Positions 1 to 64,000 of a stretch of DNA of 64,000 nucleotides are shown piece by piece. The notes under the pieces are model-generated. The model had not been told where the DNA came from. It ran no database searches and worked only from the letters and a program-made list of their open reading frames with translations. Numbering within the stretch: the first letter of the stretch is position 1; each line of letters begins with the position of its first letter. The position numbers were made by a program, and so were the translations under genes. This DNA is from Pelomonas caseinilytica (lineage in GTDB: Bacteria > Pseudomonadota > Gammaproteobacteria > Burkholderiales > Burkholderiaceae_C): positions 310,001-374,000 of the forward strand of contig NZ_JAJTWT010000005.1 of the NCBI RefSeq assembly GCF_021353235.1, in the 5' to 3' direction.

Positions 1-286
1 CCGCGAACACGATGCGCACCGCGAAGCCCATGGCCAGGCCGATCAGCAGCTGCTGGGCGATGAGCAGGGTGAGGGCGGGGAAGGAGTCCAGCGGCGTGGC
101 GGGAATCTCGGGCAGCGAGGGCTGGGCCGCGACGGCGATGAAGAGCGACAGGCCGACGCGCAGGCGCAGCGGCACGTTGCGCTGGCTGAAGGTGGGCATG
201 CCGGCGAAGAGGGCCAGCGTGCGGATGAAGGGCCACAGAAGTGGGTTCAGCCAGGCGAGGAGTTGGGGTTCGGTGACGGTGAACAT
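1..286 (-). CDS. fliR: Flagellar export gate protein FliR (5' part only)
   Basis: The first 95 codons of FliR, an inner-membrane component of the flagellar type III export gate with FliP and FliQ; the rest lies beyond the left edge. Translation starts MFTVTEPQLLAWL, continues through FIRTLALFAGMPTFSQRNVP, and then enters hydrophobic helices (LLIAQQLLIGLAMGF), matching FliR N-termini. The ATG at 284-286 is the first in frame. It is the last visible gene of the fliL-R block and is separated from fliQ by 139 bp holding a long inverted repeat. Identification rests on sequence and on the conserved P-Q-R order. Confidence 0.93.
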   Translation of the reverse strand, partial: MFTVTEPQLLAWLNPLLWPFIRTLALFAGMPTFSQRNVPLRLRVGLSLFIAVAAQPSLPEIPATPLDSFPALTLLIAQQLLIGLAMGFAVRIVFA

Positions 287-320
287 CCCGTTCAGGCTCC
301 AAACGGGTCGCTTTTGCATG

Positions 321-389
321 GAGCCTTTGTGACTCGGTGCACCGAGCCGGGGCGGATTCCCGCGGCGGTGCAGCGAGTCGCAAAGGCTC
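321..389. repeat. Long inverted repeat between fliQ and fliR (family D)
   Basis: Arms 321-343 and 367-389 are complementary at 21 of 23 positions, with a 23-nt spacer. The arm begins GAGCCTTTGTGACTCGGTGC. It fills the fliQ-fliR gap and would form a stable hairpin in the mRNA just before fliR. I saw no second copy in this window. It could be a repeat element, an attenuator or an RNA-processing site. Confidence 0.7.
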
Positions 390-425
390 TTCGCAAGAGC
401 AACCTCAAGCAAGTTCGGGCAAAAC

Positions 426-695
426 TCAACCCACCACCGAAGGAATCGTCTGCAACGTCCGCTGGATGTACTCCACCAGCGTCGTCATCATCCACGGCCC
501 CGCGACGGCCAGCGTCAGCACGGCCGCAACGACCTTGGGCACGAAGGACAGCGTCGCCTCGTTGATCTGCGTCGCTGCCTGGATGACGCTGATCACCACG
601 CCGACGAGCAGCACGACGATGAGCACCGGCGCGGCCACCAGCATGAGCATGTACAGGCCTTGCTGGCCGAAGGTGAAGACTTGTTGGGCGTCCAT
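426..695 (-). CDS. fliQ: Flagellar export gate protein FliQ
   Basis: An 89-residue, two-helix inner-membrane protein, the usual FliQ length. FliQ surrounds the FliP/FliR core of the flagellar protein-export gate. Visible marks are MDAQQVFTFGQQGLYMLML, a first hydrophobic helix at about 15-40, the conserved QINEATLSFVPK at about 43-54, and a second helix at about 57-78. The ATG at 693-695 lies 14 nt after the fliP stop, so the pair is probably co-transcribed and translationally coupled. The 3' side carries the family D inverted repeat. Confidence 0.96.
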   Translation of the reverse strand: MDAQQVFTFGQQGLYMLMLVAAPVLIVVLLVGVVISVIQAATQINEATLSFVPKVVAAVLTLAVAGPWMMTTLVEYIQRTLQTIPSVVG

Positions 696-709
696 GGCGG
701 TCGGGTCGT

Positions 710-1453
710 TCAGGTCACGAAGCTGGCTGCGAGCGAGCCCAGCAGGAGATTCCAGCCGTCTGCCAGCACGAACAGCATCAGCTTGAAGGGCAGGGCGACG
801 AGCACCGGCGACAGCATCATCATCCCCAGGCTCATCAGCACGCTGGCCACGATCATGTCGATGACCAGGAAGGGGATGAAGATGAGGAAGGCGATCTGGA
901 AGGCGCTTTTCAGCTCGCTGGTCACGAAGGAAGGCACCAGCACCTTGAAGGGCACGTCCTCGGCCTTGACGCTCGGGTCGAGCTTGGCCAGGCGCGAGAA
1001 GAGGGCCACGTCGGCCTGGCGCGTCTGCTTGAGCATGAAGGCCCGCATCGGCACCTCGGCGCGCTTCAGGGCCTCGTCGAACTGGATCTGCCCGGCGCTG
1101 TAGGGCTGCCAGGCCTCGGCGTAGACCTTGTCCAGCGTCGGGCTCATGACGAAGAAGGTCAGGAACAGGCTCAGGCCGACGATGACCTGGTTGGGCGGCG
1201 CCGCCTGGGTGCCCAGGGCCTGGCGCATCAGGCTGAGCACGATGGCGATGCGCGTGAAGGCCGTCATCATCAACAGCACCGCAGGCAGGAAGCCCAGGGC
1301 CGTGAAGAACAGCAGCGTCTGGATGGGCACCGAGTAGCTGCCGCCGGCGCCCTGGCCGACGAGCAGCGGCAGTGTGGCTGGCGGGGTCTGGCCCTGCTGT
1401 GCGAAGGCGGTGCCGGCGGCGGCCAGCAGCGCGAGCGTGACCGTGGTCTTCAC
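710..1453 (-). CDS. fliP: Flagellar export gate protein FliP
   Basis: A 247-residue FliP, the core pore subunit of the export gate. A cleavable signal peptide ([18 protein letters not shown], about 1-18) is followed by helices including [20 protein letters not shown] and [19 protein letters not shown] near the C-terminus, both family hallmarks. I chose the GTG at 1451-1453 because it puts the signal peptide at the N-terminus. The frame is open upstream to an ATG at 1678 that overlaps the end of fliO, but that 75-residue extension would be repeat-derived and would bury the signal peptide. No clear Shine-Dalgarno precedes the GTG, because a family A repeat abuts it. Confidence 0.94.
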
Positions 1454-1456
1454 CGC

Positions 1457-1670
1457 GGGCCGAGCGCCGGGCCGCCCCAAGCCGGCCCGCGGGCGATGTG
1501 CTTGCGGCTCGACGCCGCAAGCATCGCCGTCCCCTTGGGGGCTGAGGCCGGACACGGCAAGTCCTGAGGACTTGCCGCGCCCGCCGAAGAGCAGCCGCTC
1601 TGTCGGCTGCGCGGTCTGCAAGACCGACCGGACTCGCTCGCGTTCAGCTATGCGAGGGTGGGCGAGGGGC
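1457..1670 (+). repeat. Intergenic repeat family A, copy 1 (fliO-fliP gap)
   Basis: The core at 1457-1541 matches copies at 9.6, 11.9, 35.4 and 38.4 kb: an arm CCGGGCCGCCCCAAGCCGGC, then GCTTGCGGC/GCCGCAAGC around a 5-nt loop. Unlike the other copies it carries extra hairpins (GGCAAGTCC/GGACTTGCC near 1556-1577 and GCAGCCG/CGGCTGC near 1591-1610) before the common end GCGAGGGGC. In the gene direction it starts right after the fliO stop codon and ends 3 nt from the fliP start. Confidence 0.8.
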
Positions 1671-1991
1671 TCAAACATCCTGGCGCTCCTTCTTCAGGAA
1701 GCTCGAGAAGCTGGCCGGCGCGACCGGCTCGGCCTGGGGCGGCATGACGTGCAGAGTGCTGATGTTTTGCGCCGTGGCGCCCAGCACCAGCCAGCGGCGG
1801 TCGTCGCCCTGGCCGACCTCGACGACCAGCAGGCGTTGGTTGGGGGCCGTGGGCAGCTGGGCCACGACGCGCAATACGCCGGCCGCCGCCGCGCCGCCCA
1901 TGGGCGTGCGCTTGAGCAGCCACAGCGCGACGGGGATCAGCGCGACGATGCCGAGGAACCAGAGAAACGGAAGCAGGCCGGTGGCGTTCAT
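1671..1991 (-). CDS. fliO: Flagellar biosynthesis protein FliO
   Basis: A 106-residue single-pass membrane protein that assists assembly of the FliP ring. An N-terminal helix ([20 protein letters not shown], about 6-25) is followed by a small cytoplasmic domain containing [20 protein letters not shown] and [17 protein letters not shown], the usual FliO layout. It sits between fliN and fliP as in many proteobacteria. The ATG at 1989-1991 is preceded by a TCAAGTCC-N11-GCCGAGGC string at 1992-2018 that resembles sigma-28 sites but touches the start codon, so it is unlikely to be this gene's promoter. Confidence 0.9.
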
Positions 1992-2075
1992 GCCTCGGCA
2001 TTCTGCGGACGGACTTGAGCCGCCGAACCCCCTAAGTGGCAGGCAATGCAGCCTCTATTCAGAGCGACAAGAAAT

Positions 2076-2141
2076 GCAACCACAGAGGCACGGAGGCACA
2101 GAGAACGAGTTCCTCTGAACTCCTCCGTGTCTCCGGGTTGC
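2076..2141. repeat. Intergenic repeat family B, copy 1 (fliN-fliO gap)
   Basis: A palindrome with a left arm reading GCAACCACAGAGGCACGGAG and a right arm ending CCTCCGTGTCTCCGGGTTGC. It is the most diverged of five copies (others at 7.6, 8.5, 27.0 and 29.3 kb). It lies between fliN and fliO, inside what should be one operon. Confidence 0.85.
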
Positions 2142-2155
2142 CTTTGATTCCGGCG

Positions 2156-2605
2156 TCATGCAGATTTGGACAAGCGGCGCATGCGTTCGGAAGGCGTGAC
2201 GATGTCGGTCAGCCGGATGCCGAACTTGTCGTTCACCACCACCACCTCGCCCTGGGCGATGAGGTAGCCGTTGACCAGCACGTCCATGGGTTCGCCGGCC
2301 AGGGCGTCCAGCTCGACGACGGAGCCTTGCGCCAGCTGCAGGATGTTCTTGATCGGGATGCGGGTGCGGCCGAGCTCGACGGTCAGCTGGACGGGGATGT
2401 CCAGGATCATGTTGATGTCGCCCGCCGGGCCGCCCGCCGTCGTGGGCGTGAAGTTGGCGAAGCTGGGCGTGGACACCTGCTCGGGCGCCACCTCCTCGGC
2501 CACGGCGGTGCTGGCCGCGGGCGCGGCGGAGGCCTCGGCGAGTGCCGCGGCCCATTCGGCCGCCATCGCGTCCTGTTCTTCTTGGCTCGGGGAATCAGGG
2601 CTCAT
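2156..2605 (-). CDS. fliN: Flagellar motor switch protein FliN
   Basis: A 149-residue C-ring protein. The first ~60 residues are Ala/Glu-rich and low complexity. The C-terminal SpoA domain (about 65-140) has DIPVQLTVELGRTRIPIKNI, ELDALAGEPMDVLVNGYLIA and VNDKFGIRLTDIV, which are strongly conserved in FliN. FliN forms the base of the C ring, binds FliH and helps receive CheY-P. Its start overlaps the end of fliM by 11 nt, indicating translational coupling. Confidence 0.96.
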   Translation of the reverse strand: MSPDSPSQEEQDAMAAEWAAALAEASAAPAASTAVAEEVAPEQVSTPSFANFTPTTAGGPAGDINMILDIPVQLTVELGRTRIPIKNILQLAQGSVVELDALAGEPMDVLVNGYLIAQGEVVVVNDKFGIRLTDIVTPSERMRRLSKSA

Positions 2606-3599
2606 GTCGGGCTCCCAGCCAGCTCTCTTGCGAGCCGGTCAGCATCTTGTCGATCTTGAGGGCGTACTTGCCGTTGGAGGTGCCGTAGTGGCAGTCGAAG
2701 ACGGGCACGCCGTCCACCTTGGCCTGCAGCAGGGGCTCCAGGTCCAGCTCGATGAAGTCGCCCGGCTTGAAGGCGAGCAACTGCTCCACCGTGGCCGGTG
2801 CGGTGCCCAGCTCGGCGACGAGTTCGACCTCGGCGGCCTGGATCTGCGTCTTCAGCAGGTTGATCCAGCGGCGGTCGGGCTCGGAGGAGTCGCCCTGCGT
2901 CGTGCTGTAGAGCACGTCGCGGATGGGCTCCAGCGTCGAGTAGGGAATGCAGAAGTAGATGGTGCCGCTGGTCTCGCCGATCTCCAGCGTGAACGAGGTC
3001 GAAACGACGATCTCGCTGGGCGTGGCGATGTTGGCGAACTGGGGCTGCATCTCCGAGCGCTGGTACTCCAGCTCCAGCGGATAGATGCCCTTCCAGGCCT
3101 TGTGGTACTCGGCGAGGATGACCTCGACGATGCGGGTGATGACGCGTTGCTCGGTGGGCGAGAAGTCGCGGCCCTCGATGCGGGCGTGGAACTTGCCGAT
3201 GCCGCCGAACAGCGAGTCGATGACCGAGAACACCAGGGTCGGGTCGCAGACGATGAGGCCGCTGCCGCGCAGCGGCTTGACCGAGACGATGTTGAAGTTG
3301 GTCGGGACGACGATCTCGCGCAGGAAGGCGCTGTACTTCTGCACCTTGATGCCGCCGATGGCGACTTCGGGACTCTTGCGGATGAAGTTGAACAGGCCCA
3401 CGCGGATGTTGCGCGCGAACCGCTCGTTGATGATCTCCATCGTGGGCATGCGCCCACGGACGATGCGTTCCTGGCTGGCGAGGTTGTACTCGCGTATGCC
3501 GCCGACCTGCTCCTCCTCGGCCTCGAGCTTCTGGCTCTCGCCGGTGATGCCCTGGAGCAGTGCATCGACTTCGTCTTGGGAAAGAATCTGCTGGTTCAT
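2595..3599 (-). CDS. fliM: Flagellar motor switch protein FliM
   Basis: A 334-residue switch protein of the C ring. The N-terminal CheY-P-binding peptide is intact (ILSQDEVDALLQG, about 5-17). The middle CheC-like domain follows (RMPTMEIINERFARNIRVGL), and a C-terminal SpoA domain ends with VPVFDCHYGTSNGKYALKID. The length is normal for the family. It is flanked by fliL (15 nt upstream) and fliN (11-nt overlap). CheY and CheZ, the likely partners, are encoded at 28 kb. Confidence 0.97.
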   Translation of the reverse strand: MNQQILSQDEVDALLQGITGESQKLEAEEEQVGGIREYNLASQERIVRGRMPTMEIINERFARNIRVGLFNFIRKSPEVAIGGIKVQKYSAFLREIVVPTNFNIVSVKPLRGSGLIVCDPTLVFSVIDSLFGGIGKFHARIEGRDFSPTEQRVITRIVEVILAEYHKAWKGIYPLELEYQRSEMQPQFANIATPSEIVVSTSFTLEIGETSGTIYFCIPYSTLEPIRDVLYSTTQGDSSEPDRRWINLLKTQIQAAEVELVAELGTAPATVEQLLAFKPGDFIELDLEPLLQAKVDGVPVFDCHYGTSNGKYALKIDKMLTGSQESWLGARHEP

Positions 3600-3614
3600 G
3601 GCCGCAAATCCGGC

Positions 3615-4220
3615 TTACTGGACGATGAAGTTGGAGAAGAGCACCTGGGTGATCGGGTTCTCGACCGCCGCCTTCTTTTTCTTCTTTTTCTTCTTGGGTG
3701 CGTCGGAGGCAGCCGCGGCGGCCTCGTCCTCTTCGTCGTCGACCTCTATGCCCATGGGCCGCGCCGACTCGCGCATGATTTCACGCGCCAGCTTTTCCTT
3801 GCCCTCGCGCGTGAGCAGCTCCGCCGCCGTCTTGTGCGAGAGCACCATCAACACGTTGGAGCGGATGGCCGGCATGTAGGCCTTGATCTGGTCGGCCACC
3901 TTGGGGTCCTCGACCTGCAGCGTCACGCCGACCTGGGCGAAGCGGTCCACGTCCTTGTCGGCGAGGTTGACGGTGAAGGGGTCCAGCGGCACGAAGGTGG
4001 GCGGATGGTCGCTCTTGGCGTGGGCCTTGGGCTTGGCCGGCGCCTCGACGGCTTCTGTGCCGTCGTCGGCCTCTTCGTCGACGGGCTTCTTCTTCAGCAG
4101 CATCACGGCCGCGCCGCCGCCCACCAGCACCAGCAGCAGCACCGCCGCCAGGATGATGATCAGCTTCTTCTTGCCGCCCCCCTTGGGCGCGGCATCAACG
4201 GCAGCCGGCGCAGTCGCCAT
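3615..4220 (-). CDS. fliL: Flagellar basal-body protein FliL with Lys-rich insertion
   Basis: A 201-residue single-pass protein that rings the stator units. A transmembrane helix (KLIIILAAVLLLVLVGGGAA, about 19-38) precedes the periplasmic domain, with VPLDPFTVNLAD and VGVTLQVEDPKVADQIKAY typical of FliL, and the usual C-terminal ITQVLFSNFIVQ. The region before that tail is unusual: an acidic/alanine stretch and then eight consecutive lysines. The ATG at 4218-4220 has AAGGAG 5 nt upstream. An in-frame start 33 nt further up lacks this. The 121-bp gap to fliK has a 7-bp hairpin (4241-4259) and may hold a promoter for fliL-R. Confidence 0.94.
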   Translation of the reverse strand: MATAPAAVDAAPKGGGKKKLIIILAAVLLLVLVGGGAAVMLLKKKPVDEEADDGTEAVEAPAKPKAHAKSDHPPTFVPLDPFTVNLADKDVDRFAQVGVTLQVEDPKVADQIKAYMPAIRSNVLMVLSHKTAAELLTREGKEKLAREIMRESARPMGIEVDDEEDEAAAAASDAPKKKKKKKKAAVENPITQVLFSNFIVQ

Positions 4221-4341
4221 GAAAACTCCTTGAACGGTCTCCGCCCAGGCCATGGGCGGCTTTCGCTCCGATTATTGACCCGGGTCTTCCCTGGGATGTC
4301 CTGATTAGGTCGGGCCGGGCGTGGCTATTTCCGCTTCAGGC

Positions 4342-5586
4342 TCAGGCAAATGTGTCGAGAAGGCCGACGCTGCGCTTCGGGGCGCTCGCGGCGCCGCCGC
4401 CAGAGCCGCCGCCGGCGCGCGAGACGCCCGCCGTGCGGCTGCCGGCGGCTTCATCGCCGCCTCGGGCCTCGCCCTGGGCATCGCCGTCGCGCGGCGCCTG
4501 CTGGAAGACGCCACCGCCCGACAGCGTCAGTCCCTGGCCCTGCAGGGCGGCGGCCAGGTCGGGCAGGCTCTGCTCCAGGGCCTGGCGCGTCTCGGCCTGG
4601 GCGGCGTGGAAGGACACCTGGGCCTGCGAGCCGTCCACGACGATCTGCACGGCCACGGGCCCCATGTCGGCCGGATTGAGCTGGAGTTCGGCCTGCTGGA
4701 TGCCGTCCACGGCCATCAGGCTGACACGGGCGCCGATCTCGGGGGCGAAGGTGCTGCCGTGCAGGGGGGCCTGGATGTGGGCATGGGCGGCAACCGGAGC
4801 GTCGGCCGCGCCGGGCGCCGTGGCGGTCGACCCCGGCAGGGCCTGGGCCAGCGCGGCGGCAAAGCTGGGTGGCGCGGCGTCGGCGCCCGCATGGGCCGGG
4901 GCAGCCGGGCCCGCGGCCGAGGTCAGCGACTCGGTGGCGGCGCGGGCGCTGGCCTTGTCGGCCTGCAGTTCCGCCGTCCTGGCGCGCGGAGCCTCGCCGG
5001 CTTCGGCGGCGGCCCGGCCGTCGACTGCGCTGCCCGCCGTCCCGGCGACCGCTGCGTTCGCACGGCCGCCGGCGCGGGCCGTCGTCTCGTCCTCGTCGGG
5101 GGCCGCCTTGGCATGGGCGCGGTGGCCGGCATGGGCCGCGGCGCCCGCCTCGGGTGGCGCCGTCGGGGCGGCTTGCGGGTTCAGGCCCAGCAGTTGCGTG
5201 AATTCCTTGAGTTCCGGCGTGTCGGGCCCGTCTTCGCCATCGTCCTTGCCATCGGCGCGGGCGGTGGCGGTGGCCTCAGGCGCGTCGCTGGCGTCGGCCT
5301 TGGCCTCGGCCGGCTTGGCCTGGCCTTGCGGCGCAGGCGTCTTGGCCGGCGGGTTGGGCTTGGCGGGCGCCGGGGCGGCGCGGCGGGCGGCCTGGGTGTC
5401 GGCGGGGCTGGCCGGCTCCGCGTCATGCGGCGCGGCTTCGGCCGGCGCCGGCGTGGCCTGGCGGGTCAGGAATTGGGCGAAGCTCGGTCCGGCGGGGGCG
5501 TTGGCGGCATTGGCCGTCGGCGTGGGTGGCGCGGCCGGGGGCAGGGCGGCCGGCTTGGGGGCGATGGTCTGGGAACTGGCGAGCAT
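4342..5586 (-). CDS. fliK: Flagellar hook-length control protein FliK
   Basis: A 414-residue exported molecular ruler that sets hook length and switches export specificity through FlhB. The first ~270 residues are very rich in Ala, Pro and Glu with little order, as expected of the ruler part. The conserved C-terminal domain lies at about 285-365, with LQLNPADMGPVAVQIVVDGS, QVSFHAAQAETRQALEQSLP and DLAAALQGQGLTLSGGGV. The gene begins 3 nt after the fliJ stop codon, the usual order. Confidence 0.92.
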   Translation of the reverse strand: MLASSQTIAPKPAALPPAAPPTPTANAANAPAGPSFAQFLTRQATPAPAEAAPHDAEPASPADTQAARRAAPAPAKPNPPAKTPAPQGQAKPAEAKADASDAPEATATARADGKDDGEDGPDTPELKEFTQLLGLNPQAAPTAPPEAGAAAHAGHRAHAKAAPDEDETTARAGGRANAAVAGTAGSAVDGRAAAEAGEAPRARTAELQADKASARAATESLTSAAGPAAPAHAGADAAPPSFAAALAQALPGSTATAPGAADAPVAAHAHIQAPLHGSTFAPEIGARVSLMAVDGIQQAELQLNPADMGPVAVQIVVDGSQAQVSFHAAQAETRQALEQSLPDLAAALQGQGLTLSGGGVFQQAPRDGDAQGEARGGDEAAGSRTAGVSRAGGGSGGGAASAPKRSVGLLDTFA

Positions 5587-5589
5587 GGC

Positions 5590-6045
5590 TTAGGCGTGGG
5601 CGGTGCGGCGCAGGTGGGCGCGGGCGGCGAATTCGTCGGCGGCGCGCTGCTCGCGGCGCTGGGCCACCTTGGCGGCCTCGGCCTGGCGGCGGGCGATCAG
5701 CTGGCGCAGGGCGGCGACGCGCAGCTCGGCCTGGCGCAGGGCGTCGCGGGCGCGCACCTGGCGCTGGTCGGCATGGCTGGCGACGTGGCCCTGGGTGTCG
5801 ACGGCCTGGTCCAGCCGCTGGCCGAAGCTCTGGTAGCAGGCCACGATGTCCATGGTGGCCGCGCGCGTGAACTGCTGCGTCCAGCGCTGCTGGTATTCCT
5901 GCCGGTAGCCGGCCAGCTGGCCGTGCTGGCTGCGGGCCGCCTCGGCCTGGGCGCTGGCGGCATGCAGGGCGCGTGCCGCGGCGTCGCGTTCGCTCTCGGC
6001 CCGCTCGAGCAGCAGGACCAGGGTGTCGGTGGCGGATGCACTCAT
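5590..6045 (-). CDS. fliJ: Flagellar export chaperone FliJ
   Basis: A 151-residue protein predicted to be almost wholly coiled coil, with heptads rich in Ala, Arg, Gln and Glu. FliJ is the central stalk of the FliI ATPase ring and an escort for export chaperones. Identification rests on size, the coiled-coil pattern (including YRQEYQQRWTQQFTRAA) and position between fliI and fliK. The ATG at 6043-6045 has a GGAG box upstream. The gap to fliI is 74 nt. Confidence 0.88.
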   Translation of the reverse strand: MSASATDTLVLLLERAESERDAAARALHAASAQAEAARSQHGQLAGYRQEYQQRWTQQFTRAATMDIVACYQSFGQRLDQAVDTQGHVASHADQRQVRARDALRQAELRVAALRQLIARRQAEAAKVAQRREQRAADEFAARAHLRRTAHA

Positions 6046-6119
6046 CGAATAAAACTCCAGCGCGGCACATGGCCCACGGCCACGCGCTCAATCGATATCG
6101 GCGGGCGCCGGCCTCGGGT

Positions 6120-7544
6120 TTAGGCGCCCTGGACCACGGCCTGCAATTGGCTGACGCTGGCGTGAAGAAGTGCCGGGCTGTGCATGTCCTGCTGCAGCAG
6201 CCGCGTCATGTCGGCATGCAGGCGCACGGCCAGGTCCAGCTCGGGGTCGCTGCCCGGGGCATAGGCGCCGAGCTGGATCAGGTCGCGGGCCTTGTTGTAT
6301 TTCGCCAGAAGCTGGCGGAAGCGACGCGCGGAATCGACCTGGTTTTGGGGTGCAACACTGGTCATCACCCGTGAGATGGAGCGCTCGATGTCGATGGCGG
6401 GGTAGTGGCCGGCCTCGGCCAGCTCGCGCGAGAGCACGATGTGGCCGTCCAGGATGCCGCGGGCTGCGTCGGCGATGGGGTCCTGGGGGTCGTCCCCCTC
6501 GGTCAGCACGGTGTAGAAGGCCGTGATCGAGCCCTCGCCCGGCAGTCCGTTGCCGCTGCGCTCCACCAGCTGGGGCAGCTTGGCAAAGCAGCTCGGGGGG
6601 TAGCCCTTGGTGGCCGGCGGTTCGCCGATGGCCAGGGCGATCTCGCGCTGGGCCATGGCGTAGCGGGTGAGGCTGTCCATCAGCAGCAGCACGTGGCGGC
6701 CCTGGTCGCGGAAGTACTCCGCGATGGCGGTGGCGTAGTGCGCGCCCTGCATGCGCATCAGCGGCGGCGCGTCGGCCGGCGCGGCGACGACGACGCTGCG
6801 ACGCAGGCCCTCCTCGCCGAGGATGTCCTCGATGAACTCCTTGACCTCGCGGCCGCGCTCGCCGATCAGGCCGACCACGATGACGTCGGCCTGGGTGTAG
6901 CGGGCCATCATGCCGAGCAGTACCGACTTGCCGACGCCGGTGCCGGCGAACAGCCCCAGGCGCTGGCCGCGCCCGACGGTGAGCAGGGCGTTGATGGCCC
7001 GAACGCCGGTGTCCAGCGGCGTGCGCACGGGGTCGCGGTCCATCGCGTTGATGGGGCGGCGCACCATGGGCTCGTTGTGGATGCGGGTCAGCTCGCCGCG
7101 GCGGTCGATGGGGTGGCCGTGGGGGTCGACGACGCGGCCGAGCAGCCCGTCGCCCATGGGCAGGTGCAGGCCGCGGTCCTCGCCGCGGCGCCAGGGATGC
7201 AGCGGCGCCCCCAGCTGCGGGGCCAGCGGTGGCAGGTGGCGGGGCACGACGGTGGCGCCGCTGGACAGTCCTTGCACCTCGTCGGTGGGCATGAGGTAGG
7301 CGCGGTCGCCGGAGAAGCCGACGACCTCGGCGTTGACAGGCGCCATGCCGCGACGCGGCGCGTTGCCGGTGCTCGGCATCTGGATACGGCAGACGGAGCC
7401 CAGCGGCACCTTGATGCCGGTGGCCTCCAGCACCAGGCCGGCCACGCGCACGAGCTTGCCCTGGGACTCCAGCGGCGCGGGATTGCTGGCCAGCGTTTCC
7501 AGGTCGGCGAGGTAACGCTGCCAGCGGGTGGTGCGCTGGGTCAC
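6120..7544 (-). CDS. fliI: Flagellum-specific ATPase FliI
   Basis: A 474-residue ATPase energising flagellar protein export. The Walker A motif GTGVGKSV (about 201-208) and the Walker B region [20 protein letters not shown] are intact. The F1-beta-like signature [19 protein letters not shown] distinguishes export ATPases. The start is GTG at 7542-7544 with GGAG about 8 nt upstream. It is flanked by fliH (across a family B repeat) and fliJ. Confidence 0.97.
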
Positions 7545-7569
7545 GGCGCCACTCCGCCGAATTCAGACA

Positions 7570-7641
7570 CAGCCACAGAGGCACAGAGGCACAGAGAGAG
7601 CCGGATGGTGCTGCCTCTGAGTCTCCGTGCCTCTGTGGCCT
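7570..7641. repeat. Intergenic repeat family B, copy 2 (fliH-fliI gap)
   Basis: A palindrome beginning AGCCACAGAGGCACAGAGGC and ending CCGTGCCTCTGTGGCC, filling nearly all of the fliH-fliI gap and starting 12 nt after the fliH stop codon in the gene direction. Confidence 0.88.
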
Positions 7642-7653
7642 TGTTTTTGGATT

Positions 7654-8436
7654 TCACTCGTCCACCTCGCGGCGGTCTTCCCAGATCGACTGCTGGCCGA
7701 TGGCCGAGACCGCCTGCTGCCAGCGCGCGGCGATGGTCGCATCGACGCTGGCGATGTCGGCATCGACCTTGACGCCGCCGCGCGCCACCTCCGCATCGGG
7801 AATGAGCTGGGCCTCGCGGGCCTTGAGTTCGCTGCCGGCGCCCTCCTGCACCAGCGGGTAGTCGTCGGGATGCACGCGCACGCGCACGTGGCGGGCCGAC
7901 AGCTGCAGGGCCTCGACGGCATCGTGGGCCACGCGGGCGACCAGCTCCGGGCGCTGCTCGAGCTCGCTGCGCACCACCTGGCGGGCCAACTCGACGGCGA
8001 TGCGGGCGACGGACTGGGCCATCTCGCCCTCGAGGGCCTGCAGTTCGGTATCGAAGTTCTTCACCAGCTGCCCGACCTGGGCGCTGATCTGCTGGGCAAA
8101 GCTGTGCTTGAACGCATCGAGCGCGGCCATGCCGTCGCGGTAGCCGTCCTGGTAACCGCTTTGCCGCGCGGCATGCAGCAGCTCCTGGAGGTCGGGCTCC
8201 GGCGGAGGGGGCGGCTGCACCGGTGCCGCCGCCGCGGCCGGTGGCGGCGCGGGCGGCCCGCCCGGACGCATGGGCGCGAAAGGGCCGGCGGGTGCGGCGC
8301 CGCCGAGGTTGTCGAGGTTCCAGGCGCGCGCGCCCTGGAGTTCTTCACCGGGGATGAAGCGGGCATAACTGCCCCGCCGCTCGCCTTCGCGGCGCTCGGG
8401 CGGGGGGACTTGCCGGGGCGGTGGTCTGGTTGCCAT
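7654..8436 (-). CDS. fliH: Flagellar export regulator FliH
   Basis: A 260-residue protein that dimerises, restrains FliI and docks it at FliN. The first ~85 residues are Pro/Ala-rich with poly-proline runs. The body is charged coiled coil (GYQDGYRDGMAALDAFKHSF), and the C-terminal half has VARIAVELARQVVRSELEQR and LVQEGAGSELKAREAQLIPD, matching the FliH/YscL stator-like domain. No good Shine-Dalgarno is seen because a family B repeat ends 12 nt before the ATG. Confidence 0.93.
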   Translation of the reverse strand: MATRPPPRQVPPPERREGERRGSYARFIPGEELQGARAWNLDNLGGAAPAGPFAPMRPGGPPAPPPAAAAAPVQPPPPPEPDLQELLHAARQSGYQDGYRDGMAALDAFKHSFAQQISAQVGQLVKNFDTELQALEGEMAQSVARIAVELARQVVRSELEQRPELVARVAHDAVEALQLSARHVRVRVHPDDYPLVQEGAGSELKAREAQLIPDAEVARGGVKVDADIASVDATIAARWQQAVSAIGQQSIWEDRREVDE

Positions 8437-8448
8437 GGCGATTCAAAC

Positions 8449-8533
8449 GCAACCACAGAGACACAGAGGCACGGAGAAATCCAAAACCATGACTTTGGGC
8501 TGCTTCTCTGTGGCTCTGTGCCTCTGTGGTTGC
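8449..8533. repeat. Intergenic repeat family B, copy 3 (fliG-fliH gap)
   Basis: A well-conserved palindrome. The left arm starts GCAACCACAGAGACACAGAG and the right arm ends GTGCCTCTGTGGTTGC. It occupies most of the 115-bp fliG-fliH gap, from 18 nt past the fliG stop to 12 nt before the fliH start. Confidence 0.9.
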
Positions 8534-8551
8534 ATTTCCTTAACCGCCGTT

Positions 8552-9547
8552 CTACACGAACTGATCGTCGCCGCCGCCGGCCAGGACGATCTGGCCCTCG
8601 TCGACGAGGCGTCGCACGATCTTGAGCATTTCCTTCTGCTCGGCCTCGACCTCGGACAGCCGCACCGGACCGCGCGACTCCAGGTCCTCGCGCAGGGTCT
8701 CGGCCGCACGGGTGGACATGTTGCGGAAGATCTTCTCGCGCAGTTCGACGCTGGCGCCCTTGAGGGCCACCACGAGGCTTTCGCTCTGCACTTCCTTGAG
8801 CATGGCCTGGACACCCTTGTCGTCGATCTTGTTCACGTCGTCGAAGGTGAACATGTTGTCCATGATCTTCTGCGCCAGGTCGGCATCGGCCTCGCGGATG
8901 TAGTCCAGCACCGAGGCCTCGACGCTGGAGCCCATCATGTTGATGATCTCCGCCGCCGTCTTGGCGCCGCCCAGCGAGCTCTTCTTCATGCGCTCGCCGC
9001 CGGCCAGGATCTGGCTCATGACCTCGTTGAGGTCTTTCAGCGCCGTGGGCTGGATGCCGTCCAGCGTGGCGATGCGGATCAGCACCTCGTTGCGCCCGCG
9101 CTCGGGGAAGAGCTTGAGCACCTGGCTGGTCTGGTCGAAGTCGAGGTGGGCGAGGATGGCCGCGATGATCTGCGGGTGCTCGTTGCGCAGCAGCTCGGCC
9201 ACGCTGGCGGCGTCCATCCACTTCAGGCTCTCGATGGACGAGACGTCGCTGCCCTGCAGGATGCGGTCGAGCAGCAGGTTGGCCTTGTCCTCGCCGAGGG
9301 CCTTGCGCAGCACGGCGCGCACGTACTCGTCGGTGTCGGTGACCAGGGTGTGGTGGGTGTCGGCGATGTTGTCGAACTTGTCGAGCACCTGCTCGACCTG
9401 GGCGCGCTTGATGACCTTGAGCTTGGCGATGGTCTCGCCCAGCGCCTGCACTTCCTTGGGCGACAGATGCTTGAAGACCTCGCTGGCTTCTTCCTCGCCC
9501 AGCGACATCAACAGGATTGCGGCGTTCTCGATGCCTTTGTCGTCCAT
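8552..9547 (-). CDS. fliG: Flagellar motor switch protein FliG
   Basis: A 331-residue rotor protein, the canonical length. The N-terminal domain (ILLMSLGEEEASEVFKHLSP) binds FliF. The middle domain carries the EHPQ-type region (LRNEHPQIIAAILAHLDFDQ). The C-terminal torque helix includes LREDLESRGPVRLSEVEAEQ, with the charged residues that face MotA. I chose the ATG at 9545-9547 over a TTG two codons upstream. A family A repeat lies between this gene and fliF. Confidence 0.97.
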   Translation of the reverse strand: MDDKGIENAAILLMSLGEEEASEVFKHLSPKEVQALGETIAKLKVIKRAQVEQVLDKFDNIADTHHTLVTDTDEYVRAVLRKALGEDKANLLLDRILQGSDVSSIESLKWMDAASVAELLRNEHPQIIAAILAHLDFDQTSQVLKLFPERGRNEVLIRIATLDGIQPTALKDLNEVMSQILAGGERMKKSSLGGAKTAAEIINMMGSSVEASVLDYIREADADLAQKIMDNMFTFDDVNKIDDKGVQAMLKEVQSESLVVALKGASVELREKIFRNMSTRAAETLREDLESRGPVRLSEVEAEQKEMLKIVRRLVDEGQIVLAGGGDDQFV

Positions 9548-9591
9548 GGTCAAACCTCAAACACCCGAAGCGTAGTCCCATGCCTTGCGGG

Positions 9592-9706
9592 ACGAGCGCC
9601 GGGCCGCTCCCAAGCCGGCCCGCCATGGCGATGTGCTTGCCGGTCAACCCGGCAAGCATCGCCGTCCCCTCGGGGGACCGGCCAAGGTACTCCTTGGACG
9701 AGGGGC
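9592..9706 (+). repeat. Intergenic repeat family A, copy 2 (fliF-fliG gap)
   Basis: A full-length copy: GCCGGGCCGCTCCCAAGCCG, then a GCTTGCCGG/CCGGCAAGC hairpin, then CCAAGGTACTCCTTGG and the end GACGAGGGGC. Read along the genes it starts 7 nt after the fliF stop and ends about 45 nt before fliG. Confidence 0.88.
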
Positions 9707-9713
9707 TTCATGT

Positions 9714-11408
9714 TCAGCTGGCCGTCTCGCCGGCCATCCAGTCGCGCACGATATTCGCAACCGCCACCGGATTGTCGCGGGCCAGGGCGCGGGCACGGTC
9801 CAATTTCTCGCTGTGCACCGGGGCTTCCAGGCGCGGCATGCCGTCGGCGGTGGGCAGCAGCTCGGCGTCGTCCACGACCTCGCTCACCGATTCCTTGGGC
9901 TCCTCGGGCTTGGCGGGCGCGGCGGCCTTGATGGCCGGGCGGATCATGCCGAAGACGGCGATCAGGGCTATGGCCACGAAGGCCAGCGGCACGATGGCGC
10001 TGCGGGCGACGTCGATGAGCCAGGGCTGCTTCCACAGCGGCAGGTCGGCCGGCTCGTTCTTGTCGACGACGAAGGGGGCGCTGATGACCTTGACTGAGTC
10101 GCCGCGCTCGGCGCTGAAGCCCAGGGCCTCCTTGACGAGGTCGGTCAGGCGGGTGATCTCCTCCGCCGACACCGGCTGGCTGGTGGTCTTGCCCTTGGCG
10201 TCGGTCACCTGGCGCTGGTTGACGACGACGGCGGCGTTCAGCCGCTTGACGCTGCCGACCGCGCCGCGGGTCACGCGCACGGTCTTGTCCAGCTCGTAGT
10301 TGGTGACCTGTTCGCGGCGGCTGCTGGCATTGCCGGCGCCGCCCTGGGCAGGCTGCAGCGGGGCGCTCGCGCCGTTGACCGGCGCCGTGGCCGGCACGGG
10401 CGGCTGGTTGCTGGCGGCGCCGGGCACCCCCGTGGGCAGGGCGGGGTTGCTGTTGGTCTGCTCGTTGCTCTGGCTGGAGCGCACGGCGGCCTGGGCGTTG
10501 GGGCCCTGGTTGGGGCGGTATTCCTCGGCCGTCGCCTCGGTCTGGGAGAAGTCCACGTCTGCCGTCACCGTCGAGCGCAGGTTGTCGCGGCCGACGACGG
10601 GCTCCAGCAGCTCGAAGATGCGCTTGTTGTAGCCGGCCTCGACCTGCTGCTTGTACTGCAGCTGCTGGCCGTCCAGCCCGGTGGCGCCGTCGGACGGCGC
10701 CTGGGAGATCAGGGCGCCGGTCTGGTCGAGCACGCTGACGGCCTTGGGCGAGAGTTCCGGCACGCTGGAGGAGACCAGGTGGACGATGCCGGCGATCTGG
10801 CTGCGGTCCAGGGTGCGGCCACCGCGCAGCGTCAGCATCACGGAGGCGCTCGGCTTCTGCTGTTCGCGGAAAAAGCCGTTCTGCTGCGGGATGGCCAGGT
10901 GCACGCGGGCGTCGGCCACGTCGGACATGGCGGTGATGGTGCGGGTCAGTTCGCCCTCGAGGGCGCGCTGGAAGTTCAAGCGCTCGGCGAACTGGGTCTG
11001 GCCGATGGAGGACTTGTCCATCAGCTCGAAGCCGGCGGCATTGCCGTTGCCACCCTTGGGCAGGCCCATGGCCGCGAGCTTCATGCGCAGCTCGTAGACC
11101 TGGTTGGCCGGCACGAGGATGGTGCCGCCGCCTTCGTGCTTGTAGGGCACCTGCATGGCCGAGAGCTGGCCGATGATGGCGCCGCCGTCCTTGTCGGCCA
11201 GGCCCGAGAACAGCGGGCGGTAGTCGCCCTGGCTGGACCACAGCGTGATGGCCAGCACGGCGCCGGCCAGGGCCAGCAGGCCGGCGCCCATGGTCAGCTT
11301 GCTGCGCAACGGCAGGCCGTTCAGGCGCTGCACGAAATTCGGCGCGGCTTCGGCCGGCGAAACCATCATCGGCGCGGTGGCGGCGGGGGCGCTCAGGGCG
11401 TTGTCCAT
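9714..11408 (-). CDS. fliF: Flagellar MS-ring protein FliF
   Basis: A ~564-residue protein that forms the MS ring in the inner membrane. The first transmembrane helix (about 40-60, GAGLLALAGAVLAITLW) is followed by YscJ-type ring-building domains (AMQVPYKHEGGGTILVPANQ, DVADARVHLAIPQQNGFF). A second helix (IVPLAFVAIALIAVFGMI) precedes a C-terminal tail that binds FliG and ends VRDWMAGETAS. The ATG at 11406-11408 is used; a GTG six codons upstream (11426) is also open. Neither has a clear Shine-Dalgarno. It is divergent from fliE. Confidence 0.96.
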   Translation of the reverse strand: MDNALSAPAATAPMMVSPAEAAPNFVQRLNGLPLRSKLTMGAGLLALAGAVLAITLWSSQGDYRPLFSGLADKDGGAIIGQLSAMQVPYKHEGGGTILVPANQVYELRMKLAAMGLPKGGNGNAAGFELMDKSSIGQTQFAERLNFQRALEGELTRTITAMSDVADARVHLAIPQQNGFFREQQKPSASVMLTLRGGRTLDRSQIAGIVHLVSSSVPELSPKAVSVLDQTGALISQAPSDGATGLDGQQLQYKQQVEAGYNKRIFELLEPVVGRDNLRSTVTADVDFSQTEATAEEYRPNQGPNAQAAVRSSQSNEQTNSNPALPTGVPGAASNQPPVPATAPVNGASAPLQPAQGGAGNASSRREQVTNYELDKTVRVTRGAVGSVKRLNAAVVVNQRQVTDAKGKTTSQPVSAEEITRLTDLVKEALGFSAERGDSVKVISAPFVVDKNEPADLPLWKQPWLIDVARSAIVPLAFVAIALIAVFGMIRPAIKAAAPAKPEEPKESVSEVVDDAELLPTADGMPRLEAPVHSEKLDRARALARDNPVAVANIVRDWMAGETAS

Positions 11409-11474
11409 CGGGGAGGCAGGGGGCACGGAGGGTCGGGGATCGACCGATGGCGCAAATTATTCGTGGCGCCACCC

Positions 11475-11501
11475 TCAAGAAAGCGCCGAAGTGGCCGATG
11501 C
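11475..11501 (+). promoter_or_regulatory. Possible sigma-28-type promoter for fliE
   Basis: TCAAGAAA, 11 nt, then GCCGATGC: spacing and -10 (6 of 8) fit the FliA consensus, and the -35 start TCAAG recurs at the other sites in this window. A perfect palindrome GTGGCGCCAC at 11463-11472 lies just upstream in the shared fliF/fliE control region. Confidence 0.45.
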
Positions 11502-11555
11502 TGCCCGCCCATCTCCGGGCTTCGTGCGCGTGACTTGCTGCCAAAGTGCCGACCC

Positions 11556-11882
11556 ATGGACATGAAGCTGCGCCCCTTCGATTTCGCCCAGGCCGCCGCC
11601 CGCGCGGGGCTGAGCGTCAGCGGCCAGCCCTTGTCCGCCAAGCCGGCGGCCACCTCGGGCGCGAGCTTCGGCGACGCCATGGCCCAGGCGCTCAAGGGCG
11701 TCAGCGCCCAGCAGAACGAGGCGGCGAGGCTGCAGCGCGAGGTGCAGCTCGACAACCCGACCGTCAGCCTCGAGGAGACCATGGTGGCCATGCAGAAGGC
11801 CCAGATCGGCTTCCAGGCGACGCTGCAGGTGCGCAACCGGCTGGTCTCGGCCTACTCCGAAATCATGAACATGCAAGTGTGA
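11556..11882 (+). CDS. fliE: Flagellar hook-basal body protein FliE
   Basis: A 108-residue rod-base adapter joining the MS ring to the rod, among the first proteins exported. The conserved C-terminal part is clear: FGDAMAQALKGVSAQQNEAA, then NPTVSLEETMVAMQKAQIGF and VRNRLVSAYSEIMNMQV. The ATG at 11556 is used; a second ATG two codons later is possible. It is transcribed divergently from fliF, the arrangement known in enteric bacteria. The stop codon runs directly into an inverted family A repeat, which separates it from the convergent pilin-like gene. Confidence 0.95.
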   Translation: MDMKLRPFDFAQAAARAGLSVSGQPLSAKPAATSGASFGDAMAQALKGVSAQQNEAARLQREVQLDNPTVSLEETMVAMQKAQIGFQATLQVRNRLVSAYSEIMNMQV

Positions 11883-12018
11883 CGAGCCCCTCGCCCAGCC
11901 CGGCCGCTGCACGCGTGCCGGTCTGGTCGGTCCCCCTGGGGGACGGCGATGCTCGCGGCATCGAGCCGCTCGCACATCGCCAGGCGGGCCGGCTTGGGGC
12001 GGCCCGGCGCTCGGCCCG
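11883..12018 (-). repeat. Intergenic repeat family A, copy 3 (after fliE)
   Basis: An inverted copy that begins at the base after the fliE TGA (CGAGCCCCTCGCCC), then a CCCCCTGGGGG-type stem, the GCGGCATCGAGCCGC hairpin and CGGGCCGGCTTGGGGCGGCC. It lies between two convergent genes, where it could act as a terminator. Confidence 0.85.
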
Positions 12019-12042
12019 AACACCGTGGCGGCTTCGGGCCGG

Positions 12043-12534
12043 TCAACAACTTCCCTTGCGCGCGTCGGTGCCGCAGATGGCGGGCCGGCCGAGGGGGTTG
12101 AGGTCGATGTGCAGCTGCTGGTTGCGCTCGTTGGAGATGCCGATGCGGGACCAGCCCAGCGCCCGGCCGAGGCCGGCTTCGAAGGTGATGCCCTGGCCGG
12201 ATTGCAGCAGCATGCCCTTGTGGTCGCGCGACGTGACGCCGCCGAGTTCGCAGCGCGGCTGGGCGGTGGCGCAGTCGCAGGGCGCCTGGCGGCTGGCGCC
12301 CCAGCACCACTGCGGGCCGCTGTGGAAACTGACGTGGACGTTGCGACCTTCGTTGACGCTCAGCTCCCGCGCGCGGCGCAGGTCCAGCTCCAGCAGTTCG
12401 GCGACGTGGCGCAGCCGCTGGCGGGCGAGATAACTCGCATAGGTCGGCACGGCCACGGCCAGGATGATGCCGACGATGGCCAGCGTGACGGCCACCTCGA
12501 TCAAGGTGAAGCCTCGCGCGCGGGCGGCCTTCAT
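12043..12534 (-). CDS. Type IV pilin-like protein (GspH/FimT family)
   Basis: A 163-residue protein with a class III prepilin leader: a short basic leader, the cleavage site RG|FTLIEVAV after residue 8 with the conserved Glu at +5, and a hydrophobic helix (VTLAIVGIILAVAVPTYASY). The rest resembles minor pseudopilins of the GspH/FimT type, with four Cys in a central segment (WCWG, CDCA, RCEL). It would be exported by a type IV pilus or type II secretion machine encoded elsewhere. Its start overlaps the end of ycgR by 4 nt, an unusual pairing. FimT, FimU or GspH cannot be told apart from sequence alone. Confidence 0.8.
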   Translation of the reverse strand: MKAARARGFTLIEVAVTLAIVGIILAVAVPTYASYLARQRLRHVAELLELDLRRARELSVNEGRNVHVSFHSGPQWCWGASRQAPCDCATAQPRCELGGVTSRDHKGMLLQSGQGITFEAGLGRALGWSRIGISNERNQQLHIDLNPLGRPAICGTDARKGSC

Positions 12535-13289
12535 GGGTCGAGCTTGAGCAGCCGGCGGCGCTTTTGCGTCTGATCCACATAGACCTGCAGGGCGCGCGTG
12601 GCGGTGGAGTCGAGATCGATGAAGGCGCAGCCGAGCTGCAGCGTGCCGCCAGGCTCAGGCGCGGAGCCGGAGATGGGGCTGGCGTGGTGGGGCAGCAGGG
12701 CGATGCGCAGGGCGGTGATGCGATCCAGCTCCAGCACCAGGCCGTCCAGCGGCTGCCCGACCGGCAGTGCCGCTTCGGCGGCGGGGTCGGCCGGCAGGGC
12801 CAGCGCCAGGCCGCCGATGCTGATGTCCAGCACGCGCAGCGCGCGGCCGGGGGCGCTGCCGCCGGGCAGGACGACGCGCGGGTAGATGCTGCCGGCCGGC
12901 TGCACGCGGAAGGATTGGCGGCGCTGGAAGCGGTAGAGCCGGGTCGGCACCCGGCTGCGCAGCACGGTGCCCTGCTCGCCGCTGACGAGGACGGCATCGT
13001 CCAGTTCGAATTGCAGCTTGATGGCGCCGAGGTAGGCCACGGCGGTGATCTCACCGCTGGCCACCAGCGCTTCGCTGGCGCCTTCGGGGTCGGCACCGAC
13101 CTCGAGACCGAGCACGTCGGCCGCGGCGTCCAGCGTGGTGATGCGGCTGGCCAGACTCCAGCGCGGCGGGCCGTTGAGGAGGATGTTGGCGTTCTCGCGC
13201 TGCAACTGCTGCAGATAGGCCACCACTTCGGCGGCAGCGGTGACGCGGAACTCCTCGGAGGCGGCTTCGGTCGCGGACATGGCCCGCAT
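12531..13289 (-). CDS. ycgR: Flagellar brake protein YcgR (c-di-GMP receptor)
   Basis: A 252-residue protein with a YcgR N-terminal domain (about 15-125) and a C-terminal PilZ domain. Both c-di-GMP-binding motifs are present: RQSFR (RxxxR) near residue 134 and DISIGG (DxSxxG) near 170. In enterobacteria YcgR binds c-di-GMP and slows the motor at the FliG/FliM/MotA interface. It sits 41 nt downstream of fliT and may share its transcript. The start is ATG at 13289 or 13280. The GGDEF/EAL genes at 38-43 kb are candidate sources of the ligand. Confidence 0.9.
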   Translation of the reverse strand: MRAMSATEAASEEFRVTAAAEVVAYLQQLQRENANILLNGPPRWSLASRITTLDAAADVLGLEVGADPEGASEALVASGEITAVAYLGAIKLQFELDDAVLVSGEQGTVLRSRVPTRLYRFQRRQSFRVQPAGSIYPRVVLPGGSAPGRALRVLDISIGGLALALPADPAAEAALPVGQPLDGLVLELDRITALRIALLPHHASPISGSAPEPGGTLQLGCAFIDLDSTATRALQVYVDQTQKRRRLLKLDP

Positions 13290-13330
13290 GGTAATCCGCT
13301 TAGGAGCGGCGGTCCGAAGCCGGGGGAGGG

Positions 13331-13630
13331 TCAGTGCACCATCCGGCTCTTGCCCTTGAACACGTGGTCGAGGTCTTCCAGCCAGGGCTCGGCCAGGTGG
13401 CGGATCTCGGCGTCGTTGACGAGGATGCGCTGCATGATGCGCGTCTTCAGCGCGGACTCGTTCGGCGCGAGCTGCTGCTGGTGGGCGGCGGCCTTGAGCT
13501 GCGAGATCAGCAGCACGCAGGCACCTTCGAGCTTCACGACTTCGTCCCAGTTGCCCGTGCGGGCCGCCGACAGCATGTCGGCGCTGGCCTGTTCGATGGC
13601 CTCGTAGTAGTTGAGCAGTTCGGAGTTCAT
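13331..13630 (-). CDS. fliT: Flagellar chaperone FliT
   Basis: A 99-residue, all-helical small protein located directly after fliS and fliD. Sequence features are LLNYYEAIEQASADMLSAAR, WDEVVKLEGACVLLISQLK and a basic C-terminal helix HVFKGKSRMVH. FliT is the export chaperone for the cap protein FliD and, in enteric bacteria, an inhibitor of FlhDC. The start is ATG 13628-13630. Assignment rests on size, helical pattern and the fliD-S-T order. Confidence 0.88.
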   Translation of the reverse strand: MNSELLNYYEAIEQASADMLSAARTGNWDEVVKLEGACVLLISQLKAAAHQQQLAPNESALKTRIMQRILVNDAEIRHLAEPWLEDLDHVFKGKSRMVH

Positions 13631-13680
13631 TGCGGGGTCACCGGTGATCTTGCGGAATGGGGGCGGCGCTGGGCCGGCGT

Positions 13681-14136
13681 TCAGGCGGCGCGCGGCACGT
13701 TCTGGGCCTGGCCCGCCTGGGCGGCGGGCGTGCCGGCGATGGCCATCCAGGCCTCGCGCACGGGGGTCAGCAGGCGCTGGCATTCCTCGACGGCGGCGAG
13801 GTCGCTGTGCAGGTTGGCTTGCGTCAGGCGCGTGCAGACGTAGCCGTAGAGCTCGCGCAGGTCGGCGGCCAGCTGGCCGGCGGACAGGTCCAGCCCGGCG
13901 CGCAGGCCTTCGTCGAGGATGCGCACGGCGCGGCTCAGCGAGCGCCCCTTGAGTTCGACGTTCTGCGCCTGGATGGCGACGCAGGCCTGGTTCATCGCAT
14001 CGAAGACGCCGTCGAACAGCATGGCCACGAGGCGGTGCGGGCTGGCGGCCTGCACGTCGGTCTCGAGGCCGACCTTGGCGTAGAGGTTGGCGCGTTGGTT
14101 GCGTGCTGCGAAGGGGGAGGACATGTTGCCGTACAT
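13681..14136 (-). CDS. fliS: Flagellin export chaperone FliS
   Basis: A 151-residue chaperone that binds the flagellin C-terminus. Typical blocks are LETDVQAASPHRLVAMLFDG (about 27-46), LSRAVRILDEGLRAGLDLSA and ELYGYVCTRLTQANL. The C-terminal ~15 residues are Ala/Gln-rich. The start MYGNMSSPF at 14136 is the family form; an in-frame ATG lies 4 codons later. It has its own sigma-28-type promoter just upstream, behind the fliD terminator. Confidence 0.94.
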   Translation of the reverse strand: MYGNMSSPFAARNQRANLYAKVGLETDVQAASPHRLVAMLFDGVFDAMNQACVAIQAQNVELKGRSLSRAVRILDEGLRAGLDLSAGQLAADLRELYGYVCTRLTQANLHSDLAAVEECQRLLTPVREAWMAIAGTPAAQAGQAQNVPRAA

Positions 14137-14170
14137 GTTGGGGGCCTGAGGCGTCGTCGTTGTTGACTGT

Positions 14171-14197
14171 TTTTCGGCCTGTGCCTCGCGGACTTGA
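14171..14197 (-). promoter_or_regulatory. Sigma-28-type promoter for fliS-fliT
   Basis: On the minus strand, TCAAGTCC, 11 nt, GCCGAAAA (7 of 8 to GCCGATAA), ending 35 nt before the fliS start. It follows the fliD terminator, so fliS-fliT can be transcribed separately. Confidence 0.65.
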
Positions 14198-14250
14198 GCC
14201 GTCAGGTCCCGGAAGATGGCTGGACTGTGAGCTTATTTGTCGCGACTGCA

Positions 14251-14279
14251 AAGAAAAAGGGCGACCCCTGGGGTCGCCC
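14251..14279 (-). terminator. Intrinsic terminator after fliD
   Basis: On the minus strand, GGGCGACC / GGTCGCCC with a short loop, followed by TTTTTCTTT. It starts 23 nt after the fliD stop. Confidence 0.85.
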
Positions 14280-14302
14280 GCCTGCCTGCCGCCACCGGCC
14301 GC

Positions 14303-15742
14303 TCACTTGTTCAGCGAGGCCAGCTGCTGGGTGAGGTAGTTGGAAAGGCTGCTGAACTGGCTCATCTTGGTGTCTAGGGCCGAGTACTGGGCGCGCAGCC
14401 GGGTCTCGGTCGAGGAGGCGCGCAGGTTCAGGTCGTCGACGCGCTTGTTGTTGTTGTCGATCTCGCCCTGGATGCCCTTCTGGCGGCTGGAGACACTGCC
14501 GTCCACGCTCAGGGCCTGGTCGACGAGGTTGCGGATCTGCGTGGCGAAGCCGCTGTTGCCGTCGTTGGTGTTGTCCACGGCCATGAAGAACTGCTTGAGG
14601 TCGGCCAGGTTGGACATGGCCTTGTCGAGCTTGGCGCCGGCCGTCGGCAGGTTGCCGTCGGAGCCGGGCGCCAGGCCGATGTCTGCCAGGCGGTGCAGGC
14701 TGGTGCTCAGCGAGGTGCTGCCGCCGGCGATGCCGCGCAGGCGGTTGTTCAGCCCCACGGCGGTGGAGTCGCCCTGCAGCGGCGCGGCCGTCTTGCTTGC
14801 TGCGTCGTACTTGGTCTGGTTGCGCAGCAGCTGGTTGACGGCGTTGTAGGCGGTCGTGAAATCGCTGACCGCCTTCTTGATCGCATCGGCGTCCTGGCTG
14901 ACGCTGATGTTGACCGGCGGCGTCGTCCTCAGCAGCGTGATGTTCAGGCCGTCGATGGCGGAAGCCAGCAGATTGCTTTCGGAGCTGATCGGCAGGCCGT
15001 TGAGGATGGCCCGGGCATTGGCGGCCGGCAGGCTCAGCGACATCTGGCTGACCGAGTTGCTCGGGTCGTAGGCGAGCTGGGACAGCCCGGACGCGTCGCC
15101 GCCGTTGCCGTCGGCATCGTTGACCGTCACGCGGAAGGCATTGGTCTCACCGGTGTTGCGGGAGGTCAGGGTCAGCCGCGAGCCGGTCGCGTCCGTGACG
15201 ATGGCGGCGGTGACGCCGGCACCCGAGGCATTGATCTGGTCGCGGATCTGGCCGAGCTGGTCCTGGCCGGGGCCGATGGTGATGGTGACGGGCGTGGCGT
15301 CGGGCTTGGACGTGAAGCTGGTGACGCCATTGGTGTCGGTGGCCCAACTGCCCAGCTCGATGGTCATGGAGCCCTGGCCGACGGTGGCGGTGCTGCTCGT
15401 GAAGGTCGAGGAGGCCAGGGTCTGGGCCGCGGCGAGCTGGCTGACGCTGATGGAGACGTTGCCGATGGCCGCGCCCGTCGAGGCACTGGCCGTGATGGCC
15501 GTGGCGTCGCTGGACGTCGTCTTGGTGCCGGCCCAGGTGTCGGGGTTGGTCAGCTTGGCCGCCGCGTCACGCAGGGTGGACAGCGTGCTCTGGATCTGGC
15601 CGTAGGTCGACAGCTGGGTCTTGAGACCGTCGGTCTTCTTGTTGAGGTTGTTGATGGGCTGCTGCTCGACCGCCATCAACTTGGTGATGATGGATTCGAC
15701 GTCGAGACCGCTTCCGATACCGAGGGATGTGATGGTGGCCAT
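14303..15742 (-). CDS. fliD: Flagellar filament cap protein FliD
   Basis: A 479-residue capping protein that guides flagellin polymerisation. The N-terminal signature ITSLGIGSGLDVESIITKLM and the coiled-coil C-terminus (VDDLNLRASSTETRLRAQYS, FSSLSNYLTQQLASLNK) are conserved. The middle D2/D3 domains are Thr/Ser/Gly-rich. It lies downstream of flagellin gene 3 behind an intrinsic terminator, and its sigma-28-like promoter overlaps that terminator. fliS and fliT follow. Confidence 0.95.
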   Translation of the reverse strand: MATITSLGIGSGLDVESIITKLMAVEQQPINNLNKKTDGLKTQLSTYGQIQSTLSTLRDAAAKLTNPDTWAGTKTTSSDATAITASASTGAAIGNVSISVSQLAAAQTLASSTFTSSTATVGQGSMTIELGSWATDTNGVTSFTSKPDATPVTITIGPGQDQLGQIRDQINASGAGVTAAIVTDATGSRLTLTSRNTGETNAFRVTVNDADGNGGDASGLSQLAYDPSNSVSQMSLSLPAANARAILNGLPISSESNLLASAIDGLNITLLRTTPPVNISVSQDADAIKKAVSDFTTAYNAVNQLLRNQTKYDAASKTAAPLQGDSTAVGLNNRLRGIAGGSTSLSTSLHRLADIGLAPGSDGNLPTAGAKLDKAMSNLADLKQFFMAVDNTNDGNSGFATQIRNLVDQALSVDGSVSSRQKGIQGEIDNNNKRVDDLNLRASSTETRLRAQYSALDTKMSQFSSLSNYLTQQLASLNK

Positions 15743-15755
15743 GGGTCAGCAATGC

Positions 15756-15788
15756 AAAAAAGGCCGATATGCCAAGGCGATATCGGCC
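15756..15788 (-). terminator. Intrinsic terminator after flagellin gene 3
   Basis: On the minus strand, a perfect 9-bp stem GGCCGATAT / ATATCGGCC with a 9-nt loop, followed by TTTTTT. The left arm of the stem is also the -10 of the fliD promoter. Confidence 0.88.
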
Positions 15789-15807
15789 AGTGTGCGCCGG
15801 AACTTGA
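15780..15807 (-). promoter_or_regulatory. Sigma-28-type promoter for fliD, overlapping a terminator
   Basis: On the minus strand, TCAAGTTC, 12 nt, GCCGATAT (7 of 8). The -10 lies inside the 5' arm of the flagellin-3 terminator, 38-45 nt before the fliD start. Confidence 0.65.
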
Positions 15808-15829
15808 GGCCCCGGTTACAAATTTCTCA

Positions 15830-16705
15830 TCACTTGAGCAGCTGCAGCACCTGCTGGGGCAACTGGTTGGCCTGGGCCACCATCGCGTTGCCGGCCTGCT
15901 GCAGGATCTGCGCCCGGCTCATGTTGGCGGTTTCCTGGGCGAAGTCGGCGTCCATGATGCGGCTGCGGGCGGCCGTCTGGTTCTCGACGGCGACCTGCAG
16001 GTTGGAGATCACGGCATCGAAGCGCGACTGGATGGCGCCGTAGGTGGCACGGGTGTTGTTCACCGCGTCCAGGGCCGTGTCGATGTTGTTGATGACGGTG
16101 CCCAGGGCGGCGAAGTCGGCCGTGTTGTCGATCAGCGCGGGGAAGGGCGTCGTGCCGGTGCCCAGCAGGGCCGTGACGGCCGGGTCCTGCGTCAGGTCCA
16201 GGGCCGTGACGGTGATGGAGTCGTTGGCCGTGGTGTTGGCGCCGATCTGGAAGGTCTGGCCGGTGCCCGCCGCCACGCCGGCCGTGTCGGCCAGGATGGG
16301 CTTGCTGTTGAAGGTCGTCGCGTTGACGATGCGCCAGATTTCGGAGCCGAGCTGCTCGAACTCCTTGTTCAGCGAGTCCTTGTCGGAGCTGCTGTTGGTG
16401 GCGTTGCGGGCCTGCACCGTCAGCTCACGCATGCGCTGCAGGTTGTCGCCGATCTTGCCGAGCGCGCCTTCAGCGGTCTGCGCCAGCGAGATGCCGTCGT
16501 TCGCGTTGCGGATCGCGACGTTCATGCCGCGAACCTGGGTGTTCATCCGCTCGGCGATGGCCAGGCCCGCCGCGTCGTCCTTGGCGGAATTCACCCGCAG
16601 GCCGGACGACAGGCGCTGCATCGACGTCGCGAGCGAACTCTGCGAGGCGTTCAGATTGCGCTGGGCGTTCAGCGAGTTGATGTTGGTGTTGATGGTTTGG
16701 GGCAT
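15830..16705 (-). CDS. fliC: Flagellin 3
   Basis: A 291-residue flagellin with conserved D0/D1 ends: INTNINSLNAQRNLNASQSS, LSSGLRVNSAKDDAAGLAIA and, at the C-terminus, ARSRIMDADFAQETANMSRA and QANQLPQQVLQLLK. The central ~60 residues are short, so the D2/D3 domains are minimal. The centre differs from the other two copies. CAGGAG lies 6 nt before the ATG. I could not find a convincing sigma-28 promoter in the 170-bp upstream gap, so it may depend partly on read-through from flagellin gene 2. Confidence 0.95.
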   Translation of the reverse strand: MPQTINTNINSLNAQRNLNASQSSLATSMQRLSSGLRVNSAKDDAAGLAIAERMNTQVRGMNVAIRNANDGISLAQTAEGALGKIGDNLQRMRELTVQARNATNSSSDKDSLNKEFEQLGSEIWRIVNATTFNSKPILADTAGVAAGTGQTFQIGANTTANDSITVTALDLTQDPAVTALLGTGTTPFPALIDNTADFAALGTVINNIDTALDAVNNTRATYGAIQSRFDAVISNLQVAVENQTAARSRIMDADFAQETANMSRAQILQQAGNAMVAQANQLPQQVLQLLK

Positions 16706-16829
16706 CGCGCACTCCTGGGGTCAGTCGCCGAGCCGGCTCTAAATGCCAGACTCGATGGACCGAATTCTGCGGATGCGCTGCCGTCCCAAAAGCCCGATCA
16801 AGGGCCCAAACCACGGCTATTCAAAGGCT

Positions 16830-16860
16830 CCGCGCCGCCACCTCCCGGTGCGCGGCGCGG
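16830..16860 (-). terminator. Probable terminator after flagellin gene 2
   Basis: A GC-rich hairpin with arms CCGCGCCGC / GCGGCGCGG extended by CACC / GGTG with one bulge, 16 nt past the stop. Only AGCCTTTG follows, so termination may be leaky. Confidence 0.55.
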
Positions 16861-16876
16861 GGGCTGCCCGGCGGCT

Positions 16877-17746
16877 TCAGCCGCCGCGCAGCAGGGCCAG
16901 CACTTGCTGGGGCAGCTGGTTGGCCTGGGCCACCATGGTGTTGCCGGCCTGCTGCAGGATCTGGGCGCGGCTCAGGTTGGCCGTTTCCTGGGCGAAGTCG
17001 GCATCCATGATGCGGCTTCGCGAGGCGCTCTGGTTCTCGACGGCTACCTGCAGGTTGGAGATGACGGCGTCGAAGCGGTTCTGCGAGGCGCCCAGGGTGG
17101 CCCGTTCGCCGTTGACCTTGTCCAGCGCCGTGTCGATGTTGGTGATGACCGTGTCGATCGTCGTGCCGGTGGCGGTGTTGTCGATGACAGCCCGGCCGGC
17201 GCCGGTGTTGTCCGTGCCGGCGACGGTCGTGATTTCCGTCGCGGTCGTCATGTTGCTCGTGACGATGTCGATGCGGTCGTTGGCGGTGGTGTTGGCGCCG
17301 ACCTGGAAGGTCTGGGTGCCCGACTCGGTGGCCAGCACGGCCTTGCCGTTGAAGGTGGTGCCGCCCAGCACGCGCTGGATTTCCTTGGCGAGCTCGCCGA
17401 ACTCCTTGTCGAGGGAGTCCTTGTCGGCGCTGGTGTTGGTGGCATTGCGCGACTGCACGGCCAGCTCACGCATGCGCTGCAGGGCGTCGCCGACCTTGGC
17501 GAGGGCGCCTTCGGCCGTCTGCGCCAGCGAGATGCCGTCGTTGGAGTTGCGGATGGCGACCTGCGAGCCGCGCACCTGCGCATTCATGCGTTCGGCGATG
17601 GCGAGGCCGGCCGCATCGTCCTTGGCGGAGTTCACGCGCAGGCCTGAGGACAGGCGCTGCATGGACACGGCCAGGGACGACTGTGACATCGCCGTGTTGC
17701 GCTGGGCATTCAGCGAGGCGAGGTTGGTGTTGATGACTTGGGGCAT
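16877..17746 (-). CDS. fliC: Flagellin 2
   Basis: A 289-residue flagellin. The ends are highly conserved (VINTNLASLNAQRNTAMSQS; DADFAQETANLSRAQILQQA). A central block rich in Thr, Ala and Asn (TATEITTVAGTDNTGAGRAV) is shared exactly with flagellin 1, suggesting a recent duplication or gene conversion. AAAGGA lies before the ATG at 17746, and a sigma-28-type promoter 72 nt upstream. The Thr/Ser-rich centre is the likely surface-exposed and possibly glycosylated part. Confidence 0.95.
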   Translation of the reverse strand: MPQVINTNLASLNAQRNTAMSQSSLAVSMQRLSSGLRVNSAKDDAAGLAIAERMNAQVRGSQVAIRNSNDGISLAQTAEGALAKVGDALQRMRELAVQSRNATNTSADKDSLDKEFGELAKEIQRVLGGTTFNGKAVLATESGTQTFQVGANTTANDRIDIVTSNMTTATEITTVAGTDNTGAGRAVIDNTATGTTIDTVITNIDTALDKVNGERATLGASQNRFDAVISNLQVAVENQSASRSRIMDADFAQETANLSRAQILQQAGNTMVAQANQLPQQVLALLRGG

Positions 17747-17817
17747 GACTCAATCCTTTCGTTGACGAGGGCGTCTGGTACGTAGTCCTCGAGTGAATCG
17801 CGAACCCGTTGAGATGC

Positions 17818-17845
17818 TTATCGTCGGCACGATGGATTGACTTGA
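17818..17845 (-). promoter_or_regulatory. Sigma-28-type promoter for flagellin gene 2
   Basis: On the minus strand, TCAAGTCA, 12 nt, GACGATAA (7 of 8 to GCCGATAA), 72 nt before the start codon. Confidence 0.7.
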
Positions 17846-17867
17846 ATCCTTTTTTCACACGGCGCCT

Positions 17868-17900
17868 AAAAAACGCCCCCCGCGCTGGCGGGGTGGCGTT
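17868..17900 (-). terminator. Intrinsic terminator after flagellin gene 1
   Basis: On the minus strand, AACGCCACCCCGC / GCGGGGGGCGTT with a 4-nt loop, followed by TTTTTT. It separates flagellin genes 1 and 2. Confidence 0.9.
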
Positions 17901-17981
17901 CAAGGTGCTTGTGCTGGTGGCGTGAGGGTGACCGTCTTCGCAGTGGACGCTTCACTCAGGGCCAGCGGTGCTGGCCCGGCT

Positions 17982-18845
17982 TCATCGAAGCAAGGACAGG
18001 ACTTGCGACGGAATCTGATTCGCCTGGGCGATCATCGCGTTGCCTGCCTGCTGGAGGATGTTGGCTCGGGAGAGGTTGGCCGTTTCCTGGGCGAAGTCGG
18101 CGTCGGTGATGCGGCTCTTGGCGGCGCTCTGGTTCTCCACCGAGATCTGCAGGTTGGAGATGACCTGGTCCATGCGGTTCTGGGCGGCACCCAGCGTGGC
18201 GCGCTCGGAGCTGACCTTGTTGATGGCGGTGTCGATGTTGGAGATGACGCCGTCGATCGTCGTGCCGGTCGCGGTGTTGTCGATCACGGCACGGCCTGCA
18301 CCGGTGTTGTCGGTGCCGGCCACGGTCGTGATTTCCGTCGCGGTCGTCATGTTCGAGGTGGCGACGTCGATGCGGTCGTTGCTCGTCACGTTGGCGCCGA
18401 CCTGGAAGGTCTGGGTGCCCGAGTCGGTGGACAGGATGGCGCGGCCGTTGAAGGTCGTGCCGCCCAGCACGCGCTGGATTTCCTTGGACAGTTCGCCGAA
18501 CTCCTTGTCCAGCGAGTCCTTGTCGGCGCTGGTGTTGGTGGCGTTGCGGGCCTGGACGGCCAGCTCGCGCATGCGCTGCAGCGAGTCGTTCACCTTGGCC
18601 AGCGCGCCTTCAGCCGTCTGCGACAGCGAGATGCCGTCGTTGGCGTTGCGGATGGCGACGTTGGAGCCGCGCACCTGGGCGTTCAGGCGCTCGGAGATGG
18701 CCAGGCCGGCGGCGTCGTCCTTGGCGGAGTTGACGCGCAGACCCGAGGACAGGCGCTGCAGCGAGGTGGCCAGCGACGACTGCGAGGCCGAAGTGTTGCG
18801 CTGCGCATTGAGCGACAGCAGATTGGTGTTGATGACAGAGGCCAT
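17982..18845 (-). CDS. fliC: Flagellin 1
   Basis: A 287-residue flagellin starting MASVINTNLLSLNAQRN. D0/D1 ends are conserved (SGLRVNSAKDDAAGLAISER; QANQIPSQVLSLLR), with a short central region. It shares the Thr-rich centre with flagellin 2. The ATG at 18843-18845 is preceded by GAAAGGAAG; a longer in-frame version starting at 18917 is rejected. It has its own sigma-28-type promoter, a long leader and a strong terminator, so it may be the main filament gene; that ranking is inference. Confidence 0.95.
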   Translation of the reverse strand: MASVINTNLLSLNAQRNTSASQSSLATSLQRLSSGLRVNSAKDDAAGLAISERLNAQVRGSNVAIRNANDGISLSQTAEGALAKVNDSLQRMRELAVQARNATNTSADKDSLDKEFGELSKEIQRVLGGTTFNGRAILSTDSGTQTFQVGANVTSNDRIDVATSNMTTATEITTVAGTDNTGAGRAVIDNTATGTTIDGVISNIDTAINKVSSERATLGAAQNRMDQVISNLQISVENQSAAKSRITDADFAQETANLSRANILQQAGNAMIAQANQIPSQVLSLLR

Positions 18846-19075
18846 GATGCGCTTCCTTTCAGCTTGAGATACCCGGCAATAGCGCCGGACGAAGACCCGA
18901 GTGCCCGGGTGCGGCACCCGTGCTGCTCCATCGAGCGCACCCTGCGGTGCGCCCTCCTGAGCGACGCCCGACGCCAGTCAACCGTTGAAGCCCGTGACGC
19001 CACCTGTGAACGGCGTCACACCACCTCGGCCTTCCAGCCGGACCACGAACCCGTTTGGCGAGTGCGTTGAGTTGG
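18846..19075 (-). promoter_or_regulatory. Long hairpin-rich leader of flagellin gene 1
   Basis: About 220 nt separate the sigma-28-type promoter from the start codon, against about 70 nt for flagellin 2. The leader contains CGGGTGC/GCACCCG near 18904-18920 and GCGCACC/GGTGCGC near 18935-18952. No ORF is convincing here. It may control translation or stability of the flagellin mRNA. The 442-bp gap from 18846 to 19287 holds this leader and two promoters. Confidence 0.45.
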
Positions 19076-19103
19076 CTATCGGTGCGCGGGGGAAGTTTCT
19101 TTA
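19076..19103 (-). promoter_or_regulatory. Sigma-28-type promoter for flagellin gene 1
   Basis: On the minus strand, TAAAGAAA, 12 nt, ACCGATAG: 6 of 8 in the -10, with a TAAAG -35 nearer the enteric consensus than the TCAAG form used elsewhere in this window. Confidence 0.6.
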
Positions 19104-19235
19104 GCCCGATTTGTCAAGGCCGTGATCTTTTGAATAAAAGGCGATGCAGGTGCTTGTTCGTCGGATCGGCCGCCGGCCGGGAAAGCGGCCCGCAAAGCCC
19201 CGGCTTTTCGCGGGATCGCCGGCCGGGGTGCTTCC

Positions 19236-19262
19236 TAAAGTGCGCTCCAACCCGGCCGAACC
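19236..19262 (+). promoter_or_regulatory. Sigma-28-type promoter for the TPR-like gene
   Basis: TAAAGTGC, 11 nt, GCCGAACC, ending 26 nt before the ATG at 19288. This suggests the gene is part of the FliA regulon. Confidence 0.5.
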
Positions 19263-19287
19263 CCTGCGCCGGAACGAAAGCCCCGCC

Positions 19288-19758
19288 ATGCGCGCTTCAT
19301 CGACCGCCCAACGCACGACCTCCCGCAACGGCCACCGTCCCGTCGCGGTCCCGGCCAACGACCCGGCGATGCTGCTGGCCCGCGCCCGCAACGCCGCCTA
19401 CGCGGAAGCCGCCAAGGGCAACCTCGGCGGCGGCCTGGGCGTGCTGTACGACGCATTGCAGGGCGAGCCCATGAGCCACGACCTGCTGTCTGACATGGCG
19501 GCCCTGCTGCTGGCCGCCGGCCGGCTGGAGCATGCCGCGGCTTATGCCGACCGTGCGCTGCAGGCGCGCACCCAGCACGGCCCCAGCCTCTACACCCTGG
19601 CCTTCGCCCTTTCGGGGCTGGGCCAGACGGACCGCGCCATCGGCGTGCTGACGGAACTGCAGAGCGGCGCCGGCCGCGACAGCCTGCAGGCCGAGGCGCC
19701 GGAACTGGTGCCCGTCGCCATGATCGAGCTCGAGCGGCTCAAGCGCGCCCGCGCCTGA
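19288..19758 (+). CDS. Small TPR-like protein next to flagellin genes
   Basis: A 156-residue predicted soluble helical protein with at least two TPR-like pairs: ARNAAYAEAAKGNLGGGLGV, LEHAAAYADRALQARTQHG and LYTLAFALSGLGQTDRAIGV. There is no signal peptide. Function is unknown. Its place between flagellin gene 1 and flhD, and a sigma-28-like promoter, suggest a late flagellar role such as a chaperone or export regulator. The frame is open 144 nt further upstream, but the ATG at 19288 fits the promoter. The downstream neighbour is the 265-bp folded element. Confidence 0.7.
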   Translation: MRASSTAQRTTSRNGHRPVAVPANDPAMLLARARNAAYAEAAKGNLGGGLGVLYDALQGEPMSHDLLSDMAALLLAAGRLEHAAAYADRALQARTQHGPSLYTLAFALSGLGQTDRAIGVLTELQSGAGRDSLQAEAPELVPVAMIELERLKRARA

Positions 19759-19821
19759 CACGGCCCGCCCTCCTCCCTCACGGGGCCCCGCCAGCGCAAG
19801 CTGCCGGGGCCCCGGTGCTAG

Positions 19822-20086
19822 CTAGTCCACTGCGTCGGGGAAATGGCACCCCCGTGAGGTCCCAAGCCGGCCCAATCAAGGCGCGAGGCGCAGCCGGGGT
19901 CGGGCCCCGGCGAGGCCGAGTAACGCCGAGTGGGCCGGCTTGGGACCTCACCCTGCGGGCCGGGGCGTAAAGGCAGGCATTCAGCGTTGCTCGTCGTTGT
20001 GGGTCCCGACCCACGGCCTCCTCGCGCCTTGCCTGCCTGCCTTTACGCCCCGGCGGGGGTGTCATTTCCCCGACGCAGTGGACTAG
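19822..20086. mobile_element. 265-bp folded palindromic element (MITE-like), upstream of flhD
   Basis: The outer 32-nt terminal inverted repeats 19822-19853 and 20055-20086 match at 31 of 32 positions (CTAGTCCACTGCGTCGGGGA...). Inside are two perfect 21-bp stems: 19854-19874 with 19931-19951, and 19959-19979 with 20034-20054, so the whole folds as a three-way junction. The two loops are diverged inverted copies of one another and share a perfect 12-nt complement (19877-19888 with 20020-20031). No coding potential is apparent. With flanks it fills most of the 493-bp gap before flhD; the remaining ~165 bp would hold the flhDC promoter, which I cannot pinpoint. Confidence 0.85.
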
Positions 20087-20251
20087 TGAGCGGCGCCTGC
20101 CCGACGCGCGTGTAGGAATTTCGCTGACAAGGCCTGCTCCGAAAGTGGACGCCGCGCACCGACAGAACCTGATATCGAAGAAGAAGAGGGGTCAACACAA
20201 TCCGTTTCACTGATCCGCAACGCCCCTCTACCTCTGAAACGGAAGCCCGCC

Positions 20252-20572
20252 ATGAACGCCGACCAAATGCTCGCCGAGATCCGTGAAGCCAACCTGTCCT
20301 ACCTGATGCTGGCCCAGAGCCTGATCCGCGCCGACCGCGAGCAGGCCCTGTATCGCCTAGGCATCAGCGAAGACACGGCGACCCTGATCTCCACGCTGAG
20401 CCCGGCACAGATCATGAAGATCGCTTCCGGCAACACGCTGCTGTGCGCCTTCCGCATGAGCGACGACCTGGTGTGGGGCCTGCTGACCAACCACAGCAAG
20501 CCGGGTGCGAACGAGAGCGTCAGCCGCCTGCACGCTTCCATCCTGATGGCCGGCCGCCACGAGCACGCCTGA
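20252..20572 (+). CDS. flhD: Flagellar master regulator subunit FlhD
   Basis: A 106-residue FlhD, the partner of FlhC in the FlhD4C2 activator that works with sigma-70 RNA polymerase at early flagellar operons. Recognisable blocks are IREANLSYLMLAQSLIRADR, AMYRLG-like ALYRLGISEDTATLISTLSP and FRMSDDLVWGLLTNH. Length and position before flhC (49-bp gap) fit. The 5' region carries the 265-bp folded element, which might influence expression. Confidence 0.95.
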   Translation: MNADQMLAEIREANLSYLMLAQSLIRADREQALYRLGISEDTATLISTLSPAQIMKIASGNTLLCAFRMSDDLVWGLLTNHSKPGANESVSRLHASILMAGRHEHA

Positions 20573-20621
20573 CCTTCCGCCCCCTTCGCTGCCAATTCAG
20601 TCACAGATTCCGGAGCCCGCC

Positions 20622-21158
20622 ATGCGCGTCAAGAGCATCCTCACCGAAGCCAGGCAGATCGAGCGTGCCGTCCAGCTGATCCACCTCGGGGCCCGCCTGC
20701 AGGTGCTGGAGTCCGAGACCGACCTGTCCTACGAGCGCCTGCTGCGCCTGTACAAGGAGGTGAGCGGCAAGTCGCCCTCCAAAGGCCAGTTGCCCTTCTC
20801 GACGGACTGGTTCATGACCTGGCAGCCCAACATCCACGCCAGCCTCTTCCTGAACATCCACGAGTACCTGAACAAGGCCGCGGAGATGGACGAGATCGAC
20901 ACCGTCATCAAGGCCTACCAGCTCTACCAGGAGCAGACCCAGGCCCAGGGCCTGGAGGCGATGTTGTCGGTGACGCGGGCCTGGCGCCTGGTGAAGTTCG
21001 TCGACAACGGCATGCTGACGCTGACCAAGTGCTCCAAGTGCAACGGCCAGTTCGTCACCCACCCGCACGAGATCGCACGCCACTTCGTCTGCGGCCTGTG
21101 CAACCCGCCCGCTCGCGCCGGCAAGGGCCGCGCCCAGGGCTCCATCCAGATGCATTGA
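20622..21158 (+). CDS. flhC: Flagellar master regulator subunit FlhC
   Basis: A 178-residue FlhC, the zinc-binding, DNA-contacting subunit of the master activator. The body (SILTEARQIERAVQLIHLGA; GKSPSKGQLPFSTDWFMTWQ) is FlhC-like, and the C-terminal zinc cluster has two CxxC pairs (KCSKCN and VCGLCN). It is a little shorter than the E. coli protein. In E. coli the next genes are motA-motB; here a 4.8-kb glycosylation module lies between them. Confidence 0.96.
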   Translation: MRVKSILTEARQIERAVQLIHLGARLQVLESETDLSYERLLRLYKEVSGKSPSKGQLPFSTDWFMTWQPNIHASLFLNIHEYLNKAAEMDEIDTVIKAYQLYQEQTQAQGLEAMLSVTRAWRLVKFVDNGMLTLTKCSKCNGQFVTHPHEIARHFVCGLCNPPARAGKGRAQGSIQMH

Positions 21159-21189
21159 TCGGCAGGCCGGGGCCAGGCCCCGCCCTGGA

Positions 21190-22758
21190 TCAGGCCGGCA
21201 AGGCGGCCGGCGGCAGGCCCTGGAGGGCCCGCTCCCACATGCGCTGGTACAGCGCCTCCAGCTCGCGCGCGAAGCGCGGGGTGTCGTAGAGCCCCTCGGG
21301 GCGCGAGGCGATGCGCTCGTGCAGGGCCCGCCTTTCGGCGCCGTCGCGCCCAAGCGCGCACACCCGCTCCACATAGGCCCCGGCATCCAGGGTGACGCAG
21401 CTCTGCAGGCCCGCGGCGGCGAGGATGCTGGCCGCCACCCGGCCGGGGAAGCCGTTCGTCTTCAGGGTCACGACCGGCACGCCGGCCGCCAGCGCGTCGC
21501 TGGTAGTGGTGTGGCCGTTGCAGGGCCAGCTGTCGAGGGCGAGGTCGGCTTGTTGCAGGCGCGCGAGGTGTTCGTCCATGCCCACCGGCGGCATGAAGAC
21601 GAGGCGCCCGGGCTCGATGCCGGCCTGGGCCGCGGCGTCGCGCAGCCGTGCGTCGGCCTGGTCGCCGCCGCTGAGCTGCCAGAGCTGGGCCTCGGGCAGG
21701 CGGCGCAGCACCTCCATCCAGGCGGCCCACAGCGGCGGCGTGATCTTGTACACGGCGTTGGCGCCCAGCAGCACCAGGGCGTGGTCCCGCAGGCCGAGCT
21801 GGGCGCGCGAGGGCGCGGCTCCCGGGCGGCGTTGGCGGTCCTGCGGCTGATAGCAGCGGGGCAGCTGGGCGATGCATTCGCTGTAGTCGGCGGCGTCGCC
21901 CAGCGGCGTGACGACGGGGTCGCCGATGACGTAGTCCACATAGCCTGCGCCGCTGGTGCCCGGGAAGCCCAGCCAGCTCACCTGCACCGGCGCCGGCCGG
22001 CAGGCGAGGGCGGCCAGGCGGCTGCCGGCCGTGTGGCCCTTCAGGTCGACGAGGATGTCGATGCCGTCCGCACGGATGCGCTGCGCCGTGGCGGCGAGGT
22101 CGAGCGGCGTCACGTCGACGAAGTGCTCGGCCGCCCCGCGCACGCGCTGCCGCAGAGCCGAGCCGTCGTCGGGGCCATGGGAGTACAGCCGCACGTCGAA
22201 ACGATCGCGGTTGTGGCTTTCCAGCAGGTCCGCCATCAGCGCGGCCGTGGCATGGGCGTGGAAGTCGGCCGACAGGTAGCCGACGCGCAGGCGCTGGCGT
22301 GCCTCGGGCCGGCGCGGCGGCAGCGGGCGCAGGCCCCGGGCCACGTGGCGACTGGCCAGCCCGGCGGCCTGCTTCAGTTCCTGGCGGCTGTGTGGCAGGC
22401 CCACCAGGGCGAAGGGCATGCCGAATTCGTCGTCGGCGCCCGCCGGCTTGGCAGCGAGGGCGGCGCGCAGGGCGGCGAGGTCGGCATCGAGCTGGGTCCA
22501 GTCCGCCGCCTTTTGCGTGGCATGGACGAGGTAGCCCTGGGCCATGACGCTGCCGGGCTCCAGCAGCGCGGGCGTGCGGAAAGCCTCGGCCGCCTGGCTG
22601 TGCAGGCCCAGGGCCTGGAGGGCGAAGCCGAGCTGGAGGTAGGTGTCCACCTCGGTGGGCGCGAGGGCCAGGGCCTGCAGCAGCAGGTCCACCGCCTCGG
22701 CGGCGCGGCCGGCATGGCGCAGCGCCTCGGCCTGGCGGCGCAGGGCGGCGGGCGTCAC
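21190..22758 (-). CDS. GT41-type O-GlcNAc transferase-like glycosyltransferase with TPRs
   Basis: A 522-residue protein. The N-terminal ~100 residues form TPR-like helices (AVDLLLQALALAPTEVDTYL). The catalytic part resembles GT41/SPINDLY O-GlcNAc transferases: LRVGYLSADFHAHATAALM, DILVDLKGHTAGSR, SWLGFPGTSGAGYVDY, FMPPVGMDEHLARLQQADLA and DSWPCNGHTTTSDALAAGVP. Such enzymes transfer sugars to Ser/Thr of proteins. The start is GTG at 22756-22758, overlapping the stop of the methyltransferase gene by 4 nt. The location among flagellin genes makes flagellin a good candidate substrate; that is inference. Confidence 0.88.
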   Translation of the reverse strand: MTPAALRRQAEALRHAGRAAEAVDLLLQALALAPTEVDTYLQLGFALQALGLHSQAAEAFRTPALLEPGSVMAQGYLVHATQKAADWTQLDADLAALRAALAAKPAGADDEFGMPFALVGLPHSRQELKQAAGLASRHVARGLRPLPPRRPEARQRLRVGYLSADFHAHATAALMADLLESHNRDRFDVRLYSHGPDDGSALRQRVRGAAEHFVDVTPLDLAATAQRIRADGIDILVDLKGHTAGSRLAALACRPAPVQVSWLGFPGTSGAGYVDYVIGDPVVTPLGDAADYSECIAQLPRCYQPQDRQRRPGAAPSRAQLGLRDHALVLLGANAVYKITPPLWAAWMEVLRRLPEAQLWQLSGGDQADARLRDAAAQAGIEPGRLVFMPPVGMDEHLARLQQADLALDSWPCNGHTTTSDALAAGVPVVTLKTNGFPGRVAASILAAAGLQSCVTLDAGAYVERVCALGRDGAERRALHERIASRPEGLYDTPRFARELEALYQRMWERALQGLPPAALPA

Positions 22759-23432
22759 TCGGCGGCCGCTCCGGCCTCGGGCCGGCTGGCCACGGCCAGC
22801 AGCGAGATGCCGTTGAAGAAGAACATGCCGTCGATCTGCCAGGGCGTGTACTTGCGGATCACATTGGAGAGCGTGAACGGCGTGTACCAGCAGTTGTGGT
22901 CGGGGTGCACGACCTCGACGAAGGTCTGGGCGCCGCTGTTGTAGTCGAAGTGGCGGCGGAAGCACGAGTAGGCGTCGGGCACCGTGATGAGGTACTGCGA
23001 GGCGCCCAGGGCGTCGAGCTGGCGCAGGAAGCCCTGCACGTCGGGCACGTGCTCCATCACCTCCGGCACCAGCACGGTGTCGTAGGGGCCCTGCACGTCG
23101 GCCCAGTCGCTGTAGAGCCGGCCTTTCAAGTGCGGGCGCATCAGTTCGAAGGCTTCGCCATGGATGTCGAAGCCGTCGAGCTCGCAGTGGGCATCCAGCT
23201 GCAGGTGCAGGGAGCGCTTGAGGTCGGTGATGGGCCAGTCCACGCAGCCCACGTGCAGCACGCGCCGGCCCTCGCACAGGGCCACGAAAGCGTCCAGCCG
23301 CGGCACGCCGACGAAGTCCTCGCCGACCTTGACCTTCTGCACGAAGTAGCGCTGGTGGGCGTATTCCAGCGGCGAGACCGGCAGGTCGGCCGCGTCCTTG
23401 CGCTCGGCGGCGAGTACGGGTTGGGTGCTCAT
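22755..23432 (-). CDS. Class I SAM-dependent methyltransferase
   Basis: A 225-residue soluble methyltransferase. The SAM-binding motif region is VLHVGCVDWP (about 62-71), followed by LDGFDIHGEAFEL and DTVLVPEVMEHVPDVQGFLR, which matches post-motif I and motif II of the Methyltransf_11/23 type. The target is unknown, but it is translationally coupled (4-nt overlaps on both sides) to GT32- and GT41-like genes, so a sugar or glycopeptide is likely. The ATG is at 23430-23432. Confidence 0.78.
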   Translation of the reverse strand: MSTQPVLAAERKDAADLPVSPLEYAHQRYFVQKVKVGEDFVGVPRLDAFVALCEGRRVLHVGCVDWPITDLKRSLHLQLDAHCELDGFDIHGEAFELMRPHLKGRLYSDWADVQGPYDTVLVPEVMEHVPDVQGFLRQLDALGASQYLITVPDAYSCFRRHFDYNSGAQTFVEVVHPDHNCWYTPFTLSNVIRKYTPWQIDGMFFFNGISLLAVASRPEAGAAAE

Positions 23433-24070
23433 GCGACCTTCCTCTTGTGCAGTTCGTCGTACTTGCCCAGCGTGCTGCCCCATTCCTGGCCGGCGAACAC
23501 GCTGCCGCCGCCGCTGTATTCCAGGCCGGTGAAGTGGCGCGGGATGAAGAAGTGGCTGGGCCAGATCGTCAGGCCCGTGTAGCGCTGCAGGCGCACTTCC
23601 TCGGTCAGGAACAGCGGGCCCACGCTCTGCCAGGCCATGCGGTCGACGACGGTGGGCATCTTCTGCAGGTCCAGGATCATCTGGCCGAAGAAGGGGTTCT
23701 CCGGGATGGAGGCGACATAGCCCGCGGCGATCAGCCCCGGGCGCACCAGCTCGTTCTCCCACGAGGCGCAGGCCTCGCCCTCGAAGAGCCAGGGCTCCAG
23801 CGGGCGCCGGCAGATGCTGTCGGCGTCGACCACGAAGCCGCCCTCGTGATAGAGGATCTCCCAGCGCATCAGGTCGGCCACGCCGTTGAGCTCGCGCCCG
23901 GCCATCTCGCGCATGTGGCGCGCATTGATCCAGCCATAGTTGGCCAGGTCGTCATTGCCCCAGACGCGCAGCGTCCAGTCCGGGTTGTGGCGGCGCCAGG
24001 TGTCGATGCAGTTGTCGGGGCGCTTGGATTCGTCGCCGACCCAGATCACATGCAGTGTGCGGGGGATCAT
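23429..24070 (-). CDS. GT32-type glycosyltransferase
   Basis: A 213-residue protein of the Gly_transf_sug/GT32 type: IPRTLHVIWVGDESKRPDN at the N-terminus, LADLMRWEILYHEGG-type motif (VADLMRWEILYHEGGFVVDA) and the metal-binding DAD (about 94-96). It probably adds a hexose to a glycan. It is the first gene of the minus-strand glycosyl operon; the ATG at 24068-24070 is preceded by a GAGG box and starts IPRTLH, the usual family start. It is divergent from the GT2 gene. Confidence 0.85.
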   Translation of the reverse strand: MIPRTLHVIWVGDESKRPDNCIDTWRRHNPDWTLRVWGNDDLANYGWINARHMREMAGRELNGVADLMRWEILYHEGGFVVDADSICRRPLEPWLFEGEACASWENELVRPGLIAAGYVASIPENPFFGQMILDLQKMPTVVDRMAWQSVGPLFLTEEVRLQRYTGLTIWPSHFFIPRHFTGLEYSGGGSVFAGQEWGSTLGKYDELHKRKVA

Positions 24071-24201
24071 GGGGAGCCTCGCGGGCTGTGGAGGAGGTTG
24101 GCACTCTAGGTCTCGCGCGCGGGCTCCGATGCGCCGTGAAGCGGGGAAAAACCGGTCCTGACCTGCCTTCACGGCCGGGCGGGCATGCGGACAATCGCGC
24201 C

Positions 24202-25266
24202 ATGAACGCTGCCGCCCCGCCGTGCCGCCTGGCCCTCGTCGTGATCGCGCGCGACGAGGCGGCCCGCATCGCGCGGCTGCTGGACAGCGTGCGGCCCTGG
24301 GTCGACGAGATGCTGGTGCTGGACACTGGTTCGGTGGACGACACGACGGCCGTGGCAGCCGCCCACGGGGCGAGGGTCGAGCGCTTCGACTGGTGCGACG
24401 ACTTCGCCGCCGCCCGCAACCGTGCCCTAGACCTGGCCGGCGCCGACTGGCACCTGGTGCTGGACGCCGACGAGTGGCTCATCTCCGGCGGCGAAGCCCT
24501 GCGGGCGCTGCGCGGGACGCCGCCCGGCTTCGTCGGGGCCCTGCAGCTGCGCGACCGCTTTGACCTCGCCGCGGACCGGGCCGGCGAAGCCATCGCCTGG
24601 CTCAGCCGGGTGCTGCCCGGCGCGGTGCGCTACGCCGGCCGCGTGCACGAGCAGCCCCGCCACGCGCTGCCGGTGCGCCGGCTGCCCCTGGTGGTGGGCC
24701 ATGACGGCTACGTGGCCGAGCGGCTGGCCGGCAAGCGGGGCCGCAACCGCCGCCTGCTGGAGCGCGCCCTGGCCGAGACGCCCGGTGACGCCTATCTCTG
24801 GTACCAGCTCGGCAAGGACTGCGCCGTCTACGACGAGCACGAGGCCGCCGAGGCCGGCTTCGCCCGCGCCTGCGAACTGCCCGGCGCCGCGGCGTCGCCC
24901 TGGTGGATGGACCTGGTGGCGCGCCGCCTCTTCGCGCTCAAGTGCCTGGGCAGGCATGCCGACGCCATGGACTTCGCACAGTCGCAGATGGCCGCGGGCG
25001 ACGAGTCGCCCGACTTCTTCTTCGCCCTCGGCGACCTGCTGCTGGACCTGGCCGCCAGCCAGCCGGCACAGGCCGGCGAACTGCTGCCGATGATCGAGGC
25101 GGCCTGGCGCCGCTGCCTGGCGCTGGGCGAGCGGCCCGACCAGCCCGGCGCCGTGGCCGGCCGCGGCAGCTTCCTGGCCGCGCACAACCTGGCCGTGGTG
25201 CTGGAAGGCACCGGCCGCCCCGACGAGGCCGCCGCCCTGCGGGCCGCCCACCCCGCGCCGTGTTGA
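24202..25266 (+). CDS. GT2 glycosyltransferase with TPR-like C-terminal half
   Basis: A 354-residue protein. The GT-A domain is N-terminal: LALVVIARDEAARIARLLDS, MLVLDTGSVDDTTAVAAAHG and the DxD LVLDADEWLI (about 90-99). The second half is helical and repeat-like (GDAYLWYQLGKDCAVYDEHE), as in SunS-type and other GT2-TPR enzymes. A GACAAT box at 24190-24195 lies 7 nt before the ATG, hinting at a leaderless transcript. Its stop overlaps the next gene. The acceptor may be flagellin or surface glycan. Confidence 0.85.
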   Translation: MNAAAPPCRLALVVIARDEAARIARLLDSVRPWVDEMLVLDTGSVDDTTAVAAAHGARVERFDWCDDFAAARNRALDLAGADWHLVLDADEWLISGGEALRALRGTPPGFVGALQLRDRFDLAADRAGEAIAWLSRVLPGAVRYAGRVHEQPRHALPVRRLPLVVGHDGYVAERLAGKRGRNRRLLERALAETPGDAYLWYQLGKDCAVYDEHEAAEAGFARACELPGAAASPWWMDLVARRLFALKCLGRHADAMDFAQSQMAAGDESPDFFFALGDLLLDLAASQPAQAGELLPMIEAAWRRCLALGERPDQPGAVAGRGSFLAAHNLAVVLEGTGRPDEAAALRAAHPAPC

Positions 25267-26021
25267 AGCGGCTCGCCACGGCCTGGCCGCTGTCGGCGCT
25301 GTGGGTGTGGGTGGCCGCCTGGATCGCCCATGCGGCGCTGCTGGGCTGGGGGCGCGAGGCCGCGCTCATCGGCGGCATGCTGGTGGGCGCCGGGCTGGCG
25401 CTGCTGCATCCGCAGCGCTGGCGCCGCCTGATCGCCGCCCTCGGCTTCCCGGTCTCGGCCCTGGTCCTCGGTCTGGGCGGGCAGGGCGGGGCGCCGGGCG
25501 TGGTGTGGCTGCTGCCCCTGGCCTTGCTTTGGTGGCTCTACCCGCGCCGCAGCTGGAGCGAAGCGCCCATCTTTCCGACACCGCGCGGTGCGCTTGAGCA
25601 GCTCTCCAGCCTTGCGCCGCTGCCGCCCGGCGCCCGGGTGCTGGATGCCGGCTGCGGCGCGGGCGACGGCCTGCGTGAGCTGCAGCGCGCCTATCCGCAG
25701 GCGCGGGTGGAGGGCGTGGAGTGGAGCCGGCCGCTCGCCCTGCTGGCGCGCTGGCGGGCCCGCGGCGCCAGCGTCCGCCGTGGTGACCTCTGGGCCGACG
25801 ACTGGGGGGGCTTCGCCCTCGTCTATGTCTTCCAGCGGCCCGAATCCATGCCCCGCGTCTGGGCCAAGGCCTGTGCGGAGTTCACGGCCGGCGCTTGGCT
25901 GGTGAGCCTGGATTTCGCCGTGCCCGGCGTGGAGCCCGTGACCAGCTGGCGCCTGGGCAACGGCCAGTTCGTGTGGCTTTACCGCCCTGGGCGGTTTGCT
26001 GCGTCAAATCCCGCCAATTGA
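25260..26021 (+). CDS. Membrane-anchored SAM-dependent methyltransferase
   Basis: A 253-residue protein with two or three N-terminal hydrophobic helices (about 8-90; LSALWVWVAAWIAHAALL and VVWLLPLALLWWLYP) and then a class I methyltransferase domain with motif I VLDAGCGAGDGLREL (about 123-137) and VEGVEWSRPLALLARWRA. The GTG start at 25260 overlaps the GT2 stop by 7 nt, so the pair is coupled. The substrate is unknown; methylation of a glycan or glycolipid at the membrane is possible. Confidence 0.75.
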   Translation: MLKRLATAWPLSALWVWVAAWIAHAALLGWGREAALIGGMLVGAGLALLHPQRWRRLIAALGFPVSALVLGLGGQGGAPGVVWLLPLALLWWLYPRRSWSEAPIFPTPRGALEQLSSLAPLPPGARVLDAGCGAGDGLRELQRAYPQARVEGVEWSRPLALLARWRARGASVRRGDLWADDWGGFALVYVFQRPESMPRVWAKACAEFTAGAWLVSLDFAVPGVEPVTSWRLGNGQFVWLYRPGRFAASNPAN

Positions 26022-26056
26022 AGGCTTCGCCCCGGGGGCTGCACGGCATACTTTCC

Positions 26057-26084
26057 TCAAGCCCCCCCGGCATCGGGCCGATAT
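26057..26084 (+). promoter_or_regulatory. Sigma-28-type promoter for motA
   Basis: TCAAGCCC, 12 nt, GCCGATAT (7 of 8), 28 nt before the motA ATG. It has the same form as the fliD promoter. Confidence 0.72.
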
Positions 26085-26112
26085 GGCCTGAACACCCTCA
26101 ACTCGTTCACTC

Positions 26113-26970
26113 ATGTTCGTCATCATCGGCTGGGCCGTCTCCATGGCCTGCATCTTCGGCGTGTTCATCGCCCACGGCGGGAACATCGGCGTCGTCCTGC
26201 ACGCCTTGCCCTTCGAGATGATCACCATCTTCGGTGCGGCCCTGGGCGCCTTCCTGGCCAACAACCAGATGAAGGTCGTGAAGGCGACGGCGGCGGGCCT
26301 GGGTCAGTGCTTCAAGGGCAGCAAGTACAGCAAGGCCCGCTACATGGAGCTGCTGGCGCTGATGTACGACATCCTGCAGAAGGCCCGCAAGGAAGGCCTG
26401 ATGTCCATCGAGAAGGACGTCGAGGACCCGCACAGCAGCCCGCTGTTCCAGAAGTACGCGACGGTGGGCAACGACCACCACGTCACCGAGTTCATCACCG
26501 ACTACCTGCGCATGATGGTGTCGGGCAACCTGAACGCCCACGAGATCGAGTCGCTGATGGACAGCGAGATCGAGACCCACCACCAGGAAGAGCACGCCGC
26601 CGTGGCCGCGCTGCAGCGCCTGGCCGGCGGCCTGCCGGCCTTCGGTATCGTGGCCGCCGTGCTGGGCGTGGTGAACACCATGGGCTCGGTTGGCCAGCCG
26701 CCGGCCGTGCTGGGCGGCATGATCGGCTCGGCCCTCGTCGGCACCTTCCTCGGCATCCTGCTGGCCTACGGCTTCGCCGAGCCGCTGGCGGGCCTGCTGG
26801 AGCAGAAGGTCGAGGACGCCGGCAAGGAATTCCAGTGCATCAAGACCACGCTGCTGGCCAGCATGCAGGGCTACGCCCCGCAGGTGGCCATCGAGTTCGG
26901 CCGCAAGGTGCTGTTCTCGGGCGACCGGCCGACCTTCGTCGAGCTCGAGAGTCACGTGAAGAAGAAGTGA
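26113..26970 (+). CDS. motA: Flagellar stator protein MotA
   Basis: A 285-residue proton-channel subunit of the stator. Four membrane segments are visible, two near the N-terminus (IGWAVSMACIFGVFIAHGG; MITIFGAALGAFLA) and two in 165-225 (GGLPAFGIVAAVLGVVNTMG; IGSALVGTFLGILLAYGF). The cytoplasmic loop carries the charged residues that contact FliG. PAFGIVAAVLGVV is a MotA hallmark. motB follows 114 bp later, across a family B repeat. Confidence 0.97.
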   Translation: MFVIIGWAVSMACIFGVFIAHGGNIGVVLHALPFEMITIFGAALGAFLANNQMKVVKATAAGLGQCFKGSKYSKARYMELLALMYDILQKARKEGLMSIEKDVEDPHSSPLFQKYATVGNDHHVTEFITDYLRMMVSGNLNAHEIESLMDSEIETHHQEEHAAVAALQRLAGGLPAFGIVAAVLGVVNTMGSVGQPPAVLGGMIGSALVGTFLGILLAYGFAEPLAGLLEQKVEDAGKEFQCIKTTLLASMQGYAPQVAIEFGRKVLFSGDRPTFVELESHVKKK

Positions 26971-26992
26971 TGCGCGCCATCGCCCAAGCAAT

Positions 26993-27062
26993 ACGGCCAC
27001 AGAGGCACAGAGGCACAGAGAGGCCCGGACTTCTCTGTGCCTCTGTGCCTCTGTGGCTGTGT
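26993..27062. repeat. Intergenic repeat family B, copy 4 (motA-motB gap)
   Basis: The most regular copy: GGCCACAGAGGCACAGAGGC facing CTCTGTGCCTCTGTGGC, about 30-nt arms. It fills most of the 114-bp motA-motB gap and ends 22 nt before motB, leaving an AGGAG box free. Confidence 0.92.
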
Positions 27063-27084
27063 TCTTTAGCCATAGGAGAACGCC

Positions 27085-28068
27085 ATGGCTGGTGATGCGA
27101 AAAAGCTCCAGCCCATCATCATCAAGAAGGTGAAGAAGGGCGGCCACGCGGCGCATGGCGGCGCGTGGAAGATCGCCTATGCCGACTTCGTGACGGCCAT
27201 GATGGCCTTCTTCCTGCTGATGTGGCTGCTCGGCTCCACGACGGAGGGCGACAAGAAGGGCATCGCCGAGTTCTTCCAGTCGCCGCTCAAGGTCGCCATG
27301 CTCGGCGGCTCGGGCTCGGGCGATTCGTCCAGCATCGTGCGCGGCGGCGGCAAGGACCTCACCCGCGAGACCGGCCAGGTCAAGGAAGGCGACAGCGCCG
27401 CCAAGCGCGCCAGCTACACGCTGCGGGCGCTGAAGGAAGAGCAGCGGCGCGCCGAGAAATCGCGTCTGGAGCAGCTCAAGACCAAGGTCGAGGAAGTGCT
27501 GTCCGAGAACCCCAAGCTCGCCGCCCTGGGCGGCCAGATCCGCCTGGACATGACCAAGGAAGGCCTGCGCATCCAGATCGTCGACGAGGGCAACCGCCCC
27601 ATGTTCGACAGCGGCAGCGCGGTCGTGAAGCCCTATATGCGCGAGCTGCTGCGTGAACTCGGCAACGTGCTGACCGAGGTGCCCAACCGCCTCACCATCG
27701 AAGGCCATACCGACGCGCAGCCCTTCTCCGCGGGCGACAAGGGCTACAGCAATTGGGAGCTGTCCGCGGACCGCGCCAACGCCTCGCGCCGCGAACTGGT
27801 GGCCGGCGGCCTGCCCGAGGCCCGCATGCTGCGCGTGCAGGGCCTGGCGGCCAGCAAGCTGCTCGACGCCAAGGAACCCAACAGCCCCCTGAACCGGCGC
27901 ATCAGCATCATCGTGATGAACCGTGATGCCGAGGACGCCGTGCTCAAGAACCTGCCCGACGAGCCCGAGGGCGAGGCCGAGCCGGCCCAGCCCGCGGCTG
28001 CCAGCGCCACGCAAGTGCCGCCCAGCGGCAAAATGCCGCAAACTCAGTCGCAGGCGCCGGCTCGCTAG
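27085..28068 (+). CDS. motB: Flagellar stator protein MotB
   Basis: A 327-residue stator subunit. The short basic N-terminus is followed by the single membrane helix with the proton-carrying Asp (WKIAYADFVTAMMAFFLLMW, about 29-48). The plug and linker follow, then the OmpA-type peptidoglycan-binding domain (about 165-285) with LTIEGHTDAQPF, NWELSADRANASRREL and NRRISIIVMNRD. The C-terminal ~40 residues are Pro/Ala/Gln-rich. The ATG has AGGAG upstream. Confidence 0.97.
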   Translation: MAGDAKKLQPIIIKKVKKGGHAAHGGAWKIAYADFVTAMMAFFLLMWLLGSTTEGDKKGIAEFFQSPLKVAMLGGSGSGDSSSIVRGGGKDLTRETGQVKEGDSAAKRASYTLRALKEEQRRAEKSRLEQLKTKVEEVLSENPKLAALGGQIRLDMTKEGLRIQIVDEGNRPMFDSGSAVVKPYMRELLRELGNVLTEVPNRLTIEGHTDAQPFSAGDKGYSNWELSADRANASRRELVAGGLPEARMLRVQGLAASKLLDAKEPNSPLNRRISIIVMNRDAEDAVLKNLPDEPEGEAEPAQPAAASATQVPPSGKMPQTQSQAPAR

Positions 28069-28122
28069 AAACTAGACTGCGGGCTGACCCCTGAATCCTG
28101 CCCGCCGAGAAAGAGGATCGCC

Positions 28123-28515
28123 ATGAGCGCTGACATGAAATTCCTGGTCGTCGACGACTTCTCCACCATGCGCCGCATCGTGCGCGGCCTGCTCAAGGAA
28201 ATCGGCTACAACAACTGCGAAGAAGCCGAAGACGGCGTCGAAGCGCTGAACATGCTCAAGGGCTCCAAGTTCGACTTCGTCGTGAGCGACATCAACATGC
28301 CCAACATGACGGGCTTCGAGCTGCTGAAGGCCATCAAGGCGGATGCCAACCTCAAGCACCTGCCGGTGCTGATGGTGACCGCCGAGGCCCGCAAGGAAGA
28401 CATCGTGCTGGCCGCCCAGTCGGGCGCAGCCGGCTACATCGTCAAGCCCTTCACCAAGGCCACGCTGGAAGAAAAGGTCCAGAAGATCATGCAGAAGCTG
28501 GCCGCTGCGGCCTGA
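28123..28515 (+). CDS. cheY: Chemotaxis response regulator CheY
   Basis: A 130-residue single-domain response regulator. The acidic pocket (VVDDFS), phospho-acceptor Asp in VVSDINMPN, Thr in MVTAEA and Lys in IVKPFT are all present. Phosphorylated CheY would bind FliM, whose docking peptide is intact at 3.6 kb. cheZ follows 13 bp later. The kinase CheA and coupling protein CheW are not in this window. Confidence 0.97.
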
Positions 28516-28528
28516 CGGGAGCGGCGCC

Positions 28529-29167
28529 ATGTCCATCGAACAACTGGCCAAACTGAGCACCGTCGGCACCGACCCGCTGATCGTCTCGCCCGAGGTCTTC
28601 CAGCAACTGGGCACCATCACCCGGGTGCTGCACGACACCATGCAGCAGCTCGGCGTGATGCCCAAGCTGCAGGTGGCGACCGACGGCCTGCCCGACGCCC
28701 GCAGCCGCCTGAGCTACATCGCCACCAAGACGGCCGCCGCGGCCGAGAAGGTGCTGAACTCCGTCGACCAGGCCAAGGCCGAGCATGCCGGCATCAGCCA
28801 GGCGACGCGCGACATGGCCGCGGCCATCGTGGCCGACCCGGTGCGCGCCGTCGCCAGCGGTGCCGTCATGAACTTCGTCAAGGACGTCGAGAGCCGCACC
28901 GCGCGCATCGACGCCCACCTGACCGACATCATGCTGGCCCAGGACTTCCACGACCTGACCGGCCAGGTCGTCGCCAAGGTCGTGACCCTGGCCAACGACC
29001 TCGAAGACAGCCTTGTCAAGCTGCTGGTGCAGGTCGTGCCGCCCGAGCAGCGCGAGAAGGTCGACCCCAACATCCTCCAGGGCCCGGTCGTGAACCCGGA
29101 AGGCCGCACCGACGTGGTCGCCGACCAGGGCGAGGTGGACGACCTGCTGGCCAGCCTGGGTTTCTGA
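28529..29167 (+). CDS. cheZ: CheY-P phosphatase CheZ
   Basis: A 212-residue, mainly helical protein. The catalytic region ILDQDFHDLTGQ-type motif is present as IMLAQDFHDLTGQVVAKVVT, including the Gln that activates water. The C-terminal CheY-binding tail ends VDDLLASLGF, the family signature. It would dephosphorylate CheY-P. It lies directly after cheY and before a hairpin terminator and a family B repeat. Confidence 0.96.
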   Translation: MSIEQLAKLSTVGTDPLIVSPEVFQQLGTITRVLHDTMQQLGVMPKLQVATDGLPDARSRLSYIATKTAAAAEKVLNSVDQAKAEHAGISQATRDMAAAIVADPVRAVASGAVMNFVKDVESRTARIDAHLTDIMLAQDFHDLTGQVVAKVVTLANDLEDSLVKLLVQVVPPEQREKVDPNILQGPVVNPEGRTDVVADQGEVDDLLASLGF

Positions 29168-29184
29168 ACCCGTCCGCGTGCTGA

Positions 29185-29209
29185 AGAGCCGGCCTCGCGC
29201 CGGCTCTTT
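29185..29209 (+). terminator. Probable terminator after cheZ
   Basis: A perfect 9-bp stem AGAGCCGGC / GCCGGCTCT with a 5-nt loop, followed by a short TTG, 17 nt past the cheZ stop. Confidence 0.6.
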
Positions 29210-29240
29210 GCATTCCGTCATCGGCATTCGCGGCTCAAAG

Positions 29241-29314
29241 GCAACCACAGAGGCGCGGAGGCACAGAGGAAACATAGAGCTTTTGTCTCTGTGGCTCTGT
29301 GCCTCTGTGGTTGC
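29241..29314. repeat. Intergenic repeat family B, copy 5 (after cheZ)
   Basis: GCAACCACAGAGGCGCGGAG facing GGCTCTGTGCCTCTGTGGTTGC-type arm. It sits between the ends of cheZ and the convergent binding-protein gene. Confidence 0.9.
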
Positions 29315-29385
29315 GTTTGCGCATTCGGTTCATGCGTCGCAGTCGCCGCGAATGCGGCATGGACAACCGAGAAGCAAGATCGGCG

Positions 29386-30156
29386 TCAGTCGCCCTGCAC
29401 CTCGGGCAGCAGCTCCCGGATCGCCTTGTTGATGCGGTCCATCACCTGGGGCGTGACCTGCTGTGAGCAGGCCAGGTAGCGCAGCTGCCCTCGCGGCATG
29501 TCGGCGAACTCGATGCGCACCAGCGGCAGCGGTGCGAACTCCGCGTCCTTGCGCAGCCAGGCGAGGTCCTCCTCGTCGATCAGCATGTAGTCCACGCGGC
29601 GCGCCGCCACCATTCGAGCCAGTTGCAGCGGCGTGAGCTGGGCGCGCACGGCGGGACGGGCGGTGGCCGAGAGCGCCTGGTCGAGCTGCTCGCCGTAGGA
29701 CACGCCGTCCAGCAGCCCCGGCTGCAGGCTGGGGTCGGCGAACAGCTGGGCCAGCCGCGGCATGGCGCGGATCTCCGGCGCGATGGCCGCGTGGGCCAGC
29801 ACGACGTGGGGCCGGTCGCGGTGGATGGGCAGCGAGAAGCGGGCGTAGGCCTCCCGTTCCGGAATCTTGTACAGGCCCGGCGAGCACAGCGCCGTCTGGT
29901 TGCCTTGCAGGTTCAGCAGCGTGCGGCGGATGGGCACCTCGGCGTAGCGCGCCTCGATGCCGGCGCGCTTGAGCAGCTTGACGGTGCGCTCGATCAGGAA
30001 GCCAGCGGGTCGGCCGGCCTCGGTGTAGCTGTAGGGCGGCTTGTCGCGGTACTCGATGGCGAGCGGCGCGCCCGCCTGCGCACGCACGCCGCCGACGCCG
30101 CAAGCCGCGCAAAGTGCGGCTGTCAGCGCGATCAGGCGGGCAGGGGCGAAGGCCAT
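29386..30156 (-). CDS. Periplasmic solute-binding-like protein (SBP family 3/TIGR02285-like)
   Basis: A 256-residue protein with a signal peptide (about 1-26, LIALTAALCAACGVGGVRA). The body matches amino-acid-type periplasmic binding folds: LAIEYRDKPPYSYTEAGRPA, GFLIERTVKLLKRAGIEARY and DYMLIDEEDLAWL. No transporter genes are adjacent, so it may act as a sensor or ligand presenter rather than an ABC transporter part. It is divergent from flhB with a 173-bp shared control region. The ligand cannot be told from sequence. Confidence 0.75.
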   Translation of the reverse strand: MAFAPARLIALTAALCAACGVGGVRAQAGAPLAIEYRDKPPYSYTEAGRPAGFLIERTVKLLKRAGIEARYAEVPIRRTLLNLQGNQTALCSPGLYKIPEREAYARFSLPIHRDRPHVVLAHAAIAPEIRAMPRLAQLFADPSLQPGLLDGVSYGEQLDQALSATARPAVRAQLTPLQLARMVAARRVDYMLIDEEDLAWLRKDAEFAPLPLVRIEFADMPRGQLRYLACSQQVTPQVMDRINKAIRELLPEVQGD

Positions 30157-30329
30157 GGATGCAGATTACCGCCGCACGGCGGCCGCTTGCCACCACGGAG
30201 GCGGCATTCCTGCACGCCGGACGGGCCGAGCGGCGCCGTGGCCCGGAATTGGCCGCCGAGCAACCCGCTTTTCCCGCTCAAGTTCGGCGGTCGGCCTCGA
30301 ACAATGCGAGCCAGCGCTGCAGCACCGCC

Positions 30330-31505
30330 ATGGCCGACCACGACGCACAGGACCGCAACTTACCCGCCTCGCCCAAGAAGATCGAGAGATCGCGGGCCGA
30401 GGGCCAGTTGCCGCGCTCGCGCGACCTGCCGCATTTCGCGATGATGGTCGCCGGAGGGGCCGTGCTGGCCGTAGGTGGCCCCCAGATCGTCGAGAAGCTG
30501 CGCCAGACGCTGGTCGCCGGCCTGCACTTCGATGCCCGTCAGCTCGCCAGGAGCGGCTTCATGGCCGAACGCCTCGTCGAGATGACCCTGGCCTTCGCTG
30601 CCGTCGCCGGCCCGATCACCGTGTTGCTGATGATGGTGGGCGTCGCGGCCAACTTGGCCAGCGGGGGCTGGAACTGGACGATGAAGCCCCTGGCGCCCAA
30701 GTTCTCGCACATGAACCCGATCGCGGGGCTGGGGCGGCTGTTCACCGGCCAGGGCTTCGGCACGGCGCTCAAGGCCGTACTGCTGGCCCTGGTGCTGGGC
30801 AGCGTCGGCGCCCTGGTGCTCAAGGACCGCCTGGAGGCCTTCGTCGGCATCATGTCGGTGCCCCTGCCGTCGGCCCTGGCCTATGCCGGCCAGCAGCTGA
30901 TGGGCGGCCTCGGGCTGCTGGCCGTGGCGCTGGCGTTTTTCGCCGCCATCGACGTGCCGCTGCAGCGCCAGCTCTGGCTGCGCCGGCTGCGCATGAGCCG
31001 CGAGGAGGCCAAGCAGGAGCTCAAGGAGGTCGAAGGCAACCTCGAGGTCAAGGCCAAAATGCGCGCCCGCATGCGCGAGATGGCCAAGCGCCGCATGCTC
31101 GCCGCCGTGCCCCAGGCCGACCTCGTCGTCATGAACCCGACTCACTATGCCGTGGCGCTGAAGTACGAGGAAGGCAAGATGGCCGCGCCCAAGGTTGTCG
31201 CCAAGGGGGCCGACCTGCTGGCCATGAAGATCCGCGACCTGGCCAAGGAGAGCAAGGTCCCGGTGCTGCAGCAGCCGGTGCTGGCCCGTGCCCTCTATGC
31301 CCACGCCAAGCTCGACCACGAGATCCCCGCCGCGCTGTTCGGCGCCGTGGCGCAGGTGCTGGCCTACGTCTACCAGCTGCGCGCCGCCCTGGCCTCGCGC
31401 CATGCGCCGCGCCCCGACATGCCCAAGCCGCATGTGCCGCCGGAGCTCGATCCGCACAACAAGCCGGGCTGGGCGCCCGAGCCCGAGGAAGACTTCACGG
31501 AGTGA
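30330..31505 (+). CDS. flhB: Flagellar export switch protein FlhB
   Basis: A 391-residue export-gate protein that controls substrate switching. The N-terminal EDRNLPASPKKIERSRAEGQ-type motif (here QDRNLPASPKKIERSRAEGQ) precedes four membrane helices. The autocleavage site NPTH lies in ADLVVMNPTHYAVALKYEEG (about 267-286). The C-terminal tail is Pro-rich. I chose the ATG at 30330, which gives the usual start; the longer open frame from 30114 is not supported. flhA follows after 106 bp. Confidence 0.96.
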   Translation: MADHDAQDRNLPASPKKIERSRAEGQLPRSRDLPHFAMMVAGGAVLAVGGPQIVEKLRQTLVAGLHFDARQLARSGFMAERLVEMTLAFAAVAGPITVLLMMVGVAANLASGGWNWTMKPLAPKFSHMNPIAGLGRLFTGQGFGTALKAVLLALVLGSVGALVLKDRLEAFVGIMSVPLPSALAYAGQQLMGGLGLLAVALAFFAAIDVPLQRQLWLRRLRMSREEAKQELKEVEGNLEVKAKMRARMREMAKRRMLAAVPQADLVVMNPTHYAVALKYEEGKMAAPKVVAKGADLLAMKIRDLAKESKVPVLQQPVLARALYAHAKLDHEIPAALFGAVAQVLAYVYQLRAALASRHAPRPDMPKPHVPPELDPHNKPGWAPEPEEDFTE

Positions 31506-31611
31506 GCGTGACGGGCGGCGGCGGGCGAGAACAGCCCGGTTTTCACGCCCTTTCTCCGGCTCAAGTCTCGCGAGCCGCCAAGAAGAATGCGGCTGAGACC
31601 CGATCTGCCGC

Positions 31612-33702
31612 ATGAACCAGCTCACCGCCAAACTCCAAGCCCTGCTCGGTCCGCGTGCCGGCGTCATCGCTGCGCTCGGCGCGCCCATCGCGGTACTGCT
31701 GGTGCTGTCGATGATGGTGCTGCCGCTGCCGCCCTTCGTGCTGGACCTGCTGTTCACCTTCAACATCGCCATGGCGGTGATGGTCATGATGGTGGCGGCC
31801 CACATGATCAAGCCGCTGGACTTCGCGGCCTTCCCGACGGTGCTGCTGTTGACGACGCTGATGCGGCTGTCGCTGAACGTGGCCTCCACGCGCGTCGTGC
31901 TGCTGCAGGGCCACACCGGCACCGGCGCGGCGGGCAAGGTCATTGAGAGCTTCGGCCACTTCCTGATCGGCGGCAACTTCGCCGTCGGCCTCATCGTCTT
32001 CGCCATCCTCGTCGTCATCAACTTCATCGTGGTGACCAAGGGCGCCGAGCGCATCGCCGAGGTCGGCGCGCGCTTCACCCTGGATGCGATGCCCGGCAAG
32101 CAGATGGCGGTGGACGCCGACCTGAACGCCGGCCTGATCAACGAGGCCGAGGCCAAGCGCCGCCGCGCCGAACTGGGCGACGAAGCGGACTTCTTCGGCT
32201 CCATGGACGGTGCCAGCAAGTTCGTTCGCGGCGACGCCGTGGCCGGCATGCTCATCCTGGCGATCAACATCGTCGGCGGCTTCGTCATCGGCGTGGCCCA
32301 GCACGGCCTGTCGGCCGGGCAGGCGGCCGACAGCTACATCCTGCTGGCCGTCGGCGACGCCCTCGTCGCCCAGGTGCCGGCCTTGCTGATCTCGGTGGCC
32401 GCCGCCATGGTGGTGTCGCGCGTGGGCACGGACAAGGACATCGGCAGCCAGATCGGCAAGCAGGTCTTCGGCTCGGCCAAGAGCATCGCCATCACGGCCG
32501 CCGTCATCGGGGCCCTCGGCCTGATCCCGGGCATGCCGCACATCGTCTTCCTGCTCATCGCCAGCGGCATGGGCTATCTGGCCTGGTGGCTGCGCAGCAA
32601 GGAGCAGGCCCTGGAGGCCGCCAAGGCCGTCAAGCCCATCATGCCGCCCAGCGAGGGCTCGGCCGAGGCGAGCTGGGAGGACCTGGTGCCCGTCGACACC
32701 CTGGGCCTGGAGGTGGGCTACCGCCTCATCACCCTGGTGGACAAGACCAAGGAGGGCGACCTGCTCTCGCGCATCAAGGGCGTGCGACGCAAGTTCGCCC
32801 AGGAGGTCGGCTTCCTGCCGCCGCCGGTGCACATCCGCGACAACCTCGAGCTGCGCCCGAGCCAGTACCGCATCTCGCTGCGCGGCGCCGTCGTCGGCGA
32901 GGCCGAGGCCTACCCGGGCATGTGGCTGGCCATCAACCCTGGCCATGCCACGCAGAAGCTCATCGGCACGGCGACGACCGACCCCGCCTTCGGCCTGCCG
33001 GCGGTGTGGATCGACGAGCGCCACAAGGAGATGGCCCAAATGAGCGGGTTTACGGTGGTTGATTGCTCGACCGTCGTGGCCACCCACCTCTCACACTTGA
33101 TGCAAGTGCACGCGGCCAAGTTGTTGGGCCGCGTGGAGACGCAGGCCCTGGTGGAACACCTCACCAAGCAGGCGCCGCAATTGATCGAAGACGTGATTCC
33201 CAAGATGGTCAGCATCGCCACCCTGCAACGCGTGCTCCAGCTGCTGCTGGAGGAGGGCGTGCACGTGCGCGACATGCGCTCCATCGTCGAATGCCTGGCC
33301 GAGAACGCGCCCACGGCGACCGACCCGCAGGAGCTGGCCCGCCGCATCCGCACCCACATCGCGCCGGCCATCGTGCAGCAGATCTACGGCAGCACCAAGG
33401 AGCTGGACGTCATCGCGCTGGAGCCCGAACTCGAGCGCCTGGTCACCCAGGCGCTCAACTCGCCGCACGGCGCGGCCCTGGACCCGGGCGTAGCCGACAC
33501 CCTGGCCCGCAGCGCCGCCGAGACGGCCCAGAAGCAGGAAGACCGCGGCGTGCCTGCGACGCTGCTGGTGCCCGACCTGATCCGCGCGCCCATGGCCCGG
33601 CTGCTAAAGCGCGCCGCGCCCCGCCTGAAGGTGCTCGGCCACAGCGAGATTCCTGAGACCCACACCATCCGCATCGGCTCCATCATCGGAGGCACAGCAT
33701 GA
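31612..33702 (+). CDS. flhA: Flagellar export gate protein FlhA
   Basis: A 696-residue export-gate protein forming the nonameric cytoplasmic ring. Roughly the first 330 residues carry about eight membrane helices and the FHIPEP family signature (NFIVVTKGAERIAEVGARFT, LDAMPGKQMAVDADLNAG). The cytoplasmic part begins near 345 (VDTLGLEVGYRLITLVDK) and includes the chaperone-docking region. Its stop overlaps the flhF start by 4 nt (ATGA). Confidence 0.97.
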   Translation: MNQLTAKLQALLGPRAGVIAALGAPIAVLLVLSMMVLPLPPFVLDLLFTFNIAMAVMVMMVAAHMIKPLDFAAFPTVLLLTTLMRLSLNVASTRVVLLQGHTGTGAAGKVIESFGHFLIGGNFAVGLIVFAILVVINFIVVTKGAERIAEVGARFTLDAMPGKQMAVDADLNAGLINEAEAKRRRAELGDEADFFGSMDGASKFVRGDAVAGMLILAINIVGGFVIGVAQHGLSAGQAADSYILLAVGDALVAQVPALLISVAAAMVVSRVGTDKDIGSQIGKQVFGSAKSIAITAAVIGALGLIPGMPHIVFLLIASGMGYLAWWLRSKEQALEAAKAVKPIMPPSEGSAEASWEDLVPVDTLGLEVGYRLITLVDKTKEGDLLSRIKGVRRKFAQEVGFLPPPVHIRDNLELRPSQYRISLRGAVVGEAEAYPGMWLAINPGHATQKLIGTATTDPAFGLPAVWIDERHKEMAQMSGFTVVDCSTVVATHLSHLMQVHAAKLLGRVETQALVEHLTKQAPQLIEDVIPKMVSIATLQRVLQLLLEEGVHVRDMRSIVECLAENAPTATDPQELARRIRTHIAPAIVQQIYGSTKELDVIALEPELERLVTQALNSPHGAALDPGVADTLARSAAETAQKQEDRGVPATLLVPDLIRAPMARLLKRAAPRLKVLGHSEIPETHTIRIGSIIGGTA

Positions 33703-35345
33703 ATGTCCGTAAGTTCACCGCGAGGACGTCCCGCGAGGCCCTCGCCCTCGTCAAGCAGGCCTTCGGCCCCGACGCGGTCGTGCTGTCCAACAAGTCCGTG
33801 CCGGAAGGCGTGGAGGTGCTGGCGATGGCTCCCGAAGGCATGGGCCAGATCGAGCAGATGGCCGCCACCGCGCCGCGCGCGGCGGCCCGCCCGCCCGTGC
33901 AGCCGGCCGCCCAGCCGCAGCGCGCGAGCCTGGCCGAGCGCGCCCAGCGCCAGGAGCCGAGCTTCGGCGCCCCCGAGGTGCGCCAGGACGTGGAGCAACT
34001 GGCCATGAGCACGCTGAGCTTCCAGGACTATGTTCGCGAGCGCGTGCTGCGCCGCCGCCAGGCCGAGATGAACGGCCAGCCCGACCCGCTGCTGGCCGCC
34101 CCCGCGGCGCCGTCCGCGCCGCTGGCCCCGCAGCAGCCGCCGGTCGCCGCCCTGGACGCCGCGCGCGCCCAGCGCGAGCGCCGCGCCGCCGAAGCCATGG
34201 CCGCCCTGGCACCCAAGCGTGCCGCCGCGCCGGCCCAGCCCCAGCCCCGCCCCGCGCCGCCGGTGCTGCGCGACGAGATCCGCATCCCGCCCGCCGTGGC
34301 CCAGCGCGCCGTGCCCCAGCTCGGCGACGTCGCCATGCCCGAGCCGCTGCCCCTGCCCGGCCAGCCCAGCGCCAGCCAGCGCAGCCAGATGGACATGGCG
34401 GCCGAACTGCGCCAGATGCGCGGCCTGATCGAGGAGCGCTTCTCCTCGCTGGCCTTCATGGAGAAGCTGCAGCGCCAGCCCGTGCAGGCCCGCCTGACCC
34501 AGAAGCTGCTCGAACTAGGCTTCAGCCCCGCCCTCGTGCGCAAGCTGGCCGAGAGCTGCCCGTCGGACTTCCGTGCCGGCTCGCCGACCGACCCCGCCGA
34601 CGAGACCGCCTGGGCCGCCCACGTGCTGTCCCGCAACCTGCAGACCGACGAGGCCGCCCCGGCCATCGAGGACCGTGGCGGCGTGTTCGCCCTGATCGGC
34701 TCCACCGGCGTCGGCAAGACCACGACCACCGCCAAGCTGGCCGCCCACTTCGCCACCAAGTACGGCGCCGGCCAGCTCGGCCTGATCACGCTGGACGCCT
34801 ACCGCATCGGCGCCCACGAACAGCTGCGCGCCTACGGCCGCATCCTCGGCGTGCCGGTGCACACCGCGCACGACCGCGCCTCGCTCGACGACCTGCTCGA
34901 CCTGCTGTCCAGCAAGAAGCTGGTGCTCATCGACACCGCTGGCATGGCGCAGCGCGACAGCCGCACCCAGGAGCTGCTGGAGATGCTGGCCCACCCGAGC
35001 ATCAAGAAGCTGCTCGTCATCAATGCCGCCCAGCAGGGCGAGACCATCGAGGACGTGGTGGCGGCCTGGAAGGGCGCGGCCTGCGAGGGCGTGGTGCTCA
35101 GCAAGATCGACGAAGCCGTCAAGCTCGCTCCAGCGCTGGACACCCTCATCCGCCACAAACTCAAGGTGCTGGGCGTGGCCAACGGCCAGCGCGTGCCGGA
35201 AGACTGGCACCGCCTGCCCAGCACGGCCCTCGTGCAGCGGGCGCTCAAGGGTGCCGCCTCGGGTGCCTGGCGCATGGACAACACCGACGTGAACCTCATC
35301 TTCGCTGGCGCGCCGCTCAGCGACGGCACGAGGGCCATCCACTGA
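33699..35345 (+). CDS. flhF: Flagellar biosynthesis GTPase FlhF
   Basis: A 548-residue SRP-type GTPase that places flagella at the pole. The N-terminal FlhF start VRKFTARTSREALALVKQAF is conserved, followed by a long Pro/Ala/Gln-rich linker (about 60-240). The NG domain has P-loop GSTGVGKTTTTAKL (about 331-344), LDAYRIGAHEQLRAYGRILG and DTAGMAQRD. The G4/G5 region is VVLSKIDEAVKLAPALD. The linker is longer than in many homologues. Its presence suggests polar flagella. Confidence 0.96.
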   Translation: MNVRKFTARTSREALALVKQAFGPDAVVLSNKSVPEGVEVLAMAPEGMGQIEQMAATAPRAAARPPVQPAAQPQRASLAERAQRQEPSFGAPEVRQDVEQLAMSTLSFQDYVRERVLRRRQAEMNGQPDPLLAAPAAPSAPLAPQQPPVAALDAARAQRERRAAEAMAALAPKRAAAPAQPQPRPAPPVLRDEIRIPPAVAQRAVPQLGDVAMPEPLPLPGQPSASQRSQMDMAAELRQMRGLIEERFSSLAFMEKLQRQPVQARLTQKLLELGFSPALVRKLAESCPSDFRAGSPTDPADETAWAAHVLSRNLQTDEAAPAIEDRGGVFALIGSTGVGKTTTTAKLAAHFATKYGAGQLGLITLDAYRIGAHEQLRAYGRILGVPVHTAHDRASLDDLLDLLSSKKLVLIDTAGMAQRDSRTQELLEMLAHPSIKKLLVINAAQQGETIEDVVAAWKGAACEGVVLSKIDEAVKLAPALDTLIRHKLKVLGVANGQRVPEDWHRLPSTALVQRALKGAASGAWRMDNTDVNLIFAGAPLSDGTRAIH

Positions 35346-35369
35346 TGACGCACACCACATGTGTATTGA

Positions 35370-35489
35370 GCGGGCCGAGCGCCGGGCCGCTCCCATGCCG
35401 GCCCGCCTTGGCGATGTGCTTGCGGCTCAATGCCGCAAGCATCGCCGTCCCCGCGGGGGACCGGCCAAGGTACTCCTTGGACGAGGGGC
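35370..35489 (+). repeat. Intergenic repeat family A, copy 4 (flhF-fleN gap)
   Basis: A full copy with GCTTGCGGC/GCCGCAAGC hairpin, CCCCGCGGGG and CCAAGGTACTCCTTGG. Its last bases GACGAGGGGC lie 5 nt before the next start codon, so the repeat supplies that gene's ribosome-binding site. Confidence 0.88.
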
Positions 35490-35493
35490 AGAC

Positions 35494-36270
35494 ATGATGG
35501 ATCAAGCCCACGGCCTGCGGCGGCTCTTCGCCGCCTCCAAGGCCCGCTTCGTGCCGGTCGTCAGCAATCCGCGCGTCATGGGCGCCGGCGTGCTGCTCGA
35601 GGGCCTGTGCGCCGCCTTCGGCGAACTGGGCCTGCACACGCTGGTGGTGGATGCCGGCGAGCTTTCGCCCCAGCCCTCGGAGCTGGCCCAGGTCGACCTG
35701 TCCAACTGCGTGGAGCGCCTGTCGCCGCGGGTGTCCTACCTGGCGGCGCGCGGCCTGCCGCTGCGCTACATCAACGCCAACGGCTCGGCCGCTGCTTTCC
35801 TGGAGGCCGTCGCCGACGCCGCGCCCCAGGCCGACGTCATCCTGCTGCACGCGCCGGCGGCCGAACTGGCCCGGGTCGTCGCCCTGCGCGAGGTGCGCCC
35901 GCTGCTGCTGGCCGACACCGAGCCGGCCAGCGTCACCGAAGCCTACGCCGGCATGAAATGGCTCACACAACGGGCCGGGCTGATGGTCTACAGTCTGCTG
36001 ATGGCCTGCCACCCTCAGTTGCGCGTGGCCACCCGCATCGCGCAACAGCTGCACTCCTGCGCCGACGGCTTCCTCGGCGCGGTGCTGCGCGATTGGGCCT
36101 GCCTGGACCCCCGCACCGCCCACCACGCGCCGCTCACGCCCGAGCTGCGCCACCTCGCCCGCGAGCTGTTGCTCGCCGCGCCCCCCGGAGCGGCCCTCGA
36201 AGCCGCCTCCGACGCGACCCCGCTGCGCCCGGCGCGCACGGTGTCCTCCCCCTTCCTCGCAGCACACTGA
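35494..36270 (+). CDS. FleN/FlhG-like flagellar number protein with degenerate P-loop
   Basis: A 258-residue protein in the slot that FleN/FlhG (MinD/ParA-type ATPase) occupies between flhF and fliA. The fold pattern fits (LHTLVVDAGELS, ADVILLHAPAAELARVVALR, VYSLLMACHPQLRVATRIAQ), but the expected deviant Walker A motif (KGGxGKT) is replaced by VVSNPRVMGAGVLLEG with no Lys before the hydroxyl residue. It may not hydrolyse ATP. GAGGGG for translation comes from the adjacent family A repeat; the ATG at 35494 is used, although the frame is open further upstream. Identification rests largely on context. Confidence 0.72.
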   Translation: MMDQAHGLRRLFAASKARFVPVVSNPRVMGAGVLLEGLCAAFGELGLHTLVVDAGELSPQPSELAQVDLSNCVERLSPRVSYLAARGLPLRYINANGSAAAFLEAVADAAPQADVILLHAPAAELARVVALREVRPLLLADTEPASVTEAYAGMKWLTQRAGLMVYSLLMACHPQLRVATRIAQQLHSCADGFLGAVLRDWACLDPRTAHHAPLTPELRHLARELLLAAPPGAALEAASDATPLRPARTVSSPFLAAH

Positions 36271-36288
36271 CCCCGCCGGGAGTTCACG

Positions 36289-37002
36289 ATGTACACGCCC
36301 AAAGGCCGCCTCGACAACAGCACGCTGATCAAGCAATACAGCCCGCTGGTGCGACGCCTGGCGCACCAGATGATCGCCAAGCTGCCGGCCAACGTGGAGG
36401 TGGACGACCTCATCCAGGTCGGCCTGATCGGCCTGACCGACGCGCTGTCGCGCTTCGATGCCGAGCAGGGCGTGCAGTTCGAGACCTTCGCCACCCAGCG
36501 CATCCGCGGCGCCATGCTCGACGAGCTGCGCGGCGGCGACTGGATGAGCCGCGGCACCCGGCGCCAGCAGCGCGAGATCGAGGTGGCGGTGCACAAGGTC
36601 GAGCAGCGCCTGGGCCGCGCGCCGACCGAGACAGAGATCGCCGCCGAGATGGGCCTGCCGCTGGCCGAGTACCAGGAATTGCTGTCAAAAGTACGCGGCA
36701 CCCAGCTCGTGTACCTGGAGGACATGTCGGGCGACGACGGCGACGACGACTACCTCGACCGCCACGTCGCCGACGAGGCCAGCAACCCCATGGCCCGGCT
36801 GCAGGACCACCGCATGCGCGAGGCGCTGGTGGCCGCCATCAAGAACCTGCCCGAGCGCGAGCAGTTCGTGATGAGCATGTATTACGAGCACGACATGAAT
36901 CTCAAGGAGATCGCGGCCGTGCTCAAGGTCACGGAGTCCCGGGTCTGCCAATTGCACAGTCAATCCATCGCAAGGTTGCGCGTTAAGCTGCGCGACTGGT
37001 GA
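36289..37002 (+). CDS. fliA: Flagellar sigma factor FliA (sigma-28)
   Basis: A 237-residue sigma factor. Region 2 shows YSPLVRRLAHQMIAKLPANV, VDDLIQVGLIGLTDALSRFD and ATQRIRGAMLDELRGGDWMS; region 3 has RRQQREIEVAVHKVEQRLGR; region 4 ends ERQQ-like EREQFVMSMYYEHDMNLKEI and VTESRVCQLHSQSIARLR. It would direct transcription from the TCAAG/GCCGATA sites before flagellin, fliD, fliS and motA. It starts 18 nt after the fleN-like gene. Confidence 0.97.
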   Translation: MYTPKGRLDNSTLIKQYSPLVRRLAHQMIAKLPANVEVDDLIQVGLIGLTDALSRFDAEQGVQFETFATQRIRGAMLDELRGGDWMSRGTRRQQREIEVAVHKVEQRLGRAPTETEIAAEMGLPLAEYQELLSKVRGTQLVYLEDMSGDDGDDDYLDRHVADEASNPMARLQDHRMREALVAAIKNLPEREQFVMSMYYEHDMNLKEIAAVLKVTESRVCQLHSQSIARLRVKLRDW

Positions 37003-37066
37003 ATTAGCTGGGCGGATCTCCTGCGAAAAGAGGTCGGTCCCAGGCCATAACGAGGGGGACAAGTGC

Positions 37067-38413
37067 ATGTTCAGATGGCCCAAGCCTGCAGGCTCGCCTT
37101 CCACCGTTGCGCGGGAGGAGCCTTCGCGGCGTGACGACAGCGCTGCCCTGAACGTCGTCAAACGGTTGTCGCGCTCGATCTCGACGGTCGGCAAGGACGC
37201 CGCCGAGGTGCGCGGGGCCCTGGAAGACACCCAGCGCGTCGTCCAGGCGCAAGGCCAGGCCATGCAGGCGCTGGCCCAGCAGCTCGACCACATCGGGCAG
37301 GCCCAGGCCGCCATCGCCACCGCCACGGCCGAGAGCGCCGCGGCGGTCCAGCGCGCCCGCGGCGCCCTCGGCACCGTCGGCAGCGAGGTCTCCGGCATGG
37401 CGACGACCCTGGCCCAGGTCTCCGAGGCCGCAGCCGAGATCACCAAGATCTCGCTGCAGACCCGCCTCGTGGCCTTCAACGCCGCCGTCGAGGCCAAGCA
37501 TGCCGGCGACGCCGGCCGCGGCTTTGCCGTCGTGGCCGAAGCCGTCAAGGCCCTGGCCGGCCAGGTCGAGGCCTCGTCCAAGGCCATCGTCACCGCCATC
37601 GCGACGCTGCAGGACCGCATCGACCGCTTCAGCGCCGAGCTGACCGAGAACGCCGCCAGGCCGAGCCAGATCCACGCCGCTTTCCACGAGGTCGAGGAGG
37701 ACGTCCAGCGCATCTCCAGGTCGGCCGCCGAGAGCGGCCAGCAGATGAGCGTGCTCAATGAACGCGCCCATGAACTGGAGCGCGAGGTGCTGCAGGCGAC
37801 CCACGGGCTCAAGGTTGCCTTCGACGGCAGCGACCGTTTCCTGCGCATGTCGGAGGAACTGGTCGAGCAGATCGCCGAGAGCGGCGTGGAGGTCGACGAC
37901 ATGGCCTTCATCCGCGCCGCCCAGGAAGCGGCCGGTGAAGTGGCGGCGCTGCTGGAAGGCGCGCTGCGCGACGGCCAGATCAGCGAGGCCGACCTGTTCG
38001 ACGAGAACTACCGGCCCATCGAGGGCACGTCGCCGCAGCAGCACACCACGCGCTTCTGTGCGCTGACCGACCGCGTGCTGCCGAGCGTGCAGGAGAAGAT
38101 GCTGGGCTTCAGCGACAAGGTGGTGTTCTGCATCGCCGCCGACCGCAACGGCTACATCGCCACCCACAACCGCAAATACTGCCAGCCCCAGCGTCCGGGC
38201 GACACGGTCTGGAACACGGCCAACAGCCGCTACCGGCGCATCTTCAATGACCGCACCGGCCTGGCCTCGGCGCGCAATACGCGGCCTTTCCTGCTGCAGA
38301 CCTACCGCCGCGACATGGGCGGTGGCCGTTTCGTCGTGCTGAAGGAAGTGGCGGCGCCCATCACGGTGGCGGGCCGCCACTGGGGCGGCCTGCGCATGGC
38401 GTTCAATTTTTAG
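37067..38413 (+). CDS. Soluble methyl-accepting chemotaxis protein with C-terminal sensor domain
   Basis: A 448-residue protein without membrane helices. An N-terminal coiled coil leads to a short MCP signalling hairpin tip at about 125-170 (QTRLVAFNAAVEAKHAGDAG, RGFAVVAEAVKALA). The C-terminal third (about 320-448) resembles the PAS/Cache-like domain seen after the signalling part of some cytoplasmic receptors: IAADRNGYIATHNRKYCQP, YRRIFNDRTGLASARNTRP and LLQTYRRDMGGGRFVVLKE. The signalling part is short compared with classical MCPs. It lies just after fliA with a GAGGGGG box before the ATG. Confidence 0.82.
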   Translation: MFRWPKPAGSPSTVAREEPSRRDDSAALNVVKRLSRSISTVGKDAAEVRGALEDTQRVVQAQGQAMQALAQQLDHIGQAQAAIATATAESAAAVQRARGALGTVGSEVSGMATTLAQVSEAAAEITKISLQTRLVAFNAAVEAKHAGDAGRGFAVVAEAVKALAGQVEASSKAIVTAIATLQDRIDRFSAELTENAARPSQIHAAFHEVEEDVQRISRSAAESGQQMSVLNERAHELEREVLQATHGLKVAFDGSDRFLRMSEELVEQIAESGVEVDDMAFIRAAQEAAGEVAALLEGALRDGQISEADLFDENYRPIEGTSPQQHTTRFCALTDRVLPSVQEKMLGFSDKVVFCIAADRNGYIATHNRKYCQPQRPGDTVWNTANSRYRRIFNDRTGLASARNTRPFLLQTYRRDMGGGRFVVLKEVAAPITVAGRHWGGLRMAFNF

Positions 38414-38546
38414 CCCCTCGTCCAGCCGCACACGCTGAACGCCGTGCGGCTGGCCGGTCCCCCTAGGGGACGGCGATGCTTGCGGCCTCGAGCCGCAAGC
38501 ACATCGCCAAGCGGGCCGGCTCGGGAGCGGCCCAGCGCTCGGCCCG
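38414..38546 (-). repeat. Intergenic repeat family A, copy 5 (convergent gap)
   Basis: An inverted copy starting at the base after the chemoreceptor TAG (CCCCTCGTCC), then GTCCCCCTAGGGGAC, the TTGCGGCCTCGAGCCGCAA hairpin and CGGGCCGGCTCGGGAGCGGC. It fills the gap between two convergent genes. Confidence 0.87.
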
Positions 38547-38580
38547 CGTCAGCCCTTCAGTCGCTGAGCAACCGCCGTGT

Positions 38581-40428
38581 TCACTCCGCGACGCACGCCC
38601 GGTTCTTGCCCGTGTGCTTGGCCTCGTACAGGGCCACGTCGGCGCGGTCGAGTGCGGCTTCGAGCGTCTCGCCGGGCCGGTAGAGGGTGACGCCGGCCGA
38701 GAAGGTGACGAACACGTCCTTGCCCTCGTGGTTGAAGAGGGCGGCCGACAGCGAGCGCTGCAGGCGCACGAGCACCTGCTGGGCTTCGTCCAGCGGCGTG
38801 TCGGGCAGCATCAGCACGAACTCCTCGCCGCCGTAGCGCGCCACCATGTCGCCCGGCCGCAGCGAGGCCTGGGCCCGCTCGGCCAGGGACTTCAGCGCGA
38901 TGTCGCCGGCGTGGTGGCCGAGGCTGTCGTTGAGCTTCTTGAAGTTGTCGATGTCCAGCAGGGCCAGGGCGATGCGCGTGGACTCGCGTTCGGCGCGGGA
39001 CTGCTCGATACCGAAGGCGTTGATGAGGCCGCGGCGATTGGCCACCTGGGTGAGCTGGTCGGTGTGGACCTCGTTGGACAGCCGGCGCAGCTCGGTCTCC
39101 AGCTCGTCCACGCGCTGGGTCAGCGCAGCGGCGCGGTCATGTTCCAGCGTCAGGCGGGCCTGGGTCTGGGCGACGAGGCCCTGCACGCTGCGGCTCTCCT
39201 CGACCATCTCGCGCACGGTGCCTGCCAGGCTCTCCAGCGAGTCGGCCTGTTCGATGGCCTCGGCATAGCGGCCGACACTGCTCTGGAAGCGGTCGGTGTG
39301 CTGGCCCAGCTCGCCCAGTTCGGCCAGCATGCGCTGGATCAGGCCCTTGAGGGCGTCGCGCGCCTTGGAGCGTTCCTCGCGCAGGGCGCGCTGGCGCTCG
39401 CGCGTGCCAGCGAGCAGCTCGGAGACGGTGCGCACGCCGCGACCCGACAGGCCCTGGGCCAGGGTGTTGTTCATGGCCTCGGCCTGTCCCCGGGCCCAGG
39501 AGTCGTCCTCGGCGAGGTCGACCAGGCTGGCGCTCAGTTCGCGGCACAGGCCGCCGAGCTCGTCGAAGAGGTGGCGGCGGTGGTCCAGCAGATGGCGGGC
39601 ACGCTGGCACAGGGCGGCCATCTGCGTGGCCCGCGCCGGCGTGGCGCCGCCTTGCTTCAGTTCCGCCTGGGCGGCTTCGATCTCGCGCATCAGCGCGTCG
39701 GCCGGCGTGGCTTCGTTTTGCGGCGAGCGCAGGGCATGACGCACGGTGCCCGTCAGTTCGCCGCTGATGTCCTTCCAGGGACCGGTGTCGACGGCTGCCG
39801 GCGCGCTCTCGGTCGTGACGCCGCCACCCAGGTCGCCGAAACCGCTGGGCTCGCGGAAGCCCGTGTCCTGGAAGTCGATGTCGGCGAAGAGCTGGCTGGG
39901 CGTGCCGCCGTCGGCATCGGTCTCGACCTCGCTGCCCTCGACGTCCTTGTCCCAACTGGCCGCCAGCTGGCCCAGGCGCTTGACGAGCTTGTGGCTGTCG
40001 GTGCGCGAGAGCTCCAGGGCGCGGGCGATGCCGTCCTTCTTGCGGGCCAGGGTCCAGTGCCGGCCGCCGCGCTCCAGGCCACGCACCAGCCGCTCGATCG
40101 CCTGGGCCAGCGCCTCGGCCTGGGCCGCCGGGCCGGCCACGTCGAGCAGCTTGTCGACCTGACGCTGCAGTTCCTCGTAACGCTGCTCGCGAAGCGCGGC
40201 CTGCAGTTCCTGGCGCGCGGTGCCCGAGGGCAGGGCCAGGCTGATCAGGCGCGAGATGAGCTGCTGGGTACGCTCAGGCACGGCGCCGTTCGCCGTGGGC
40301 GCCGACTCGCCGCCCGCCTCGATGGCGTAGGCGCGGGCGTAGTTCTCGGGCGTGGGCTCCAGCCGGGCCTGGGCCAGGCGCTGCAATGCGGCCTTGGCCA
40401 GCTGTGCCGGGGGCAGTCGGGCCTGCAT
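38581..40428 (-). CDS. Diguanylate cyclase (GGDEF) with long helical N-terminal part
   Basis: A 615-residue protein. The first ~440 residues are helical and rich in Ala, Arg, Gln and Glu with no membrane segment. The C-terminal GGDEF domain (about 445-610) has the active-site GGEEF in ARYGGEEFVLMLPDTP and an inhibitory RxxD (RPGD) five residues before it, so it should make c-di-GMP and be subject to product inhibition. It starts 3 nt after the upstream REC-GGDEF-EAL gene and probably shares its transcript. Confidence 0.88.
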   Translation of the reverse strand: MQARLPPAQLAKAALQRLAQARLEPTPENYARAYAIEAGGESAPTANGAVPERTQQLISRLISLALPSGTARQELQAALREQRYEELQRQVDKLLDVAGPAAQAEALAQAIERLVRGLERGGRHWTLARKKDGIARALELSRTDSHKLVKRLGQLAASWDKDVEGSEVETDADGGTPSQLFADIDFQDTGFREPSGFGDLGGGVTTESAPAAVDTGPWKDISGELTGTVRHALRSPQNEATPADALMREIEAAQAELKQGGATPARATQMAALCQRARHLLDHRRHLFDELGGLCRELSASLVDLAEDDSWARGQAEAMNNTLAQGLSGRGVRTVSELLAGTRERQRALREERSKARDALKGLIQRMLAELGELGQHTDRFQSSVGRYAEAIEQADSLESLAGTVREMVEESRSVQGLVAQTQARLTLEHDRAAALTQRVDELETELRRLSNEVHTDQLTQVANRRGLINAFGIEQSRAERESTRIALALLDIDNFKKLNDSLGHHAGDIALKSLAERAQASLRPGDMVARYGGEEFVLMLPDTPLDEAQQVLVRLQRSLSAALFNHEGKDVFVTFSAGVTLYRPGETLEAALDRADVALYEAKHTGKNRACVAE

Positions 40429-40431
40429 GGC

Positions 40432-42666
40432 TCAGCGCTGCCCGCGAGCCAGGTCCGAGCTGCCGTCGGCCTGCGTGATCCAGGGCGCCTTGCGCGGCAG
40501 CACGGTCTGAGCGATCCAGCGCTCCAGCTCGTCGGCCGGCAGCGGCTTGCTGAACAGGAAGCCCTGCATCAGCGAGCAGCCCAGGCGGTGCAGCACTTCC
40601 ATCTGGCGCAGCGTCTCCACGCCCTCGGCGATGACGCGCAGGCCCAGGGCCCGCGCCAGCGCGATGATGGCGGTGACCACGGCCGAGCTCTGGGGCGTGA
40701 TGCCCAGGTCGCGCACGAAGGTGCGGTCCACCTTGACCTCGGAGATGGGCAGGGTGGTGAGGTAGGCGAGGGAGGAGTAGCCGGTGCCGAAGTCGTCGAT
40801 GGAGATTTCCACGCCGACTTCGTTGAGACGGTGCAGCGACGGAATGACGTTCTGCAGGTCCTTCATCAGGTTGTTCTCGGTGATCTCGAGCTGGATGGAG
40901 CGGTGCGGCACGCCGTAGGCGCTGACGCACTGGTGGATGTGCTCGACGAGATCGGTCCGCTCGAACAGGCGGCTTGGCAGGTTGACGGCGATGGAGTCGG
41001 CGAAGCCGAACTGCAGCGACCACAGCTTGGCCTGGCGGGCCGCCTCCTTCAGCGCCCATTCGGACAGGGGCACGATGAGGCCGGTTTCCTCGGCCAGGGG
41101 GATGAAATCGGCCGGCGGCACCAGCACGTTGCCGCGCTGCCAGCGCATCAGCGCCTCGGCGCCCACCATGCGGGCGGCGCGCACGTCGATCTTGGGCTGG
41201 TAGTGCAGCACGATCTCGTTGCGTTCCAGCGCCTTGTGCAGGGCGCTTTCCAGCTCCAGCTTCTGCTTGCCGTGGCCGGCCAGCTGCGGCGAGTAGACGG
41301 CAGAGGCGTTGCGGCCCTGGCTCTTGACCGCGTACATGGCCACGTCGGAGTTGCGCAGCAGGTCGGCCATGGTCTGGCCGTCGCGCGGGTAGAGGGCGAT
41401 GCCGACGCTGGCCGTGACGAAGCACTCCTGGCCGCCGACGAAGATGGGTTCGCGCAGGGCGTCCAGCACACGCTGGGCGACGCGCTCGGCGTCGCGCTCG
41501 TCGGCCACCTCGGGCAGCAGGGCCACGAACTCGTCACCGCCCAGCCGGCCGACGGCCTCCAGGCCGCGATGGCTGCGGTTGCCCAGGCCCTCCAGCACGC
41601 CTTCCATGATCTGGTCGGAGTGGCGGACGCAGCTGCGCAGCCGGCGGCCGACTTCGATCAGCAACTCGTCGCCGGCCGCGTGGCCGAGGGTGTCGTTGAT
41701 GACCTTGAAGCGGTCCAGGTCGATCAGCAGCAGGCCCACCTCGTGGCCGCCGCGGCGGGCGCTCTCGATGGCCCGCTCCACGCGCCAGATCAGCTGGCGG
41801 CGGTTGGGCAGGCCGGTGAGGGCGTCGAAATGGGCGAGCTGGCGGATGCGGTCCTCGGCCTGGCGGCGGTCGGTCACGTCCTGCAGGATGCCGGTGTAGC
41901 CGTTGACGGCGCCCTGCTCGTTGAACTCGGGCTCGGCCTCGATGTGCACGACGCGCTGGCGGCCGTCCGGCAGCGTCAGCGGCAGGTCGGTGATCAGCAC
42001 CGAGGTGTGGGCGACGACGTCGCGCAGCAGGCGCAGGAAGACGTGGCGGTCGTCGGCCGGCACCATGCGCAGCACGCCGACGAAGTCGAGCCGGTCCTGC
42101 GGGCCGCGGCCGAACACGCGCAGGCCCTCGGCCGAGATGGTGAAGCTGCCCGCCACGCCGCGCCGCCACTCGAAGCTGCCCATGCGGGCCAGATCCTGGG
42201 CGCGGGCGAGCTTGGCCTTGCTGCGCTCCAGCTCCAGCCGCGTGCGGGAGCTGCGCAGCAGGTAGCGCAGCCGGCCGTCCAACAGGCTCCACTGCGGCGA
42301 CTTGACGAAGAAATCCGTGGCGCCGGCCTGGTAGGCGCGGTTGATCGAGGCCTCGTCGTCCAGACCGGTGAGCATGAGCACCGGCAGCGACTCGAAACCC
42401 GGGGTGGCGCGCAGCAGGGCGCAGGTCTCGAAGCCGTCGAGTTCGGGCATCAGGGCGTCGAGCACGACGACGTCGGGGGCGCGCGTCGAAAGCTGGGCCA
42501 GGGCCTCGCTGCCGCTGGCGGCCTCGGTGACCTCGAAGCCACGCTCCCGCAACGCGGCGGCGGTCAGCAGCAGGTTGACCTCGTCGTCGTCAACCAGCAG
42601 CACCCGTGGCCGCGGCGGCAGGTCGTCCAGGGCTTGACCGGTGGGCAGCATGGGGCTGGGCATCAA
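40432..42666 (-). CDS. Response regulator with PAS, GGDEF and EAL domains
   Basis: A 744-residue multidomain protein: receiver (about 18-135, VLLVDDDEVNLLLTAA; phospho-site VVVLDALMPELDGFE), PAS (about 160-285), GGDEF (RLGGDEFVALLPEV) and EAL (about 480-735, MVGAEALMRWQRG; DDFGTGYSSLAYL). Both c-di-GMP active-site signatures are intact. An insertion of about 19 residues lies between the RHSD I-site-like motif and GGDEF. Its start overlaps the end of the HPt gene by 4 nt, suggesting phosphorelay control of c-di-GMP turnover. Confidence 0.9.
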   Translation of the reverse strand: MMPSPMLPTGQALDDLPPRPRVLLVDDDEVNLLLTAAALRERGFEVTEAASGSEALAQLSTRAPDVVVLDALMPELDGFETCALLRATPGFESLPVLMLTGLDDEASINRAYQAGATDFFVKSPQWSLLDGRLRYLLRSSRTRLELERSKAKLARAQDLARMGSFEWRRGVAGSFTISAEGLRVFGRGPQDRLDFVGVLRMVPADDRHVFLRLLRDVVAHTSVLITDLPLTLPDGRQRVVHIEAEPEFNEQGAVNGYTGILQDVTDRRQAEDRIRQLAHFDALTGLPNRRQLIWRVERAIESARRGGHEVGLLLIDLDRFKVINDTLGHAAGDELLIEVGRRLRSCVRHSDQIMEGVLEGLGNRSHRGLEAVGRLGGDEFVALLPEVADERDAERVAQRVLDALREPIFVGGQECFVTASVGIALYPRDGQTMADLLRNSDVAMYAVKSQGRNASAVYSPQLAGHGKQKLELESALHKALERNEIVLHYQPKIDVRAARMVGAEALMRWQRGNVLVPPADFIPLAEETGLIVPLSEWALKEAARQAKLWSLQFGFADSIAVNLPSRLFERTDLVEHIHQCVSAYGVPHRSIQLEITENNLMKDLQNVIPSLHRLNEVGVEISIDDFGTGYSSLAYLTTLPISEVKVDRTFVRDLGITPQSSAVVTAIIALARALGLRVIAEGVETLRQMEVLHRLGCSLMQGFLFSKPLPADELERWIAQTVLPRKAPWITQADGSSDLARGQR

Positions 42667-43031
42667 AGCAGCGCGGCCAGCGCCGCACGTACTTGTTGGA
42701 TGTCTTGGAGCATAGCGTCCAACTGCTCCTCCAGGCCCTCGGTGCGGCCGTCGCGGGCCATGGTTTCGATGTCAGCGCAACGCGACGATAGGGCCATCGC
42801 CCCGAGACTGGCCGAGGAGGACTTCAGCGTATGGCTCACGTGGCGGATGGTGGTCAGGTCGAGCTTGTCGCCCTGGCGGGCGCGGGCGAGGTCTGGAAGC
42901 AAACGATCCAGCGAGTTGGAAAAGGCGGCCACCACGCGCTCCAGCAGCTTGTTGCCGCCGCTCGGGTCGAGCTCGCGCAGGCGACGAATCGCCTCGGTGT
43001 CGAGCTGGGCTGCGGGAGGTGAGGCTGTCAT
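42663..43031 (-). CDS. HPt phosphotransfer protein
   Basis: A 122-residue stand-alone histidine phosphotransfer domain with the phospho-His in RHVSHTLKSSSASLGAMALS (about 64-83). It could carry phosphate from a hybrid or separate kinase to the receiver domain of the overlapping GGDEF-EAL gene. The start is ATG at 43029-43031. The divergent gene encodes a sensor kinase, a plausible partner, though that kinase lacks its own receiver. Confidence 0.88.
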   Translation of the reverse strand: MTASPPAAQLDTEAIRRLRELDPSGGNKLLERVVAAFSNSLDRLLPDLARARQGDKLDLTTIRHVSHTLKSSSASLGAMALSSRCADIETMARDGRTEGLEEQLDAMLQDIQQVRAALAALL

Positions 43032-43126
43032 TGGCGGCTACACAGGCGGCATCCTGCAAATGTAGCTCGGCTGGGTAGGGGGGACGGCGCGAAGAAATGC
43101 ACAGATTCGGGCCTCCTCAAGGGGTG

Positions 43127-43138
43127 GTGCATATGCAC
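43127..43138. promoter_or_regulatory. 12-bp perfect palindrome between the HPt and kinase genes
   Basis: GTGCATATGCAC lies in the 141-bp divergent control region, 22 nt upstream of a TACAAT -10-like box (43160-43165). It could be an operator for a dimeric regulator. Confidence 0.4.
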
Positions 43139-43172
43139 GTCGCCCAGGGAACCCCTGCCTACAATGCCGCGC

Positions 43173-44510
43173 ATGAACAGCCTCAGCGACGAGAGCGTGC
43201 TACCGCGCCGCACCGAGCGGCGCGTGCCGATGCGGTTGCTGGCGCTGGGTCTGGCGGGCGTGTCGCTGCTCTTCCTGCTGCTGGGCACGCTCGTCGTGCT
43301 GGCCCTGATGCGCGTCTGGGGCGGCGAGGTCGGCCTCGTGCACGCCGCACTCGTGCTAACTGCATTTTTCACCGGGTTCATGCTGCTGGTCGCCGCGGCC
43401 CTGGGCTGGCATGCCGGCGTGCGCCTGACCCGCCAGCGCCTGACCGAGCCGTTGCGCGAGGCGCGCCAGCAGCTGTTGATGCAGGCCCAACTGCAGCGCG
43501 ACTGGCAATGGGCCACCGATGCCGAGCATCGCCTGGTGCGCTGGCAGGCGCCGCAGGGGGCGCCGTCGTCGAGCTGGGTGGGCGCCGGCTTCGGCACCCA
43601 GTTGCTCTGGGAGCGCTTCGAGCCGGCCGAGCCGGCGGCCCAGCTTCGCGAGCGGCTCGATGCCCACCAGCCCTTCGCCGAGCTGCTGCTCTCGGCGGCC
43701 GACGGCGATGCCCGCTGGCGGTTGCGCGGCCTGCCCTGCATCGACGGCCAGGGCCATTTCGCCGGCTATGTCGGGACGGCCCGGCCCGAAGAGGCGGCAG
43801 CGGCACCAGCCGCGCCGCTGCCTGCGCCGGCCGCGGGCGACATGGGCCTGGAGCACGAATCCTTCAGCTACACGGTCTCGCACGACCTGCGCGCCCCCCT
43901 GCGCGTGGTGGAGGGGTTCGCGCGCATCCTCAAGGAAGACTACGGCGCGCGGCTGGACCGCGTCGGCAACGACCACCTCGACCGTGTCATGAGCGCCGCG
44001 GCGCGCATGAACAGCATGATCGACGCGCTGCTGTCGCTCAGCCAGCTGTCCACGCGTCCGCTGGCCCGCCAGCCGGTGGACCTGTCGCAGTTGGCCGGCT
44101 ACGTGATGGAAGAACTGCAGCGAGGAGCGCCCCAGCGCTCCGTCGAACTGCACATCGAGCCGGGCCTCGTCGTGCAGGGCGACCCCACGCTGCTGCGCAT
44201 GGTGCTGGAGAACCTGCTGGGCAACGCCTGGAAGTACAGCGCTAAGGCCGACTGCGCCCGCATCGGCTTCGGCTGCGTGGAGCAGAACGGCCGGCGCGCC
44301 TTCGTCGTGTCGGACAACGGTGCGGGCTTCGACATGCGCTTCGCCGAGCGGCTGTTCGGCGTCTTCCAGCGCCTGCACAGCGCCAGCGAGTTTCAGGGCA
44401 CGGGCGTCGGCCTGGCCCTGGTGCGCCGCATCGTGCGCCGCCACGGCGGCGACGTCTGGGCGGAGTCGGCGGTAGGCGAGGGCTCTCGCTTCTACTTCAC
44501 CCTTGGCTGA
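43173..44510 (+). CDS. Membrane sensor histidine kinase
   Basis: About 445 residues. Two membrane helices (about 20-45 and 55-80; LLALGLAGVSLLFLLLGTLV) are followed by a PAS-like region and a HisKA domain with the H-box YTVSHDLRAPLRVVEGF. The ATPase domain carries the N box NLLGNAWKYSAKA, G1 VSDNGAGFDM and G2 GTGVGLALVRRIV. The Thr-rich receiver partner is not adjacent. TACAAT at 43160-43165 places transcription near 43173, so the ATG there may be leaderless; an ATG at 43164 is also open. Confidence 0.88.
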   Translation: MNSLSDESVLPRRTERRVPMRLLALGLAGVSLLFLLLGTLVVLALMRVWGGEVGLVHAALVLTAFFTGFMLLVAAALGWHAGVRLTRQRLTEPLREARQQLLMQAQLQRDWQWATDAEHRLVRWQAPQGAPSSSWVGAGFGTQLLWERFEPAEPAAQLRERLDAHQPFAELLLSAADGDARWRLRGLPCIDGQGHFAGYVGTARPEEAAAAPAAPLPAPAAGDMGLEHESFSYTVSHDLRAPLRVVEGFARILKEDYGARLDRVGNDHLDRVMSAAARMNSMIDALLSLSQLSTRPLARQPVDLSQLAGYVMEELQRGAPQRSVELHIEPGLVVQGDPTLLRMVLENLLGNAWKYSAKADCARIGFGCVEQNGRRAFVVSDNGAGFDMRFAERLFGVFQRLHSASEFQGTGVGLALVRRIVRRHGGDVWAESAVGEGSRFYFTLG

Positions 44511-44535
44511 AGCCGGGAGTCCGTGGGTCGGGCGA

Positions 44536-44560
44536 CCAAGGCATGCCTTGGACGAGTGAG
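44536..44560. terminator. Palindrome in the convergent kinase/regulator gap (family A remnant)
   Basis: CCAAGGCATGCCTTGG followed by ACGAGTGAG resembles the last third of the family A repeat (CCAAGGTACTCCTTGG then ACGAGGGGC). It may serve both convergent genes as a weak terminator. Confidence 0.45.
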
Positions 44561-45169
44561 TTATTTCTGCCCGGGGCGGGCGAGAAGCTCCACGGCGTCG
44601 ACGATGCGGCGGGCCTGCTCCGGCAGGCTGTGGCCATCGGCGCTGGCCAGGCTCATCAGCCGCGCCAGGGCTTCGTCGCGGGGCAGGGAATAACGGTGCA
44701 TCAGCACGCCCACGGCCAGGGCGGTCGGGTCGAGGGTGGAGGGCAGCTCCGAGGGCGGCGGCGCCGCCGTCGCGGCAGCCGGTGCGGCCGGGGCGGCTGC
44801 CGCACCGGTGCGGGCGAAGGCCGCCTCGACGGCCGGCACGATCTGGGAGATGTCCAGGGGCTTGATCAGGTAGGCCACCGCGCCCAGCTCCTTGACCTTG
44901 GCGACCGTCGCCTCGTCGGCGAAGGCGGACAGGAACATGAAGGGCGTCTGCAGGTATTCGCGCAGATAGGCCGCCACGTCGAAGCCGGTGAGGCCTTCCA
45001 TGCGGATGTCGAGCAGGGCCAGCTCGGGCCGGTGCTCGCGGGCCAGCAGGATGGCATCGTCGCCGTTGTCGGCGTCGATCACCTCGAAGCCGGCCTGCGT
45101 GAGCCCGTAGCTCAGCGTCGCCAGCACCAGTCTGTCGTCGTCGACGACCAGGATCTTGCCCTTGCTCAC
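44561..45169 (-). CDS. Response regulator with ANTAR RNA-binding domain
   Basis: A 202-residue protein: receiver domain (about 3-120; ILVVDDDRLVL, phospho-site LALLDIRMEGLTGFD, KPLD), an Ala/Pro linker, and a C-terminal ANTAR domain (about 145-195; AVGVLMHRYSLPRDEALARL, LPEQARRIVDAVELL). ANTAR domains bind paired hairpins in RNA and prevent termination. The start is GTG at 45167-45169 with GAGGGG upstream, overlapping the kinase gene's end region. It forms a pair with the HisKA_2 kinase just upstream. The RNA targets are unknown. Confidence 0.9.
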   Translation of the reverse strand: MSKGKILVVDDDRLVLATLSYGLTQAGFEVIDADNGDDAILLAREHRPELALLDIRMEGLTGFDVAAYLREYLQTPFMFLSAFADEATVAKVKELGAVAYLIKPLDISQIVPAVEAAFARTGAAAAPAAPAAATAAPPPSELPSTLDPTALAVGVLMHRYSLPRDEALARLMSLASADGHSLPEQARRIVDAVELLARPGQK

Positions 45170-45177
45170 CGTGCCCC

Positions 45178-47631
45178 TCAAGAACTTGGTTTTGTGCCGG
45201 GATTGTGAACCACGCTTGGTGGAATTAGTTCCAGGCGGCAGACGACGTCGCCGTCCTGCTGTTCCAGGCTCAGGATGGCGCTGCGCCGCGGCAGCAGCGC
45301 CCGCACCAGGCCCAGGCCGGACACGCCGCTCCTGATGTTCTGCAGCGCGAAGCCTTCCGGGAGGCGGCCGGGGTTGACGATCTCGACCGTCACGCCGGCC
45401 GTGTCGCAGATGAGCTGGCAGCGAACCTGGGCGCCGTGGCCGTGGCGCAGGGCGTTGCCCAGCAGCTCGTTCAGGCTGAGGGCGATGGGAATGGCCTCGG
45501 CCTCGGGCAGGCACCAGTCGTCCATCAGCGCGCCGCCCTCGGCGGCGGTGGTGATGACGCGGCCTTGCATGCGCTGCACCGAGCCGACGATGGCGTCGAA
45601 GACGCGCTTGAGCAGCAGCGGCCCCGAGGCGCCGACCTGCAGCCCGTAGACCTGGGCGATGGCCTGCACCTGGCCGACCGCCTCCTTGAGCACCGGTGCC
45701 ACCTCGGGCCGGCGAGCGGCGATCTGCTGCAGCAGCCCGGCGACGCCCTGCAGGTTGTTCTTGATGCGGTGGTGCACCTCGCGGACGAGGAGTTCGCGCT
45801 GCGAGATGGCGGCCTGCAGCCGCGCCTGCTCCGCCGCGCGCTGCTCGGTCACGTCGCTGGCGACGAGCAGCAGCAGCTCGGGAGCATCGTCGCCGCCCAC
45901 GCCGGCCAGGTGCAGCAGACGGGTGTCCCAGACCCGTGTGGCCATGCCCGCCGGCACGCGGTATTCGCGCTGCACCACGGCCAGCGACTCCAGCGCCTCG
46001 CGCATGTCCGCGGCGACCTGCCCGCCCTGCTCGGCGCCGAACAGCGCTTCGGGGCCGCCGCCGAGCAGCTGGCCTTCGCTGCGGCCGGCCATCGCGGCGG
46101 CGGCCTGGTTGAGCTTGACGATGCGCAGGCTCTGGGCCTCGTGCAGGCTGATGGCCAGGGGCGCGGCCTCGATGATGCGGGCGAGCGAGGCCTGGGCCTG
46201 GCGGCTCTGGGCCTCGGCCTGGCGGCGGCGGTCGATGTCGAGCAGCGCGTAGGTCAGCTGCGTGGCGCCGTCCTCGCGCGGCGTCTGCACGGCGTTGCCG
46301 ATGACCCAGAACTCGCGCCCGTCGCGGCCCCGCAGCCGGCATTCGAAGATGTCGGAGCCGGGTTCGGCGTGGAAGGGGTGGTCCTCGTCGTCGGGGGCGA
46401 GCACGCCCATGGGCTGGCCCTGCACGTCTTCCAGCTCGCAGCCGAACATGCGGCGGGCCGAGCGGTTCATCCATTCGATGCCGTCGGGGCCGACCGTGAC
46501 GATGCCGACGAGCACCGAGTCGAGTACCGCCCGTTCGCTCTCGGCCCGCAGCAGCAGCGCGTTCTCGGCCTGGGCCTGGGCCGTCACGTCCAGCGTGACG
46601 ACGGAGGTGGAGCGGCGTCCGCCGGCCAGCAGGCCGGGTGCGACGCGCGTCAACAGCCAGCGCCGGCCCAGCTCCGGGTGGCGCACGGCATAGCGCACCT
46701 CCACGGCGTCGCCCTTCTTCAGCGCCCGCTGCAGGCGCTCGAACTCCGGCAGCGAGGCCGGCTCGACGATGTCGCGGCTGATGCCTTGCAGCGAGCCCTG
46801 GCTGCCGTTGGATGGCCGGGCGCCGGTCTTGAACGGCGAGCCCTTGCGGTCAGCCTTGAGCCAGCCGGCCTCGGGCTGGAAGGTGGCCAGGCCCACGGCG
46901 GCGGTGTCCATCAGCGCGTCGAGCTGCTGGTGGGCGAGATCGCGCTCATGCAGGGTGCTGTGGTCTTCCAGCACGGCCAGCAGCAGGGCCCGTCCGCCGA
47001 GGCGCCACAGGCGCAGCCGCGCCTGCAGCCAGCGGTGACGCCCCTGCGGGTCGACGAACTCGGCTTCGGTGACGAGGGGCGGGTCCTGCACGCGCTGGGC
47101 CGTCAGGGCCGGCAGGGGCACGCCGCGGTGCCAGCCGAGCAGGGCCTGCAGCAGGTCGGGCAGGTCGTTGAGGTGGCGGGGCGTGCCGGGGCACAGGGCC
47201 TCGAAGGCGGCGTTGCGGCGCAGCAGTCCGCCGCCGGCCGCGTCCGCCAGCACGGCCGGCAGCGGCGACAGGGCCAGCCATTCGACGATGGGCGGCTCGA
47301 CGGCCTCGGCACCGCTCAGGCGGGCGTGCAGCAGCCAGTTGGGCCGATCGCGCAGCAGGTGCAGCGTGGCGCGTTGGCCGTCGGCCAGCTTGAGCGGGGG
47401 CGCGGGTGGCGGCGCGCGGCCGGTGTCGATGGCCAGCGTCGCCTCGCGCAGCCAGGTCTCCAGCCGGGCGCCGGCGGCCTGGCGCAGCAGCCGCCAGCCT
47501 TCGGCGGCATCGGCCCCCAGCCATTCGCGGGCGGCGGGGTTGGCCCGCAGCGCGGACAGGTCGCCCCGCAACGTCAGCACCGGGTCGCCGACGAGGTCGA
47601 GCAGGGTGGCGGTGGCAGGCGGGCCGAACAT
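45178..47631 (-). CDS. Multi-PAS sensor histidine kinase (HisKA_2 type)
   Basis: An 817-residue soluble kinase with about four PAS-like segments (roughly 10-120, 125-245, 355-480, 485-600) and a C-terminal HisKA_2 dimerisation domain (ISQRELLVREVHHRIKNNLQ, about 615-634) plus HATPase (LSLNELLGNALRHGHGAQVR, NPGRLPEGFALQNI). HisKA_2 kinases typically pair with ANTAR regulators, as here. No membrane segments are present, so the signal is probably intracellular (redox, light or metabolite); that is inference. Confidence 0.88.
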   Translation of the reverse strand: MFGPPATATLLDLVGDPVLTLRGDLSALRANPAAREWLGADAAEGWRLLRQAAGARLETWLREATLAIDTGRAPPPAPPLKLADGQRATLHLLRDRPNWLLHARLSGAEAVEPPIVEWLALSPLPAVLADAAGGGLLRRNAAFEALCPGTPRHLNDLPDLLQALLGWHRGVPLPALTAQRVQDPPLVTEAEFVDPQGRHRWLQARLRLWRLGGRALLLAVLEDHSTLHERDLAHQQLDALMDTAAVGLATFQPEAGWLKADRKGSPFKTGARPSNGSQGSLQGISRDIVEPASLPEFERLQRALKKGDAVEVRYAVRHPELGRRWLLTRVAPGLLAGGRRSTSVVTLDVTAQAQAENALLLRAESERAVLDSVLVGIVTVGPDGIEWMNRSARRMFGCELEDVQGQPMGVLAPDDEDHPFHAEPGSDIFECRLRGRDGREFWVIGNAVQTPREDGATQLTYALLDIDRRRQAEAQSRQAQASLARIIEAAPLAISLHEAQSLRIVKLNQAAAAMAGRSEGQLLGGGPEALFGAEQGGQVAADMREALESLAVVQREYRVPAGMATRVWDTRLLHLAGVGGDDAPELLLLVASDVTEQRAAEQARLQAAISQRELLVREVHHRIKNNLQGVAGLLQQIAARRPEVAPVLKEAVGQVQAIAQVYGLQVGASGPLLLKRVFDAIVGSVQRMQGRVITTAAEGGALMDDWCLPEAEAIPIALSLNELLGNALRHGHGAQVRCQLICDTAGVTVEIVNPGRLPEGFALQNIRSGVSGLGLVRALLPRRSAILSLEQQDGDVVCRLELIPPSVVHNPGTKPSS

Positions 47632-47657
47632 CGTTCAGCCTCTCGGGGCAGCCCCGT

Positions 47658-48842
47658 TCATTCGAGCTGCGCGGCCTTGTACAGGGCCCTCAGCACGCAG
47701 GCGTTGATCTCGCCGGCGCCGATCATCAGGGCCTCGGCACGGTCGCGGTAGTCGAAGACGCTTTCGGACTCGATGGCCCTCACCAGCTCCAGGTAGGGCA
47801 GGAAGGGGCCGGTGTCCTCGACGAGCGCCTGGCGGACGCGCTCCGGCACGGGGATGGATTGCAGCAGCTTCTCGAAGGGCGCCTTGAGCATGTGGTCCAG
47901 CAGCGAGAACAGGCCGCAGATGAACATCTCGTCCTTGAGTTCGCGCTCCTGCATGCCGGCGGCGAGCTCTTCCATCAGCAGGCCGCGGCGCACGGCGGCG
48001 TACATGATGGGGCGCATGCTGTGGTCCTTGCTGGCCGTGGTCAGCAGCAGGGCCAGCCAGCGCTTGAGCCGGGCATAACCGAGCAGCATGATGGCGTGGC
48101 GGAAGCTCGACACCTCCACCGGCAGCCCGAAGGCGGCCGAGTTCATGTAGCGCAGCAGCTTGAAGGCCAGGCTGGGGTCGCGCTTGAGGGTCTGCTCCAG
48201 GCGCTCCACGTCCTCGCCTTCGTCGACGCGCGAGATCAGCTCCATGATGACCTGCAGGTCGGCGGCGATCTCGGTCTTGCCCACGGCCGCCCCGGCATCG
48301 AAGGGCCCGTCCATGGGCCAGCCGATGACGGCGCTGGCGCCCGCGGCGAAGCTGGCGTCGATGGCCTCGGCGCCGCGCACGCCAGCGTGCAGCAGGGTCA
48401 GGCCCGCCGGTGCCGACTGGCCGGGCTCGAGCACGACGCGCTTGAAGACGCCGGCCACCTCGGCCGGCAGGGCGTCCTGCGGCAGACCCTTGAGCACGCC
48501 GACGTGGCCGCCCGCCTTGAGCGCGGCGAGCGCCGCGGCATGCGCGGGGTCGGCGGCGATGAAGGCCGGCATCTCGATCTGCACCGGCTGGGCCGGGGGC
48601 TGGGCGAGCAGGGCGGCCAGCAGGGCCTCGCCCTGCGGATTGAGGAGTTCGCCGCCCTGGGGCCAGACGGCGGCCAGCGCCGCGAGCAGTTCGGCCTGGT
48701 CGACCTTGGCGTCCGCCCGCAGCGGCACCAGGGTCAGTCGCGTGCCGGTGATGGCGCGCTGTCGGTCGATGACCGGGGCGTAGCCGAGGGCGACGCCCGG
48801 CAGGATGGCGTGGTCGAGGGCGGCAGGGCTGTTGTCGGGCAT
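47658..48842 (-). CDS. HDOD domain protein with degenerate EAL-like part (YuxH type)
   Basis: A 394-residue signalling protein. The C-terminal HDOD domain (about 185-330) shows LKRDPSLAFKLLRYMNSAAF and HAIMLLGYARLKRWLALLL. The N-terminal ~180 residues look like an EAL-type barrel (LGYAPVIDRQRAITGTRLTL) but no EAL triad is present, so it should not cleave c-di-GMP. The ATG at 48840-48842 starts MPDNSPA; a longer frame is not favoured. It lies between flgL and the HisKA_2 kinase on the same strand. Confidence 0.82.
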   Translation of the reverse strand: MPDNSPAALDHAILPGVALGYAPVIDRQRAITGTRLTLVPLRADAKVDQAELLAALAAVWPQGGELLNPQGEALLAALLAQPPAQPVQIEMPAFIAADPAHAAALAALKAGGHVGVLKGLPQDALPAEVAGVFKRVVLEPGQSAPAGLTLLHAGVRGAEAIDASFAAGASAVIGWPMDGPFDAGAAVGKTEIAADLQVIMELISRVDEGEDVERLEQTLKRDPSLAFKLLRYMNSAAFGLPVEVSSFRHAIMLLGYARLKRWLALLLTTASKDHSMRPIMYAAVRRGLLMEELAAGMQERELKDEMFICGLFSLLDHMLKAPFEKLLQSIPVPERVRQALVEDTGPFLPYLELVRAIESESVFDYRDRAEALMIGAGEINACVLRALYKAAQLE

Positions 48843-48949
48843 GGCGCGTCGCGGGTGCAGGCGATGAATGCGGCAGTCTGCCACGGGCGCCGCCGGCCCA
48901 TGGGGACGATTCGTGACGAATTCATCCGCCGGACGTAGCGCCCCGCCCC

Positions 48950-50167
48950 TCAGCCTCCCGAGATGTACTGGAACAGCGACATGCGCTGGACGAGGGCGTA
49001 AGTCTTCAGCGCGGTGTCGTAGCCGGTCTGCTGGTTCTGGAAGTCCGAGATGCCCTGCACCATGTCCAGGTCCTCCGCGGCGCTCTTCTCCTCGGTGCTG
49101 TACTGCTTGAGGGCGGCCAGGCGGGTTTCGGTGCCGTCGAGGTTGTTGAGCTTCTCGCCGACCTGGCTGCGCGCGTTCTGCAGGCCGCCCATGACGGCGT
49201 CCAGGTCGCGCAGCCGGCCGGTGTTGCTCTGCTGGATCTGGGCGGCGTTGCGCAGCGGGGTCTTGAGCTCGCTGATGGCCCGGTCCAGCACGTCGAAGAC
49301 CTTGAGCGAGTTGGTCGCCGGCGCGATGCTGAAGTTGTCGCCATCGGCCGGGGCGCCGGAGACGGCCACGCTGATGCCGTCGAACTGGATGTTCTGGCCC
49401 GACTTGTAGCTGCCGCTGGTCACGCCGGCACCGGTGTCCGTGTTGGTGACGGTGTAGGTCTGCGCCGGCGCCGTGCCGGCGATGTCGATGCGGTAGTTCT
49501 GGCCGGTCAGCAGCGAGGGGTCGGTCACGCGGCCGGAGTCGATCCAGCCCTTGGCGGGCTGGGCCGGGTCGATGCTGTTGGGGCCGGCATCGGTCACGAA
49601 GGTGCCGTTGCCGCTGCGGGCCTGCTCCCAGGCGCCGCGGCCGTCGACGCTGAGCTGGAAGCTGTCGAGGTTGCCCGTCTGGATGGTGCCCGGGGTGCCG
49701 ACGTAGCTGACGCCGCCGGCCTGGTCGAGGAAGGGCGGGTTGGCCGAGCCCTGGCCAGAGAAGACGTAACCGCCGGCGCCGTCGGGGCGGTTGGCGATGG
49801 CGAGCAGCTGGTCGCGCAGGCCCTGGAGCTTGTTGGCCAGGCCCTGGCGCTCGGCATCGGAATAGCTGGCGTTGCCGGCGGACACCATGGTCTCGCGCGC
49901 CTGCTGGAGCAGCTCGTTGGCGTCGCCCAGGGCCGACTCGGCCAGGGTCATGCTGTTGCGGCTGGCCTCCAGCGCGCGCTGGTTGGCCTCGACGCGGCCG
50001 ATGGAGGCCAGCGCCCGCTCGGCGCGGGCGGCGCCGGTCGGGTCGTCGCTGGCCTGGGCCACGCGCTTGCCCGAGGTCAGCTGCTGCTGCTGGTTCTGCA
50101 GGGCCTGCTGGCGGCGCTGCAGGTTGGCGATGGAGGCGTCGTAGAGGTTGGCGGTTGAAAGTCTCAT
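48950..50167 (-). CDS. flgL: Hook-filament junction protein FlgL
   Basis: A 405-residue flagellin-related junction protein. The flagellin-like N-terminus (MRLSTANLYDASIANLQRRQ, LTSGKRVAQASDDPTGAARA) and C-terminus (QGISDFQNQQTGYDTALKTY ... RMSLFQYI) are clear. FlgL joins the hook to the filament after FlgK. A family C repeat occupies most of the 142-bp gap from flgK. Confidence 0.95.
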   Translation of the reverse strand: MRLSTANLYDASIANLQRRQQALQNQQQQLTSGKRVAQASDDPTGAARAERALASIGRVEANQRALEASRNSMTLAESALGDANELLQQARETMVSAGNASYSDAERQGLANKLQGLRDQLLAIANRPDGAGGYVFSGQGSANPPFLDQAGGVSYVGTPGTIQTGNLDSFQLSVDGRGAWEQARSGNGTFVTDAGPNSIDPAQPAKGWIDSGRVTDPSLLTGQNYRIDIAGTAPAQTYTVTNTDTGAGVTSGSYKSGQNIQFDGISVAVSGAPADGDNFSIAPATNSLKVFDVLDRAISELKTPLRNAAQIQQSNTGRLRDLDAVMGGLQNARSQVGEKLNNLDGTETRLAALKQYSTEEKSAAEDLDMVQGISDFQNQQTGYDTALKTYALVQRMSLFQYISGG

Positions 50168-50231
50168 CGACGTCTCCCGAATGAGTCAGCGAATTCGCCG
50201 AACGGCGTTGGCAACGTGGTGCATTTCCAAG

Positions 50232-50309
50232 CGGCCCCCGTGGAACCGGCTTTGCTGGGCCACTGGGTGCGCCCCCTTGAGGGGGAGCGCGAAGCGCTAC
50301 GGGGGTGGG
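50232..50309 (-). repeat. Intergenic repeat family C, copy 1 (flgK-flgL gap)
   Basis: Read on the minus strand it starts at the base after the flgK TGA: CCCACCCCCGTAGCGCTTCG, then CCCCCTCAAGGGGGCGCACC and CAGCAAAGCCGGTTCCACGG. Copies lie after flgH and after flgC. Confidence 0.88.
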
Positions 50310-52292
50310 TCATCTCTGTGCGATCTGCATGAGTTCGCTGAACAGGGTCTGCGCCGTCTGCAGCACCTTGGCGGCAGCCTGGTAGGCCTGCTGGTACTGC
50401 ATCAGGCGCGAGGCCTCTTCGTCGAGGTTGACGCCGGCCTGGCCGGAGCGCGTGGCCTCGGCGTCGCTGGCGACGGTGGTGGAGACGCCCGACAGGTAGG
50501 TGGCGCTCTGCACGCGGGCGCCGATGTCGCTCATCGAGGCGGCGTAGGCGTCGTTGATCGTCGAGCCGGGCGTGATGCTGCCGTCGGGCAGCGTCTGGCG
50601 GCCGACGAAGCCTTCGGTCTGGATGTTGAGGAAGGCCTTGGCGTTGCCGTTGTTGGTGCTGGTGTAGGCGGTGCGGTCCAGCGAGACCTTGTCGCCCTTG
50701 CGCGGCACGCCGTTGGTGCGCAGCTCGAACCCGAGATCGATGCCCGCGGCCGGCTGGTTGCCGATGGGCTGGCCGGCGCTCCAGGTGCCGTTGAGCACGG
50801 TGCCGTCGGACAGGGTCAGCGTGTACTGGACGTTCGCCGGGTTGGCCGGGTCGGGGTCGCCGAACTCGACGGTCATGGGCGCCTTGGTGGCATCGAAGTT
50901 CTGGTTGACGGCGTAGATGCTGTCGGCGGTCAGGGTGCCGGTGTTGTTGACCGAGGCGGAGGCCGTCAGCGGCGAGGCGGCGGCGATGCCGCTGGGGTTA
51001 TCCAGCACGCGGCGCATCTCGACGGCGGCGGCGCCGACCGGCTCGATGAGGAAACTCTCGCCGGCGCCGGGGGCGGCGGGGGCGAAGCTGAGCTTGAAGC
51101 CGTCGACGGTGTCGCCGTCGTTGACGTTGCGCACCAGTCCGTCGGACAGGCGGGTCAGCTGGTAGCTGCCGGCGACGCTGGAGGTCAGCTTGTAGCTGCT
51201 GGCCTGCAGCTGGCTGGCGTCCACGATGCTGGCCTGCACGCCGGTGGCGAAGCTGCCGTCGGGGTTGCGGGCGTTGGTGGCGGCTGGCAGCACGCGGGGC
51301 GGGGCCACGTTGAAGATGGGCGCGCCCCTGCCGGGCGGGTTGGACTGGTCCAGGCCCAGGGCGTTCTGGCCGTTGACGCGGGTGCCGATGGCTGCAGCCA
51401 ACTGGCCGAGCATGTTCTTGGCGTCCTGCAGGTCGTGGTTCTGGAAGGACAGCAGGGCGGTCATGGAGCCGCCGGTCAGCACGCTCTCGTCCAGCGGCCG
51501 GTTCTGGCCACCTTCGTTGAGCGACAGCACGGCGCGCTGGGAGTCGTAGGCGTCGGCCGAGACCTGCAGCGTTGAGGCCTGGTTGCCGAGCACGAGGCGC
51601 TGGCCGCCGCCGATGAAGACGCCGACGGTGTCGTCGTCGGCCGGCAGCGTCGAGACGGCGATGTGCTCGCCCAGCTGGGAGATCAGCTGTTCGCGCTGGT
51701 CGAGCAGGTCGTTGGGCGTGTGGCCGCTGCCGCGCGTCTTGGAGATCTGGTCGTTGATGTTGGCGATCTGCTGGGCCAGCTGGTTGACGACCGTGACGTT
51801 GGCCTTGAGGTCGCTGACGATGCCGGCCTGGAGGTCGGTCACCTGCTGGCCGGCATTGGCGAAGCGCACGGCCAGTTCGTTGGCGCGGCCCAGGGCCACC
51901 TGGCGGGCGGAGGGGTCGCTCGGGCGGCTGGTCACGTCGACCATGGCATTCAGGAACTGGCTCGCCGCGTAGCCCAGGCCGTCGGTGCCCGGCGGGAAGA
52001 GCTTTTCCATGCGCGAGAGCTGCTCGGCACGGGTCGAATCGGCCATGGCCGTGGACTTGGACGCGGCGGCTTCCTTGGTCAGGAAATCGTTGTGCGAGCG
52101 CACGACGGTCTGCACGTCCACGCCCTTGCCGAAGAAGCCGGCGCCGGTGTATTGGCCGGACGACGTCGTCAGCACCACGGACTGGCGCGAATAGCCCGGC
52201 GTGTTGGCGTTGGCGATGTTCTGGCCGATGGTCTGCAACGCCGCCTGGTTGGCGAACATTGCGCGGGCGCCGAGTGAAAGCAAGCCGGCCAT
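50310..52292 (-). CDS. flgK: Hook-filament junction protein FlgK
   Basis: A 660-residue junction protein. The N-terminal hook/flagellin-like motif (LLSLGARAMFANQAALQTIG, NIANANTPGYSRQSVVL) and the C-terminus (VNLDEEASRLMQYQQAYQAA, LFSELMQIAQR) are diagnostic. The central region is large and Ser/Thr/Gly-rich. It starts 19 nt after the flgJ stop. Its stop codon runs straight into a family C repeat. Confidence 0.96.
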   Translation of the reverse strand: MAGLLSLGARAMFANQAALQTIGQNIANANTPGYSRQSVVLTTSSGQYTGAGFFGKGVDVQTVVRSHNDFLTKEAAASKSTAMADSTRAEQLSRMEKLFPPGTDGLGYAASQFLNAMVDVTSRPSDPSARQVALGRANELAVRFANAGQQVTDLQAGIVSDLKANVTVVNQLAQQIANINDQISKTRGSGHTPNDLLDQREQLISQLGEHIAVSTLPADDDTVGVFIGGGQRLVLGNQASTLQVSADAYDSQRAVLSLNEGGQNRPLDESVLTGGSMTALLSFQNHDLQDAKNMLGQLAAAIGTRVNGQNALGLDQSNPPGRGAPIFNVAPPRVLPAATNARNPDGSFATGVQASIVDASQLQASSYKLTSSVAGSYQLTRLSDGLVRNVNDGDTVDGFKLSFAPAAPGAGESFLIEPVGAAAVEMRRVLDNPSGIAAASPLTASASVNNTGTLTADSIYAVNQNFDATKAPMTVEFGDPDPANPANVQYTLTLSDGTVLNGTWSAGQPIGNQPAAGIDLGFELRTNGVPRKGDKVSLDRTAYTSTNNGNAKAFLNIQTEGFVGRQTLPDGSITPGSTINDAYAASMSDIGARVQSATYLSGVSTTVASDAEATRSGQAGVNLDEEASRLMQYQQAYQAAAKVLQTAQTLFSELMQIAQR

Positions 52293-52311
52293 GGTCTAGT
52301 CCTCGCGATCT

Positions 52312-53178
52312 TCAGGCCAACGTGCTCTGCACGCGCTGGGTGGTCTGGATGGTCTTGGCCAGCTTCTCGGCATAGGCCGGGTCGGTGGCATAACCGGCCT
52401 GCTGCAGGCCGCGGGCGAAGCCGGCGGCATTGCCGTTCTGGGCATGGGCCACGACCTTGGCATAGCGCTCGTTGCTGCTGATCATGCGGGCGTAGTCCTT
52501 GAATGCCTCGTCGTAGCTGCCGTAGGCGCGAAAGCGCGCCGTCACTTTGTGCGCCTGGCCGTTGATGACCTCGGTGGTCTGCACGTCGACGGTCTTGCCC
52601 GTCCAGCCGGGCGTGGCCTTGATGCCGAAGACGTTGTAGCTCTTGCTGCCATCCGTGCCGGTGATCTCGCGCTTGCCCCAGCCGCTCTCGTGGGCCGCCT
52701 GTGCCACCATGAAGCTGGCCGGGATGCCCGAGGCGGCCGAGGCGGCGCGGGCGGCGGCGTCGTGCTTCTGGATGAAGCTCTGCACGTGGTTGGGAATGCC
52801 CTTGGTGGCCAGGGCGGGCAGGGCCTGGGCCAGCGTCGTCTGGCTGGCCTTGCGGACGCTCTCAGGCGACAGGTCCGGCACGCCCATCTGGCGCTGGAGC
52901 TGGCGGGTGATGGCGTCGGACAGGCCGCCCGGCAGGCCGCTGAGCTTGCCGGCGAACTGGGTGTCCAGCATCTCGGTGCCGAGCTGGGTCGCGTTGTTGT
53001 CCAGCATGCCGCTGGACAGCGTGGACGCCCGCATGCTCTTCATCACCTCCTGCATGAAGAGGGCCTCGAACTGCTTGGCCGTCTCGCGCGCGGCGCCCTT
53101 GGGGTCGCGCGAGGCGGCGGCCTTGAGCTGGTCGAGGCTGCCGAGGCTTTGGCCGGAGATGGACTGGAACGAGGACAT
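52312..53178 (-). CDS. flgJ: Rod cap/peptidoglycan hydrolase FlgJ
   Basis: A 288-residue bifunctional protein. The N-terminal rod-capping domain (about 25-105) contains ETAKQFEALFMQEVMKSMRA and GTEMLDTQFAGKLSG. The C-terminal glucosaminidase domain (about 140-280) has ASGIPASFMVAQAAHESGWG with the catalytic Glu and YNVFGIKATPGWTGK. It opens the cell wall for the rod. Its start overlaps the flgI stop by one nucleotide. Confidence 0.96.
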   Translation of the reverse strand: MSSFQSISGQSLGSLDQLKAAASRDPKGAARETAKQFEALFMQEVMKSMRASTLSSGMLDNNATQLGTEMLDTQFAGKLSGLPGGLSDAITRQLQRQMGVPDLSPESVRKASQTTLAQALPALATKGIPNHVQSFIQKHDAAARAASAASGIPASFMVAQAAHESGWGKREITGTDGSKSYNVFGIKATPGWTGKTVDVQTTEVINGQAHKVTARFRAYGSYDEAFKDYARMISSNERYAKVVAHAQNGNAAGFARGLQQAGYATDPAYAEKLAKTIQTTQRVQSTLA

Positions 53179-54278
53179 CAGATCACCTCGAGCTCGGCGT
53201 TGAGGGCGCCCGCGCTCTTCATGGCCTGCAGGATGGCGAGCAGGTCCTGGGGCGTGGCGCCGAGGGAGTTCAGCGCCTTGACGACGTCCGACAGCCGCGC
53301 GCCGGCCGGCAGCTGGATGAGGCTGCCCGGCTCCTGGCGGATGGCGATGTCGGCCTTCTCGGCCACGGTGGTCTGCCCGCCGGACAGGGCGTTGGGCTGG
53401 CTGATGACGGGCGTCGAGCTGATGGTCACCGACAGGCTGCCGTGGGCGACGGCGCAGGCCGACAGCGTGACCGCCTGGTTCATGACGACCGAGCCGGTGC
53501 GGGCGTTGATGACGACGCGCGCGGCGGGCGTCGCCATGTCGACGTTGAGGTTCTCCACGTCGGCCAGGAAGGCGACGCGATCGTCGGGCGTGCTCGGCGC
53601 GCGCACGCGCACGACACGGCCGTCCAGGGCCTGCGCCGTGCCGGCGCCCTTGGCCTTGTTGATGGCCTGGGCCACGGCGCGGGCGGTGGCGAAGTCACTG
53701 CTGTTGAGGTCGAACTGCAGGGTGTCGCCCTGGGCGATGGGCGTGGGCACCGAGCGCTCGACCAGGGCGCCCGCCGGGATGCGGCCGGCGCTGAGGTGGT
53801 TGATCTGCACCTTGGAGCCGCCCGCCGAGGCGCCCGCGCCGCCGACGACGAGGTTGCCCTGGGCGATGGCGTAGATCTGGCCGTCGGCGCCGCGCAGGGG
53901 CGTGGCGATCAGCGTGCCGCCGCGCAGGCTCTTGGCATTGCCGATGGAGGAGACGTTGATGTCCAGCTCCTGGCCGGGCTGGGCGAAGGGCGGCAGCGAG
54001 GCCGTCACCATGACGGCGGCGATGTTGCGCGGCTGCATGGTCACGCCCTGCGGCAGCAGCACGCCGAACTGCTGCAGCATGGCCGTCAGGCTCTGGCCGG
54101 TGAACGGCGCCTGGGTGGTCTGGTCGCCCGTGCCGTCCAGGCCGACGACGAGGCCGTAGCCCGTCAGCGGGTTGGAGCGCACGCCGGCCACCGCCGCGAC
54201 TTCCTTGATGCGCGTGGCCTGGGCGACGGGAGCCAGCACGATGGCGAGGCTGAGGAGGAGGACTTGCAGGTACTTCAC
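53178..54278 (-). CDS. flgI: Flagellar P-ring protein FlgI
   Basis: A 366-residue periplasmic protein forming the P ring around the rod. A signal peptide (VKYLQVLLLSLAIVLAPVAQA, about 1-21) precedes RIKEVAAVAGVRSNPLTGYG, LVVGLDGTGDQTTQAPFTGQ and FGVLLPQGVTMQPRNIAAVM, which are typical. The start is GTG at 54276-54278, chosen from the signal peptide. It is the first gene of the flgI-J-K-L block; flgH is 4.5 kb away, so flgI must have its own promoter in the 215-bp divergent gap upstream. Confidence 0.95.
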   Translation of the reverse strand: MKYLQVLLLSLAIVLAPVAQATRIKEVAAVAGVRSNPLTGYGLVVGLDGTGDQTTQAPFTGQSLTAMLQQFGVLLPQGVTMQPRNIAAVMVTASLPPFAQPGQELDINVSSIGNAKSLRGGTLIATPLRGADGQIYAIAQGNLVVGGAGASAGGSKVQINHLSAGRIPAGALVERSVPTPIAQGDTLQFDLNSSDFATARAVAQAINKAKGAGTAQALDGRVVRVRAPSTPDDRVAFLADVENLNVDMATPAARVVINARTGSVVMNQAVTLSACAVAHGSLSVTISSTPVISQPNALSGGQTTVAEKADIAIRQEPGSLIQLPAGARLSDVVKALNSLGATPQDLLAILQAMKSAGALNAELEVI

Positions 54279-54493
54279 TCGGCCGATTCTGCGGATGCTT
54301 GAGCCCGCGAAGCCGATGAAAAGGCCGCCGTCCACCGTCCATTTCGAAGCCGCGGGTCCGAGCCGGCGAGGCGGCGCGGGATTTTTCACGGTGTAAGGCA
54401 CGCTCCTCGGCGCCGACCACTGGGCACCTGTGAGGCACTGAGGCGCCCAGGCAGCACGGGACCTTCCATCCCCTCATCTTCTGGAGACCTTGA

Positions 54494-54892
54494 ATGAAAC
54501 GCCTTTCCCTGCTGCCTTTGCTGCTGGCTGCCACGCTGGCCGGCTTCTCCCTGCCCGGCCATGCCCAGGCCCTGACCCGCCAACAGGTCCAGATGGACCG
54601 CGACGCCTTCCTCGCGTTGATGCGTTGGGACGAACTGACCGGAATGTGGGTGCTGAAGTCGGGCATGGAGCCGCCCAAAGGCGTCACCTCCCGGGCCGAG
54701 GTGCTGGCCATGCGCGACCAGTTCCTGCGCATGAACGTGTACGACGACACCGTCGGCACCTGGGTGCCCTTGAAGGCGCCGCGCGACATGAGCACCCTGA
54801 CCCGCGAGCAGGTCAACATGGAGACGGTGCGCTTCCTGATGATGTACCGCTACGACGAGTCGCGCGGCGACTGGGTCAGCCGCAGCCGCTGA
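54494..54892 (+). CDS. Small secreted protein with three ~35-residue repeats
   Basis: A 132-residue protein with a signal peptide (about 1-26, LLPLLLAATLAGFSLPGHA). The mature part is three imperfect repeats of the form [ST]R-x-[QE]-V-x-x-M-...-F-L-x-M-...-YD-...-G-x-W-V: LTRQQVQMDRDAFLALMRWD...GMWV, SRAEVLAMRDQFLRMNVYDD...GTWV and LTREQVNMETVRFLMMYRYD...GDWV. I do not recognise a named family. Its place between flgI and flgH on the opposite strand suggests a link to the periplasmic rings or cell envelope, but that is only position. Confidence 0.75.
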   Translation: MKRLSLLPLLLAATLAGFSLPGHAQALTRQQVQMDRDAFLALMRWDELTGMWVLKSGMEPPKGVTSRAEVLAMRDQFLRMNVYDDTVGTWVPLKAPRDMSTLTREQVNMETVRFLMMYRYDESRGDWVSRSR

Positions 54893-55256
54893 GCAGGAAG
54901 CGAGCCGCCAGCCTTGACGTGGTGCCCGGCCGCTGGCCGGGCACCACCCATTTCCGGGGGCGGGAAAACGCCAGCCCCGACCGCAAGCTCGCCCTCAGGT
55001 TTCCGCGCAGGCGACGTGAGACCCTGTCCATCCCTAAGGTGCCGGCGGGCTGCGCCGGCCGTGGCTGCGATTCCGGGTGGCGAGGCTGGCAATCCTCCGC
55101 GTTTTCCCTTGCCGAACGGGCCGCAATCTCGCTCCAGGGGCCGATTCCGGGCCCCGACACCGTTCAAACCCGGGGGTAGGGCGCAAGGTTTCTGAATGTG
55201 TCCATCGGTAAAGTTTTGCGTACCGACTTCCGTCGCATTCGCCCGACTCGCCCGCC
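54893..55256. other. Non-coding gap with strong hairpin
   Basis: A 364-bp gap. A perfect hairpin GTGGTGCCCGGCC / GGCCGGGCACCAC-type (13 bp, 3-nt loop) at 54919-54947 may end transcription of the repeat protein gene. I see no convincing ORF. The rest may hold the promoter of the GT4 gene. Confidence 0.5.
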
Positions 55257-56348
55257 ATGCCTCCGCTTTCCGAGCCGCTGACCCTGGTCCACGTCGTCTT
55301 CTCGTCCCGGCTCGCGGGGGGTGAACTTCACTGCGTTGACCTCGCCAATGCCCAGGCCGCCCTCGGGCACCGGGTCCACGTCGTCGGCATGGCCGGCTCG
55401 GCCGTCGAAGGCGCGCTCTCGCCCGAGGTGCGCTTCCATGGCTTGAAGCTGCCGCTGATGCGGGGCTGGCGCCTGGCCGCTCTTGCTCGGCGCCTGGGGG
55501 CCGACGTCTGCCACGGCCACCTGGGGCCGGCCTGCAAGGCGGTGGCCCGCACGCGCGGCGCCGCGCGCGTCGGCACGCTGCACGTGGGCTACAAGGCCCA
55601 TCACCATGCCCGCATGGACGGGCTGGTCTGCGTCAACCGCGCTCAGCTCGACGGCCTGCCCACCGAGCGCGCCGGCCTGGCCAGCCTCATCTACAACTGG
55701 GCGCCCGAGCGCCCAGCCAGCGGCTCGCCGGCGACCGACCTGCGCACCGAACTGGGCCTGGCCCCGGGCCAGTTGCTGGTCGGCAGCGTGGGGCGCCTGC
55801 AGCGGGCCAAGGGCATGGACCTCCTCGTCACGGCCTTCAAGGCGCATGCGCCGGCCGATGCCGTGCTGGCCATCCTGGGCGAGGGCCCCGACCGCGCCCA
55901 GCTCGAGGAACTCGCCGCCGGCGACGCCCGCATCCGCCTGCTGGGCTTCCGCCGCGACGTCGACCAGGCGTTGCGCAGCCTCGACCTCTTCGTCTCCGCC
56001 TCCCGCGAGGAGGCCTTCCCCCTGGCCATCCTCGAAGCCATGCGTGCGGGGCGGCCGGTGCTGTCCACGGCCACGCAGGGGCCGGTGGAGATGCTGGCCG
56101 GCCAGCCGGCCCGGCTGGTGCCGGTGGGCGACGCCGACTCGCTGGGTCGGGCCCTGGCCGAGGAGGTCGCGCGGCTGCGGCTGCTGGCGCCGGCCGAGCG
56201 GGCCGTGCGCTACGCCACGGCGGCCTACGACCGCAGCCAGGCGGTGGCGCGGACATTGTCCTTCTACCGTGACGTCATGCGCCACCGCGCATTCCAGGTC
56301 GAGCACTTCGAGGACGAGGACGAGGCCTACGCCGGCTGGAACGCCTGA
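55257..56348 (+). CDS. GT4 family glycosyltransferase
   Basis: A 363-residue GT-B enzyme. The N-terminal domain starts LTLVHVVFSSRLAGGELHCV. The C-terminal domain has the family sugar-nucleotide site: GSVGRLQRAKGMDLLVTAF, LAILGEGPDRAQLEELA, IRLLGFRRDVDQALRS and the E-x7-E motif SREEAFPLAILEAMRAGRPV. It likely extends a surface or lipid-linked glycan. The stop overlaps the next start by one nucleotide. Confidence 0.88.
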   Translation: MPPLSEPLTLVHVVFSSRLAGGELHCVDLANAQAALGHRVHVVGMAGSAVEGALSPEVRFHGLKLPLMRGWRLAALARRLGADVCHGHLGPACKAVARTRGAARVGTLHVGYKAHHHARMDGLVCVNRAQLDGLPTERAGLASLIYNWAPERPASGSPATDLRTELGLAPGQLLVGSVGRLQRAKGMDLLVTAFKAHAPADAVLAILGEGPDRAQLEELAAGDARIRLLGFRRDVDQALRSLDLFVSASREEAFPLAILEAMRAGRPVLSTATQGPVEMLAGQPARLVPVGDADSLGRALAEEVARLRLLAPAERAVRYATAAYDRSQAVARTLSFYRDVMRHRAFQVEHFEDEDEAYAGWNA

Positions 56349-57280
56349 TGCTGAAGCGTCCCCGGACCGACTTCTGGCAGGTCGGCATCGTGCCCCTGCC
56401 CGTCGAGGACATCGATGCCGGCCGCCTCAGCGCCGTGCGCGAGCGCATCACCTGGCTGCCGGAGGCGGGGCGCTGGCGCTACCTGGCCGACCCCTTCGGC
56501 CTGGTGCGCGGCGACGCCCTGCATGTCTTCGTCGAGGCCTTCGACTACCGCGTCAAGCGGGCCAGCATCGAGCGCCACGAGTTCGGCCTGCACGATCTCG
56601 TCTGGCGCGGCCAGGCGACGGTGCTGGACCGACCTTTCCACCTCTCCTACCCCCAGGTCTTCGAGCACGAGGGCGAGACCTGGATGGTGCCGGAGAGCTT
56701 CCAGGCCGGCGAGGTCGCGCTGTACCGGGCGACCGACGACTCCCTGGACCACTGGGAGCGCGAGTGCGCCCTGCTGTCCGGGCTGCCGGGCGCCGACGCC
56801 TCGCTCGTCGAGCACGGCGGGCGCTGGTGGATGTTCTACACCCTGGTCGGCCCGAACGCCCGTGACCAGCGGGAGCTGCACGTGGCCCACGCCCCGGCGC
56901 TGGCAGGCCCGTGGACGCCGCTCGCCGGCAACCCGGTACGCGTGAGCCGTGACGGTGCCCGGCCGGCCGGCCGGCCTTTCGTGGACCGCGAGGGCGTCCT
57001 GACCCTGCCGGTGCAGGACAGCTCCACCGGCTACGGCGGCGCGACGCGGCTGCTGCGCTTCGCGCAGCTGACGCCGGAATGCGTGGCCATCGAGGCCGGC
57101 ACGGAGCGCCTGACCGGCGACCTGGCCAGCGACACCCACACCGCCGGCCTGCATACGCTGTCGGGCTGCGATGGCCGCTTCACGCTGATCGACGTGAAAC
57201 GCATCGACCGCTCGCGCGGCAAGCAGTGGCTGGACTTCAAGCGGCGCATCCGCCGCATCGGTGGCCTGGCCGCCCGCTGA
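56348..57280 (+). CDS. Beta-propeller sugar-processing protein (GINT1_N-like)
   Basis: A 310-residue soluble protein that resembles the five-bladed propeller found at the N-terminus of glucosamine inositolphosphorylceramide transferase and related bacterial proteins: YLADPFGLVRGDALHVFVEA, HLSYPQVFEHEGETWMVPES, DASLVEHGGRWWMFYTL and GRPFVDREGVLTLPVQDSS. The blades repeat the D-P/F-V-G-x-x-W-like pattern of GH43-type folds. No catalytic role can be assigned with confidence. It is coupled to the GT4 gene. Confidence 0.65.
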   Translation: MLKRPRTDFWQVGIVPLPVEDIDAGRLSAVRERITWLPEAGRWRYLADPFGLVRGDALHVFVEAFDYRVKRASIERHEFGLHDLVWRGQATVLDRPFHLSYPQVFEHEGETWMVPESFQAGEVALYRATDDSLDHWERECALLSGLPGADASLVEHGGRWWMFYTLVGPNARDQRELHVAHAPALAGPWTPLAGNPVRVSRDGARPAGRPFVDREGVLTLPVQDSSTGYGGATRLLRFAQLTPECVAIEAGTERLTGDLASDTHTAGLHTLSGCDGRFTLIDVKRIDRSRGKQWLDFKRRIRRIGGLAAR

Positions 57281-57399
57281 GCGGCCGTCGCGTTCATCTC
57301 CTCACGCTCGAAACAGCCGCGGTGGTGCTGCCGCAACAACTCAGCGGCATCGGCAGACCTACCATCCTGCGTGAGGAACACCGGCACGCCCCATCCGCC

Positions 57400-58668
57400 A
57401 TGAGCCCCATGCCTCCCCTGAGCGATCGCATCGCCGCTTTGGCTGCGGCGTTGGAGTCCCAGGTCATCGCCTGGCGGCGCGACCTGCACCAGCACCCGGA
57501 GCTGGGCAACCGCGAGTTCCGCACCGCCTCCCTCGTGGCCGAGCATCTGCGCGGCCTGGGCTTTGACGAGGTGAAGACGGGTGTCGCCCACACCGGCGTC
57601 GTCGGCCTGCTGCGGGGTGGGTTGCCGGGCGGCGTGGTGGCCCTGAGGGCCGACATGGACGCGCTGCCGGTGACCGAGGAGGTGGAGCTGCCCTTCGCCT
57701 CCAAGGCGCGTGCGGTCTGGAACGGCGAGGAGGTGGGCGTCATGCATGCCTGCGGCCACGACTGCCACGTCGCCATCCTGATGGGCGTGGCCAGCATCCT
57801 GGCGAGCCTGCGGGCCGAGATCCCCGGCAGCGTCAAGTTCATCTTCCAGCCGGCGGAGGAGATGCCGCCCGAAGGCGAGGAGGGCGGGGCGGCGCTGATG
57901 ATCAAGGAAGGCGTGCTGGAGAACCCCACGCCCAGCGCCATCTTCGGCCTGCACGTCACCTCCCGCCAGTCGGCCGGCGTCATCGGCTACCGGCCGGGGC
58001 CGACGATGGCGAGTTCGGACAAGCTGCGCATCACCGTGCAGGGCAAGCAGACCCACGGCGCCGCGCCCTGGCTGGGCGTGGACCCCATCGTCACCTCGGC
58101 GCAGATCGTGCTGGGCCTGCAGACCGTCGTCAGCCGCACCCTCGACCTCAACCGCGAGCCGGCCGTCGTCACCATAGGCGCCATCAAGGGCGGGGTGCGC
58201 GAGAACATCATCCCGGACTCGGTCGAGATGCGCGGCACCATCCGCAGCTTCGACGAGGGCATGCGCGACGCCATCCACGAGCGCGTCACGCAGCTGGCCG
58301 AAGGCATCTCGGCGGCCTCGCGGGCGAGCTGCAAGGTCTGCATCACCAAGAACTACCCGGTCACGCGCAACGACCCCGTGCTGACCGAGCAGATGGTGCC
58401 CACGCTCACGCGCGTGGCCAGCACCGGCCCGCGGCCCATGGGCATCGAGGTCGTGCCCAAGGCGACCGGCGCCGAGGACTTCTCCTTCTTCCAGCGCCTC
58501 ATCCCGGGCCTCTTCTTCTTCGTCGGCGTGACACCGCCGGACATCGAGCCCAGCCAGGCCTACTCCAACCACTCGCCACGCTTCGTCGTCGACGAGCGCG
58601 GCCTGGAAGTGGGCGTGCGGGCCCTGGCCAACCTGGCCGTTGATTACCTCGCCAGCAAGGCGGCCTGA
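57400..58668 (+). CDS. M20 family amidohydrolase
   Basis: A 422-residue metallo-amidohydrolase of the M20D/hippurate hydrolase type. The metal-binding sequence HACGHDCHVAILMG, the region FQPAEEMPPEGEEGGAALM with the catalytic Glu, and FGLHVTSRQSAGVIGYRPG are clear, and the dimerisation domain begins DKLRITVQGKQTHGAAPWLG. The last metal ligand is near YSNHSPRFVVDE. Such enzymes release amino acids from N-acyl or N-carbamoyl substrates. No signal peptide. It lies 119 bp after the propeller gene. ATG at 57400 or 57409. Confidence 0.9.
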   Translation: MSPMPPLSDRIAALAAALESQVIAWRRDLHQHPELGNREFRTASLVAEHLRGLGFDEVKTGVAHTGVVGLLRGGLPGGVVALRADMDALPVTEEVELPFASKARAVWNGEEVGVMHACGHDCHVAILMGVASILASLRAEIPGSVKFIFQPAEEMPPEGEEGGAALMIKEGVLENPTPSAIFGLHVTSRQSAGVIGYRPGPTMASSDKLRITVQGKQTHGAAPWLGVDPIVTSAQIVLGLQTVVSRTLDLNREPAVVTIGAIKGGVRENIIPDSVEMRGTIRSFDEGMRDAIHERVTQLAEGISAASRASCKVCITKNYPVTRNDPVLTEQMVPTLTRVASTGPRPMGIEVVPKATGAEDFSFFQRLIPGLFFFVGVTPPDIEPSQAYSNHSPRFVVDERGLEVGVRALANLAVDYLASKAA

Positions 58669-58730
58669 GAACGCGGATGGCACCGTGCCCGGCTTCGACA
58701 GGCGGGCGCAGCCCCGCCGCTCCTCCAGCG

Positions 58731-58810
58731 ACTGCCGCGGAACTGGCTTCGCCAGGCCGCTGGCAGTGCCCCCTTGAGGGGGCGGCCGTCAGGCCGTAGG
58801 GGGTGGGCTC
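58731..58810 (-). repeat. Intergenic repeat family C, copy 2 (after flgH)
   Basis: On the minus strand it starts just after the flgH TGA with GAGCCCACCCCCTACGGCCT, then CCCCCTCAAGGGGGCACTGCC and GAAGCCAGTTCCGCGGC. It lies between flgH and the convergent amidohydrolase gene. Confidence 0.85.
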
Positions 58811-59482
58811 TCAGCTCGGCGCGATGTTCAGGAAAAAGCGCGACAGCCAGCCCACGGCGTGGGCGTCGGAGGTCGCGCCGCGGCCGCGCTGCTCGATGCG
58901 CACGTTGGCGACCGAGGTGGATGGAACGGCATTGCCCTGGCCGATCATGCGCGGGTCGACCTGGCCGGAGAAGCGCAGCACGTCGACGTTGTGGTTCACG
59001 CCGATCTGCTTCTCGCCGCTGATCATCAGGTGGCCGTTGGGCAGCACGGCCGTCACGACGGCGGTGATGGCGCCGGTGAACTCGTTGGTGTTCTGGTTGC
59101 TGCCCTTGCCCTTGTTGTCGTTGGCCGAGGTGGCGCCGGCGCTGGCGCGGCCGAAGGAGTTGGGTGCGATGCCGGGCAGGGCGGTGATGCCGGCCGACAG
59201 GCTGCCGCTCTTGCTCAGCTCGCTGGTGCTGGTCTGCGAGGCGGAGACCTTTTCGGTGATGTTGATGGTGAGCGTGTCGCCGACGAGGCGGGCACGGTGG
59301 TCCTCGAACAGCGGCCGGTAGCTGGCGGCCTGGTAGATGGAACCGTTGGTGGGCGCCGTGGCCTCGACCGGCGGCAGGTTGACCACCGGCGTGTGGGCCA
59401 GCTCGACCTGGGGTTCGGGGTAGGGCGTGGCGCAGCCGGCGAGCAGCAGCGGCGTGGCGAGGAGAACGATCAGGCGCGTCAT
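58811..59482 (-). CDS. flgH: Flagellar L-ring lipoprotein FlgH
   Basis: A 223-residue outer-membrane lipoprotein. The lipobox LLLAGC is near residue 17 after a short hydrophobic signal (TRLIVLLATPLLLAGC). Conserved parts are IYQAASYRPLFEDHRARLVG, GDTLTINITEKVSASQTSTS and the C-terminal GHLMISGEKQIGVNHNVDVL. The ATG at 59480-59482 is chosen; a longer start 8 codons up is less likely. It is the last gene of the flgB-H block, ended by a family C repeat. Confidence 0.96.
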   Translation of the reverse strand: MTRLIVLLATPLLLAGCATPYPEPQVELAHTPVVNLPPVEATAPTNGSIYQAASYRPLFEDHRARLVGDTLTINITEKVSASQTSTSELSKSGSLSAGITALPGIAPNSFGRASAGATSANDNKGKGSNQNTNEFTGAITAVVTAVLPNGHLMISGEKQIGVNHNVDVLRFSGQVDPRMIGQGNAVPSTSVANVRIEQRGRGATSDAHAVGWLSRFFLNIAPS

Positions 59483-59526
59483 GGGGCGCTCCGGCAAGGT
59501 TGGCATCTGTGGCTGCGTTCAGCGAC

Positions 59527-60309
59527 TTAGATCTGGGCGAGCTTTTGCAGCATTTGGTCCGAGGTCTGCACCGCTTTGGAATTGAGTTCGTAGGCGCGCT
59601 GGGTCTGGATCATCTGCACCAGCTCCTCCACGACGTTGACGTTGGACGTCTCGACATAGCCCTGCTGCAGGGCGCCCATGCCGTTGTTGTTGGGGGCGCC
59701 GGTGTTGGGCGTGCCGCTGGAGGCGGTCTCGGCGAAGAGGTTCTGGCCCTTGGGGTCCAGGCCGGCCGGGTTCACGAAGTTGGCGAGCTGGATCTGGCCC
59801 ACGCTCTGCGGCGTCGCCTGGCCGGGCAGGGTGACGCTGACGGTGCCGTCGGCGCCGATGGTCAGGCTCTGGGCGTTCTGCGGGATGGTGATGCCCGGCA
59901 GCACCGTGTAGCCGTTGCTGGTCACCATCTGGCCATTGGCGTTGAGCTGGAAGCTGCCGTCGCGGGTGTAGTTGGTCGTGCCGTCAGGCATCTGCACCTG
60001 GAAGAAGCCGTCGCCCTTGATGGCCAGGTCGAGGTTGTTGCTGGTCTGCTGCAGGTTGCCCTGCGTGTAGATGCGCGCGGTGGCCACCGGGCGCACGCCC
60101 AGGCCCACCTGCAGGCCGGTGGGCAGCGTGGTCTGCTCGGTGCTGTTGGCGCCGCTCTGGCGCAGGTTCTGGTAGATCAGGTCCTCGAAGACGGCGTGCG
60201 AGCGCTTGTAGCCGTTGGTGGCGACGTTGGCGAGGTTGTGGGAGATGTTGTCCAGCTGGGTCTGCTGGGCTTCCATGCCGGTCTTGGCGATCCAGAGCGA
60301 GCGCATCAT
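59527..60309 (-). CDS. flgG: Distal rod protein FlgG
   Basis: A 260-residue distal rod protein, the canonical length. It has the N-terminal [40 protein letters not shown], and the C-terminal [20 protein letters not shown] and SNVNVVEE motif. It is separated from flgF by 12 nt. Either of two adjacent ATGs can start it. Confidence 0.97.
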
Positions 60310-60321
60310 GGCGGTGTTTCC

Positions 60322-61047
60322 TTAGGTCGAACCGAGCAACTTGGCGGATTGCTGGCCCTGGGTCTGGGCGATCTGCAGCAGCTTCATCTGCTGCTCGAAC
60401 TGGCGGCCCGCGGCGATCATGGCGACCATGGTCTCCACGGGGCTGACGTTGGAGCCTTCGAGGGCGCCGTCCTGCAGCCGGGCACTCGGGTCGGCGGGCA
60501 GGTCGCCGTCGGCGGCGCGGAACATGCCGTCTTCACTGCGCGTCAGCGGCGCCTCGGGCGTGACGAGCTTGAGCCGGCCGATGTTGGTGGGGCGCTGGTT
60601 GGGCGCCTTGGCGCTGATGGTGCCGTCGCTGCCGATGGAGAGCTCGCTGTTGGGCGGCACGTTGATCGGGCCGCCGTCGCCCAGCACCGGCATGCCGTTG
60701 CGCATGACGAGCAGGCCGTCGGCGCTCACGTCCAGCGAACCGGCCCGGGTGTAGGCCTCGGTGCCGTCGTTGGCCTGCACGGCCAGCCAGGCCTTGCCCT
60801 GCATGGCGACGTCGAGGTTGCGGCCGGTGGGCGTCAGCGGGCCGGCGGCGTCGTTGTAGCCGATGGTCGTTTCCAGCGCATAGGCGCGCGTGGAGGCGCC
60901 GTCGCCCCGCACCGGCACGGCGCGGAAGGCCTGCAGTTCGGCCCGAAAGCCGTTGGTCGTGACGTTGGCGAGGTTGTGCGAGAGCACGTCCTGCCGCTGC
61001 ATGGCCGCCTTGGCGCCGGCCATCGACAGGTAAATCATCCGATCCAT
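60322..61047 (-). CDS. flgF: Proximal rod protein FlgF
   Basis: A 241-residue rod protein. Signature parts are MIYLSMAGAKAAMQRQDVLS, HNLANVTTNGFRAELQAFRA and the C-terminal LEGSNVSPVETMVAMIAAGR. It lies between flgE and flgG with gaps of 19 and 12 nt, so it belongs to the same operon. Confidence 0.96.
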   Translation of the reverse strand: MDRMIYLSMAGAKAAMQRQDVLSHNLANVTTNGFRAELQAFRAVPVRGDGASTRAYALETTIGYNDAAGPLTPTGRNLDVAMQGKAWLAVQANDGTEAYTRAGSLDVSADGLLVMRNGMPVLGDGGPINVPPNSELSIGSDGTISAKAPNQRPTNIGRLKLVTPEAPLTRSEDGMFRAADGDLPADPSARLQDGALEGSNVSPVETMVAMIAAGRQFEQQMKLLQIAQTQGQQSAKLLGST

Positions 61048-61066
61048 GCTTCAGCCTCGCGTGGGT

Positions 61067-62383
61067 TCAGCGCAGATTGACGATGGTCTGCAGGACCTGG
61101 TCCTGCGTCTTGATCGTCTGCGCATTGGCCTGGTAGGCGCGCTGGGCCGTCACCATGTTGACCAGCTCGGCCGTCAGGTCGACGTTGCTTTCCTCCAGGG
61201 CGCCGGACTGAAGGGCGCCCATGTTGCCGTCGCCCGGCACGCCGACGACGGCGTCGCCCGAGGCCACGGTGCGGATCCAGACGTTGCCGCCCATGGTCTG
61301 CAGGCCCTGCGGGTTGCGGAAGCTGGCCAGCTCGATCTGGCCGGCCGGCTTGCTCTGGCCGTTGGAGTAGCGCGCCTGGATGACGCCGTTGTTGGCGACC
61401 TGGATGCCGGTGAGCTGGCCCGGGGCGTAGCCGTCCTGGGTCAGGTCGGTCACGGCGAAGCTGCTGCCGTTCTCGGTGGCGCCCGTCATGTCGAGCTGGA
61501 TGCCGGGGATGGCCAGCGTCGCGTTGCCGCGGGTGCTGGTGCCGGCCGGCACGTTCATGGCGATGGGGGCGGTCGGGCTGGTCGGCGAGCCGCCGGTGGG
61601 CGGGAAGGTGATGGTGGTGAAGGGGGCCGTCGGGTTGCCGGCGGCGTCCATCGCGATGGCGGCCCCGGTGGCGTCGGTGTCGAAGGGCGTGCCGTTGGCG
61701 GTGGCGTAGACGTTCCAGGTGTCGCTGCCGTCGGCGGCCGTGGCGGCCTTCTGGAAGTAGAAGGTCACCGCCACGTCCTGGCCCTTGGCGTCGTAGACGG
61801 TCATGGACGTGGCGTTGTTGTAGGTCGTGCTGTCCTTGAGGTCGATGCCGGTGCCGGTGCCGCCGCCGGGGGCGGTGGTCTTCAGGCGTGAGTCGAGGTT
61901 GAACTCCATCTTGACCGTCGTGGTCACGGCCGGCGGGATGCCGCCGGTGGGCAGCTGCAGGGGCTGGGCGGTGCCCGGCTGGATGACACCCGCACCGTTG
62001 GCCGGGTAGCCCATCAGCTTGAGGTTGTCGTTGTTGACGATGAAGCCGTCCTTGCTGACCTTGAACTGGCCGTTGCGGCTGTAGCGCGTGGGGTTGACGC
62101 CGTCGCTGACCTGGAAGAAGCCGCCGCCGTTGATGGCGAGGTCCATGGGGTTCTCGGTCGTCGTGATGTTGCCCTGCGTGAACTGCTGGGCCACCGACTG
62201 CAGCGAGGTGCCGATGCCGATCTGGTTCTGCCCCGCGCCGTTGAGGGCGGCGGCGTAGACGTCCGCGAACTCGGCCCGCGAGCCCTTGGCGCCGTAGGTG
62301 CCCGAGTTGGCGATGTTGTTGCCGATGACGTCGAGGTTCTTGGAGGCGGCGTTGAGCCCGGAGAGGCCTTGCTGGAAGCTCAT
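61067..62383 (-). CDS. flgE: Flagellar hook protein FlgE
   Basis: A 438-residue hook protein. The N-terminal MSFQQGLSGLNAASKNLDVI and GNNIANSGTYGAKGSRAEFA, and the C-terminal LEESNVDLTAELVNMVTAQR and AYQANAQTIKTQDQVLQTIV, identify it. The central region contains Gly/Thr/Pro-rich loops. FliK at 4.3-5.6 kb would set hook length. flgD lies 30 nt upstream. Confidence 0.97.
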   Translation of the reverse strand: MSFQQGLSGLNAASKNLDVIGNNIANSGTYGAKGSRAEFADVYAAALNGAGQNQIGIGTSLQSVAQQFTQGNITTTENPMDLAINGGGFFQVSDGVNPTRYSRNGQFKVSKDGFIVNNDNLKLMGYPANGAGVIQPGTAQPLQLPTGGIPPAVTTTVKMEFNLDSRLKTTAPGGGTGTGIDLKDSTTYNNATSMTVYDAKGQDVAVTFYFQKAATAADGSDTWNVYATANGTPFDTDATGAAIAMDAAGNPTAPFTTITFPPTGGSPTSPTAPIAMNVPAGTSTRGNATLAIPGIQLDMTGATENGSSFAVTDLTQDGYAPGQLTGIQVANNGVIQARYSNGQSKPAGQIELASFRNPQGLQTMGGNVWIRTVASGDAVVGVPGDGNMGALQSGALEESNVDLTAELVNMVTAQRAYQANAQTIKTQDQVLQTIVNLR

Positions 62384-62413
62384 GGAGGAGTCCTTGCTGT
62401 GCGGAAGGGGTGA

Positions 62414-63058
62414 TCAGTTGACGGCCGACACGGCCGTGTAGTCGACGGGGCCGAGGCGGTCGAGGTTGAGCTTGAGGCTGCCGTTCTCGCTGTAGACGGC
62501 GTTGACCTTGTCGTAGGCGTAGGTCGTCGACGTGACGGCGGCGGTGCCGTTGGCTGCGGTGATGCGGTACTTGACCTCACTGCCCTCGGAGGCCAGCGTG
62601 CCGGCCTTCCAGGTGAAGGTCTGGCGGCCCGAGCCCTGGGCACCCAGCTGCTGGGTGTCGATGACGTTGCCGGCCGGGCCGAGGATCTCCAGCTTGACCG
62701 TCTTGGCCGCGCCGTCGAGCTCGTAGCTGCCCTCGGCGACGCCGTTCACGACCTGGATCTTGTCGCTGGGCACGGCCACCTCGCGGCCCACCAGCGAGAT
62801 GGACTGCAGCGCCTGCATCTGGCCGAGCTGGCCGCCCAGGCTCTTGATGCTGGTGTCCAGGGTCGAGAGGCTCGTGACCTGCTGGATCTGCGCCATCTGG
62901 CTCGTCACCTGGGCGTTGTCCATGGGGTTGAGCGGGTCCTGGTTGTTCATCTGCGCGACGAGCAGCTTCAGGAAGCGGTCCTGGGTCTCGGCGGCGTTCT
63001 TCGTCGAGGTGGGGCTGCCGGTGCCGGAACTGCTGCCGTTGAGTGCCGTGATGTCCAT
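62414..63058 (-). CDS. flgD: Hook-capping protein FlgD
   Basis: A 214-residue scaffold for hook assembly. The conserved N-terminus (QDRFLKLLVAQMNNQDPLNP, MDNAQVTSQMAQIQQVTSLS) and the C-terminal Ig-like domain (VKLEILGPAGNVIDTQQLGA) are present. A family C repeat fills most of the 132-bp gap from flgC, which is unusual within flgB-C-D. Confidence 0.96.
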   Translation of the reverse strand: MDITALNGSSSGTGSPTSTKNAAETQDRFLKLLVAQMNNQDPLNPMDNAQVTSQMAQIQQVTSLSTLDTSIKSLGGQLGQMQALQSISLVGREVAVPSDKIQVVNGVAEGSYELDGAAKTVKLEILGPAGNVIDTQQLGAQGSGRQTFTWKAGTLASEGSEVKYRITAANGTAAVTSTTYAYDKVNAVYSENGSLKLNLDRLGPVDYTAVSAVN

Positions 63059-63110
63059 CGCTCAATCCTTGTTTTCAAGCCGCGGCGCCGAAGGCCGCCG
63101 CGACATCCAG

Positions 63111-63190
63111 CAGCAGCCGCGGAACCGGCTTTGCCGGGCCGCTGGTTGCGCCCCCTTGAGGGGGGAGGCGCGAAGCGCTTCGGGGGTGGG
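63111..63190 (-). repeat. Intergenic repeat family C, copy 3 (flgC-flgD gap)
   Basis: On the minus strand it begins immediately after the flgC TGA: CCCACCCCCGAAGCGCTTCG, then CCCCCCTCAAGGGGGCGCAA and CGGCAAAGCCGGTTCCGCGG. It lies inside the flg operon. Confidence 0.9.
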
Positions 63191-63607
63191 TCATGACTGG
63201 CCGAGTTGCAGGGTCTTGAGCAGCAGGTTCTTTGCCGTGCTCATGACTTCGATGTTGTTCTGGTAGGACCGTGACGCCGAGATCATGTTGACCATCTCTT
63301 CCACCGGGTTGACGTTGGAATAGGTCACGTAGCCGTCGGCATCGGCCTGCGGATGCTTGGGGTCGTGCACGCGGCGGCCGGGGGTCTGATCCTCGGTGAT
63401 GGTGCTCACGCGCACGCCGGCGTTGCCGCTGTCGTTGCCGGCGCCCATCAGCTGGGTCTGGAAGACGACCTGGCGGGCCTTGTAGGCCTGGCCGTCGGGG
63501 CCGGCCACGGTGTCGGCGTTGGCCAGGTTGCTGGCCACCACGTTCAGGCGCTGGCTCTGGGCGCTGACCGCGCTGCCGCTGACACTGAAGATCTGGAACA
63601 TCGACAT
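63191..63607 (-). CDS. flgC: Proximal rod protein FlgC
   Basis: A 138-residue rod protein. It starts MSMFQIFSVSGSAVSAQSQR and has VVASNLANADTVAGPDGQAY, then the C-terminal SNVNPVEEMVNMISASRSYQ and MSTAKNLLLKTLQLGQS typical of FlgC. It lies 22 nt after flgB. Confidence 0.97.
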   Translation of the reverse strand: MSMFQIFSVSGSAVSAQSQRLNVVASNLANADTVAGPDGQAYKARQVVFQTQLMGAGNDSGNAGVRVSTITEDQTPGRRVHDPKHPQADADGYVTYSNVNPVEEMVNMISASRSYQNNIEVMSTAKNLLLKTLQLGQS

Positions 63608-63629
63608 GGCTCAGTCCTTTCCTTGGCCG

Positions 63630-64000
63630 TCAGCCCTGGTTGGGCGACTTCATCGAGTCCAGCGTCGTGCGCACGGACGCGTTGATGAAACGCAGCGTGG
63701 CCTCGTACTTGACGGAGTTGTCAGCGAAGCTGGCGCGCTCGCGGTCCATGTCGACGCCGTTGCTGTCGAGGTTGGTCTGGGCCTGCAGCGCATAGACCTT
63801 GCCGCTCTCGCCGCGGGCGCCGGCCAGGGGGGCGATGTGCCCGGCCTGGGTGGTCGCCATGGCGCCGGGCGTGCCGACCTCGCCGGTCGCCTCGCGCAGC
63901 GCCCGGGCGAAGTCGATGTCGCGGGCCTGGTAGCCCGGCGTGTCGGCGTTGGCGATGTTGCTGGCGAGCAGGCGCTGGCGCTCCGCCCGCAGCGTCAGGG
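63630..64000 (-). CDS. flgB: Proximal rod protein FlgB (3' part, truncated by window edge)
   Basis: The gene continues past the right edge. Reading the minus strand from 64000 gives TLRAERQRLLASNIANADTP, GYQARDIDFARALREATGE, which is the FlgB signature, and it ends RFINASVRTTLDSMKSPNQG. The start codon is not in the window, so the ATG at 63858-63860 is internal. flgC follows. Confidence 0.95.
   Translation of the reverse strand, partial: LTLRAERQRLLASNIANADTPGYQARDIDFARALREATGEVGTPGAMATTQAGHIAPLAGARGESGKVYALQAQTNLDSNGVDMDRERASFADNSVKYEATLRFINASVRTTLDSMKSPNQG

Follow-up and report, generated by a model that had tools for sequence, protein, structure and literature searches.

What is the 265-bp structure that lies just upstream of flhDC, at positions 19822–20086 of a 64,000-nt stretch of Pelomonas caseinilytica DNA (the window), and does it serve the genes that it precedes? 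An earlier note, made from the sequence of the window, had described it as a non-autonomous mobile element of two inverted units or a structured RNA, and had considered a regulatory effect on flhDC. Our results point to a mobile element. The structure is probably a MITE-like non-autonomous DNA transposon of 259 bp, which would have inserted in this lineage into a CTAG site behind the terminator of the upstream TPR gene. This assessment includes the putative helper transposase and the role of the folded arms discussed below.

The structure is a nested set of inverted repeats. An inverted-repeat search found an outer repeat of 38 nt (19817–19854 with 20054–20091; 92% complementary), within which the 32-nt outer arms pair at 31 of 32 positions when read from the sequence. 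Two inner stems follow, one of 24 nt in arm 1 (19854–19877 with 19928–19951; 96% complementary) and one of 21 nt in arm 2 (19959–19979 with 20034–20054; 100%). Search and folding thus bear out the terminal repeats, inner stems and inverted conserved loops of the earlier note. The + strand has a minimum free energy of −216.2 kcal/mol (z = −18), and none of 200 shuffled sequences was equally stable; the − strand folds at −208.2 (z = −16) and the element folded as DNA at −123.5 (z = −17). The three-way junction that had been proposed holds as a fold, but it is nearer to a four-way junction, because a mini-hairpin CCC-TGC-GGG (19951–19959) separates the two arms. According to cmsearch, the two arms represent a single conserved unit in opposite orientations (19861–19946 on the + strand and 19964–20047 on the − strand). 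This inversion accounts for the 12-nt complement between 19877–19888 and 20020–20031, which is indeed perfect (100%), so that the loop-to-loop pairing suggested for it is unnecessary and was dropped. The whole element is an imperfect palindrome of palindromes, with a 72% match to its own complement. A 95-aa ORF (− strand, 19778–20065) crosses it; this is a mechanical ORF with nothing pointing to coding. The features of the locus are as follows; the family letters are defined further on.

19781–19814, + strand: terminator hairpin of the upstream TPR gene, missing the T-tract of several relatives (inverted repeats; relatives; TPR by Pfam)
19823–19824: TA dinucleotide inside CTAG, left copy of the presumed target duplication (sequence; rule Y-TA-[element]-TA-R, from 41 + 7 + 3 distinct sites of families a, d and e)
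19825–20083, + strand: whole non-autonomous element, family d, 259 bp (99% copy on contig C1 of the same genome, G000; probable boundaries G19825 and C20083)
19825–19853, + strand: left terminal inverted repeat, left strand of the outer stem (fold, inverted-repeat search)
19854–19951, + strand: arm 1, sense on +, with a variable stem, a conserved internal loop CAAGGCGCGAGG ... GTAACGCC and an apical hairpin at 19893–19911 (inverted repeats; covariance model, 73.3 bits)
19877–19888, + strand: conserved core CAAGGCGCGAGG of arm 1 (inverted repeats, arm alignment)
19951–19959, + strand: central mini-hairpin CCC-TGC-GGG (sequence; CCC-NNN-GGG in 55 of 65 double-arm spacers)
19959–20054, − strand: arm 2, sense on −, inverted relative to arm 1 (inverted repeats; covariance model, 86.2 bits)
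20020–20031, − strand: conserved core CAAGGCGCGAGG of arm 2 (inverted repeats, arm alignment)
20055–20083, + strand: right terminal inverted repeat, right strand of the outer stem (fold, inverted-repeat search)
20084–20085: TA dinucleotide, right copy of the presumed target duplication (sequence, flank rule)
20111–20131, + strand: motif TGTAGGAATTTCGCTGACAAG, conserved before flhD, 141 nt ahead of its start, and intact on the downstream side of the element (genus comparison, sequence)

Near-identical copies occur at unrelated loci. The own genome holds one further full copy, 99% identical, on contig C1, and five copies of a sister family (family a) that are pairwise identical at 265–267 of 267 positions. 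It also contains a paralog on contig C12 of the same architecture, whose loops are similar and whose stems differ, along with three outer hairpins of 44–45 bp that have no arms (C34, C37, C38). Short length (259 bp), non-coding sequence, terminal inverted repeats and near-identical copies at unrelated loci are all properties of MITEs. Together with the TA flanks and the two convergent arms, they support the mobile element of two inverted units that the earlier note had suggested. Arm-less hairpins of 44–56 bp that share their ends with the long elements were seen at L012, L013 and L014 of the own genome and at G001:C10:32989-33044. In our own reading, the ends of the L012 hairpin supply TAG stops to both converging reading frames.

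Beyond the own genome, a DNA search with the element gave matches in 12 of 20 genus genomes, its own included. At E ≤ 0.01, a covariance model of one arm (R1), built from 39 sequences, matched all 20 genus genomes; with the stricter cut-offs of E ≤ 0.001 and E ≤ 1e-4, it matched 33 of 60 family and 53 of 274 class genomes, respectively. The arm counts, 29 in the own genome and up to 96 in one genome, are lower bounds, since the best 150 (genus), 75 (family) and 16 (class) first-look candidates were scored per genome. In G042, G044 and G287, arms were found in 74 of the best 75, 74 of the best 75 and 16 of the best 16 candidates scored, and their true copy numbers are probably higher than our counts. 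The earlier note had proposed such a whole-genome search by sequence and covariance model, and had held that a lack of other copies and of compensatory base changes would argue against a mobile or functional structured element; this outcome did not occur.

The exact core pattern was present in at least 120 stretches in named genomes. Among the 80 matches listed, the names were of Burkholderiales type (for example Rubrivivax, Rhizobacter, Pelomonas, Roseateles and Thiomonas), some were given only as ‘Betaproteobacteria’ or ‘Pseudomonadota’, and two as ‘Vitreoscilla sp.’. The family-a end TAGGG[CT]CTGTT preceded the arm in 11 of 20 stretches from 15 class genomes, read by eye. Related elements lie on plasmids of Azotobacter, Halomonas, Pseudomonas aeruginosa and Variovorax. 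The window element itself had no match among plasmids, the exact core had none in viral contigs, and a family-a element of the class (L350) had none in phages and E. coli genomes. The papers listed in our literature search included no description of this element family, and its end and core strings yielded no paper.

We sorted the elements by their ends into families a–e, letters that are labels of this analysis only; the window element belongs to family d. The end strings include GGGCCTGTTMAC, CCTRGAAACGGCAGTTG (family b), GAAGSTGTGAA (family c) and GTCCACTGCGTC. Families a, d and e share flanks of the form Y-TA-[G...C]-TA-R. In family a, the left base is Y in 39 of 41 and the right base R in 36 of 41 sites, and CTAG occurs on both sides in just 17 of 41, which fits a TA duplication in YTAR rather than a 4-bp duplication. 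For family d of the window, the TA flanks likewise follow from the flank rule over distinct sites, and the TA duplication at the window copy is deduced from that rule. By the same rule, families a, d and e combine a preference for CTAG with TA duplication, as expected of IS630-derived MITEs. An empty-site comparison at L121 involved sequences too diverged to read the TA duplication.

The other families duplicate different targets. Family b shows a perfect 5-bp duplication in 14 of 16 copies with both ends in view; two of these 14 are nested in another repeat, which is present uninterrupted in L162. Family c, read on the arm-sense strand, has TCA on the left in 32 of 40 copies (TGA in 2) and on the right in 24 of 40 (TGA in 0), with the same trinucleotide at both ends in 22 of 40. 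We take family b to resemble IS1380, and the transposase-family labels given here to elements are in part our assumption.

Elements with these different ends and target duplications (TA, TNA or 5 bp) nearly always carry an arm 35–39 nt from the end. Counted from the base next to the duplication up to the arm, the spacing is 36–38 nt in all 29 double-arm and 35–38 nt in all 15 single-arm elements of family a, 36 nt in 5 of 5 of family d, 37–38 nt in 6 of 6 double-arm elements and 38 nt in the one single-arm element of family e, and 36 nt in 7 of 7 of family b. Family c has 37 nt in 36 of 40 elements and 35, 38 and 39 nt in three, with one of the 40 outside these four commonest values. An exception is a double-arm element assigned to family c (L020), at 28–29 nt. 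When the ends were located by complementarity only, independent of the known ends, the outer end of double-arm elements fell at 36–42 nt in 15 of 24 cases outside family a, and at 37–44 nt in only 13 of 29 cases in family a, whose outer stems are frequently imperfect. Overall length also varies little (in family c, 34 of 41 elements measure 159 bp), and adjacent arm pairs stand in + then − order in 87 of 89 cases.

Such an element would be mobilised in trans by an enzyme duplicating TA in CTAG, either a transposase of the IS630/Tc1-mariner type or one of the IS5 group. Less surely, the arm, formed on one nucleic-acid strand, may help mobility through end pairing, target choice or host-factor binding, and may form a scaffold that lies behind terminal repeats fitted to different transposases. 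The arm may also be dispensable for movement, because arm-less forms with the same ends exist.

A search for an autonomous partner with the same ends covered two transposase families, one exact end pattern in the genus and 312 loci, and found none. IS630 transposases (PF13358) numbered 0 in the own genome and occurred in 5 of 20 genus genomes, and the same figures apply to IS5-type helpers with PF13340. Neither type of helper was found in the own genome, and the 11 DDE_3 loci were devoid of the arm (one weak match, E 0.31). The exact end pattern TAGGGCCTGTTCAC gave no inverted pair wider than the element itself in the 20 genus genomes, and five end types at the 312 loci gave no pair wider than 450 bp. 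Three candidates were rejected. L259, with arms 2 kb apart, has no transposase among its ORFs in our own reading. At L247 (6373–7607), an IS with an IS5-family transposase (NF033580), ends GAGGGTGT and TGA flanks lies directly beside a family-c element, but the IS ends before that element begins. The IS630 of L360 (about 818–1999, Azotobacter chroococcum) looks like an independent insertion into the CTAG of the neighbouring element. As side observations, the L247 IS sits at the stop codon of a response-regulator-like gene, and its start and TGA flank resemble family c; the L360 transposase is bounded by CTAG and was apparently inserted at the CTAG end of a family-a element.

The arms are conserved as structures. 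The arm of ~85 nt has a stem that is variable and at least 14 bp long, mostly a purine–purine mismatch, and then a C–G pair that is invariant in the 39-sequence alignment. Further inward come the conserved loop AGGC / GNAAC and a middle helix that covaries, and the arm is capped by an apical hairpin, which is variable. In the alignment, 92.3% of stem cells are paired and the covariation score is 0.874, against 0.191 for shuffled and 0.10–0.16 for slid alignments, figures that are inflated because the 39 arms were chosen partly for having the stem. Column 18 is coupled to columns 69–70 outside Watson–Crick rules: the latter are AA in 14 of 36 arms with T18 versus none of 241 lacking T18 (Fisher 3e-14, with no correction for relatedness). 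Across its 34 elements of 159 nt, family c forms a single 66-pair hairpin that is 94.9% paired. Here 38 of 66 pairs changed on both sides, reaching the terminal repeats, versus 21.7 when shuffled, and the covariation score is 0.345 versus 0.145. A description of the stems within family c as conserved in structure only would be wrong for the core, where many columns are invariant.

In family c, G.T wobbles outnumber A.C wobbles by 120 to 20, or by 73 to 13 when each of the 19 clusters is represented by a single element; two wobble-majority columns were left out. The ratio is 161:41 in arms found by the model (52:12 with one per cluster), and 59:31 pooled over 34 clusters (P 0.004; 31:19 with one per cluster) in arms found by the core only. 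Since the asymmetry weakens once stems no longer contribute to ascertainment, part of it in the model-found arms reflects ascertainment. The excess of G.T indicates that single-strand folding of the arm-sense strand is under selection, most clearly in family c. The structured RNA of the earlier note is therefore partly upheld, in that covariation is strong and the fold is selected on one strand in family c. However, the folding strand of family c is antisense to flanking tandem genes in 28 of 32 cases (28:4), so that a role as part of an mRNA is unlikely there and a mRNA-borne element is not favoured. Action as single-stranded DNA or as a separate RNA is left open. In single-arm elements of family a, the strand is sense to tandem genes in 7 of 9.

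Placement relative to genes, called by a codon-usage script, raises an alternative explanation. Elements with distinct flanks numbered 174, of which 3 are located within genes and 12 were excluded (missing flank, or gene more than 600 nt away). The remaining 159 comprise 101 in tandem, 33 in convergent and 25 in divergent gaps, compared to 154, 37 and 75 of 266 background gaps. A gene 3′ end lies within 3 nt of the element end in 23 of 44 elements of family a, 31 of 41 of c, 3 of 7 of e, 2 of 5 of d and 1 of 7 of b, and a gene 5′ end is also within 60 nt in 27 of 44 (a) and 19 of 41 (c). Many copies of families a and c abut stop codons and recreate them, as TAG from the duplicated TA plus the first G of the element in family a, and as the duplicated TGA in family c. 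The elements might thus be useful to the host at 3′ ends, as bidirectional terminators or as protectors of mRNA 3′ ends of the REP kind, kept after they had spread. The excess in convergent and deficit in divergent gaps would fit this idea, as would the very stable folds and the median distance of arms to gene 3′ ends (38 nt, n = 167, versus 83 nt to 5′ ends, n = 151). Yet 25 of the 159 elements occupy divergent gaps, the opposite strand biases of family c and single-arm family a leave no consistent RNA strand, no T-tract terminator was recognised in 19700–20260, and the upstream gene here already has its own terminator hairpin. We consider a host function of this kind unlikely. If the elements are transposons, a preference for CTAG or TGA combined with ends that rebuild TAG or TGA would make insertion at gene ends nearly harmless.

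Even less probable is a repeat of the REP/REPIN type, mobilised by a Y1 (RAYT) transposase that acts on single-stranded hairpins. Single-strand-specific folding and hairpins at gene ends would suit it, and all 20 genus genomes have Y1 transposase matches. Repeats flanking the Y1 gene would then be expected, but no arm was found at any of 30 Y1 loci at E ≤ 0.2 (the two weak matches had E 0.26 and E 0.48). Moreover, target duplications of 2, 3 and 5 bp point to DDE enzymes, and the arms are far larger than REPs.

A structured cis-regulatory RNA of flhDC, suggested by the strong fold and the location before flhD, is the most improbable reading of all, given that no arm precedes flhD in 18 other informative genus genomes, that the element lies upstream of a conserved motif near −140 and that the same element occurs at unrelated places. 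The downstream genes were confirmed as FlhD and FlhC by Pfam. Comparison of flhDC loci with and without the element, as the earlier note had proposed, found arms only at the window locus among the 20 flhD loci of the genus; the contig of G013 (L116) ends at flhD, which leaves the 18 other genomes with the upstream stretch. Relatives have the terminator hairpin of the upstream gene, in several cases with a T-tract, and beyond it the motif TGTAGGAATTT..TGACAAG, located 123–145 nt before flhD in 16 of 20 loci. In the window, the element sits between hairpin and motif, and the T-tract is gone. This position, together with the absence from 18 relatives, does not support an flhDC leader element or the regulatory effect once considered. 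The motif at 20111–20131 is possibly the flhDC promoter or operator. The element is most likely a neutral passenger for flhDC, with a mild effect on read-through still conceivable; the scan of 19700–20260 recognised no promoter either. The motif reads TGTAGGAATTTNNCTGACAAG, and in our own reading L114 and L119 carry much the same motif inverted. Elsewhere in the window (15830–18917, − strand) lie three flagellin-like ORFs in a row, one of them confirmed by Pfam.

Bacterial MITEs are usually regarded as passive leftovers of one IS. In the transposon family described here, a folded core outlasts the stem sequences, matches across the class, holds its distance to the ends and accompanies several kinds of target duplication. 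The new part is this shared strand-specific folded core with nearly fixed end spacing across different end types. Tentatively, and with rather more doubt than we attach to the transposon itself, one ancient folded scaffold might serve unrelated transposases. The arm 35–39 nt from the end would be a conserved, strand-specific insertion module (aligned in family c with the TCA/TGA target strand), and the outer ~15 bp would be swapped to hire enzymes that duplicate TA, TNA or 5 bp, in a class-wide superfamily that settles on and rebuilds stop codons. A core that took part in mobility would amount to a structural code common to different transposases, and one acting as RNA or single-stranded DNA would represent a widespread structured family without an Rfam match in the stretches scanned. 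In addition, the elements exemplify low-cost settling at stop codons.

Several known systems share some of these properties. Like Rfam structured RNA families, the elements have conserved loops and covarying stems; unlike them, they gave no match over the gathering score in the window, and sub-threshold matches only in the window stretch and in 10 loci. They resemble REP, BIME and REPIN sequences with their RAYTs, as far as excerpts of the literature describe these, in having abundant, extragenic, inverted palindromic units, and differ in size, in target duplications and in the absence of arms at the 30 Y1 loci. MITEPsy1 of Pseudomonas syringae targets CTAG/YTAA and thus shares the CTAG target, and ISPsy19 (IS5 family, 3-nt duplication) begins with GAGGGTGT, which resembles some family-c ends (excerpts of PMC3189936). 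However, MITEPsy1 is 100 nt long with a 4-nt duplication, and a folded core is unmentioned in those excerpts. ISY100, of the IS630/Tc1-mariner type, inserts at TA, which is duplicated, and the reference list of the same paper cites the preference of IS630 for TA in CTAG (PMC2170065, in excerpt). Like MITEs of the IS630/Tc1-mariner type, the window element is short, with inverted ends and an apparent TA duplication in YTAR/CTAG. It differs from them in that no partner IS was found in the own genome, and in its conserved, covarying double-arm core of constant geometry.
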